NCBI GenBank assembly: GCA_903844155.1 | Contig: CAIMSU010000198.1 | Coordinates: forward strand, 1 to 42,141 | DNA length: 42,141 nt | Reading direction: 5' to 3' | Origin: an uncultured Pseudomonadota bacterium | GTDB lineage: Bacteria; Myxococcota_A; UBA796; SXON01 | Part shown: piece after piece, positions 1 to 42,141 of the stretch | Layout: every line of letters starts with the position of its first letter | Numbering within the stretch: position 1 is the stretch's first letter | The notes under the pieces: generated by a model | The model's input: the letters and a program-made list of their open reading frames with translations, nothing else | Told to the model about the DNA's origin: nothing | Databases searched by the model: none | Position numbers and translations under genes: made by a program

Positions 1-95
1 AGGGCGAGGGCGAGGGCGAGGGCGAGGGCGAGGGCGAGGGCGAGGGCGAGGGCGAGGGCGAGGGCGAGGGCGAGGGCGAGGGCGAGGGCGAGGGC
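1..95. repeat. hexanucleotide tandem array (AGGGCG), at the window edge
   Basis: Fifteen perfect copies of AGGGCG followed by a partial AGGGC run from the first base to about 95. The array touches the left edge, so its full length is unknown. One strand reads as alternating Arg-Ala or Gly-Arg and the other as Pro-Ser, Ala-Leu or Arg-Pro, so it could be the tail of a low-complexity coding linker whose gene lies outside the window, or a non-coding microsatellite. Copy number in such arrays is easily miscounted during assembly. Confidence 0.95.
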
Positions 96-209
96 AGAAG
101 CAGCGCGGTGAACGCCGGGAAGATGAGGTTGTCACGAATTGTCGCGCCGTGGTTGAGGTCGGCGCGGGCGGAGGCGAGTCGAAGGTGGCGCTTCGCGGCG
201 TCCCCGCGA

Positions 210-335
210 TCAGATGCCCGACCCGAGGACGACGTAGGCGGCGCCGGCCTGGAGCCCGTCGTCTCCGTTGTCGCCGTCCCCGAACAGCATGTCGGCGTAG
301 CCGTCGCCGTTCATGTCCCTTGCCGCCGATCCCGG
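210..335 (-). pseudogene. FG-GAP repeat remnant
   Basis: The minus strand encodes one FG-GAP unit, with the calcium-loop motif DMNGDGYADMLFG followed by a stretch ending AAYVVLGSGI and a stop. This is the form of a beta-propeller repeat from an integrin-like or extracellular protein. Nothing upstream in the same frame resembles further repeats: the frame before the motif is Arg/Ser-rich and overlaps the end of the small gene at 349-609. I read it as the surviving 3' end of a decayed or rearranged gene. A short translated peptide from the internal ATG near 314 cannot be excluded. Confidence 0.5.
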
Positions 336-348
336 CGCTCGGCGAACC

Positions 349-609
349 TCACGGCGGCTCGTCCTTCTTCGGAAAGATGAACTCGATTCCCGGATCGCCA
401 GCGATCGTCGGTGATATTTCACCACGCGGTGGGAGTGCACTCAGCCGGCGACGCTCCTGGAATCCCGGCCGGGCTTGCGCCTCGTCCCGAGCGCGGAGCT
501 GGCGCACGTAGACGTCGAGGGCGGCGCGGATGGTCTCGGACACGCCTTCGTGCCCGCCCCGCTGGCGGGCCTCGCGGAGCAAAGCGTCAAAGTCGACTGG
601 ATCAGTCAC
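349..609 (-). CDS. small ribbon-helix-helix/antitoxin-like protein
   Basis: An 86-residue frame opens with GTG at 609. Its N-terminal half, from DFDALLREARQRGG to SETIRAALDVYVRQL, has the two-helix pattern and spacing of ribbon-helix-helix antitoxins of the VapB/ParD type. The tail (about residues 60-86) is Pro-rich and ends FIFPKKDEPP, which could be a toxin-binding arm. The usual first beta strand is not clear, so the fold assignment is an inference. No toxin gene follows; the next sequence is the FG-GAP remnant, so if it is an antitoxin it is orphaned. A longer frame to 873 exists but its first 88 codons antisense the lipoprotein gene and look non-coding. Confidence 0.45.
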   Translation of the reverse strand: MTDPVDFDALLREARQRGGHEGVSETIRAALDVYVRQLRARDEAQARPGFQERRRLSALPPRGEISPTIAGDPGIEFIFPKKDEPP

Positions 610-745
610 CCGGTGATCGTAGCACCGCGGTTCACCGCCGACACGATGGGCTTGTAGTCTACCTCGCAGGGGGTGCGGGTGCCGAGGGCGACCGTCGACG
701 CACGCTTGTTGCTTGACCTCGACCCCGCGGTGACCATGCTGCGGC

Positions 746-2008
746 ATGATCCAGATCCTCCTCAGCCTCGCGTGCACGACGCCCAGGGCGACGGACAGCT
801 CCGTCGACTCCAAACCCTCAGGAGACAGTGCCGTCCACGAGTCGGCCGACTCGGCGGACAGCGCCGTCGACACGGGTCCCGCCCCCTCCGACTCCGCCGA
901 CTCCGGGCCCGCGTGCCCGGACGCTTACGCGGATCTGGATGGGGACGGCTTCGGTGATCCCGCCTCCCCTCGCCCGGCGTGCGACGCCCCCGGCGTCTGG
1001 CTCGCGGACCATTCCGACTGCGACGACACCGACGCTGCGGTGCACCCCGGCGCCGTGGAGACCTGCGATGGGCGCGACAACGACTGCGACCCGACGACCC
1101 CCGAGGAGGGCCTGGCCACCTGGTCGGCGGACGACGGCAGCTTCAGCGACGTCACTTCGGTGCTCGCCGCCGGCACCGCCGAGGCCCCGCTGGCGATGGC
1201 CCTGGATGACGGCACCTGGTCGTTCTGCGGAGGCACCTGGTATGTGCAGGTCGACGCCGAGCAAAGTACCGTCGCGCTCGTGGGGTACGAAGGCGCCGTG
1301 CTCGACGGAGGTGGGTCCGGGACCGTCGTGACCGTGCGCGGCGGAACGGTCTCGGTGGCTGACCTCGAGCTTCGGGACGGCGAGGGCAGTTACGCGACGA
1401 GCAGCGGGGCGGGACCGGGCGGCGGTGGCCTTGCTTGCGGCGAGGGGGCGACGGTGACCATCGACGCCACGGGGATCAGCGCCAATCACGCGGAGATCGG
1501 TGGGGGGCTCCTCGTCGAGGACTGCACGCTCAGCGCGACGGACCTCGACCTGGCCGACAACTCCGCGACTTATGGTGGTGGAATGTACGGCTTCGGCGGA
1601 GCCACGACGTTCACGACCAGCACCGTCGCGTCCAACGTCGCGGAGATCTCTGGCGGGGGACTCGGGCTGGAGGGGACCTACGCGACGGTCACCCTCGACC
1701 TCGTCGACACGGCCGTCACCGACAACAGCGCGACCTACGGGGGCGGGTTGGTGCTCTACGAGGCGGCCGTGGCCACATGCGAAGGGAGCGCGACGACCGA
1801 CGGCGGCTTTCGGCGCAACACGGCGACGTCGGACGGTGGCGCGGTGTACCTCACCGGGGGCGACTTCGACCCCACGCTCGCCGCGACCTCGTGCGACTTC
1901 GGCTCTTTCGGGGATGACAACTCCCCCGCTGACGTCTACACCAACGCAGGCGCCTACCGCCTCGCGGACGACGTCACCCTCACCTGCTCCAACGCCGGCT
2001 GCCGCTGA
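746..2008 (+). CDS. MopE-motif lipoprotein with a beta-helix domain
   Basis: The 420-residue protein is predicted to be a lipoprotein on the envelope surface. The signal peptide is extremely short: MIQILLSLAC, with the lipidated Cys at residue 10. An in-frame stop 15 bases upstream (731-733) rules out a longer start. After it comes an Asp/Ser/Thr-rich linker (about 13-55), then one MopE-type unit with a DLDGDGFGD loop, SDCDDTD and CDGRDNDCD (about 58-115), a motif family associated with copper or calcium binding. The rest (about 120-420) is rich in Gly, Thr, Asp and repeated GGGL/GGGM turns, the pattern of a right-handed parallel beta-helix of the pectin-lyase-like fold. No catalytic residues were recognised. 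No Shine-Dalgarno sequence is obvious before the ATG. The next gene is convergent, 33 bases away. Confidence 0.85.
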   Translation: MIQILLSLACTTPRATDSSVDSKPSGDSAVHESADSADSAVDTGPAPSDSADSGPACPDAYADLDGDGFGDPASPRPACDAPGVWLADHSDCDDTDAAVHPGAVETCDGRDNDCDPTTPEEGLATWSADDGSFSDVTSVLAAGTAEAPLAMALDDGTWSFCGGTWYVQVDAEQSTVALVGYEGAVLDGGGSGTVVTVRGGTVSVADLELRDGEGSYATSSGAGPGGGGLACGEGATVTIDATGISANHAEIGGGLLVEDCTLSATDLDLADNSATYGGGMYGFGGATTFTTSTVASNVAEISGGGLGLEGTYATVTLDLVDTAVTDNSATYGGGLVLYEAAVATCEGSATTDGGFRRNTATSDGGAVYLTGGDFDPTLAATSCDFGSFGDDNSPADVYTNAGAYRLADDVTLTCSNAGCR

Positions 2009-2041
2009 CGACGGCACATTCACTGGGCGCAACATAACTTT

Positions 2042-2539
2042 TCACGGCGCAGTCGTGAACCGATACGTTTGGTGGCACGCCACGCACGCCTCGGTCACGG
2101 CGGCGAGGCGAGCGGGGATCTCGGCGTCGGGCAACGGCGCGTTGGGCGCGGCGACGTCGTCCGCGAAGGACGCCATCCCGCTGTGCACGACGCTGCCGAG
2201 CGTCGTCCAACCGGGCGGGAGCGCGGTCCGCAGGGAGGGCGTGTCTACTCCGGGGTGCTCGTCCGCGACCCTGCGCGCGGCCGCCGCCATCGTCGCCCGA
2301 TCGCCGGTCGACCAGGCACGCAGGATCGTGTCGAGGGCCTCCACGTTCCCGCGCATCGTCCGCTTCATCGTGGCTTGTTCCTCCGCGGTGAGCGGGATGG
2401 GTGTGCGAGGGTCGGGGTCGTCCTGCGGTCCGGGATGGTCGTGGAAGGAGAGCCAGGCCCCCGCGGCGATCGTCGGAACCCACAGGATCAACGCGAGCAG
2501 TCCGAGGCGCCTGGGCAGGCGACGGCCAACCGGCGGCAC
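2042..2539 (-). CDS. membrane-anchored cytochrome c'-like protein
   Basis: I chose the GTG at 2539 because it overlaps the stop of the preceding minus-strand frame (TAGTG), giving 165 residues with one N-terminal hydrophobic anchor (about 10-30). The body is helical, and near the C-terminus is a single haem c motif, CVACHQTYRF. A C-terminal CxxCH on a helical bundle is the layout of the cytochrome c' / c-556 family, which are periplasmic haem proteins binding gases or carrying electrons. A sixth-ligand Met is not evident from sequence alone. A longer start at 2758 would add Arg/Asp-rich sequence lacking a signal peptide and overlapping another frame, so I reject it. The DsbD at 20544-22853 could serve its maturation, but the genes are far apart. 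Confidence 0.8.
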   Translation of the reverse strand: MPPVGRRLPRRLGLLALILWVPTIAAGAWLSFHDHPGPQDDPDPRTPIPLTAEEQATMKRTMRGNVEALDTILRAWSTGDRATMAAAARRVADEHPGVDTPSLRTALPPGWTTLGSVVHSGMASFADDVAAPNAPLPDAEIPARLAAVTEACVACHQTYRFTTAP

Positions 2540-2718
2540 TACTTTCGGCCGTCGGGTGACGCTGCCGACAACGCCGCTTGCAACGCCGCCATCATCGTCC
2601 CCGCCTTCGGCGATACGACCACGTCCAATTCCGCGGCGCTGTCGCCCGACGGCGTCAGGCTCGCGGTCATCGGCATCACGGACGGCGAGGCGTAGGCAAG
2701 ACTGCAGAGCAGGAGCAC
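2539..2718 (-). CDS. small exported protein of unknown function
   Basis: A 59-residue frame with a possible GTG start at 2718 begins with a short hydrophobic segment (LLLCSLAYA) that looks like a signal peptide cleaved after Ala. The mature part holds a Met-containing MPMTASL stretch and a predicted helix (GTMMAALQAAL). No family was recognised. Its stop overlaps the GTG of the cytochrome gene, which suggests translational coupling and supports it being real. The frame is open to 3216 but the upstream part is antisense to the plus-strand gene at 2789 and has no coding character. Another GTG lies two codons upstream. Confidence 0.45.
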   Translation of the reverse strand: MLLLCSLAYASPSVMPMTASLTPSGDSAAELDVVVSPKAGTMMAALQAALSAASPDGRK

Positions 2719-2788
2719 GCACGGATTGTAATGCGGAGATCGGGATAGGCTCTGCCAACGTGGCCGTCCGGGCGCGTGAGGTAGTGGC

Positions 2789-3397
2789 GTGCTCTCGCGG
2801 CTAACGATCATCCTGACCATCACCGCGCTGGTCGCCCTCGCCGTGCTTGGCTGGTTGGTCATGGGCAATCGGCCGGTTGACCCGCTCGCTGGCTCGCTGG
2901 CCACGGTGGGGGCGGCGCTCACGGTTCCCGGGCCGACGGTCGCCACACGGGTGGCTGAGGCGACGGGCGTGCTGTCCGAGGGACTGTGGAAGACCGGCGA
3001 TGATCGTGTGCGCGTGCGGGTCTCCGGCGATCTTGGCGTCACCGACGGCGAGGCGCTGGGGCGCGAGGAGCGGGCTGTCATCGGCAGCCTGTTTGAGGAC
3101 CACCAGGCGCCGTACCCGGGCGCGCTCTCAAACACCCTCGCCTGCCCGGACACGCTTCGCCCCGCCGACCTGGAACCAAGGGGCGACGCCCTGTTCCTCG
3201 TCGCGCTGTACGCCAACGACCGCTACGCGTTCGGCGGATGTGCCGAGGACCTGCTCCAATATCGGGCGACAGTCGCGGCGTTCTACGGCGCGGATCGTCG
3301 GGAGTTGGTGCGGGTTGAGTATTTTGAGCCGAAGAAGCACGAGGGACCGGTGCGCGGCCCAGCGGTCCTTCGCTCGTTCCGCTGGCTCGCCCAATGA
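2789..3397 (+). CDS. membrane-anchored protein of unknown function, first gene of the phosphatase/sulfatase-like operon
   Basis: The GTG-started 202-residue protein has one N-terminal transmembrane helix (about residues 5-25) and then an exported domain. The domain has two Cys (in LACPDT and GGCAED) that may pair in the periplasm. No family was recognised. Its stop overlaps the ATG of the sulfatase-like gene (ATGA at 3394-3397), so it is almost certainly co-translated with it. It is divergent from the small exported protein/cytochrome pair across a 70-base gap that should hold both promoters. A role as accessory factor for the two following hydrolases is inferred from position only. Confidence 0.75.
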   Translation: MLSRLTIILTITALVALAVLGWLVMGNRPVDPLAGSLATVGAALTVPGPTVATRVAEATGVLSEGLWKTGDDRVRVRVSGDLGVTDGEALGREERAVIGSLFEDHQAPYPGALSNTLACPDTLRPADLEPRGDALFLVALYANDRYAFGGCAEDLLQYRATVAAFYGADRRELVRVEYFEPKKHEGPVRGPAVLRSFRWLAQ

Positions 3398-5061
3398 GGC
3401 CGGGCGCACGGCGCGCGCAGCTTCGAACCCTCGCTGCTGTCGCCGCCGTCAACATCGTCATCTTCTTCGCCATCGGCCTCGTGCTCCGCTCCCGCCCGTC
3501 GACGTCGCTCCCCGCTGAGCCCGTCGCCGCGCAGATCGCCTGGGATTCCCGCCTCGCCCCGACCGCGACGGACCTCGACCCCACCTGCAACGGCTGCAAC
3601 CTCCTCCTCGTCTCGCTGGACATCTTCCGGCCCGACCACATGCCCTGCTTCGGATACGACAAGGACACCACGCCGTACATCTGCGATCTGGTCAAGCACG
3701 GGACGGTCTTCGACAATTTCATCGTCCACGCCTACCAGACCCCCGTGAGCATGATGTCGATGTTCACCGGGCGCTACCCGTCGACCAGCGGGTTCACCAA
3801 CTTTGGATCGGTGCTCTCGCCTGACATCCCGTACTTTCCGGAGATCCTCAAGCAACAGGGCTACTCGGCCGTGGCGATGGGCTCCTCGTTTGAGGTGATG
3901 AGCGACATGTCGGCGTACGCGAAGGGCAGCTTGAGCTTCCGAAAGCCGGGCTTGAACCCCGGCACCAGCTTCGGACGCGGCTTTGACCGCTTCGTGTTCA
4001 CCGGCAACCGGAACGTCCCCTCCGACGCCTACGCGTGGCTCGCCGACCAGGGAAAACAACCGTTCTTCCTGTGGCTCATCCTCGGCACGCTCCACTGGCC
4101 CTACGGCGCGCACGGCGACCCCGCGGAGCAGTCCCGGTTCGATCCGCCCGGGTACGACGGCCCCCTCGCGCACCAGCGGCTTGGATTCGAGGTTGTCAGC
4201 CACATCTTTCGCGGGAAGCTCTACGGCGCGCCCGGGACCGAGCCAATCACGCTCACCCCGGCGGACACGGCCTACATCAACGCGCGCTACGATTTTGGCA
4301 TGTGGACCGTCGACCAGTTCGTCGGGGAATTGCTGGCGTCCATCCCACCGGATGTGCTCAAGCACACGGTGATCGCGCTGCACGGCGTGCACGGCGAGGA
4401 CCTTGGCGAGCACCGCTACTTTGGCCACTACGACGTGTACGACACCGAGGTGCACAACACGCTGATCGTGCTGTCGCCGAACCGAAGGACGGAGGGGGTC
4501 CGCATCAAGGCGCAGGTTGAAGGCGTCGATCTCGCGCCAACGCTCCTCGACCTGCTCGGCATGCCGGCGCTGCCGGGCGCCCAGGGGACGAGTGCCCTGG
4601 CGACCATGAAGGCTGGGACGGGCGACGAGGGAAAGCCTGCTTTTTTCCAGCGGATCCCGCTCTGGGAGGACATCTTCCGCTACCGCACGGACATGCCGAA
4701 GGACTACGTCGACCGCATCGACCCGCTGCTGGATCACGCCGTCTACGGCGACACGGGGATGCGGACGTTGCGGTGGAAGCTACTCCACCGTCGCTCCCGC
4801 GCGCTCGAGAAGCAGGTGAGCTGGTGGACGTACCTGACAGGAATCCCCATCGACCGCCCGGAATGGGAGCTCTACGACCTCGCCGCCGACCCGAAAGAGC
4901 AGGCGAATTTGGCCGATCAGCAGCCTGACGTGCTCCCCGGCCTGCAAGCCCAGCTCCTCGCCTGGGAGCAGAAGGTCGGCGCGGACGTCGACCCGCTGCG
5001 TCCCCCGCCGGACCCCGCGCCCACCTCCTCGCCAGCCTCGCCCGCGAGCCCCTCGCCGTGA
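3394..5061 (+). CDS. sulfatase-like protein of the alkaline phosphatase superfamily, membrane anchored
   Basis: The 555-residue protein starts with a signal-anchor helix (about 12-31), so the enzyme domain faces the periplasm. The family pattern is clear: the first metal-binding strand VSLDIFRPDHM (D75), a nucleophile region YQTPVSMMSMFTGRYP, a GEDLGEHRYFGH segment, and the sulfatase-type C-terminal stretch WELYDLAADPKEQANL. The nucleophile position appears to be Thr116, not the Cys/Ser that is matured to formylglycine, so hydrolysis of sulfate esters is doubtful. A phospho-ester or phosphotransferase role fits better. The usual DHG metal-ligand motif reads V332-H-G, so one expected Asp ligand is missing and activity may be altered. 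The start overlaps the previous stop (ATGA), and the stop overlaps the next start (GTGA). Confidence 0.85.
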   Translation: MRPGARRAQLRTLAAVAAVNIVIFFAIGLVLRSRPSTSLPAEPVAAQIAWDSRLAPTATDLDPTCNGCNLLLVSLDIFRPDHMPCFGYDKDTTPYICDLVKHGTVFDNFIVHAYQTPVSMMSMFTGRYPSTSGFTNFGSVLSPDIPYFPEILKQQGYSAVAMGSSFEVMSDMSAYAKGSLSFRKPGLNPGTSFGRGFDRFVFTGNRNVPSDAYAWLADQGKQPFFLWLILGTLHWPYGAHGDPAEQSRFDPPGYDGPLAHQRLGFEVVSHIFRGKLYGAPGTEPITLTPADTAYINARYDFGMWTVDQFVGELLASIPPDVLKHTVIALHGVHGEDLGEHRYFGHYDVYDTEVHNTLIVLSPNRRTEGVRIKAQVEGVDLAPTLLDLLGMPALPGAQGTSALATMKAGTGDEGKPAFFQRIPLWEDIFRYRTDMPKDYVDRIDPLLDHAVYGDTGMRTLRWKLLHRRSRALEKQVSWWTYLTGIPIDRPEWELYDLAADPKEQANLADQQPDVLPGLQAQLLAWEQKVGADVDPLRPPPDPAPTSSPASPASPSP

Positions 5062-7064
5062 TCGCCCTCCTCGCCCTCCTCGCGTGCACGTCGGCCGTGC
5101 CCCCGTCGACCGTCCCCCCGCCGAGCCGCCCGACGGTCGCCACCAAACTCCACTGGTTCATCCCCGATGGTTTCCGCGCGGACCCGAAGACGTTCGACGT
5201 GTTCCGCTGGGCGAACGAGGGCAAGCTGCCGCACATCAAGGCGTTGATGGACCGCGGGTCCTATGGCTACTCGATCCCCGCTTTCCCCTCGCACACCCCC
5301 GCGAATTTCGCGACGCTGCTCACCGGTTCCCTCCCGCACACGCACGGGGTCGCCGACGGGCCGATGCACGCCGAAGGCCACCCCCTGGACCACCCCTCGA
5401 TCTCGGGCTTCAGCTCGTCGGCGCGCAAGGTGCCCGCGATCTGGTCGATGCTGGAGGGAGCTGGAAAGAGCGTTTTCCTGCTTTCAGTGCCGGGGTCGAC
5501 GCCGCCGGAGCTGGGGCCGGGCGGGATCACCGTGCGCGGACGCTGGGGCGGCTGGGGTCCGGAGCTGCCGCCGGTCATCTTCGAGAAAGCCTCGCCCGAG
5601 CGGCAATTGGCGATGGCACGCAGCGCAAAGCTGTTCCTCGTGGGCGAGGAGCTGACGCGGTTTGTCGCCGCAGTCCCCTCCCCTGCCTGGCCCTCGGCTC
5701 CCCCCTCAGACAGCCCGCCGGTCGAGATCGACCTGACCGACGCGGGAGCGCCGCTCTACGGCCTCCTCATCGACCCGACCGGTGACGGCCACAAGGGCTA
5801 CGACCATCTCGCCCTCTCGCGCGACCGCACCACCATCCTTGCCACGCTGCAAACTGGGGAATGGAGCGCCTGGTCGCCCACGACCGCCCGGTGGAAGGAC
5901 CTCGATGTGGCGACCAACGAGCGTGTCGAGGTCATCCGCTTGGGCGACGACGGCTTCTTCCGGATCCGCGTGCTTTTTGACGGCCTCAACCGCCTGACGA
6001 CCGAGCCGCCGACCGTGGCCGACACGCTTCGGGCAACCGCGGGCCCGATGGTCGACTTTGTCGACAGCTACCCCGCCCAGCTCGTCTACTACCCGGAGGA
6101 CAAGACCGCTTTCCTGTCTGAAGCCCAACAATCGCTGGACTGGCACGCGAGAGCGGTCGACGCCGTCTACACGACCTTCAAGCCCGACGTCTTCATCCAC
6201 TGCATCTACACGCCCAACCAGATGATGACGAGCCGCTGGTGGATGGGGTTTCTGGACCCTTCAAGCCGGCACTACGGCGAGATCGACGAGCCCGCGCGCG
6301 CGAAGCTCTGGGACGAGATGCTGGCGATGTACCGGTCGATCGACGATCAGATCGGCCGCGCCGTCGCCGACACCGGCCCAGACACGCTCATCGTGCTCAG
6401 CTCGGACCACGGCGCCATCCCGCTCAACCGCTGGGTCCGCCTCAACAACCTGTTCGCGCAAAACGGCTGGCTGGCCATCACCACCGACCCGCAGACCGGC
6501 GCGCCTGTCGTGGACTGGGCGCATTCCAAGGTTGTTTTCCTCAACTCCTACCACGTGTACATCGATCCGGCCGGGCTCGGCGGCGACTGGCATCGCGCCA
6601 GAGGCCCCGCCTACGAGTCGCTCCGGAGCGCCGTCATCGCCGCGATCGGGGCGCTCAAGGACGGCGACGTCGCGCCCGCCGCCCGAATCACGCGGTGGGA
6701 GGACGCCGACAAGGACCTGCAGCTCCCCGTCGACCGCGTTGGGGATCTGGTCGTCACCAACGAGGCTGGCTACGCCTGGAACGAGGAATTGACGCCTGAC
6801 CGCGCCATTTTCGGCGAGCCGCAGGTCACTGGCTACAAGCAGGCGGTCTCGCCAGAGACGACGCCCGGGCTGTGGACACCGTTGATCGTCGTCGGTCCCG
6901 GCATCCGCGCAAACCACCGCATCGACCAGCCGATCCACGCGATCGATCAGCTCCCGACGATCCTGCGGGCGATGGGGCAGGACATCCCGACTCAGGTTGA
7001 GGGGAAGGCCGTGGGCGAGGTCTTCGGGCCGGTCGACGCGACGCTAACCGACCCGCACCGATAA
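5058..7064 (+). CDS. alkaline-phosphatase-family lipoprotein (phosphodiesterase/nucleotide pyrophosphatase-like)
   Basis: The 668-residue protein begins with a very short lipoprotein signal peptide, MIALLALLAC (Cys10), read from a GTG overlapping the previous stop. The catalytic fold is recognisable: FIPDGFR gives the first metal Asp (D37), FPSHTPANFATLLTG gives the Thr nucleophile (T80), LSSDHGA carries an Asp-His pair, and a C-terminal PLIVVGPGI segment matches the family. This resembles the predicted AlkP-superfamily phosphohydrolases (COG3379) and nucleotide pyrophosphatases. In the middle, where relatives have an Asp...His ligand pair, the sequence reads IYTPNQMMTSRWW, so one or both ligands may be replaced. 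An insertion of about 200 residues (roughly 170-330) lies between nucleophile and this region. The 3' end overlaps the convergent TusA-like gene by 21 bases. Confidence 0.85.
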   Translation: MIALLALLACTSAVPPSTVPPPSRPTVATKLHWFIPDGFRADPKTFDVFRWANEGKLPHIKALMDRGSYGYSIPAFPSHTPANFATLLTGSLPHTHGVADGPMHAEGHPLDHPSISGFSSSARKVPAIWSMLEGAGKSVFLLSVPGSTPPELGPGGITVRGRWGGWGPELPPVIFEKASPERQLAMARSAKLFLVGEELTRFVAAVPSPAWPSAPPSDSPPVEIDLTDAGAPLYGLLIDPTGDGHKGYDHLALSRDRTTILATLQTGEWSAWSPTTARWKDLDVATNERVEVIRLGDDGFFRIRVLFDGLNRLTTEPPTVADTLRATAGPMVDFVDSYPAQLVYYPEDKTAFLSEAQQSLDWHARAVDAVYTTFKPDVFIHCIYTPNQMMTSRWWMGFLDPSSRHYGEIDEPARAKLWDEMLAMYRSIDDQIGRAVADTGPDTLIVLSSDHGAIPLNRWVRLNNLFAQNGWLAITTDPQTGAPVVDWAHSKVVFLNSYHVYIDPAGLGGDWHRARGPAYESLRSAVIAAIGALKDGDVAPAARITRWEDADKDLQLPVDRVGDLVVTNEAGYAWNEELTPDRAIFGEPQVTGYKQAVSPETTPGLWTPLIVVGPGIRANHRIDQPIHAIDQLPTILRAMGQDIPTQVEGKAVGEVFGPVDATLTDPHR

Positions 7065-7277
7065 AACCCACCTCGTATCTGGTAATTGCTCGCGCTCGGC
7101 GATCGCGTGCCCCTCGATCTCCAGCGAGGAGGGGACGTTCTCGATGGGCTCCCCGTCGTCGATGGTCACGCGCAGGATCTGGCCCGAGTCCATCATCTCC
7201 AGCCGCAGCAGCGCACGCGCGGAGTTGCGCGGGCAGGGCACGCCCGTGAGGTCGAGGATCTCGTCAGCGTCGAGCAT
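7044..7277 (-). CDS. TusA-family sulfur carrier-like protein
   Basis: The 77-residue protein matches the TusA/SirA fold: an N-terminal ILDLTGVPCPRN, a helix, then VTIDDGEPIENVPSSL and EGHAI. These small cytosolic proteins carry persulfide sulfur or deliver sulfur to partners through the Cys of a CPxP motif. Here the motif is CPRN, keeping the Cys and first Pro but not the second Pro, a variant seen in some TusA paralogues. It follows the cyclase gene on the same strand by 24 bases and may be co-transcribed. The last 21 bases overlap the end of the convergent phosphatase gene. Its physiological partner cannot be told from this window. Confidence 0.85.
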   Translation of the reverse strand: MLDADEILDLTGVPCPRNSARALLRLEMMDSGQILRVTIDDGEPIENVPSSLEIEGHAIAEREQLPDTRWVLSVRVG

Positions 7278-7301
7278 GCAGCACCGGGGGTGGTCGCTCG
7301 A

Positions 7302-8633
7302 CTATCCCGGTGCGGGGCGCTCGAAGGGCACATCCACCGCCCCAGCCTCACTCGGCGGCAGCACCTGGTAGAGCGTCACGGGGGCGACCCGGCCCTTGAC
7401 GACGACGCGATCGACGAGCCGGATCGGGAAGTCGCTGGGCGACGCGAGCCGGCCCCGCGTCTGCTCACTGATGAGGATCCGCGTGCCATAATGGGAGGTG
7501 AGCGCCTCGATGCGCGATGCGAGGTTCACGGCATCGCCGACGACCGTCCCCTGCATCCGATCGGCGCCGCCGACCGTGCCAAGCATCACGGAGCCCGTGT
7601 GGATGCCGATCCCGATGTCGACCGGCACGTAGCCGGACCGCGCGCGATGCCCGTTGTAGATGATGAGGGCGGCGTCCAGCTCCAACGCCGCCCGCACCCC
7701 ATCGTCCGCACCCCGCGAGAACACCGCGAGGATGCCGTCGCCAAGGTACTTGTCGATGAAACCGCCGTGGCGCTTGATGATCGGCTCCATGCGCGACAGA
7801 TAGGAGTTCAGGAAGCGGAAGGTCTCCTCGGGCGTCAACTTCTCGGAGAGCGACGTGAACGAGCGGATGTCGGCGAACATCACCGTCATGTCCACGCGGA
7901 CGCCGTCGCCGAGCCGCACGTCCACGATGCTGCGGCGCTTGAGGTGGACGAGCACTTCCGTCGGCACGAACCGGGCCAGCGCGTCCATCAGCGCTGAGAC
8001 ATTACGCAGGTTGTGCCCGGCGATCTTCTCGATGATGACGGCGGGAGCGAGGATGGAGACGCCGAGCAGCGCCATCAACGCCACGGAGTAGCCCTCAACG
8101 ACGAGGTCCGTCCGCAGCCGGAAGAACGGGAAGTCCATGCCGTGCAGGCACTGCGCGAATGTGACCACCCCAAGCATCCGGAGCGTTGCCGGTAGCGCTG
8201 ACCAGCGACGAAAACAGAGGATGGACGAGTGTAGTCCAGGGAACATGGCGCCCCATAGCGCCGGCGTGGTGTACGCGGCGAACGGGGCCCCTGCAAGGTA
8301 GGCGACCAGGCCCAGGACCACCCCAATGCCATACACGCCGCCCCAGAGGCGCCACGGGGTTCGCTCCTCCATGACCACGTGCACGAGGTGGCCGACCGGG
8401 AGGGCGATGAGCACGAGCGAGGCACCCCCGAGGCCGATCATCGCCTCCCCATTCGCGGAGGTGGCGGCCTGAAGGCCAAAACTGCAAAGCGCGCCCAGCC
8501 AAAGGGCGCAGAGCACCGCGTACAGTCGCTCCCGGTTCCCCAGCCAGAGCGCGAACGACAGGGCGAGGTTGAAGGCGACGAGCGCAGCGTAGACGGCGAG
8601 TAGCGTTGGCAGGGGATCGGCGGCGCCGTTCAT
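7302..8633 (-). CDS. class III adenylate cyclase with a multi-helix membrane domain
   Basis: The 443-residue protein has an N-terminal half with about six or seven hydrophobic helices (about 8-205) and a C-terminal class III nucleotide cyclase domain (about 245-420). Catalytic features are present: metal-binding D255 in MFADIRSFTSLSE and D299 in DKYLGDG, the adenine-selecting K295 and D367 (GTVVGDAVN), and the transition-state Asn/Arg of NLASR (N370, R374). The Lys/Asp pair predicts ATP rather than GTP, so the product should be cAMP. The membrane part may sense a signal, but no named sensor domain was recognised. The gene is divergent from the exported protein at 8689 and is followed by the TusA-like gene. 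Confidence 0.93.
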   Translation of the reverse strand: MNGAADPLPTLLAVYAALVAFNLALSFALWLGNRERLYAVLCALWLGALCSFGLQAATSANGEAMIGLGGASLVLIALPVGHLVHVVMEERTPWRLWGGVYGIGVVLGLVAYLAGAPFAAYTTPALWGAMFPGLHSSILCFRRWSALPATLRMLGVVTFAQCLHGMDFPFFRLRTDLVVEGYSVALMALLGVSILAPAVIIEKIAGHNLRNVSALMDALARFVPTEVLVHLKRRSIVDVRLGDGVRVDMTVMFADIRSFTSLSEKLTPEETFRFLNSYLSRMEPIIKRHGGFIDKYLGDGILAVFSRGADDGVRAALELDAALIIYNGHRARSGYVPVDIGIGIHTGSVMLGTVGGADRMQGTVVGDAVNLASRIEALTSHYGTRILISEQTRGRLASPSDFPIRLVDRVVVKGRVAPVTLYQVLPPSEAGAVDVPFERPAPG

Positions 8634-8664
8634 CGGGGTGACCTATCCCGCTCGGCTCGGGTTA

Positions 8665-8680
8665 CCGAACCCGCGTTCGG
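8665..8680. promoter_or_regulatory. small hairpin just before the 8689 start
   Basis: CCGAAC, a four-base loop and GTTCGG form a 6-bp stem ending eight bases before the ATG at 8689, in the short divergent gap to the cyclase gene. It could influence translation of the plus-strand gene or be an operator half-site pair. A short stem such as this can occur by chance in GC-rich DNA. Confidence 0.3.
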
Positions 8681-8688
8681 AGACAATC

Positions 8689-9390
8689 ATGCTGCTGCTC
8701 GCCCTCCTGCACACAACCGGGGCAATTGCCGCCCCGGCACCCTCCTCCGCCCTGGCACAGGTCGCCGACCCCGTGGAGGCCCGCGATGGGTTCTGGCACG
8801 GGATGGCCAAGGAGATCACCGGCGGCGCCGTCGCCACGCCGGGTGCGGCGTTGACGGTCGGCGCGGCGCTCTCAACCGCGGTGCTCGCCGCCACCGAGCC
8901 GTCCTACGTCCGCGAGGGCATCCTGTTCGCGCCCGCCGCGGCGGCCAGCGGTGGGGCGGTGCTCGTCGGGAGCGGCTCCTTGTTCACATTTGGGGCAATT
9001 CGCAGCTACGACCGGGGCTTGAGGTCGCTCGGAGGCACGCCGGCCGCCCACAGCCCGATCGCCCCTGTCCTGCTCCTCGCGGGCACCGCGTGCGTGGTCG
9101 GCGGTGGTGTTGTCGACCTCGTCGGGTTCACGCGCTCCATCGACTACGGGTACCCGGGCACGAGCGGCGTGTTGGGCCCGCTGGCCGCGACCGTTGGCTC
9201 CGGGCTCATGCTTGGCGGCGGCGTCGAGCTGGAGCTGGACGCCGCCCGCCGCCGGACCGCGCTCTGGAACGCGCGCCACCCGTTCAGCGCCACGGCGGAG
9301 TCCGGTCCGACTGGCGTGACGGTACACGCGTCACCCTTCCTCACGTCCGACGGATCCCGCGGGATCGCGGGGATCTCCGGGACGTTCTAG
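8689..9390 (+). CDS. exported Ala/Gly-rich membrane protein of unknown function
   Basis: I take the ATG at 8689, which opens directly with a hydrophobic signal sequence (MLLLALLHTTGAIAA), giving 233 residues. A start at 8638 would add 17 residues ahead of the signal and overlap the divergent promoter gap. The protein has several Gly/Ala-rich hydrophobic segments (about 43-62, 75-102, 125-150 and 168-185) separated by short polar stretches, so it is probably an integral envelope protein. No family or catalytic motif was recognised. Its TAG stop lies in CTAG at 9387-9390, and the same four bases also give the stop of the convergent oxidoreductase gene. Confidence 0.7.
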   Translation: MLLLALLHTTGAIAAPAPSSALAQVADPVEARDGFWHGMAKEITGGAVATPGAALTVGAALSTAVLAATEPSYVREGILFAPAAAASGGAVLVGSGSLFTFGAIRSYDRGLRSLGGTPAAHSPIAPVLLLAGTACVVGGGVVDLVGFTRSIDYGYPGTSGVLGPLAATVGSGLMLGGGVELELDAARRRTALWNARHPFSATAESGPTGVTVHASPFLTSDGSRGIAGISGTF

Positions 9391-11255
9391 GCGACAGGCG
9401 GGTACGGTGCCCGCGCCACGCCCGTGACCCGCAGGATCAGCGCGTCTGCCGCATCATGCCCGCCCTGGACGGCGCCCTCGGCGCAGCCCCCGTTGATGTC
9501 GCCAAGCACCCAGTCGCCGGCGACGCAGAGGTTCTTGAAGCCGGTGGCCCCGGGCGCGATCCGCGTCGCGGAGCTTTTTGGCACGGACAGCACGTATCGC
9601 TCGGAGCCCTCGGCGTTCACCCGGACGTATTGTGTGTCCAGCGAGCCGCCGACCAGCGTGTCGTACCGGAACCCCGCTGGCTCCGCGGTCTTCGGCCATA
9701 GCGACTGGCAATGGGCGTCGAGCCAGTCGGACAGCCCATCGTAGACGACGGCCATGTTCGTCGGGTCCGTCGCCACGCCGCAGAGGTAGATGAGGCCCTG
9801 CGCTCCCCCGGTCGCGCCCTCGATCGGCAGCAGATGCGACATGTCGGCCCAGTCCGAGAGCGGCGGAGCGAACGCAGCCAGCACGGTCGGGCCGAACGCC
9901 CAGCCCATGTCGAACACGGACTTCGTCGTCCAAAGCTGCACCGACTCCGTCGCCACCGTCTTCATCGCGCCGCGCATCGCAGCCCAGTGGGCGTCCGCCG
10001 CCGCGAGGGTCACGCCAAGGTCCCCGCCGAGCGGGATCGCGAGGACGACCTCGTCAAAGTGCGTGCCAAGCGACAGCGTCTCCGTCGCCACCTCCGGACC
10101 GCCCATCTCCAGCGACTTGGCGTAGGCGGCCGACGGGGTCGCCGCGGAGAGCTGCGCCCACACCGGCTCGTCCGGCCAGGCGTGGAGGTCCTTCCCTGCG
10201 ACGGGGCAGTTGATGAGCGGATCGTAGTCGGTCAGGCCCGCCGCGAGGTCCACCTGCCGCTGGAGCGTGACCGTGGCAACGCGCGACTTGTCAACGCTCA
10301 ACGTCAGCGACTTCGCGCGATGGAAGAAGCGGAATTTCACGCCGCGAGCCTTGAGCACCTCGTACAAGGGCGCGAACACCACGTCGCCCATGCCCGCGCG
10401 CATCCGGTACACCGGCGCGTCGCGGTACCCGGCGGCCATCTGGAGAGCGGCGTGGAGCATCGAGCCGGCCTCCATCGCGGGCGTGGTCTCGTCGCCCCCC
10501 GGGTAGGCGAAGGCGAGGTCGTAGAGCGCCTTGATGACGGCGCTGTCGGTCGCGACGGTCGTCGCCCCGTTCGCAGTGAGCCAGTCGCGAAAATCGAGGT
10601 GGTTGATGACTTCGGGGCCGTTCGCCGGCATCCCCGCCGCGGCGATGCCCGTGAGCGCAGCCGTGCAGATCTCGATCAACACCCGCGCCTTGTACGCCTC
10701 CTGCGCGGCGAGGCCGGAGCGCTTGACCGTGGCGGCGAGCGCCTCCAGGACCTTGACAAGCAGAAATGCGGGGGTTGAAGCGGGGATCACCGGGGGCAGG
10801 AGCTTGAGCTGCCGGTGCAAGCTGTCGATGACACCGACCGCCAGATCGATCAGGTTCGCCTTGCCATTCGGGTCATCGCCCGGGTAGCCCTTGTGCGCCA
10901 TGAACGGCAGGTCCCAGAAGTCCTCCGAGCCGGGGCGGCCGAAATACAGGCGACGAAGCGGGAGAAAGGCGTCCTGCGCGGTGGGGAACATCCGTGCACC
11001 CGGGTTCGGCCAATCGCCGTAGACCTCCCTAAGCATGTAGAAAGCGTGCTCGTACCACCCCATGAACATGTGCAGGCCGTGCTCGTGGATGCGCCCGCTG
11101 CCCGCCTGGCGCCCCGAGGCACACTTGCCGCCGAGCCGCCAGCCCGGTTGCACCAGCGTGACCTCAAACGTGTCGCGCAGCGCCTGCGTCCGCGAGAGGC
11201 CCCACGCCGCCGACATCCCGCCGAGCCCGCCACCCAGAATGAGCACTTTCGTCAT
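9387..11255 (-). CDS. FAD-dependent oxidoreductase (amine oxidase/phytoene desaturase-like)
   Basis: The 622-residue protein begins with a dinucleotide-binding Rossmann motif, VLILGGGLGGMSAAWGL (about 4-20). Next come an RLGGKCASGR stretch and EHGLHMFMGWYEHAF, both characteristic of FAD-containing desaturases and amine oxidases. The second FAD-contact region near the C-terminus reads CVAGDWVLGDINGGCAEG. The middle (about 150-400) is a family-specific substrate region. Relatives act on carotenoids or other hydrophobic polyenes, but substrate identity cannot be inferred here and no other carotenoid gene is in the window. It is divergent from the amidase gene across 85 bases, and its stop shares CTAG with the convergent 8689 gene. 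Confidence 0.88.
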   Translation of the reverse strand: MTKVLILGGGLGGMSAAWGLSRTQALRDTFEVTLVQPGWRLGGKCASGRQAGSGRIHEHGLHMFMGWYEHAFYMLREVYGDWPNPGARMFPTAQDAFLPLRRLYFGRPGSEDFWDLPFMAHKGYPGDDPNGKANLIDLAVGVIDSLHRQLKLLPPVIPASTPAFLLVKVLEALAATVKRSGLAAQEAYKARVLIEICTAALTGIAAAGMPANGPEVINHLDFRDWLTANGATTVATDSAVIKALYDLAFAYPGGDETTPAMEAGSMLHAALQMAAGYRDAPVYRMRAGMGDVVFAPLYEVLKARGVKFRFFHRAKSLTLSVDKSRVATVTLQRQVDLAAGLTDYDPLINCPVAGKDLHAWPDEPVWAQLSAATPSAAYAKSLEMGGPEVATETLSLGTHFDEVVLAIPLGGDLGVTLAAADAHWAAMRGAMKTVATESVQLWTTKSVFDMGWAFGPTVLAAFAPPLSDWADMSHLLPIEGATGGAQGLIYLCGVATDPTNMAVVYDGLSDWLDAHCQSLWPKTAEPAGFRYDTLVGGSLDTQYVRVNAEGSERYVLSVPKSSATRIAPGATGFKNLCVAGDWVLGDINGGCAEGAVQGGHDAADALILRVTGVARAPYPPVA

Positions 11256-11340
11256 GCCCTCCGACGTAGCTGATTGCTGCGCTGAGTGCGCGGAACCGGC
11301 GCTGGTCTGATAGCCCCCGAAAATCCCGTCCGGAGCCGCG

Positions 11341-12834
11341 ATGATCGACTACGCCGATGCAGATGCCACCGAGCTCGCCCGCCGGGTTCGAGCGCGGGAG
11401 GTGTCCCCCGCCGAGCTCGTCGACCACGCCATCGCGGCGATCGAGCGGGTGAACCCGAAGATCAACGCCGTGGTGCACCGCATGTACGACGAGGCGCGGG
11501 CCGCGGCGCAGGCGACGGGCGAAAACGCCTTGCCGGACGGGCCGTTTCCGGGCGTTCCCATGGCCGTCAAGGACTTCGACGGTTTTGTGAAGGGCGTGCC
11601 GTGGACCGCGTCCACCCGGTTCCTCGAGGGCTGGATCCCGACCGAGGACAGCGAGGCCATCACCCGGCTCCGGCGCGCTGGCGTGGTGTTGATGGCCAAG
11701 ACGAACCTGCCAGAGCTGGCGATCGTCGGCACGACCGAGTCGCAGTGGCGGGGACCCGCGCGAAACCCGTGGAACCTGGACCACTCGACGGGCGGGTCGT
11801 CCGGCGGGAGCGCCGCGTTGGTTGCCGCGCGCGCAGTCCCAGTGGCGCACGGAGGCGACGGCGGTGGCTCGTTGAGGATTCCCGCCAGCAATTGCGGGCT
11901 CGTCGGGTTGAAGGCAACGCGCGGACGCGTGCCGCTGGGGCCGCACCAGGGCGAAGGCTGGGGCGGCTACGTGCAGTGGGGGGTCCTGTCGAGGACCGTG
12001 CGCGACACTGCCGGGTTCCTTGATGTTCTGGCGGGGCCGATGCCGGGGGACCCCTACTCCGCGCCGCCGCAAGAGCGGGCGTACACCCTCGAGATCGGCG
12101 CTCCCACGGGACGCCTGCGGATCGGCATGTCGACGCGGTCGTTCTTCGGGAAGGACACGCACCCGGAGTGCCGCAAGGCAGCCGAGAACGCCGCGAAGCT
12201 GCTGGCGGATCTGGGGCATGACGTCGAAGAGGCCGCCCCGGACATCGATCGCGACGGGCTCGTGCGCGCCTACCTCACGCAGGTTGGCGTGGGCGTGGCC
12301 AGCGAGATCGAGGACATGGCGCGTTGGAGCGGACGAACGCCGACCGCCGCGCTCTTCGAGCCGGCCACCTGGTTCTTGAGGCAGGTCGGCCTGACGATGA
12401 CGGGCCTGGAGCTGCAACACGCGCGCGACGCGATGCAGGAAGCTGGCCGAAAGACGGCTGCGTTCCACGCGAAGTTTGATCTGTTCCTCGGGCCGACGAT
12501 GGCGTTTCCGCCGGTCCAGATCGGGGAGCTGGCGCTCAAGCCCGCCGAGCGGGCGGGGCTGGCGGCGCTACGGGCGGTGCCCATCCCAGCCGCCATCCGC
12601 GCGGTGCTGGCGTCGCTCGCGGCGAACAACTTTGAACGAACGCCGAACACCCAGCTATTCAACCAGACCGGTCAACCCGCCATCTCGCTGCCGCTGCACA
12701 TGACGGCCGATGGCCTCCCGGTGGGTGTACAGCTCGCCGCGGCGATGGGGGGCGAGGCGCTCCTCCTGCGCGTCGCCGCCCAGATCGAGGCCGCGGCGCC
12801 GTGGATCGGGCGACGCCCGGCCGTCAGGGCGTAG
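11341..12834 (+). CDS. amidase (amidase-signature family)
   Basis: The 497-residue enzyme carries the complete amidase-signature triad: catalytic Lys77 in PMAVKDFDG, the cis-Ser in STGGSSGGSAALVAA (S153/S154), and the nucleophile Ser177 in GGDGGGSLRIPAS. The family hydrolyses C-N amide bonds. Sequence style resembles the 6-aminohexanoate-cyclic-dimer hydrolase/fatty-acid-amide branch more than the GatA subunit of tRNA amidotransferase, since there is no GatB or GatC nearby. No signal peptide is visible, so it is probably cytosolic. A GGAG ribosome-binding sequence lies seven bases before the ATG. Its 3' end overlaps the convergent membrane glycosyltransferase-like gene by 11 bases. Confidence 0.93.
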   Translation: MIDYADADATELARRVRAREVSPAELVDHAIAAIERVNPKINAVVHRMYDEARAAAQATGENALPDGPFPGVPMAVKDFDGFVKGVPWTASTRFLEGWIPTEDSEAITRLRRAGVVLMAKTNLPELAIVGTTESQWRGPARNPWNLDHSTGGSSGGSAALVAARAVPVAHGGDGGGSLRIPASNCGLVGLKATRGRVPLGPHQGEGWGGYVQWGVLSRTVRDTAGFLDVLAGPMPGDPYSAPPQERAYTLEIGAPTGRLRIGMSTRSFFGKDTHPECRKAAENAAKLLADLGHDVEEAAPDIDRDGLVRAYLTQVGVGVASEIEDMARWSGRTPTAALFEPATWFLRQVGLTMTGLELQHARDAMQEAGRKTAAFHAKFDLFLGPTMAFPPVQIGELALKPAERAGLAALRAVPIPAAIRAVLASLAANNFERTPNTQLFNQTGQPAISLPLHMTADGLPVGVQLAAAMGGEALLLRVAAQIEAAAPWIGRRPAVRA

Positions 12835-14485
12835 GCTGGGACCGCCGGACGCCGTACAACCGGGCGGTGAACCCGGGTAATGGCAACGTGGCGACGAGGT
12901 TGCCGTGGTCGACGACCCACGCGTCCATGGCGTGCCGCGCCGCGTCGCTCCCGTCGTGCACTCCGCTTCCGTCGAGGACGACGTAGGGGATGTCCCCGTC
13001 GCCACCGCATTCAGCCGTGAGCTGGGCCCGAATTGGCTCGGGCGAAGCCGCGAATGCTGCGCCCTGGGAGTATGGACAGAAGGCGCGCCCCGCGTAGGCA
13101 TCGGCCTCCCGCAGCGTGCACGACGCCCCACCGCCCGACGCGAAGTGGCCGCGAATGAGCGAGCCGAGCTGGCGGACCGCAATGTCGTCGCTGCTGGGCG
13201 CTTTCTGGACCTCCAGCGCCAGGAGATCGGGGCGCCAGAGGCCGCCTGCGACCGCCAGGCCAAGCGCCACCGCACCGACCTGCCGCCACCTCCCGTCCAG
13301 CCGCACCGTCGCCAGCGCGTAGACCAGACCGTAGCCGCGAAACACCACAAGCACGACGACGGCGAAGAAATTGGCTGTGTACCGCTCCGGAGAGCGTGCG
13401 GCGGCAAACGCCAGTAACGGCGCGAGTGCGGCGACGATCGGCACCCCGACGCTGAGCCCCTCGGCCAGGCCGATCCGCACCCGCCGCCAGGTCCATCGCC
13501 CCACGAGGGCGGGTCCGAAGAGGCCAAGCCAGGGAACGACCAACGCCACGACCCAGGGTAGCCAGGTCGGGCGCGTGTTCGTCGCAACAAACCGCATGAC
13601 CTCGTCGAGGGCCGCCGGCAGGCCTCCGACCACCGCCGTCGCGGCAACCGCCGGCGAGGCGAGGGTGCCTGCGCGTCCAGCGTTGTTCGCCACCGGGGCG
13701 ACCCCCTCCGCGAGCGTAGACGCCACCATCTCCGAGGGCAGAAGCGGGTAGTTGAGGAACACCAGCCCGATTCCGGCCACCGCGCCAACCAGAAATGCGA
13801 GCGCTCCAGGCCACCGTTTTCCCTTCTCACCGCGCAACAGACACAGCAGCAACGCCGCGAACGGCAGGCCGACCGTCGTAAGATGCGACGCCCCCGCGAC
13901 CCCCGCCACGAGCCCCCCAACCGGCGCCAACCACGGCTGCCTCGCCCCGACCTCCGCCGCGAGCAGCGCCATCGGCACCGCCAGCATCACGAGCGGGTCC
14001 ACGCCGTACCGCTGCGCCGCCGCGAACCCGACGATCCACGTCGACGCCACGACCGCGGCCCCGAAAGCCAGGCCCCGCTGCATCCACCGCGTTCCGAGGA
14101 GGTAGACGACCGGGCCGAGCGCCAGCAGACAAAGGTGGTTGACCAGGTGTCCGGCGAGGGCGACGTCGGGTTGCACGTGCATCACCAACGCCGTCAGCAT
14201 CGGGTAGATCGGCAGGCGGTGCGGGTCGAGGTCACCGGTACGCCCGAGGCTCAGCGCAGTCGCGTTGGAGGCCCACGCCCCCGCGTCCGGCCCCGAGAGC
14301 AGGTAGTCGCCCGGCCGGGCCCACCACGGCCCATCGCCGGGGATCCAGTCCGCCGTCGCCCCGACCCCGTGCCCCAGCCACACCCACGCGCCAACAGCGA
14401 GGCTCGCGGCCACCCCGACGACGTCGTACCCGGCCTCAGCCCCGGCCGACCGCAGCAGCGCTCGGAGCCGCCGCTCGGCGATCAA
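12824..14485 (-). CDS. multi-pass membrane protein, GT-C glycosyltransferase-like
   Basis: The 553-residue protein has roughly ten or more hydrophobic helices in the first 420 residues and a soluble C-terminal domain of about 130 residues with four Cys. After the first helix it has DYLLSGPDAGAWASNATALSLGRTGDLDPHRLPIYPML. This Asp-containing loop and the R-x-P-x-YP sequence are typical of the first extracytoplasmic loop of GT-C enzymes such as the PMT/ArnT type, which transfer sugars from polyprenyl-phosphate donors. The acceptor and sugar are unknown. The ATG overlaps the stop of the upstream GAF-protein gene (4 bases), so the two are co-translated. Assignment to GT-C is by layout only. Confidence 0.75.
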   Translation of the reverse strand: MIAERRLRALLRSAGAEAGYDVVGVAASLAVGAWVWLGHGVGATADWIPGDGPWWARPGDYLLSGPDAGAWASNATALSLGRTGDLDPHRLPIYPMLTALVMHVQPDVALAGHLVNHLCLLALGPVVYLLGTRWMQRGLAFGAAVVASTWIVGFAAAQRYGVDPLVMLAVPMALLAAEVGARQPWLAPVGGLVAGVAGASHLTTVGLPFAALLLCLLRGEKGKRWPGALAFLVGAVAGIGLVFLNYPLLPSEMVASTLAEGVAPVANNAGRAGTLASPAVAATAVVGGLPAALDEVMRFVATNTRPTWLPWVVALVVPWLGLFGPALVGRWTWRRVRIGLAEGLSVGVPIVAALAPLLAFAAARSPERYTANFFAVVVLVVFRGYGLVYALATVRLDGRWRQVGAVALGLAVAGGLWRPDLLALEVQKAPSSDDIAVRQLGSLIRGHFASGGGASCTLREADAYAGRAFCPYSQGAAFAASPEPIRAQLTAECGGDGDIPYVVLDGSGVHDGSDAARHAMDAWVVDHGNLVATLPLPGFTARLYGVRRSQPTP

Positions 14486-15294
14486 TGGGCCGAGTAGACC
14501 GCTTCCAGCATCTCACCGAGCGAGTTCGCCACGCGCTCGGCGACCTCGTAGTCCGTCCCGGTGAACGCCCGGGGCGGGTTGAGGAGCTCCAGCACGCCGT
14601 AGATGCTCCCCGACTCGGAGCGCACGGGCACGGCCAGCATCGCCTTGGTCGAGAAGCCCGTGGAGCGGTCGACCTTGGAGTTGTGGCGGCCATCGCGGCT
14701 CACATCCTCGATCATCAGGCCGGAGCCCATCAGGTTCACGAAGCCGGCGATGCCCTTGTTGAGCGGGATGACCGAATCGACGAGCTTTTTGGACGCCGGA
14801 CCCGAAGCGGCGCGGAACCGCAAGCCGTCCCCCGCCCGGGTGCGGATGAGGATCGCGCCGGCGCTGGCCTGCACGTGGCCGAGCACGATCTTGAGAGCGG
14901 TCCCGGCAGCCTCCGCGACGCCTGTCGCCATCGCGATGTCCCCGAGCTCCATGAAGAGCATCTCCAGCACGTCCGTCGCGAAGACCTCGGGCACCGGCGG
15001 CTCGTCGTCCGGCTCGGGCTCCGCGGTGGCGCGCTCGGGAAAGCTGGAGGGCGGCATCGAAAACTTCGGCGGCTGACCCACCGAAACGGCGTTGATGCGG
15101 ATCTCGAGGCCCGACATCATGTCGCGAGCGAGCACGCTACCGTCGTCCTCGACCGCGCACGAGAGCTTCGCGAGCGCGTCCGGCTTCACGCCCAACGGAG
15201 CGGTAGCGAGCGCGTCCAGCCAACTCTCGGCGTTGACGATGACGTTCTTGGTTTCGGAGCCGAGCCGGGTCTGGATACGCCAATCTTGCATCAT
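14482..15294 (-). CDS. GAF-domain protein
   Basis: I choose the ATG at 15294 (270 residues; a second ATG follows at once). The upstream in-frame GTG/ATG options to 15345 would add Arg/Pro-rich non-coding-like sequence. Residues 1-70 form a small domain starting MQDWRIQTRLG, then a Pro/Glu linker (75-103), then a GAF domain (about 105-265) with the core LAVPVRSESGSIYGVLELLN. GAF domains bind cyclic nucleotides or other small ligands; no output domain follows. With the class III adenylate cyclase elsewhere in the window, cAMP binding is possible but untested. The stop overlaps the start of the membrane protein gene (ATGA). Confidence 0.85.
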   Translation of the reverse strand: MMQDWRIQTRLGSETKNVIVNAESWLDALATAPLGVKPDALAKLSCAVEDDGSVLARDMMSGLEIRINAVSVGQPPKFSMPPSSFPERATAEPEPDDEPPVPEVFATDVLEMLFMELGDIAMATGVAEAAGTALKIVLGHVQASAGAILIRTRAGDGLRFRAASGPASKKLVDSVIPLNKGIAGFVNLMGSGLMIEDVSRDGRHNSKVDRSTGFSTKAMLAVPVRSESGSIYGVLELLNPPRAFTGTDYEVAERVANSLGEMLEAVYSAH

Positions 15295-15402
15295 GCAGCG
15301 AGCGTAATCTGATTCCGGTGGCCGTGCAGGGATTCGCCGGAGCACGCGCGGCGAGCGTCGTTTCGGACCCGACCCGGGTTATCGGGGACCCCTGGAGTCC
15401 TC

Positions 15403-16110
15403 GTGCAACCCACCTCCCGCCTCGGTTTCCCCCCACTCCTCGCCGCCCTCGCCGCCCTGGCGCTGCTCGGCACCTCGTGCAACACGGACGGCTTCGCGGC
15501 GGTCTCCATCGCGCCGATCTACGGATGGGTGGACGGCTGCAACACCGTCCGGATCTCCGGGCACGGCTTCGCGGAGGACGCGACCGCTACCCTCGGCACG
15601 CTGGCGCTGACCGTGGCCACTCGCGGCACGGGCCAGGACCAGGGCTACTGGCTGGAGAGCACGCTCCCCGCCAACCCCGTGACCGCAAAGGGGTACGCGG
15701 ACGTGACCGTGACAAGCGCCGGTAAGACCTCGACGATCAAGGACGCGTACTATTACGTCGCCTGCCCCGCACCGGGCAACCTGGAGTCGATGGACGTGCA
15801 GACGGTCACCGCCGGCGCCACCGTCACGCTCGGGGGATGCGGCCTCGACCCGGCAACAGTCAGCGTGCAGCTCGTCCCCTGGACCGGCGGAACAAACACG
15901 ACCGTCCCGATCACCTCCTCCTGCGGTACCGCAACCGCGACGTTCTCCGCCCCCGCGCTGCCCGACGGCAGCTACGACGTGCAGCTCATCGACGCTACCG
16001 GCGCCGTCCTCTACCCGACGTGGTCCTGCTCCCAGGGCGCCGCCGACACGGCAGACACCGCAGCGGCATCCGAGTGGTGCCCCACCCTCACCTACGGGAG
16101 CGCCAAGTGA
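15403..16110 (+). CDS. IPT/TIG-domain lipoprotein
   Basis: The 235-residue protein starts at a GTG with a GGAG sequence seven bases upstream. Its signal peptide is of normal length and ends LLGTSC (Cys26), so it is a predicted lipoprotein. Residues about 37-120 fit an IPT/TIG immunoglobulin-like domain (IAPIYGWVDGCNTVRISGHGF...). A second Ig-like segment (about 125-205) has a Cys pair. The tail holds a DTADTAAAS linker and two further Cys. The stop overlaps the start of the TonB-receptor gene (GTGA), so the two are translationally coupled. This suggests a surface or periplasmic partner of the receptor, in the way SusD-type or other accessory lipoproteins pair with TonB transporters. Confidence 0.8.
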   Translation: MQPTSRLGFPPLLAALAALALLGTSCNTDGFAAVSIAPIYGWVDGCNTVRISGHGFAEDATATLGTLALTVATRGTGQDQGYWLESTLPANPVTAKGYADVTVTSAGKTSTIKDAYYYVACPAPGNLESMDVQTVTAGATVTLGGCGLDPATVSVQLVPWTGGTNTTVPITSSCGTATATFSAPALPDGSYDVQLIDATGAVLYPTWSCSQGAADTADTAAASEWCPTLTYGSAK

Positions 16111-18935
16111 TCCCCGTCCTTCCTGCCCTCTTCCTGCTCCGCCTCGCGGGCCCCTCCGCCGTCCACGCGCTCTCGCTCGCGCTCGTCGCCCCTGCCGAGG
16201 CCGCCCAGACCGGGAACATCTCCGGAAAAGTCGAGGATCAAGACGGCATCGCCGTCCCCGGCGCGCTCGTCACGCTCTCCGGCAACATCGCCATCCCGTT
16301 GCAGGCCACGACCGACGACGGCGGCAACTTTGCGTTCCTGAACATCGCGCCGGGCGGCCACCAGCTCGAGATCGCAGCACCCGGCCTCGCACCGGCGAAG
16401 GTCGCGGTCACCGTGCGGCTGGACGTCACGAGCTTCGTGCCGGTCAAGCTCCAGACCGGGTCCGTCGAGGTCACGGTCACGGACACGCCGCCCGCCATCG
16501 ACACCACCAAGTCGTCTGTCTCCACCGAGCTATCGGCAGACGCGCTGGCGAACCTGCCGACGGCGCGCAGCTACCAGGCGACCGTGAACATGCTGCCCGG
16601 CGTGTCTGGCCGCGTCGACACCCAGAGCGGCGGTCCCGGCACCGGCAACCCCTCCGTGCGCGGCGAGGGCCAGTACGGCAACAACTACCTCGTCGACGGC
16701 ATCAGCACGCGCGACCCGGCGACCAAGCAGTTCGGCACGGACGTCAACTACGACGCCATCCAGGACATCCAGGTCTACACCGACGGTGCCCCTGCGGAAT
16801 TCGGCCAGGCGACGGGAATGCTCGTGAACGTCGTCACCAAGGACGGCGGCGACGAGCACCACGGCAGCGGCGGGTACTACTTCGGGACCACCGCAACCCT
16901 CGGCAAGTACGACATCGCGGACCTGAACACCCACCAGGACGTGCCGACGATCAAGCGCCACTTCCTGGACCAGGAGCTCTCGCTCACCGCGGGCGGGCCG
17001 CTGATCAAGCAGCAGATCTGGTACTTCGCGTCGCTCGACATGTCGCTGGGCGACACGGTGTACGAGAACGCGGATCCTGCCTTCCCCTACGCGCAGAAGG
17101 CAGCCGGCGGCTTTGGCAAGATCAGTTGGTTCGCCACGCCCAACCTGGAGATCCAGTACCAGCTCAACGGGCAGGTGAGCCACGTCGACAACTACGAGAC
17201 GTCGTCCCAGTACGCGCCCGACGCGCAATCCATCTACAGCAGCGACGACCTCGGGCACGAGTTGACCGTCAAGGTCCGCCCGGCGGCGAACGGGGAGCTG
17301 GAGCTTCAGGGCCTGTACCAGAACGGCCACATCCTGACCACGCCATCGTCCGGCGACGTCTCCGCACCCACGATCCTGAACCACGACACCGGGGTATACA
17401 CGGGCAATTACACGGACGTGGACGCGGACACGCGCTCGCGCGCGGGCGGGTCCGCCAAGTACTCGCTGTATGAGAAGGGAAAAACGGGGGTTCATCGGCC
17501 GAAAGCCGGGCTGGAACTCTGGCGCTTGTACGAAGACCGCGCGCTCACCTACACCGGGGCGGATCAAGGCTACCAGTACGTGTCGGCGCCGGACGAGGGC
17601 TATCCTTGCGTCACTCCCGATCATTCGGACTGCTACGGGTACACGCAATACTCGCAGGCCGGGACGATCGGGCACGCGGCGCTGGTGCTCTCAGGGTTCC
17701 TGCAGGATGACTGGCAGCCGATCCCGAACTTCAGCACCAACCTGGGCCTTCGCGGTGACCGCGAAACGTTGCACAACAGCTCCGGCGCCGTCGTCGTCGA
17801 CTCGTGGATGGTCTCACCCCGCATCGGGGCTTCCTGGGACGTCACCAACGACAAGAAGACCCTGCTCTCGGTGAACGCCGGTCGCTATTTTGATCTCCAG
17901 GGCAACACCTTTGCCGACTGGGGCGACACGCGCAGCGCCTTCATCTACAAGCAGTACTCCTACAACCCGCAGACCGGGAATTACGACCTTGTCTACGAGC
18001 AGAACCCGGAGACGAGCCCCAGCGTGTACTGCAACAAGCAGAGCCTCGGCGCGCTCGACCAGGCCACTCAGGACCTGCTCAGCCCCAACTGCAACGGCAA
18101 CCTGCGCCCCTACCACATGGACAAGCTGGTCCTCGGCGTACAGCGGGAGCTCGTCCCCCTGTTTGTCGTCGGCCTCCGCGGCATCCTCTCCCAGACCGTC
18201 GACCTGCCCGAGGACGTCGACATCGACGGCAGCTACTTCATCATCACCAACCCGAAGTCAAAACGGCGCGACTACAAGGCGCTCGAGGTGACCGCCACGC
18301 GCCAGTTCGACAAGCACTGGCAGGTGCTCGCCAGCTACACGCTCTCCGAATCCAAGGGCACCATGCCCGGGCAATTCGAGGTGTCGTCTGGCGGCTCGCT
18401 GGGCTCGGACGGCAACGAAGTGGGCGTCTACGACGACGACGTGAACGACAAGAACACGCGTACCAGCATGTTCGACGGCGGCAGCGGCTGGATCCTCGAT
18501 GGGCTGAACGGGCTCGGCACCGAGTCCAACGACGCCGGGTATTACGGCTACCTGCCCTACCACAGCTTCCACTCAGTGAAGGTGAACGGGAGCTACACAT
18601 TCAACACGGGCAGCACCGTGGGCCTGGTGTACGAATTCGACTCAGGCCACGCCTGGCAGAAGCGCGGGTATACGGCGCTTTATCAGGACTACTACAGCTT
18701 TCCGGAGGGCCGCGGCAGCCGGTTCATGCCCCCGGTGAACTACATCGACCTTCACCTCGCGCAGGACTTCGACCTCAAGCACGGTCGGTCCGCGGAGATC
18801 AACCTCGATGTGTTCAACGTCGCGGACTTCCAGACCCCCATCACCTACTATGAGAACGACAACGCCAACTTCGGGCTGACGCTGTATCGGCAGGAGCCCC
18901 GGTCGATCAAGGCGGGGGTGAAGGTGACGTATTGA
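16107..18935 (+). CDS. TonB-dependent receptor (Oar-like) with an N-terminal carboxypeptidase-regulatory-like domain
   Basis: I place the start at the GTG overlapping the previous stop, giving 942 residues with a signal peptide ending near AEAAQ (about 33). The frame is open 90 codons further upstream, but that is another frame of the lipoprotein gene. Domains: a carboxypeptidase-regulatory-like beta-sandwich (about 35-120, NISGKVEDQDGIAVPGALVTL), a plug (about 130-255, with LPTARSYQATVNMLPGV and NNYLVDGISTRDP), then a long outer-membrane barrel ending in aromatic Tyr, the usual signal for barrel insertion. Such receptors import metal chelates, peptides or other ligands using TonB energy. No TonB/ExbBD genes lie in this window. 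It sits between two lipoproteins, with 4-base overlaps on both sides. Confidence 0.9.
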   Translation: MIPVLPALFLLRLAGPSAVHALSLALVAPAEAAQTGNISGKVEDQDGIAVPGALVTLSGNIAIPLQATTDDGGNFAFLNIAPGGHQLEIAAPGLAPAKVAVTVRLDVTSFVPVKLQTGSVEVTVTDTPPAIDTTKSSVSTELSADALANLPTARSYQATVNMLPGVSGRVDTQSGGPGTGNPSVRGEGQYGNNYLVDGISTRDPATKQFGTDVNYDAIQDIQVYTDGAPAEFGQATGMLVNVVTKDGGDEHHGSGGYYFGTTATLGKYDIADLNTHQDVPTIKRHFLDQELSLTAGGPLIKQQIWYFASLDMSLGDTVYENADPAFPYAQKAAGGFGKISWFATPNLEIQYQLNGQVSHVDNYETSSQYAPDAQSIYSSDDLGHELTVKVRPAANGELELQGLYQNGHILTTPSSGDVSAPTILNHDTGVYTGNYTDVDADTRSRAGGSAKYSLYEKGKTGVHRPKAGLELWRLYEDRALTYTGADQGYQYVSAPDEGYPCVTPDHSDCYGYTQYSQAGTIGHAALVLSGFLQDDWQPIPNFSTNLGLRGDRETLHNSSGAVVVDSWMVSPRIGASWDVTNDKKTLLSVNAGRYFDLQGNTFADWGDTRSAFIYKQYSYNPQTGNYDLVYEQNPETSPSVYCNKQSLGALDQATQDLLSPNCNGNLRPYHMDKLVLGVQRELVPLFVVGLRGILSQTVDLPEDVDIDGSYFIITNPKSKRRDYKALEVTATRQFDKHWQVLASYTLSESKGTMPGQFEVSSGGSLGSDGNEVGVYDDDVNDKNTRTSMFDGGSGWILDGLNGLGTESNDAGYYGYLPYHSFHSVKVNGSYTFNTGSTVGLVYEFDSGHAWQKRGYTALYQDYYSFPEGRGSRFMPPVNYIDLHLAQDFDLKHGRSAEINLDVFNVADFQTPITYYENDNANFGLTLYRQEPRSIKAGVKVTY

Positions 18936-20524
18936 TCTGGGCGTTGCTCGCGTGTGGGACGCCGCAGCCGGCCTCGGTCGGCGGGGACTCCGCGCAAGCG
19001 ACGGCCGACAGTGGCGGGGATTCGGGCGTCGAGGACTCTGCAACCGACCCAAGCTTCACCGGCATCCCCCTGACCGACGAGGACGGTGATGGGTACATCT
19101 CGAGGGCGACGGGCGGCGACGACTGCGACGACGCCGACCCCAACACGCACCCGGGCGCGACGGACTGGTGCGATGGGAAGGACCAGGACTGCGACGGGGA
19201 CCCCGTGGGTGCCGGGATGTGCACTGAAGGGAGCGATGTCGCCGCGCTCGACGGGATCTGGTGGTGGCCGGAGCCTCCGTTCAGCGACTACCTGTTCGAG
19301 GCCGTCTGGCACACGTCTGGCGGGGATGCGTTGGTGGCGGCGACCGTTCGGCAAGTGGAAAGCACCGGGATCGAGGGAGTTCTACCGTACCTGTCCGTTG
19401 CCGCGGGGGAGCAGCCGAGCGGAGGTCCGTGGTGGGACTGCACCGCTGACTACGACTGCGCGAGGGGGATCGTGGATGTCGGCGACTTCGACGGGGACGG
19501 CGCTGACGAGTTGCTCATGGGCGGACCCGGCTGGAGCCATTGGACCCCCGCCGTGTTCCTTCTCTCGGGCGACACCGCCACCTGGCCTGCCCCAGGCTCT
19601 CCCATGCCCGATGCGGCGGCGGCTTCCTGGGTCGGCGGTGACCAGTTCGCCACCTCGATGTCCGGTGGCGCGGACCTGAACGGGGACGGGCTCTCCGACT
19701 TCATCGTCTACGACCCCGGCGTGGGGGGGGGGGACGGCGACTACCGGGGTAGCCTGAGCCTGATGCTGGGGCGGTCCGGGGCCCTGCCCGCGCTGGGCGA
19801 CGCCGGCGATGAGGTCGTGTTTCACCATCAAGACATCGGGAACGACGAGAACCCGCTCGACGACGCCTTCGACAAGTTCGAGGTCGCCCTGGACATCGAC
19901 GGTGACGGTGACGGCGACCTGATCGCTGGCGGCTACGAGGAAGGCGTGGACTTCCTCTGGGCGAGCGGCACGGACCTCGCGGGCGAGGACGGCGCCTACC
20001 TCGTGGACGTGTTCGACCACACCGCCTACACCGGGACCGGCCTGTGGCTGGCGGACGGCGGGGGTGGAATCGGCGACCTCGACGGCGATGGCATCAACGA
20101 CATCCTGGTGGACTCTCAGGACGGAGCCAACTTCGGCGTTTCCGTGCTCTCCGGGTCGGCCCTCGCGAACGGGCTCGACGGACCACAGACGGTGCTCACC
20201 GAGGTTCGCGGGCTCCCCGACATGGGGATGAACCTGGAGTCGCTCAGCTACGACGTCGACGGTGACAGTGTACTCGACCCCGTCTACGGCGCCCCGAACT
20301 TCGCCGATGACTCCCGCGCGTGCGTGTTTGCTACGTCGATGCTCCCGATTGGCGGGGTGGTCGATTCGGCGGACGTCGGCCCCTGCTTTGACGGGAGGAC
20401 TCTGCTCGCGGACGTTGACGATGATGGGATTCCCGAGTTCCACATCTATGGCGGCGACGGCGTCCTCGAGGTGTTGTCGTTGCCCGAGTTCAGCGTTCCC
20501 TGGGGCGATCCGACGAAGTGGTAG
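18932..20524 (+). CDS. MopE-motif and FG-GAP lipoprotein
   Basis: The 530-residue protein starts at a TTG within the previous stop (TTGA) and has an eight-residue signal peptide ending at Cys8 (LIWALLAC). An Asp/Ser/Ala linker follows, then one MopE-type unit (about 48-92, DEDGDGY...DDCDDAD...WCDGKDQDCDGD). Five or six FG-GAP-like calcium loops follow (for example DFDGDGADELLMGG, DLNGDGLSDFIVYD, DLDGDGINDILVDS), as in a beta-propeller exposed on the cell surface. An 11-base run of G (19723-19733) lies inside the frame. Translational coupling to the TonB receptor suggests it captures the receptor's ligand, perhaps a metal. That is inference from order. Confidence 0.85.
   Translation: MIWALLACGTPQPASVGGDSAQATADSGGDSGVEDSATDPSFTGIPLTDEDGDGYISRATGGDDCDDADPNTHPGATDWCDGKDQDCDGDPVGAGMCTEGSDVAALDGIWWWPEPPFSDYLFEAVWHTSGGDALVAATVRQVESTGIEGVLPYLSVAAGEQPSGGPWWDCTADYDCARGIVDVGDFDGDGADELLMGGPGWSHWTPAVFLLSGDTATWPAPGSPMPDAAAASWVGGDQFATSMSGGADLNGDGLSDFIVYDPGVGGGDGDYRGSLSLMLGRSGALPALGDAGDEVVFHHQDIGNDENPLDDAFDKFEVALDIDGDGDGDLIAGGYEEGVDFLWASGTDLAGEDGAYLVDVFDHTAYTGTGLWLADGGGGIGDLDGDGINDILVDSQDGANFGVSVLSGSALANGLDGPQTVLTEVRGLPDMGMNLESLSYDVDGDSVLDPVYGAPNFADDSRACVFATSMLPIGGVVDSADVGPCFDGRTLLADVDDDGIPEFHIYGGDGVLEVLSLPEFSVPWGDPTKW
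19723..19733. repeat. 11-base poly-G tract in a coding region
   Basis: Eleven consecutive G bases lie in the MopE/FG-GAP lipoprotein gene, encoding part of VGGGD with the frame intact in this assembly. Gain or loss of one G would stop the protein early. Homopolymers of this length are known slippage sites in phase-variable surface genes of other bacteria. Confidence 0.9.
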
Positions 20525-20543
20525 CCGTTCGGGCCACAGACAA

Positions 20544-22853
20544 TCACCCCGCCCCCTCCGCCGCCTTCATCACCTCCACGAAATCCGCCGCCGCCACAAA
20601 TCCCTGCGTCTGCTGCACGGTCCGACCGTCCGGCGTCACGAAGCGAACCGCAGGAAGGCCCAACACCCCATACTTCTTCTGCAGCGCGACCACGGCGGGG
20701 TCGTTGTTCGCGGTGCAGTCGATCATCACGGTCACAAATTTGCCAGCTTCGGCGATGACAGCCGGGTCCTTGTACGTCAGCCGCTCCATCTCGTGGCACG
20801 ACGCGCACCACTCGGCCGTGAAGTCGAGGATCACGGGCTTGCCAGACGCCTGGGCGGCCGCGAGCGCCTGCGACTCACTGCTCAGCCACGCGATCTTCGG
20901 GCCCGACGCCGCAGCGGCGCTCCCAAGTTGCACAGGCGGCAGGATGAACCCCTGCGTCATCATCCAGCCAACCAGCAGCCACGCGCCGACCACGACACCC
21001 ACGACCGTCCACGTCTGCCGCAAACGCTGGATCAACCAGCCCTCTCCGTCCTCCTCGCTGGGCCAGGAGAAGACCCCGGTGACGATGCACACCGCGCTCG
21101 TCGCCAGCGCCGTGACGGTCAGCGGGAGCTGTGGCGCCGCGTAGTAGATCGCGCCCAGCCACATCACGATGCCAAAACTCTTCTTCACCACGACCATCCA
21201 CGGCCCGCGACTTGGGAGCCAGCCGCTCGCCATCCCCGTGACCAGGAAGATCATCCCGATGCCCAGTGAGAACGCGAACATCAGCGCCGCGCCAAGCTGC
21301 ACACCGCCGTCCCCGATCAACGCGAGGATGCTGACCACGACGGGCCCGGAGCATGGCCCGGCGACGATCGCGCCGATCATCCCGACCACGAAGGCGCCGA
21401 CATAGCCCCCCTTTCGCTCGCCGCTCTGGATGCGCCCAGCCAGCGCCGCGGGCAACTGCACGTCGAAGAACCCGAACATCGACGCGCCCATCGCGATGAA
21501 GAACACCGCGATGCCGCCAACGACCCACGGGGACTGCAGCCAGCTCCCGAAAAGCTGGCCGGTGACGCCCGCAAAAACACCGAGCCCCGTGTACACGCTC
21601 GCGAGCCCGAGCACGTACGCAGAGGTGAACGCCAGCGACTCGACCCTCGAACTCGCGCCACGCGCCCCGATCATCCCCATCGTGATCGGCACCATCGGCA
21701 GCACGCACGGCGTGAAGCTCACGCCGATCCCGGCGAGGAAACAAAGCACCATCAGCGCGAGGAAACCCTGTTTTTTCGCGTTGTCAAAGGCGTTGGCGTT
21801 GCCCGACGATGAGCTTGCGACGGCCGATGCGGGCGCGATGGGTGCTGGCACCGCTGCGACGGGTGGGGGGGCAGCAGGTGCCTCCGCGACGGGCGCGGAG
21901 GGCGCGGCGTCTCCGGGCGCGGCCACGACTGGAACCGTGGCGGGCAGGGGCGCGCCGGTGAGATGGACGGGCAACGACAGGTGTTCCGCCGTCGGCATGC
22001 GGCAGAATTCGACGCCTTTGCAGGCCTGATACGCGACGTCGACCGCGACGCTGGAGCTGCCGGCGGGCCCGGTGACGGGCACCTCGAAGTCAAAGTCCTG
22101 CTTGTAGTCCTCGCGGTAGGAGCCGTCCTCGACCTTGCCCGACGCGACGGCGGGAGGGAGGACGGGGTCGCCCAGCTTGAGGCCCCCGGGCGCCGGATCC
22201 GACAGGGTCAGGCCGACGAACTGCTTGTTGAGGTGCCAGTCGCCCTGGATGTCCGCGTGGACCACGACGTGGTCGTCTTTTGGCGTGCCGGCGGTGAAGA
22301 TGACCGCCTTCTCGTCCGCGGGCGGGTCGCCGGCCCAGGCGCGAGGGATGAGCAGCGCGTAGGGCGTGAGGATGCCGACGGGGACGACACCGTTCTCGCC
22401 CGCGGGCCTGGGGACGGTCACGATCGCCGTCACATCGGCCTCGACCGGCATGGCGCAGAGGGTCGCGGTGCAGGCCTGGTAGCGGACGTGGAGGCTCACG
22501 CTGTGGGAGCTTCCAGCCTGCGCGCTCGCGGGGAGGGCGACCGGGAGCTTGACCAGCGCAACGCCTTCGTACGCTTGGCGCATCTGCCCGGGCGAGGCGG
22601 GGTCTGGCACCGTGTCGCCCGCCGGGTACTGGGGCGCCGACACCACGAGGTCCGCCGCGCTGACGGTCTTGACCTCCACCATGTCGGTGTAGACGTGGTA
22701 CCCGGGCAGGATCGCAAGCGATACGCCGATGTTTCCGTGCCCGCCTGGCGCGAGTGTTGCGTCGATGGGCTCAACGTCAACGGGGTCAGGCGGCGCGGCG
22801 GGAGCGGCGACCGCGTGCGCGGCAAGAAGGAAGGCTGCGATCAGGCCGGGCAC
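20544..22853 (-). CDS. dsbD: DsbD-type thiol:disulfide interchange protein with a doubled N-terminal domain
   Basis: The 769-residue protein transfers reducing power from the cytoplasm to periplasmic thiols, including apocytochromes. After a signal peptide there are two successive DsbD-alpha-like domains, each ending in a similar Cys pair: YQACTATLCAMP and YQACKGVEFCRMP (about 20-150 and 175-305). A Pro/Ala linker (about 315-350) follows. The membrane domain (about 360-600) has the conserved FTPCVLPMVPIT and GPCSGPVVVS segments. The C-terminal thioredoxin-like domain (about 640-769) has EWCASCHEMERLTY, with a CASC active site. Canonical DsbD has only one N-terminal domain. The convergent 3' end is 19 bases from the previous lipoprotein gene. 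Confidence 0.93.
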   Translation of the reverse strand: MPGLIAAFLLAAHAVAAPAAPPDPVDVEPIDATLAPGGHGNIGVSLAILPGYHVYTDMVEVKTVSAADLVVSAPQYPAGDTVPDPASPGQMRQAYEGVALVKLPVALPASAQAGSSHSVSLHVRYQACTATLCAMPVEADVTAIVTVPRPAGENGVVPVGILTPYALLIPRAWAGDPPADEKAVIFTAGTPKDDHVVVHADIQGDWHLNKQFVGLTLSDPAPGGLKLGDPVLPPAVASGKVEDGSYREDYKQDFDFEVPVTGPAGSSSVAVDVAYQACKGVEFCRMPTAEHLSLPVHLTGAPLPATVPVVAAPGDAAPSAPVAEAPAAPPPVAAVPAPIAPASAVASSSSGNANAFDNAKKQGFLALMVLCFLAGIGVSFTPCVLPMVPITMGMIGARGASSRVESLAFTSAYVLGLASVYTGLGVFAGVTGQLFGSWLQSPWVVGGIAVFFIAMGASMFGFFDVQLPAALAGRIQSGERKGGYVGAFVVGMIGAIVAGPCSGPVVVSILALIGDGGVQLGAALMFAFSLGIGMIFLVTGMASGWLPSRGPWMVVVKKSFGIVMWLGAIYYAAPQLPLTVTALATSAVCIVTGVFSWPSEEDGEGWLIQRLRQTWTVVGVVVGAWLLVGWMMTQGFILPPVQLGSAAAASGPKIAWLSSESQALAAAQASGKPVILDFTAEWCASCHEMERLTYKDPAVIAEAGKFVTVMIDCTANNDPAVVALQKKYGVLGLPAVRFVTPDGRTVQQTQGFVAAADFVEVMKAAEGAG

Positions 22854-22929
22854 ATCGACTCCAGAGGGCCGAGCACTCTAACCCGCGACCCGGCGATCCG
22901 GATCCACGCCGGCCACGACCTGCGCGCGC

Positions 22930-24087
22930 CTACGACTCGTCCGCTCGCCAGACGGATGCCAACCGCAACAGCTCGGGCGGCACAATCCGCGCGGCCGCCG
23001 CGATGGCCTGGACGATGTCCGCCGCGTGGACGCGGAGCGGGGTGTCGTTGCCAGGAACGTAGACCAACCACTCATCGCTGGTCGGCGCCAGGCGGGCCGG
23101 CGCTGGCGGCTGTACGGGAGGCTCGGCCAGGCGCCGAACCGGGCCGCGCGGCAGGCGGGGCAGCGGCTCCAGGGCCACCAGCCCCTCGCCCGAGCGCGTG
23201 TCCGTGAGGGCTGGGCGTAGACTCCGGGGCGCGGCGGCGCGGGGGAGCGGGGCGGGCGACGGGCGCGATGCTGGCTCGGGTCGCGAAGGCGGCGACCCGA
23301 CGGGCGCGTTGGAGTCCCCGGCGCCGCGAACGGGCTCGCCGCGCACGATCCGCTGCCTACCGTCGCGCTGGCGTACCGGTTGGAGCAACCGCTCGAGCTC
23401 ATCCGGCCCTTGTGAACGGAAAAAATCCCGATCCACCCGGGGCGGCCGCACGACGAATTCGCCGGACGGGCGCGGACGGGGGTCCGCATGGCCCACACCC
23501 CAGCCGCTCGGCCGATGCGCGTTCTCGTCGGTCCGGGCAGGCCGCCGCACGACCTCCAGGTTTTCTTCCACGTGAACCTTCGCGCGCCGACCACGCTTTG
23601 GGCCGCGAATCCACGCTTCCTCTTCCCGGGAGAGGCGTACCCGGCGCCGCTGCACATAGGCAGGGATCGCCAGCCGCTTGCGCTCACCCTGAACGGCCTC
23701 GGGTATGACCCCACCCATCCGCGCGACCACCCGATCCGGTTCGCGGCCAAGCATGTCGCGCAGCCCGCTGAGCTGCGCCACGCCGCCCTCCTCCGTCACC
23801 TCGCGGCCACCGACACGGAGGTTCAGCCGCGCCAGCGCCCGCCGGATCCGCCGCGGCTCGGTATGGAACAGGCGCGCGATCGCCCGGAGGCTGGACGTCG
23901 CGCGCATCCGCTCGGCCTCGGGCCACCATACGCTAAGCTCCGCGGGCTGGTTGGCACTCTCTGCCGCCAACGCCAACGCAAGCACCGCCTCGTCCACGCC
24001 ATAGCGTAGCGCCAACGCGCAGAGTGCGTCGAAGCGCAATGCCGCGACACAGTCATTCCACCAGGCTGCTTCGCGCACGTTCGTCAT
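22930..24087 (-). CDS. predicted DNA-binding protein with several helix-turn-helix-like segments
   Basis: I start at the ATG at 24087 (385 residues); an upstream start to 24132 would cross a dyad in the promoter gap. Residues 14-42, 66-92 and 107-143 each fit a short helix-turn-helix pattern. The second, SLRAIARLFHTEPRRIRRALARLNL, is clearest. A basic GPKRGRRAK stretch (162-170) resembles an AT-hook. A long Pro/Arg-rich, probably disordered region (about 180-330) follows, then a small C-terminal domain (about 335-385) containing a DEWLVYVPGND stretch. No family was recognised. It is divergent from an exported-protein gene across 134 bases, so it may regulate that gene or itself. DsbD follows 76 bases downstream on the same strand. 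Confidence 0.65.
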   Translation of the reverse strand: MTNVREAAWWNDCVAALRFDALCALALRYGVDEAVLALALAAESANQPAELSVWWPEAERMRATSSLRAIARLFHTEPRRIRRALARLNLRVGGREVTEEGGVAQLSGLRDMLGREPDRVVARMGGVIPEAVQGERKRLAIPAYVQRRRVRLSREEEAWIRGPKRGRRAKVHVEENLEVVRRPARTDENAHRPSGWGVGHADPRPRPSGEFVVRPPRVDRDFFRSQGPDELERLLQPVRQRDGRQRIVRGEPVRGAGDSNAPVGSPPSRPEPASRPSPAPLPRAAAPRSLRPALTDTRSGEGLVALEPLPRLPRGPVRRLAEPPVQPPAPARLAPTSDEWLVYVPGNDTPLRVHAADIVQAIAAAARIVPPELLRLASVWRADES

Positions 24088-24089
24088 TC

Positions 24090-24105
24090 GTGAACCGACA
24101 TTCAC
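24090..24105. promoter_or_regulatory. possible operator dyad GTGAA-N6-TTCAC
   Basis: Perfect 5-bp arms around a 6-base spacer lie immediately upstream of the ATG of the helix-turn-helix protein, in the gap to the divergent gene at 24222. ATTC/GAAT sequences extend the symmetry imperfectly. Its position suggests an autoregulatory site, but chance occurrence is possible. Confidence 0.3.
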
Positions 24106-24221
24106 ACGGAATAGCACGACGGGGCGTCCCACGCTTGTCGCATATTATCTTCTCACGCAGTCCGCAGCGCGGGGCGCCAGCGGCCCGCGTCCGAGGGCCG
24201 GAGTTTGATACCCGGGAAGCC

Positions 24222-25736
24222 ATGCCCCGCGCCCTCGCCCGTCCGCCCCTTCGCGCCCTCGCCCGTCCGCTCCTCGGCGCCCTCGCCGCAGGCACCTGCA
24301 CCCTCGCGCTGGCCTCGCCCGACTCCGCGCTCGCCCGCCTCGACATCCTCTCCAAGGCCTGGTGGGACGACCAGACCGTCGGCCGCACCGTCACCCAGGG
24401 GCAAATCGCGCCCCCGGCTCGCCCGCTGACGCTCCTCGACGGCGAACGCGCCGACCCGACCACATGGCTGGCGCTCAACCTGATCCTCGGCCTCCAACCT
24501 GCCGACCGCTGGCGTGTGTCCAACGGGCAGACGTTCGTGCAACGGTCGCCGGACGCGGACGAGCTGCGGCTGATGGGCGACCTGGGGGCTCGAGTCGGCC
24601 TGAAACACCCGAAGACCTTCGAGATCCGCACGGAGGCGAGCACGATCGTGTGGGTCGGCCTCTCGACGACGAACGGGACGGTCGACGTGCCGGTAGCCTG
24701 GCCGGCGGACTGGCGGACCGTCGAAGCCGCTCGGGCGATGCATGAGGTGGGGCTGCCATCCCCGACGTTGCAGGCCACCGGCCTGGTGGATCCGAGCTTT
24801 GAGGACGAGCTCGCGGAGCGCGTGGCGTGGTGGACGGAAGGGACGACGGTGCTGGACGCGGCGCGCACGTCGCTTGGCGCCCACTCGGTGCAGCTCGAAG
24901 GCCAAACGGCGCTCTACCAGCGCGTTGCCGTCAGACCGGGCGTGAGCGTGACCGTGCACGCGAAGCTGTGTGCCCAGGGCAGCGCGGTCACCGAGTCGCT
25001 GGTCTGGGAGGATGAAGCCGGAAAGGTGATCGGCAAGAAGCATAGCGAGCCGGTCTCGGACCAGGCGTGGCAGGACGTCGCCCTCGTGGAGACAGCACCT
25101 GCGGGCGCTTTCGCCGTCGAGGTCCGGTTCGACGCGACGGGCGACGGTTTTGCCAATGCCGACGACGTGCGCTTCACGCGGTCGGACGTAGCTGCCGGGA
25201 CCGGTCCGCACCGGGTCGTCCGCGCGTGGGCCGGAACGGCCGTGCGGCTCTTCGCCGACCCCGCGGAGGTCCCCGACGCCGAGACCCACCTCACGCACAT
25301 CGACCAGGCGGTTCGCGGCGCCCTCGGCCTGCTCGGTCAGCCCACCGCCAGCGTCGTCGACATCCACTTCGCCACCTCCGTCGTGGACGCAGGGGGCGAG
25401 GCGGCCTGCATCGCCGCTACGGACGCGGACGCCACGGCCTGCGTGCTCCGGCAGGACCTCCAGGCGCTCTGGGGCGCCCCGGGAAACCCCCTGTTTGCGG
25501 CTGCTTTCTCCGCGGCACTCTCTGGAGCGGATCTGCCCCCCCAGCAAGGCGACCTCGATGCCGGCCTGCGTTGGACGACCGGACCGCCGCCAGCCTCCTG
25601 GGTGAGCTTCTCGCGATGGCTCCTCGATCAATACGGCACGGCGGCCGTGCGCGCCGCCTGGCAGAGCGCGGACCTGCAGGCCTTCAAGGCGGGCCGAAAA
25701 ACCCTCCCCGAGCTGGAGCGGGCGTGGCGGCAATGA
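24222..25736 (+). CDS. exported protein with a galactose-binding-like jelly-roll segment
   Basis: The ATG at 24222 gives 504 residues with a signal peptide that has an Arg-rich start and ends near ALASPDS. The longer frame from 24024 covers the divergent promoter gap and the other gene, so I reject it. Residues about 185-320 fit a carbohydrate-binding-like beta-sandwich (DPSFEDELAERVAWWTEG, then a TSLGAHSVQLEG stretch and QRVAVRPGVSVTVHAKLC), of the kind found in extracellular enzymes and adhesins. The C-terminal third (about 330-504) looks like the helical part of a secreted peptidase-like domain, but has no HExxH or other catalytic motif I can see. Function unknown; probably extracytoplasmic. 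Confidence 0.75.
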   Translation: MPRALARPPLRALARPLLGALAAGTCTLALASPDSALARLDILSKAWWDDQTVGRTVTQGQIAPPARPLTLLDGERADPTTWLALNLILGLQPADRWRVSNGQTFVQRSPDADELRLMGDLGARVGLKHPKTFEIRTEASTIVWVGLSTTNGTVDVPVAWPADWRTVEAARAMHEVGLPSPTLQATGLVDPSFEDELAERVAWWTEGTTVLDAARTSLGAHSVQLEGQTALYQRVAVRPGVSVTVHAKLCAQGSAVTESLVWEDEAGKVIGKKHSEPVSDQAWQDVALVETAPAGAFAVEVRFDATGDGFANADDVRFTRSDVAAGTGPHRVVRAWAGTAVRLFADPAEVPDAETHLTHIDQAVRGALGLLGQPTASVVDIHFATSVVDAGGEAACIAATDADATACVLRQDLQALWGAPGNPLFAAAFSAALSGADLPPQQGDLDAGLRWTTGPPPASWVSFSRWLLDQYGTAAVRAAWQSADLQAFKAGRKTLPELERAWRQ

Positions 25737-25787
25737 GCCGTCAGTGGAAAGCCTTTCAGGTCCGCGCCGCTCGCGGGTCCAAGCAAT

Positions 25788-26426
25788 GTGATGGCTGAAT
25801 TCGCCAACCCCCCGACTCCGCTCCCCGCCGGTCCATCCGCCGCCGAGATGGAGGCGTTGTACCGGCGATACGCCCCGGTCCTGCACGCCCGCGCACGCAG
25901 CATCCTCGGCAGCGACGAGAGCGCCGCGGACGCCGTTCAGGAGACCTTCGCCCGGGTGATCCGCCACTGGGCCGAGTTCCGCGCCGAGGCCTCGCCGCTG
26001 ACGTGGATGTACCGCATCAGCACGAACTGGTGTTTGAACCAGCTCCGCAACCACAAGGGACGGTCGCGCAAGCACACCGACCACAAGGACGAGATCCAGC
26101 CCGGATCCACCGAGGATCTGCACGGCTACGACCCCGTCGGCGGCCTCGACGCGCCAACCATCCACCGCCTCCTGGACGGCGCCGACGACCAGACCCGCCG
26201 CATCATCATCCACCTCTATTTTGACGACCTCACCCGCGACGAGACCGCGCGCCTCGTCGGCATCTCCCAGCCAACCTTGCGAAAGCGCCACGACGCCTTC
26301 GTCGATCACGCCCGACGCACGCTCGGCATCGTGCTGACCACCGCGGTCACCTTCCTCGCGATCCGCTTGCTGACAGGGCCGCTGGCCGCGATCGCGCTGG
26401 ACCACGCGCTTCGGGGCCAGCCATGA
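25788..26426 (+). CDS. ECF sigma factor with a C-terminal membrane helix
   Basis: The 212-residue protein (GTG at 25788 or ATG at 25791) has sigma region 2 at about 22-90 (LYRRYAPVLHARARSIL, DAVQETFARVIRHWAEFR, WMYRISTNWCLNQLRNH). Sigma region 4 lies at about 125-178, with the helix-turn-helix segment TRDETARLVGISQPTLRKRH. It belongs to the extracytoplasmic-function group, which binds RNA polymerase core and directs it to stress or envelope regulons. After region 4 there is an uninterrupted hydrophobic run (about 179-204), which would tether the factor to the inner membrane. This is unusual for a sigma factor. Its stop overlaps the start of the DUF4384-like gene (ATGA), so the two are co-translated. 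Confidence 0.9.
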   Translation: MMAEFANPPTPLPAGPSAAEMEALYRRYAPVLHARARSILGSDESAADAVQETFARVIRHWAEFRAEASPLTWMYRISTNWCLNQLRNHKGRSRKHTDHKDEIQPGSTEDLHGYDPVGGLDAPTIHRLLDGADDQTRRIIIHLYFDDLTRDETARLVGISQPTLRKRHDAFVDHARRTLGIVLTTAVTFLAIRLLTGPLAAIALDHALRGQP

Positions 26427-27394
26427 AACCCCTCAACGACGGCTCCCGCCCCTCCCGGCTCGCGCAGGCACGCGCGCTGACCGGCGAGACGGACGACGCG
26501 ACCACCGTCGACCCACAATTCGCCGTAACCATCGCCGCTTCCTCCCCTCCTCCCTTCAACTTCACCTCCCTCACCACCCTCGCCGCAACCCTCCCCCCCG
26601 ATGCCCCACAACTGCGGAGAGCAGATCTGGTACATCCGGACCCGCCCGCGGATGTACCACAAATGGTCTCCGCAGTTGTGGTAGATCCCGACGGACAGGC
26701 AGATGTACCACAACTGGTCTCTGCAGTTGTGGTAGATCGGAAGGGCGCTGCGGGGCGGGCGAGGCCGGCTCGGCAAACGTGGCTTGGACCGCTCAAAGGG
26801 GCCGATCGCTCCGACGCGATGGCGGGGACGCGGAAGGGTGGTTGGCGCAGCTGGGCGCCCGGTCTGGTGCTCGCAGCCGGGATGGCGTTGGCAGTCTTCG
26901 TCATCAACGCGCCGGACCCCCGACACAATCACCTCAAGGGCGGCGAGAGCGACCTCGGGTACTACGTTCAGCACGACGGCAACGTGCTCCCCGGCGATCC
27001 GTCAACGCCCGTGCAGGCCGGCGACGCCATCCAGTTCACCTACCGCACGACCGCCACCCGCATGATCCTCCTCTCCGTCGACGCTGGCGGCACCGTCACC
27101 GTGTTCTGGCCCGCCCACGCGAATGGCACCGATCACGGCGTGGACGTGATCCCCGGTGAGCGGCACGTGCTCGACGGCTCGATCGTGCTCGACGACGCAC
27201 CCTCGCCGGAGGTCTTCGTGGGGTTCTTCGGCGACTGGACCGTCGACGAGGCGAAGACTCGAGCCGAGGTCACGTTCGCCAGCGCCGGGATCGACGGGAT
27301 CGCGAGCTGGGGGCGGTCGCCCGACGTCCGCGACGAGGGCGGGACGGAGCCCGGCAACGCCGTCGCCACCGTCGTGATCGAGAAGGCAGAGTGA
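26423..27394 (+). CDS. single-pass membrane protein with a DUF4384-like exported domain
   Basis: The 323-residue protein has a cytoplasmic, Pro-rich N-terminal part (1-142) and one transmembrane helix (about 145-163). The exported beta-rich domain (about 175-290) contains AGDAIQFTYRTTATRMILLSVDAGGTVTVFWP, the pattern of the DUF4384 family. It stands where an anti-sigma factor is normally encoded, but has no zinc-finger or other anti-sigma motif. Anti-sigma action is therefore a hypothesis from gene order. Residues 61-111 are three 17-residue repeats (DVPQLVSAVVVDRKGAA-like) encoded by the palindromic 51-bp repeat. The stop overlaps the caspase gene start (GTGA). Confidence 0.75.
   Translation: MKPLNDGSRPSRLAQARALTGETDDATTVDPQFAVTIAASSPPPFNFTSLTTLAATLPPDAPQLRRADLVHPDPPADVPQMVSAVVVDPDGQADVPQLVSAVVVDRKGAAGRARPARQTWLGPLKGADRSDAMAGTRKGGWRSWAPGLVLAAGMALAVFVINAPDPRHNHLKGGESDLGYYVQHDGNVLPGDPSTPVQAGDAIQFTYRTTATRMILLSVDAGGTVTVFWPAHANGTDHGVDVIPGERHVLDGSIVLDDAPSPEVFVGFFGDWTVDEAKTRAEVTFASAGIDGIASWGRSPDVRDEGGTEPGNAVATVVIEKAE
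26600..26738. repeat. three palindromic 37-bp elements at a 51-bp period, in frame
   Basis: Copies lie at 26600-26636, 26651-26687 and 26702-26738, each separated by 14 bases. The third has arms GATGTACCACAACTG and CAGTTGTGGTAGATC around a 7-base loop, pairing except at one position. Copies 2 and 3 differ at two bases. Copy 1 matches copy 2 better when reversed (30 of 37 positions), so its loop is inverted. The array encodes three 17-residue repeats. It is less GC-rich than its surroundings, suggesting insertion of a foreign or mobile palindrome. Confidence 0.9.
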
Positions 27395-28971
27395 CGCCGC
27401 TGCTCCTCGCGCTGCTGATCCCGAGGGCGGACGCCGCGATCCGTCGCTTCGCGCTGGTAGTCGGGAACAACGAGGGCCGGGCGGGCGCGGAGGAACTGTA
27501 CTTCGCCGAGCAGGACGCGAGGAAGATGCAGGATATCTTCACGCACCAGGGCGAGGTCGAGCCGGCCGACCTGCAGCTCGTGCTCGGGGGCTCGCGCACC
27601 CAGGTGCTCGCCGCGCTCGGCGCGCTGAAGGCCAGGATCGCGCAAGCGAAGGCGTCGGGCGACGACACCATCCTCACGTTCTACTACTCGGGGCACGCCG
27701 ACGCGCAGAACCTCGAAGTCGGCCGCACCACGGTGTCCTGGGACGAGCTGGCCGACGACCTCGACCACTCCGGCGCCGACGTGCGCATCGCCTTCGTCGA
27801 CGCCTGCCAGTCCGGCAGCCTCACCCGTCGCAAGGGCGGAACACTCGCGCCAAGCTTCGTTTTTGACGTCCACCAGCGACTCGACGCGTCCGGCTCCGTC
27901 TACCTGACCTCCTCCGCGAGCGACGAGGCGAGCCAGGAGTCCGACACCATCGCCGGCAGCTACTTCACCCACTTTCTCGCGAGCGCCCTGTCCGGCACCG
28001 CGGACGAGAACAACGACGGCCACGTCACGCTCAGCGAGACCTACCGCTACGTCTACCACCAGACCGTCTTCCAGACGTCCGATACCCAGGGCGGGACGCA
28101 GCACCCGACGTACGACTGGGAGCTCTCGGGGACGGGCGACGTCGTCGTCGCGGAGCTTCCCCGGGCGGGCGGAACGCTCACCTTCTCGGCCGCGAACCCG
28201 GGGACGTTCACGGTTTTCGACCCTGACCGGCACCTGTTCATCGCTGAGGTGACCGTCACCCCGGATGCGGACCGCAAGCTGGGCGTGGCCCCTGGACATT
28301 ACCTGGTCCAACGCCGCTACCCGACCTGGCTGGAGGTGCACAAGGTGAGCGTGGCGGCGGGCGCTGAGACCGCGGTCGGCGGGAGCGAGGGGTTTGAGCG
28401 GATGGCCTACGCGAACGACACGGCGAAGGGGATGATCGCCAAGGATCTCAGTCGTGAAAAGCTGCCGCGCATGTCGGTGCGAGCCGTGTTCGGCGGGCGC
28501 GCGTTCGCTGGCGCTGACATCCCGCAGTCCTATCTGCCGGCATCGCCGATGGCCGGTGCAGAAGGCAGGTTCAACTGGCACAAGGGCCCCTGGGCGCAGG
28601 TCGACCTGCTCGCTGGCAGCGGGACGGGCGACATCGCAGTCCCCGGACTCGACTACACGGTCAAGACCAACGTCTCCTCCGCCAGCCTTGGAGCGGGCAT
28701 CGGCTATGCCACACCCGAAGCCCGTTTTCGCGTCGGCGGCGGCCTGCACCTGGAGGGCCTGTACCTCGCCCGTCGCTTTCCGGACGCAGACACGCCCGGG
28801 CAGCACGCGTTCGGGCTCGCTCCGGGCCTTGAAGGCTGGGCCGGCTGGTACCCCGGGCACTTTGAGCTGGAGTTCGAGATGCGAACGCACTATCTACCGT
28901 ACATCGTGGATGATCAGCGGGTCGGCATGGTCTACAACGAGGTCGGCTTGAACCTCGGGTGGCGGTTTTGA
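27391..28971 (+). CDS. exported caspase (peptidase C14) with a C-terminal outer-membrane beta-barrel
   Basis: The 526-residue protein starts at a GTG overlapping the previous stop. A short signal peptide (residues 1-16, TPLLLALLIPRADAA) leads into a caspase-like domain (about 19-260): FALVVGNNEG, then the catalytic His102 in FYYSGHAD and the catalytic Cys139 in AFVDACQSGS. Both catalytic residues are intact. A middle beta-rich part (about 265-350) follows, then from about 358 to the end a run of alternating amphipathic strands ending in Phe, as in small outer-membrane barrels. The protease domain is therefore probably periplasmic or surface-located rather than cytoplasmic. Substrate and activation are unknown. 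The next gene starts inside its stop codon (TTGA). Confidence 0.9.
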   Translation: MTPLLLALLIPRADAAIRRFALVVGNNEGRAGAEELYFAEQDARKMQDIFTHQGEVEPADLQLVLGGSRTQVLAALGALKARIAQAKASGDDTILTFYYSGHADAQNLEVGRTTVSWDELADDLDHSGADVRIAFVDACQSGSLTRRKGGTLAPSFVFDVHQRLDASGSVYLTSSASDEASQESDTIAGSYFTHFLASALSGTADENNDGHVTLSETYRYVYHQTVFQTSDTQGGTQHPTYDWELSGTGDVVVAELPRAGGTLTFSAANPGTFTVFDPDRHLFIAEVTVTPDADRKLGVAPGHYLVQRRYPTWLEVHKVSVAAGAETAVGGSEGFERMAYANDTAKGMIAKDLSREKLPRMSVRAVFGGRAFAGADIPQSYLPASPMAGAEGRFNWHKGPWAQVDLLAGSGTGDIAVPGLDYTVKTNVSSASLGAGIGYATPEARFRVGGGLHLEGLYLARRFPDADTPGQHAFGLAPGLEGWAGWYPGHFELEFEMRTHYLPYIVDDQRVGMVYNEVGLNLGWRF

Positions 28972-29873
28972 GCTGGGTCGTCGCCATCCTCCCGATCCTC
29001 GCCCTGCTGACCGGCTGCGGCGACATCTCCAACGAGGTGTTCACGCAGGACGCCGACTTCGCCGCCGCCTTTCCCGGCGACCAGACGACGACCCTGTCCG
29101 CCCCGGCCGGCGCGACCACCGCGACACCGCCCGACCTCCTCGCCCTCTCCCTCACCGTCGGCACGTCCCTCAACGACACCCTCGCCACCGTGCTCTCCGC
29201 GGTCGACACCGTCCGCGCCGCACCGCCCGCCTCCCGTGACACGACCGCCCGCGCCTGGGGTCCGTACATCTGGGACGGCGCCGACCTGACCGCGCAGATG
29301 CAGCTCACCGGTGGAACGCGATACGACTGGGCGCTCGCCGCGAATTCCAGCGCCTTCGCGTCCGGCAGTCACTACGCGGGCGACACGGTGGCCGCGGGCG
29401 ACGGCAGTTTTGCCTGGGACGCGAGCGCCGAAGCCGCGCAGACCGGCGGCCTCGCAGCCGGCCGGCTCGACGTCACGTACGACAACCGCGACGGCGTGGA
29501 CCTCCTCGTCGTTGAGCAGGGCCTCACGGCCGACCCCGCGACGTCACCGCCTTCCGACGGCACCTACGCCTACGCGCTCACGACCGGCATCGGCGACTTC
29601 CAGTACCGCGCGACGATCCCCGAGCCGGGCTCTCCCGACCTGGCGGTCGCCGCTGAGGTCCACGCCCGCTGGATCGACAACGTCGGGGGACGGGCCGATG
29701 CGTGGCTGGACGGCGGGGATCTCGTGACCGAGGATGTCTGGACGCAGTGCTGGGACGGCACCGGCACGCTCCTGTACGCCTCCGACACCGAGGGCCTCGT
29801 CGACGTCGTCACGGGCGACGGAGGCTCGGCGGCCTGCGCGTTCCACGATCTCGCGCCGGCAGACCGGATCTGA
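28968..29873 (+). CDS. lipoprotein of unknown function in the caspase operon
   Basis: The 301-residue protein begins with a TTG that overlaps the caspase stop; a GTG nine bases upstream in the same frame is an alternative. The signal peptide ends LLTGC with Cys16 (from the TTG). The mature protein is acidic, with many DTT, ADTV and DGTY stretches and predicted beta structure, and has two Cys near the end (QCWDG, SAACAF). No family or catalytic motif was recognised. Fourth and last gene of the sigma/DUF4384/caspase operon, it may be a surface partner of the caspase-barrel protein. Confidence 0.75.
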   Translation: MSWVVAILPILALLTGCGDISNEVFTQDADFAAAFPGDQTTTLSAPAGATTATPPDLLALSLTVGTSLNDTLATVLSAVDTVRAAPPASRDTTARAWGPYIWDGADLTAQMQLTGGTRYDWALAANSSAFASGSHYAGDTVAAGDGSFAWDASAEAAQTGGLAAGRLDVTYDNRDGVDLLVVEQGLTADPATSPPSDGTYAYALTTGIGDFQYRATIPEPGSPDLAVAAEVHARWIDNVGGRADAWLDGGDLVTEDVWTQCWDGTGTLLYASDTEGLVDVVTGDGGSAACAFHDLAPADRI

Positions 29874-29929
29874 TCAGCAGCCGGAGCTCGGCTTCCCTGG
29901 CGAGCCGAGGTCCGTGCTAGAAGCCGCGG

Positions 29930-30907
29930 ATGCGCCAGGTCACCTCCACCGCGTCGGCCCCAGGCCGCATCTGCCTCGTCGGGGAGCACTGCGATTGGGC
30001 CGGCGGCGCCGGGTTGACTGTGCCGATGGACCGATCGGTCCGGCTGGAGTGGCGGGCGACGGGCGAGTCGCCGCGGTTTGGGGCGACGTCCTGGTTCGAG
30101 GGGCGCGAGGCCCGGTGGAACGGCGAGGGCGACCCGGGCCTGTTTCGGCTGATCCCGGCGTGCTTCGACGCGGTCGGCGAGGCGCTGAGCGGGGAGCTGC
30201 GCATCACCGCGGATCTCCCGGCGGGTCGTGGATTTTCCAGCTCCGCTGCCCTTTGTGTTGCGATGGTCCGCGCCCTGCGACCGGGGTGGGACCCGACGAC
30301 GATCGCGGAGGCGGCCTATAGTGCCGAGCGTGCGACCGGGAGCGAGATCGGGCGCATGGACCCGCTGGCGTGCGCCTGGGGTGTGCCCTTGCACCTGCGT
30401 TTTCATGGCGACGCGGTGATCTGCGAACCAGTGGCGGGGCGGTGCGCTCTGGCCGTCGGCGTCTTCCCAAGTCCGCGGGACACCCGGGCGATCCTCACGA
30501 CCCTGAACCAGCATCACGCCGGCGAGGTGAGCTTGCGGGATTGGTCCGCCGTCGCGCGCGTTGGTGCGGTGCGCGGGGCGATCGAGCGGTTCGCGGCTGA
30601 GACGGACCGGGCGACAGAAGCGCTCCGCGACCACGATCTCGCGGTGCTTGGCGGCGCCATGAACGCCTGCCAGGACGTGTACGAGGACGATCTCGTCCCG
30701 TCATTTCCCGAGCTTCGCGCCCCCGGACTCGCGCGTGCCGTGCGGGCATTGCGCGCGGCAGGAGCCCTTGGCGCCAAGTTCACCGGCGCGGGCGGCGACG
30801 GTTCCGTCATCGGCCTCTACGAGCCGGGCAAGGCCGAAGCGGGGGTTCGGGCGCTCGACGCGCTCGGCCTCTCAGCCTTCTGCGTCGAGGTCTGCTCGCC
30901 CGCCTGA
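29930..30907 (+). CDS. GHMP kinase (galactokinase-like sugar kinase)
   Basis: The 325-residue protein has all three GHMP motifs: motif 1 at 9-26 (SAPGRICLVGEHCDWAGG), the ATP-binding motif 2 at 96-108 (LPAGRGFSSSAAL) and motif 3 at 281-297 (GAKFTGAGGDGSVIGLY). The catalytic Asp is probably D144 in GRMDPLACAWG. GEHCDWAGG resembles the galactokinase GEHTDYNGG, so a sugar 1-kinase is the best guess, with mevalonate-type or other GHMP substrates possible. It is cytosolic and not obviously in an operon: the upstream gene ends 56 bases away and the downstream dnaE is convergent. Confidence 0.9.
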   Translation: MRQVTSTASAPGRICLVGEHCDWAGGAGLTVPMDRSVRLEWRATGESPRFGATSWFEGREARWNGEGDPGLFRLIPACFDAVGEALSGELRITADLPAGRGFSSSAALCVAMVRALRPGWDPTTIAEAAYSAERATGSEIGRMDPLACAWGVPLHLRFHGDAVICEPVAGRCALAVGVFPSPRDTRAILTTLNQHHAGEVSLRDWSAVARVGAVRGAIERFAAETDRATEALRDHDLAVLGGAMNACQDVYEDDLVPSFPELRAPGLARAVRALRAAGALGAKFTGAGGDGSVIGLYEPGKAEAGVRALDALGLSAFCVEVCSPA

Positions 30908-30911
30908 CCGG

Positions 30912-30927
30912 CGGCTCGCGCGAGCCG
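30912..30927. terminator. possible bidirectional terminator palindrome
   Basis: CGGCTCGCGCGAGCCG is a perfect 16-bp palindrome between the stop codons of the convergent kinase and dnaE genes. It has almost no loop and no T-tract on either side, so it may be only a weak transcript end signal or a chance GC palindrome. Confidence 0.35.
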
Positions 30928-30929
30928 AA

Positions 30930-33900
30930 CTACGCCAGCTTCACGGCGTCTGCCCGACCGAACAGCCCGCGCAACCCCTCGACGAGCTTGGGGGTCGCGC
31001 GCACCCGATGGCCTTCGCCAAGCCGGAGCGTCGCGGTGTAGGTCCCGTCGTCCACCGCCAGCGCCGTCTCGCAATTTCCCGGGTTTGCGGCGATCAGCTC
31101 GACCAGGCGGGTGTAGTTGTCACCCTCCAGCTCATCCGCCCGCACGTGGATCTGCACCGCGTGCGTGCGGTGCTCGCGCAGGTCCTCCATGAGCATGGCC
31201 GTCTCGGCGAGCATCTGGATCGCGTCTCCCTTCCGCTCCAGCTTTCCCGTCACCAGCAAGGGTTTTCCAGCCTCCAACGCTGATTGACACGCCGTCAGCG
31301 GCTTCGAGAAGAACACAGCCTCGACCGTCCCCTGCTCGTCCTCCAGCGTCGCGAACGCCATCTTGTCGCCCTTCTTGGTCTTGATGATGCGCAGCGCGGC
31401 GACCACACCGCACACCTTCGCATCCCCCGTAGTGTCGTCCCGCCGCCGCTGGCCCCCGGACTCCGCCATCGGCAGCCGGTCGAGCTCCGACGTCGGCGTT
31501 GCCCACTTCGCCGCCTCCTCCGCGAACGCCTGCACCGGGTGCCCGGTCAGGAACAGCCCCAGCACCTCCTTTTCGTTCTTCATCCGCTCGCTCACCGGCC
31601 ACTCGCCGATGGCCGGCAGCCGGAACGTGGGCGGGAGCACCTTCGCGCCAAAAAGCCCGACCTGCGACGAATTCTTCCGCTCCTGCACCTCCTGCGCAGC
31701 AGCCATCGCGTCCTCCGCGGATGCCCACATCCGCGCCCGCGGCTCGCCGAGCGAGTCCAGCGCACCGGACTTGATCAGCGCCTCCAGCACCTTCTTGTTG
31801 CACCGCTTCCAGTCGAGCCGGCAGAGCAGGTCGAAGTAGTCCCGGAACGGCCCATCCTGCCGGGCCTCGATCATGGCGACGATCGCGTTGTGACCGATGC
31901 CCTTGAGCGCGGCGAGGCCATAACGGATCGAGCGGCGATCGCTGCGCGGCACATCAAAATCCCGCACCGACGCCTGGATGTCCGGCGGCAGGATCTTCAG
32001 CCCCGCCCGCTTGCAATCCCCAAGGTAGATCAAAATCTTGTCGCTGTCCCCCGCGTCGATCGACATCAACGCGGCCATGTACTCGGCCCGGTGATGCGCC
32101 TTGAGCCACGCGGTCTGGTAGGCGATGTAGCCGTAGGCCGCCGAGTGCGACTTGTTGAAGCCATATTCGGCGAACTTCGCCAGCAGATCGAAGAGGTCGC
32201 TCGCCTTCTGCTCATCGTGGGCCCGGGCGACCGCGCCTGACACGAACCGGCCCTTTTGCTTGGCCATCTCGTTCGCGTCCTTCTTCCCCATCGCGCGGCG
32301 CAAAAGGTCCGCTTCTCCAAGCGAATACCCAGCGAGCACCTGGGCCACCTGCATGACCTGCTCCTGGTAGACGATCGTGCCGTAGGTGCTGCCAAGGATC
32401 CCGGCCAGCTCCGCGAACGGGTAGGTGACCTCCTTCCGCCCATGTTTTCGGTCGATGAAGTCGTCCACCATGCCCGAGGAGAGCGGGCCGGGGCGGTACA
32501 GGGCGACGAGGGCGACGAGATCGTCGATGCAGCTTGGGCGCAGGCGCGTAAGGAGCTCGCGCATCCCCGACGACTCGACCTGGAAGACACCGAGGCCGTC
32601 GCCACGTTGCAGCAATTGCCAGGTGGGCTCGTCCTCGACGGGGATGTTGCCGACGTCGATGCGCTCGCCGGTGTTTCGCTCCACCATCGCCGCCGCGTCC
32701 CGGATCTGGTCCAGCGTCTTCAGGCCCAGGAAGTCGAACTTGATGAGGCCGATGCTCTCGGCCGACTTCATGTCGTACTGGACGACCGGACCGCCTTCGG
32801 GCCCATCGCGGTACAGCGGCGTGAGGGTGACCAGTGGCCGATCCGCGACGACAACGCCGGCCGCGTGCACACCTGTCTGCCGGGTGATGCCCTCGATCCC
32901 GCGCGCAAGCTCCACCACGCGGCGCACCCGCGGGTCGATCCGGCACAATTCGACGAGCCGGGGCTCCTCCTTGAGGCTCTCCTCGATCGTGATGTTGAGC
33001 TTGTTGGGGATGAGCTTGGTGATGTGGTCGCTCTCGGTGAACGAGAGGTCGCAGACCCGCGCCACGTCCTTCAGCGCGGCCTTGGTCTGCAGCTTGCCGT
33101 AGGTGATGATCTGCGCGACGACGTCGCCGCCGTACTTCTCGCGCACGTGCTCGATCACCTCCTCGCGCCGATCCTGGGCGAAGTCGACGTCGATGTCCGG
33201 CATGCTGATGCGCTCCGGGTTCAGGAAGCGCTCGAAGAGCAGGACGTACCGCAACGGGTCGATGTCGGTGATGCGCATCGACCACGTGACCAACGACCCC
33301 GCCGCCGATCCTCGGCCTGGACCGACCGGAATCCCGCGATCCTTCGCCCAGTTGATGAACTCCGCGACGATCAGCAGATACGCCGCGAACCCCATCTTGA
33401 GGATCAACCCGAGCTCGCTCTCCAGTCGCTCATGGTAGTCGCCGTGCTTCTCGGCCGGGATCCCCTTCAGTCTAAGCTCAAGCCCCCGGCGGGCGTACCA
33501 GAAGAAGTAGCCGTTGAGGTTGCCGGCGCCGCTCGGGCGTTCTGGCGCGAGCGTTGGCATCCCGTAGTCGCGCGGCGGCGGGAAGGCGTCGTAGAAGAAC
33601 GCCCAGTTCCGGTCGGTGTCCGCCTCTTTCTCCGCGTCTGGCGGGGTGGAGCTCGGAAAATAGTAGGTGCTCGTGTTGAACTTGAAGTGTGCCCGCTCCG
33701 CGATCGTGCCGGACCGGTCGACGGCATCGAGATCCCCAGCGAACATCTCCCGCATCTGCGCTTCGGACTTCAGAAAGAGCTGATCGGTGCTCGGACGCGC
33801 TCGCTTCGGGTCGTTCATCGACGTGCCCGACGCGATGCAATTCAGCACGTCGAGCATCACGGCGTCGGCGGGCTCGACGTACCGGACGTCGTTGGTGACG

Positions 33901-34487
33901 ACCGTTTGCAGGCCAACCGCCGCCGCGGTCGCCCGCACCTCGGCAAGATAGTCCTCAACGCCCTCCAGCCCGGGGTCGGAGAGCTCACAGTACAGCCGCT
34001 CCGGGCCGAACAACTCGGCCAGCGGCGCAAGACGCTCGAGATTGGACTCCCGCTGCCCCTTGCGGATCGGGCCGAGCGGCCCCGCCGTGAGCGCGATCAG
34101 GCCTTCGTGGTGCTTGCGCAGGAGATCAGGGTCGATCCGGGGCCGGAAGTAGATCCCGTCGAAGATCGCGCGGGTGACGAGCGCGCAGAGGTTTTCGTAC
34201 CCGCGCTGGTCCTCCACGAGCAGCACCAACTGCCAGGCGCCCTGCAGCCCACCCGCGCGGTTCCCAATGCCCCGCGGATCGACCCAGATCTCCGCGCCGA
34301 ACACCGGCGTGACCTCGCTCCCCTTGCAGTTCTTGTAGAAATCGACGGCGCCGTAGAGGTTGCACGTGTCGGTCAGCGCGAGGTGACGCATGCCGAGCGC
34401 CCGCGCGCCCGCGACCAGCTCCTTCGGCGTTGGAACGCCGTTGAGGAGGCTGTACTGGGAATGGACGTGCAGGTGCGCGAAGGCCAT
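30930..34487 (-). CDS. dnaE: DNA polymerase III alpha subunit
   Basis: At 1185 residues this is full length for the replicative C-family polymerase. I start at the ATG at 34487 so that the protein opens with the PHP domain sequence AFAHLHVHSQYSLLNG; the 13 extra codons upstream look non-coding. The polymerase core is intact: GPGRGSAAGSLVTW and the palm PDIDVDFAQDRR around residues 430-440, GVFQVESSGMRELL, YQEQVMQVAQVLAGY and FNKSHSAAYGYIAYQTAWLK. An OB-fold (CGVVAALRIIKTKKGDKMAFATLED) and a C-terminal region follow. The PHP metal site appears degenerate: TDTCN replaces the usual TDHGN, so no PHP-dependent proofreading is expected. The gene is divergent from the YD-like gene. Confidence 0.98.
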   Translation of the reverse strand: MAFAHLHVHSQYSLLNGVPTPKELVAGARALGMRHLALTDTCNLYGAVDFYKNCKGSEVTPVFGAEIWVDPRGIGNRAGGLQGAWQLVLLVEDQRGYENLCALVTRAIFDGIYFRPRIDPDLLRKHHEGLIALTAGPLGPIRKGQRESNLERLAPLAELFGPERLYCELSDPGLEGVEDYLAEVRATAAAVGLQTVVTNDVRYVEPADAVMLDVLNCIASGTSMNDPKRARPSTDQLFLKSEAQMREMFAGDLDAVDRSGTIAERAHFKFNTSTYYFPSSTPPDAEKEADTDRNWAFFYDAFPPPRDYGMPTLAPERPSGAGNLNGYFFWYARRGLELRLKGIPAEKHGDYHERLESELGLILKMGFAAYLLIVAEFINWAKDRGIPVGPGRGSAAGSLVTWSMRITDIDPLRYVLLFERFLNPERISMPDIDVDFAQDRREEVIEHVREKYGGDVVAQIITYGKLQTKAALKDVARVCDLSFTESDHITKLIPNKLNITIEESLKEEPRLVELCRIDPRVRRVVELARGIEGITRQTGVHAAGVVVADRPLVTLTPLYRDGPEGGPVVQYDMKSAESIGLIKFDFLGLKTLDQIRDAAAMVERNTGERIDVGNIPVEDEPTWQLLQRGDGLGVFQVESSGMRELLTRLRPSCIDDLVALVALYRPGPLSSGMVDDFIDRKHGRKEVTYPFAELAGILGSTYGTIVYQEQVMQVAQVLAGYSLGEADLLRRAMGKKDANEMAKQKGRFVSGAVARAHDEQKASDLFDLLAKFAEYGFNKSHSAAYGYIAYQTAWLKAHHRAEYMAALMSIDAGDSDKILIYLGDCKRAGLKILPPDIQASVRDFDVPRSDRRSIRYGLAALKGIGHNAIVAMIEARQDGPFRDYFDLLCRLDWKRCNKKVLEALIKSGALDSLGEPRARMWASAEDAMAAAQEVQERKNSSQVGLFGAKVLPPTFRLPAIGEWPVSERMKNEKEVLGLFLTGHPVQAFAEEAAKWATPTSELDRLPMAESGGQRRRDDTTGDAKVCGVVAALRIIKTKKGDKMAFATLEDEQGTVEAVFFSKPLTACQSALEAGKPLLVTGKLERKGDAIQMLAETAMLMEDLREHRTHAVQIHVRADELEGDNYTRLVELIAANPGNCETALAVDDGTYTATLRLGEGHRVRATPKLVEGLRGLFGRADAVKLA

Positions 34488-34520
34488 ACGGAGGGCTAAT
34501 CGGACGCCGTGTGGCGGGTA

Positions 34521-34535
34521 GGACAAATTCTGTCC
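34521..34535. promoter_or_regulatory. possible operator dyad GGACA-N5-TGTCC
   Basis: Perfect 5-bp arms around AATTC lie in the 74-base divergent gap between dnaE and the YD-like gene at 34562. Its position allows it to act on either promoter, but no regulator can be assigned. Confidence 0.3.
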
Positions 34536-34561
34536 GGCCTGGTGTCTGATACCATCCCACG

Positions 34562-35317
34562 ATGCTCGTCCTGCCTGCGACCTACGCCCTCTGGAACCAG
34601 ATGGCCAACTGCACGGCGCGCATGGAGTTCCGGACAGACCCGGCCGGGCCCGCCGTCTCCGAGTGGGACTACCGGTACGACGATGACGGCGACCTCCGCT
34701 GGGCGCAAATGCAGGATCCCTCCGGTCATGTGAACATGCGCCTCGCGTTTGAGTACCGAAGCCCGGGCGAGCTGTCCCAGGTCCTGACCAACCCCGGCAA
34801 GGACGGGCGGGGCGGCGCCGAGACGGACTACATCTGGCAGGACGGTGACCCGGTGCTGGCGTGGTCCGAATCCGCCGAACGGGCGGGCGCGCTGTCAGTC
34901 ACCCGCACGTGGTGGGCGGAAGGCGCGCGCGTGGAGTCAGCGACCGACTCGAATTGCGACGGCCGCGCCGACAGCTTTGAGACCTTCTGGACCGACGCCT
35001 CGCCGTTCGGCCTCGAGCGGGAGCTGGACGGCCTGGACGCAGACAGCGCCTACCAGGAGCGGTTCTCCTACGACGAGTTGGGGCGTCTGGTTCGCTCGGA
35101 GCTCTCCCGGGACGGAACGGGCTCGGTCGACCGGACCGTCTGGCGCGGGTACGACGATGCAGGCCGGATCCTCCTGAAGTCCGCCGACAATGACGGCGAC
35201 GGGGTCGCCGACACCGAGGCGTCGTGGGCGTGGTGGTGCCCTGGCGACCAGCGCCTCGCCCGCGCCTCCCGGACAGCGCCGGGCCCCGTTGCGCTGACGC
35301 AGGCCGCCACGCCCTGA
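34562..35317 (+). CDS. YD-repeat-like protein with calcium-loop motifs
   Basis: The 251-residue protein contains YD-type strands, WDYRYDDDGDLRWAQM, FSYDELGRLVRSELSRD and GYDDAGRILLKSADNDGDGV, resembling the tyrosine/aspartate repeats of RHS/YD surface proteins. It also has aspartate-rich loops (DSNCDGRADSF, DNDGDGVADTE). It is far shorter than an RHS toxin and shows no toxin tip or shell domain. The start has no classical signal sequence; the hydrophobic MLVLPATYALWNQMANC is a possible atypical lipoprotein leader but is weak. Export and function are uncertain. The next gene follows in the same direction after 73 bases. Confidence 0.65.
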   Translation: MLVLPATYALWNQMANCTARMEFRTDPAGPAVSEWDYRYDDDGDLRWAQMQDPSGHVNMRLAFEYRSPGELSQVLTNPGKDGRGGAETDYIWQDGDPVLAWSESAERAGALSVTRTWWAEGARVESATDSNCDGRADSFETFWTDASPFGLERELDGLDADSAYQERFSYDELGRLVRSELSRDGTGSVDRTVWRGYDDAGRILLKSADNDGDGVADTEASWAWWCPGDQRLARASRTAPGPVALTQAATP

Positions 35318-35355
35318 AAGGGCGCCACACCCCGAGACTCGCGGACCAACCCCCT

Positions 35356-35379
35356 TCCGGTTACCCGCCGCGAACCGGA
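35356..35379. promoter_or_regulatory. hairpin upstream of the large MopE lipoprotein start
   Basis: TCCGGTT and AACCGGA form a 7-bp stem around a 10-base loop, ending 11 bases before the ATG at 35391. It may modulate translation or be a terminator for the upstream gene, but it has no T-tract. Confidence 0.35.
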
Positions 35380-35390
35380 GCGAACCCGCC

Positions 35391-38858
<3,468 letters not shown>

Positions 38859-39205
38859 TCCCTGGCGAGCCGATCCCAGCTTGGATTCGCCAAAAGGGCT
38901 CGCGGTGACGCAGTGAGCCCGTGGGCCGACAGTCCAGAATTTTCGCCCTCCGCGGACCGAGTCAGCGCGCTGTTCGCCACCGCACCACGGCTCGGCTGGA
39001 CGCCGGTTCCGGCTAGCCTGGTGCTCCAAAACGGGAGCCCATCGCCGGCCGTGTACCTGCGCAGGTTCCGGCGAGCGCGACTGCTGCTGGCCGCGTCGAA
39101 GGCACGCCTCGTGCGGGGCACGAAGTCGCGCCTTCGACTTGGCCAGCCGAGGAGGGTGAGGCCGGGATCGGCCTCGATCGCGAGCATCAGGGCAGACGCC
39201 TTTGT

Positions 39206-39235
39206 TTGACCCGGACGCTGCCCATGAGGTATGCT
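39206..39235 (+). promoter_or_regulatory. sigma-70-like promoter candidate
   Basis: TTGACC (39206-39211) and TATGCT (39230-39235) are separated by 18 bases, five and four of six consensus positions. It lies upstream of the lipoprotein gene at 39363, leaving a leader of about 120 bases. Confidence 0.45.
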
Positions 39236-39353
39236 CGAATCGAGGTGTACCGTGCGGGCCGATGATGCAGCGAGGACGCAAGCCGGGAACCCAAGGAACG
39301 ACCGGGCGACCCAAGCATGTGAGGCAGGCAAACGTCGCACGGTCGCCTTGCGC

Positions 39354-39360
39354 GGAGGGG
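39354..39360 (+). promoter_or_regulatory. ribosome binding site deciding the 39363 start
   Basis: GGAGGGG ends two bases before the ATG at 39363, at normal distance for its GGAGG core. It favours this ATG over the in-frame upstream TTG codons that would extend the protein. Confidence 0.65.
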
Positions 39361-39362
39361 GC

Positions 39363-41111
39363 ATGATCCTCGCGCTGCTCCAGATCGCCGGCTGCGGCCC
39401 TCGAACGCCCGCGGACTACGAGGCCTTTGCCCGCGATGCGTCGCCCACCGCGCTCGCCGACCAGTGGCGCGGCGCCGGGGATGATCGCCGTCACGCCATG
39501 GTTGCGGGCCTCCTCGCCGCCGGCAATGGTTCCGCGATCACTTTTCTCATCGACCGCGCCATCGACGAGCCCAACTCTCCGGCAAACCTCGTCACGGCGA
39601 TCGACAAGCCTACCCTGGCAAGCGCGCTCGTCGCGGACCTCCCCGATGCGGATGAGGCCAAAGACGGCGCGCTCCTGGGGCTGCTGGGCACCTGTTGCCA
39701 GCCCGATCTGATCGGCGTCATCGGCATACGAACGGCCGCGGTGCTGGCGCTGGCGAAGTCGCCCGGTGCCAATCTGGGCGCGGCCAACGCCGGGCTTGCG
39801 CGCGCGGTAGCCCACGTCGATGCCACGGCCGAGAAACCGGCGTTGGAGGGTCTGGCGGCCCAGGTCGTGACGGGCCTCACCGATCCGACGGTCGTCAACG
39901 GCGGCGGCTGCGCGCTCGTTGGCGTTTTCGCCGCGAGCCCCGCACCTGCCGTCCAAACTGCCTTCAGAGCCGGATTACCAAGATTTGCAGCCGAGTGTCT
40001 CGCAGGAGGGATGGAGACCACGCCCCTGCTCGCATTTTTGAACGGGGCCGACCCGATCGTGAGCCCGACACTCCATGGCCGCATCGCGCAGGTCCGCGAC
40101 CTGGCACAGGCCGCCGACGCGGCCGACGCTGGGGTCGCTGTGAATGATGACTCGGCGGCCGAGGCCGAGATCGCCACGAGCCGAAGCAACCTCCAACAGG
40201 AACGATCAAACCTGTGGGCCAGGATCCGGCTCGGAGGCGCCTACCAGTACTCCGGATGGATGGTCGCGGAGCTCGGCGAAAATGCCTATGAAGTCGCCAG
40301 GTTGACCTACGTCGACTACCTCGGCGAGGTCCCGAGCTCCGATCACTTGCTGCTGCGCACCACGTCAACGTCGTTCACCACTACCGGGCGCTTTCAGCTT
40401 TGGGTGCAGCCGGGCGCGAGCCAGACCGTCACGCTCCAAAACGGCTTCGTCTCGCAGTGGTCGGTGATCGAGGAGCAGGCCGACATTCCGGCGTCCATGG
40501 AGCAGATCGCCGCGGACGCGGAGGCGCTGCGCTCGAGTGAGGCGGCGCTGCAGGAGCAGCGCTCTCGCGCCGCCGGCGCTCGTGCGGAAGCCTCACGCCG
40601 CCACTACGCATTGAGCGAAGGCATCGCGGCACTGGTGCGAGATTTCGCAGGCGATTCGCTGCCCGCCGAGGCCCCCGCCGCAGCTGCGGACCCGGTCGCA
40701 CTGGCCCCGACCGCGACGGCGTCGGCGCTGGCCCCCGCCGCCCTACGCGACCAGGCCCCGCCCGCGCCACACCCGCAGTCGGTGCAGCAGCGGGCCCCGG
40801 ACCCGGCTCCCGCGGGCCCAACCCTGGTCCACAAGGCGTCGCGCAGCTCCGTCGGCCTCGGCGAGAGCATCGTCGTGGCGGCGCAGCTCACAGGCGGCTT
40901 GGCGCCGTGCGTCGTGCGCGTGCACTACCGCCTCGATGAAGAGTGGGCGGCGCGGATGATGACCGATGATCACGCCGGGGGCCTCTCCGCCACCCTTATG
41001 GTCAAGGACGGGATGGGCGATTCGCTCGCCTACTACATCGACGCCCAATGTCAGAACGGCACCACAACCGACGGCACCCGCAAGGCGCCACACTCCAGGA
41101 AGATCCTTTGA
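39363..41111 (+). CDS. lipoprotein with a helical repeat-like N-terminal region and an Ig-like C-terminal domain
   Basis: The ATG at 39363 gives 582 residues. A very short lipoprotein leader, MILALLQIAGC (Cys11), opens the protein. Residues about 20-290 are helical with a HEAT-like rhythm (Ala/Leu-rich pairs), then a beta-rich segment (about 300-400), a coiled-coil-like stretch (about 410-460), and a Pro/Ala linker (about 470-515). The C-terminal domain (about 525-582) has VRVHYRLDEEW and LAYYIDAQCQNGTT, a beta-sandwich pattern common at the ends of myxobacterial PEGA-type envelope proteins. No family can be named for the whole. The next gene starts inside the stop (TTGA), so the two are likely partners. 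Confidence 0.75.
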   Translation: MILALLQIAGCGPRTPADYEAFARDASPTALADQWRGAGDDRRHAMVAGLLAAGNGSAITFLIDRAIDEPNSPANLVTAIDKPTLASALVADLPDADEAKDGALLGLLGTCCQPDLIGVIGIRTAAVLALAKSPGANLGAANAGLARAVAHVDATAEKPALEGLAAQVVTGLTDPTVVNGGGCALVGVFAASPAPAVQTAFRAGLPRFAAECLAGGMETTPLLAFLNGADPIVSPTLHGRIAQVRDLAQAADAADAGVAVNDDSAAEAEIATSRSNLQQERSNLWARIRLGGAYQYSGWMVAELGENAYEVARLTYVDYLGEVPSSDHLLLRTTSTSFTTTGRFQLWVQPGASQTVTLQNGFVSQWSVIEEQADIPASMEQIAADAEALRSSEAALQEQRSRAAGARAEASRRHYALSEGIAALVRDFAGDSLPAEAPAAAADPVALAPTATASALAPAALRDQAPPAPHPQSVQQRAPDPAPAGPTLVHKASRSSVGLGESIVVAAQLTGGLAPCVVRVHYRLDEEWAARMMTDDHAGGLSATLMVKDGMGDSLAYYIDAQCQNGTTTDGTRKAPHSRKIL

Positions 41112-41911
41112 TCCAAGCACCACTTGCCCTCGCACTCATCGCGGCACTGCGCATGGGACCCGGCGTCGCCCATGCGGAAGATGCCGCGCTGGATCCCTAC
41201 GAGACGCGGCTGGACGATCTGGTCGGCGCCATCGATCAGGCGGATGACGACGAGAAAACGGACCCGCGCGCCGCACACGCCGCCCGCGCGGCGGCGATGG
41301 CGGGGCTCACCGAGCTCGACCTGGAGCTCCGTGCGCTGGTGACGACCGCGGACGTGGCACCGCTCCGGGCCAAGGTCCTGTTGGAGATGGGAACCGTCGC
41401 GTGCGCGCACGGCGATCTTCTGGCCGGCAACCGGGACTTGTTGGCCGCAGAGGGGATGGACGCCAATCCTGAGCGCGACGCTCGGATCGCCCGGGTTCTG
41501 GATGGCTGCCGCCCGCCGCTGCTACCCCCCGTTGAAACGCCAGAGCCAACCGAGCGCTACGACGACGCCCCCGAGGAGGAAGTACCCCGCGAGCCCGCGC
41601 AGCGCAGGAGCTACTCCGAGCCCACGGAAGAAGAAGAAGCACCACGGCACCGCTCATCCCATGCCCGACCCCTACCCGGGTCCGCCGCCGGAGGCCTGGT
41701 GCTCGGGATCCTGGGCGGCGCGGCAATCGCGGGAACCTACTATGTCTACCGGACGACACCGCAGATGACGAGCGACGAATGGACCAGCCTGAAGGTCGGA
41801 AACGCCGTCGGATGGCTCGTCGTCGGGGTCGGCGGCATCCTGGTGGTCGCCGGCGAAGCCCACCACGGGCTCGCCGTTCATCCTGCGTTCTACCTTGTCC
41901 CCGGAGTCTGA
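41108..41911 (+). CDS. exported protein with two C-terminal membrane helices, partner of the 39363 lipoprotein
   Basis: Read from the TTG overlapping the preceding stop, the protein has 267 residues and a signal peptide ending GVAHAED (about 23). A helical Ala/Asp-rich domain (about 25-140) with a Cys pair is followed by a Glu/Pro/Arg-rich linker (about 145-190). Two hydrophobic helices (about 195-218 and 232-252) come close to the C-terminus. The frame is open 20 codons further upstream but that part overlaps the previous gene. No family was recognised. Coupled translation suggests it works with the lipoprotein at 39363. Confidence 0.7.
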   Translation: MIQAPLALALIAALRMGPGVAHAEDAALDPYETRLDDLVGAIDQADDDEKTDPRAAHAARAAAMAGLTELDLELRALVTTADVAPLRAKVLLEMGTVACAHGDLLAGNRDLLAAEGMDANPERDARIARVLDGCRPPLLPPVETPEPTERYDDAPEEEVPREPAQRRSYSEPTEEEEAPRHRSSHARPLPGSAAGGLVLGILGGAAIAGTYYVYRTTPQMTSDEWTSLKVGNAVGWLVVGVGGILVVAGEAHHGLAVHPAFYLVPGV

Positions 41912-42011
41912 CCCCGCCCTATTCGTTCCAGTCCCGCCCAAGCGCCGTGGCAGCCTGACAGACACGTCGTTGTATAGGCACGTCGCCGCGACACACGCGC
42001 TCGCGGCCTGA

Positions 42012-42141
42012 ATGGGCCTGTTCGAAGCAAACCACCCCCTTTCCCCCGCCCGTCGGAGGCCGTTGCGTTGGGTCGTGTCGCCGGGTTTACGCGGTGCTCG
42101 CTCGCGGGAGCGGGCGCAGTTGACCGAGCCGGTTCCAGAGC
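42012..42141 (+). CDS. possible start of an ORF running off the window
   Basis: From the ATG at 42012 a frame remains open to the right edge. A GGAGG sequence at 42055-42059 could instead serve an in-frame TTG at 42063 or GTG at 42075. The region is short, Arg-rich and could be non-coding. The 41912-42011 part shows no recognisable feature. Confidence 0.25.
   Translation, partial: MGLFEANHPLSPARRRPLRWVVSPGLRGARSRERAQLTEPVPE

Follow-up and report, generated by a model that had tools for sequence, protein, structure and literature searches.

Caspase-type proteases are best known from cell death and their bacterial homologues are usually discussed as death effectors; we know of no substrates for most of these homologues. 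What role could such a protease play when it is exported and encoded in one operon with an ECF sigma factor? The question is raised by contig CAIMSU010000198.1 (assembly GCA_903844155.1), analysed as a whole stretch of 42,141 nt, hereafter the window, which carries four plus-strand genes between 25788/25791 and 29873. Their products are, in order, an ECF sigma factor, a single-pass anti-sigma-family protein, an exported caspase-barrel protein and a lipoprotein (Table 1). The original prediction, made from the letters of the window, had suggested a relay in which the caspase and the lipoprotein sense envelope damage and pass the signal through the membrane protein to the sigma factor, perhaps by cleavage.

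Table 1. Coordinates of the operon and of its features in the window; a slash marks the candidate scissile bond
Feature	Position	Strand	Basis or remark
Promoter-like element CTTTC-N17-GGGTC	25753..25779	+	CTTTC 25753-25757, GGGTC 25775-25779, before the sigma gene
Gene 1, ECF sigma factor	25788..26426	+	Sigma70_r2 5e-17, sigma70-ECF 2.8e-20; conserved first gene
Hydrophobic C-terminal tail of the sigma factor	26328..26423	+	possible membrane tail anchor
Gene 2, anti-sigma-family protein with DUF4384-like exported domain	26423..27394	+	zf-HC2, antisigma and DUF4384 matches of relatives
N-terminal cytoplasmic helices of gene 2, residues 12-56, degenerate anti-sigma domain	26456..26590	+	pLDDT about 90
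Palindromic repeat in the disordered linker of gene 2	26600..26746	+	translated in frame; species-specific
TM helix of gene 2, residues 145-161	26855..26905	+	AF2 helix; hydrophobic window 2.34
Candidate site-1 cleavage site K172-G173 (NHLK/GG), periplasmic stalk of gene 2	26936..26941	+	stalk motif statistics
Gene 3, exported caspase (C14-like) with outer-membrane beta-barrel	27391..28971	+	profiles, AF2, Foldseek
Catalytic His102 of gene 3	27694..27696	+	invariant 43/43
Catalytic Cys139 of gene 3	27805..27807	+	invariant 43/43
Candidate self-processing site K148-G149 (TRRK/GG) of gene 3	27832..27837	+	9 residues after the catalytic Cys
Eight-stranded outer-membrane barrel of gene 3, ends GWRF	28468..28968	+	strands 360-525
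Gene 4, lipoprotein	28968..29873	+	lipobox LTGC, Cys17 at 29016-29018; otherwise unnamed family

Layout and conservation of the operon

All four open reading frames described in the original prediction are present, as are the three stop/start overlaps of 4 bases that join them (ATGA at 26423-26426, GTGA at 27391-27394 and TTGA at 28968-28971), and such overlaps are seen again at most junctions in most orthologous loci. Sigma-70-type promoters and intrinsic terminators were searched for and none was found. Directly upstream of the operon, positions 24024-25736 encode a secreted-looking protein without a match in Pfam and NCBIfam searches, conserved mainly in the genus; kept in the genus and weak in one other genus, it was excluded as a fifth operon member. 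Downstream lies a gene for a GHMP kinase (mevalonate/galactokinase-like, 29930-30907), followed on the opposite strand by one for a DnaE-like DNA polymerase III alpha (30930-34526, called by eye).

Relatives were collected by whole-genome search and from named genomes, comprising Myxococcota MAGs, Archangium, Pyxidicoccus, Sorangium, an Anaeromyxobacter MAG, two spirochaete MAGs and one acidobacterial MAG; the genome-wide counts given below come from pattern searches of the genome. Among 92 distinct caspase loci, 89 contain the anti-sigma gene and 82 the sigma gene too, and several of the loci that depart from the full sigma/anti-sigma/caspase order are situated at contig ends. Homologues that are usually unlinked had been named beforehand as a finding that would speak against the relay; with the order kept at 82 of the 92 loci, the model survives. 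These loci are mostly found in Myxococcota, including the cultured myxobacteria Archangium lansinium, Pyxidicoccus fallax and Sorangium cellulosum. The lipoprotein gene is retained in most of the barrel-type loci, and the more distant paralogues keep the sigma, anti-sigma and caspase genes, the barrel end being swapped for other C-terminal modules. A second, divergent subfamily of the caspase cassette (L269-L298), with the active-site motifs GHGT/DTCHNGR, is present in most genomes of the family; its copy in the genome studied is L290 (G000:C154:35205-36764). It is also worth mentioning the locus L243 (G050:C116), in which a Ser/Thr-kinase-like gene takes the place of the caspase gene behind the sigma and anti-sigma pair, with RTKG still present in the stalk of the anti-sigma protein.

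The gene products and the promoter-like element

The sigma gene starts either with GTG at 25788 or with ATG at 25791, and its product contains regions 2 and 4 only, with no region 3, as is typical of ECF sigma factors. The Sigma70_r2 profile and that of the NCBIfam sigma70-ECF superfamily score above cut-off, in agreement with the sigma factor originally predicted, and the r4_2 profile, at 2.3e-4, scores below it. A hydrophobic tail after sigma region 4 (13-aa window, Kyte-Doolittle mean >1.5) was found in 31 of 38 orthologues and may possibly serve as a membrane tail anchor.

The promoter-like element in front of the sigma gene had been overlooked in the original prediction. Its more general form, TTT[CTG]-N16-18-G[GT]GTC, is carried by 28 of 37 orthologues ahead of the sigma gene, compared with a mean of 0.35 and a maximum of 4 in 300 dinucleotide shuffles and with 0 on the reverse strand. 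The stringent form occurs once in its own 8.1-Mb genome, at the operon studied, and 13 times in 20 genomes of the family, at least 7 of these occurrences being at the orthologous operon. Being conserved and, in its stringent form, single in its genome, the motif fits an autoregulatory ECF promoter, which it probably is, and a small regulon, its distribution leaving unproven which sigma factor reads it. We estimate that chance matches would drown out a looser form of the motif.

The identity of the second gene product comes from its relatives, as a direct search of the window protein against Pfam and NCBIfam gave no family match and a fold search returned just weak matches to Wzt-type beta-sandwiches. 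The NCBIfam profile 'anti-sigma factor' matches 10 of 36 orthologues (best 7.5e-7), zf-HC2 scores above cut-off (1.7e-5) in the L111 paralogue, and the zinc-ligand motif HxxxCxxC near the N-terminus is kept in the distant members L103, L104, L105, L109, L111, L112 and L114. The window protein is devoid of zinc ligands, and the zinc-binding (ZAS) character is thus one of the relatives, not of the window copy. The gene lies directly downstream of the sigma gene, is coupled to it through ATGA and encodes a single TM helix, which is the layout of class I anti-sigma factors. In the AF2 model the N-terminal helices are followed by a disordered linker, the TM helix, a flexible stalk and a beta-sandwich (residues 177-319). 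The designation 'DUF4384-like', already given to this protein, holds for its family, since DUF4384 (PF14326) is matched at E<=1 by 16 of 36 orthologues (best 7.9e-6), the window protein taken alone having no such match; its membership of the anti-sigma family had been missed. Judged by its relatives, gene 2 is a member of that family, and the relay, originally left undefined, would therefore be a sigma/anti-sigma switch.

The disordered linker also contains a palindromic repeat, which we take to resemble the Rickettsia palindromic elements, made up of three 37-nt copies at a spacing of 51 nt, with arms 88% complementary. About 79 copies of its core are found in its own genome versus 7-19 in relatives, which is near the control level. 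The same element is inserted in nadD of this genome (L003, G000:C119:14881-14979) in the same reading frame as in gene 2, the match of NadD to TIGR00482 (1.8e-27) being split around the insert.

The third gene product is the caspase, with its catalytic His and Cys, of the original prediction. Peptidase_C14 (PF00656) scores 6.9e-13, above cut-off, and is matched by 38 of 38 orthologues, so that the protein combines the caspase fold with the His-Cys dyad of the C14 family, for which proteolysis after a basic residue is predicted. For the EACC1-associated caspases (NF047832) it scores 61 bits, compared with the 140 required. A phmmer search against the PDB gave no match and fold comparison was needed: in the AF2 model (mean pLDDT 87.7) the N-terminal half was matched by Foldseek to legumain, metacaspase and caspase, and the C-terminal half, an eight-strand barrel, to OmpA, OmpX and NspA (OmpA, 9fzd_A, 2.1e-8; NspA, TMt 0.77). 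OMP_b-brl is matched by 5 of 38 orthologues, the C-terminal Phe is found in most of them, and an eight-stranded barrel ending in an aromatic residue is characteristic of the OmpA/OmpX type. The N-terminus of the window protein is signal-peptide-like (MTPLLLALLIPRADA), and the signal-peptide-like N-termini with A-x-A sites, together with the C-terminal barrel, support the predicted export of the caspase. Given the even number of strands and the C-terminal Phe, both ends of the barrel are expected on the periplasmic side, and the caspase domain with them.

The fourth product gave no match in Pfam and NCBIfam searches; it is nevertheless recognizable as a lipoprotein, as had been proposed, by the lipobox Cys, invariant in 32 of 32 orthologues, and the motif CGxxSNxxFxED is conserved.

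Basic-glycine sites of the caspase and of the anti-sigma protein

The K-G pair downstream of the catalytic Cys, a candidate site of self-processing, is invariant in 43 of 43 orthologues. In the larger set of 92 caspases, K-G/T is present in all 92 and R.K[GT] in 82, positioned 9 residues past the Cys or, in two of them, slightly more. The only stretch of the gene 3 model with pLDDT <50, residues 149-160, starts at the K148-G149 bond. Animal caspases process themselves in the linker following the p20 domain, and the characterised C14 peptidases other than animal caspases cut after Arg/Lys (PMC5756287).

The same kind of site is found in the periplasmic stalk of the anti-sigma protein, likewise in a flexible segment modelled with low confidence. 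R.K[GAS] is present in the stalks of 63 of the 89 linked anti-sigma homologues, compared with a mean of 3.1 and a maximum of 10 in shuffled stalks, and KG in 72 of them (shuffled mean 16.1); the window protein has His, not Arg, at P3, and the stalks of L098 and L102 have no basic-Gly. In the second caspase subfamily the loop reads [LFM]-R-G-E (LRGE/FRGE), with R-G in place of K-G, and the anti-sigma stalk reads [LM]-V-x-R-G (LVPRG, MVERG), R-G thus being found at both places in nearly all of approximately 26 loci. We also considered whether P3 (Arg or not) co-varies between loop and stalk (Fisher p=0.0018 across loci) and discarded this as confounded by descent; the tree of the caspases contains just two independent changes at P3, and the co-variation is then not significant.

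The resemblance of the two sites could be a coincidence with no functional link, with the K/R-G of the stalk as a structural feature bordering the DUF4384-like domain and that of the caspase, K-G, as part of its self-processing or active-site loop. The position of the stalk motif, immediately before the first strand of that domain, agrees with this explanation, as does the K/R-G retained by three unlinked relatives, two with R.K[GAS] (L243 and L251) and one with R-G (L121). A structural edge fits less well with the low pLDDT at the stalk site and with the distribution of the motif: R-x-K-G is absent from the DUF4384 proteins unlinked to caspases (0/13), basic-Gly is missing at the stalk position of the unlinked homologues L229, L230, L232, L264 and L265, and R.K[GAS] is less frequent in the unlinked anti-sigma-like relatives (2/8) than in the linked ones (Fisher p=0.015). 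We consider such a coincidence improbable; shared by loop and stalk, the basic-Gly site strengthens the case for a relay by cleavage.

The candidate relay and its known counterparts

The explanation that we favour, and regard as reasonably probable, is that the operon forms a self-contained switch for envelope signalling: the caspase, tethered to the outer membrane, would undergo self-maturation and serve as the site-1 protease of the anti-sigma protein, freeing the sigma factor, which would amplify the operon. The product of gene 2 would keep the sigma factor at the inner membrane; in it a cytoplasmic N-terminal anti-sigma domain is joined through a single membrane helix and a short flexible stalk to the periplasmic DUF4384-like beta-sandwich. 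The catalytic domain of the caspase would be suspended in the periplasm from its barrel. Upon some signal the caspase would cut itself after Lys148 and, as site-1 cleavage, cut the stalk of the anti-sigma protein after Lys172; proteases of the RseP type (M50, site-2) and of the cytoplasm would finish the anti-sigma protein, and the freed sigma factor would use the CTTTC-N17-GGGTC promoter to transcribe the operon that encodes it. M50/RseP-like proteases are present in the genome. Cleavage as the means of the relay is thus the part of the original prediction that gained strength; no support was found for the guesses that envelope damage is the signal and that the lipoprotein, whose part in the relay can only be surmised, acts as a sensor.

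The caspase might, conversely, be the output of the switch: the DUF4384-like domain would sense, another site-1 protease would cut, and the sigma factor would induce an executioner caspase and the lipoprotein, leading to self-damage or altruistic death. With the stringent promoter form confined to this operon, the caspase and the lipoprotein are indeed the main predicted targets, and proteins with a caspase fold frequently serve as effectors in the conflict systems of bacteria (PMC8195603). An executioner role is nonetheless unlikely in our estimation, as it leaves unexplained the site shared by loop and stalk and the matching change in the second subfamily, and the defence-system library PADLOC gave just a marginal caspase match (0.001). 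It is very improbable, finally, that no proteolysis of the anti-sigma protein takes place, the caspase domain being a regulatory binding partner or having its substrate in the lipoprotein or in other proteins of the envelope. For many caspase homologues of bacteria no substrate is known, and the lipoprotein gene adjoins that of the caspase, but the invariance of His and Cys argues against its role being purely structural, and the stalk motif would again be left unexplained.

The relay proposed here, with the caspase as site-1 protease, has partial counterparts among known systems. In type III-E CRISPR systems the caspase-fold Csx29 (TPR-CHAT) cleaves Csx30, an inhibitor of the ECF sigma factor CASP-sigma (PMC10028731). 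Both there and here one locus encodes a caspase-fold protease together with the inhibitor of an ECF sigma factor, and transcription follows once the inhibition is relieved, the cleavage and the response being predicted in the present case; Csx29, however, is cytoplasmic and activated by RNA via Cas7-11, whereas the caspase described here is exported and anchored in the outer membrane, and its anti-sigma protein is a membrane protein. A CRISPR-associated protease system was rejected, as neither a TPR-CHAT nor a Cas gene is found in the operon or the flanking genes examined and the protease is of the C14 type with a barrel. With the E. coli sigmaE-RseA-DegS-RseP relay the operon shares an ECF sigma factor, a single-pass anti-sigma protein with a periplasmic part, an M50 protease in the genome and, in the caspase, a candidate for the periplasmic site-1 protease (PMC8103513). 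DegS is an HtrA serine protease that reads the C-termini of other OMPs, whereas the caspase is fused to a barrel of its own, and the sigmaE relay has RseB where the operon has a lipoprotein (PMC8103513). A likeness of working to the DegS/RseA or Csx29/Csx30 type of relay is the stronger claim, compared with membership of gene 2 in the zinc-binding anti-sigma class.

Caspases and ECF sigma factors meet in other conserved contexts as well. EACC2-caspase neighbourhoods contain an ECF sigma factor and a DUF1822 protein, and a transcriptional output was proposed for them; EACC2 and DUF1822 are missing from the operon, and the EACC2 caspases have variable C-terminal domains, with no anti-sigma protein or barrel described in the available part of the source (PMC8195603). 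For the ECF54 group, whose neighbours are subtilase, carboxypeptidase and CHAT proteins, the last of these domains being caspase-related, proteolytic control of the sigma factor was likewise proposed from gene context; ECF54 is, however, placed with the sigma factors that lack an anti-sigma factor (PMC8999054), and the operon encodes a conserved one. Gene 3 resembles the orthocaspases and other prokaryotic C14 peptidases in its p20-type fold and His-Cys dyad, with an expected preference for a basic P1, and differs from orthocaspases in its signal peptide, its outer-membrane barrel and its near-constant linkage to sigma and anti-sigma genes (PMC5756287). An outer-membrane caspase with an anti-sigma substrate was not found in the open-access literature searched, an earlier listing among the numbered ECF groups being possible.

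The operon, whose gene set is conserved across the phylum, thus points to a specific candidate substrate of a bacterial caspase, to candidate cleavage sites defined to the residue and to an output in transcription. The chances are about even that it represents a widespread Gram-negative class of envelope signalling in which the anti-sigma factor of an ECF sigma factor has a barrel-tethered caspase as its dedicated site-1 protease, in a proteolytic cascade where the caspase matures itself and cleaves its substrate at matched K-G or R-G sites, with several paralogous versions per genome. If the relay is real, a protease, a peptide and a promoter reporter could be used to test the role of a large group of caspases, and a caspase would be used as a signal relay from membrane to membrane, or as an envelope sensor.
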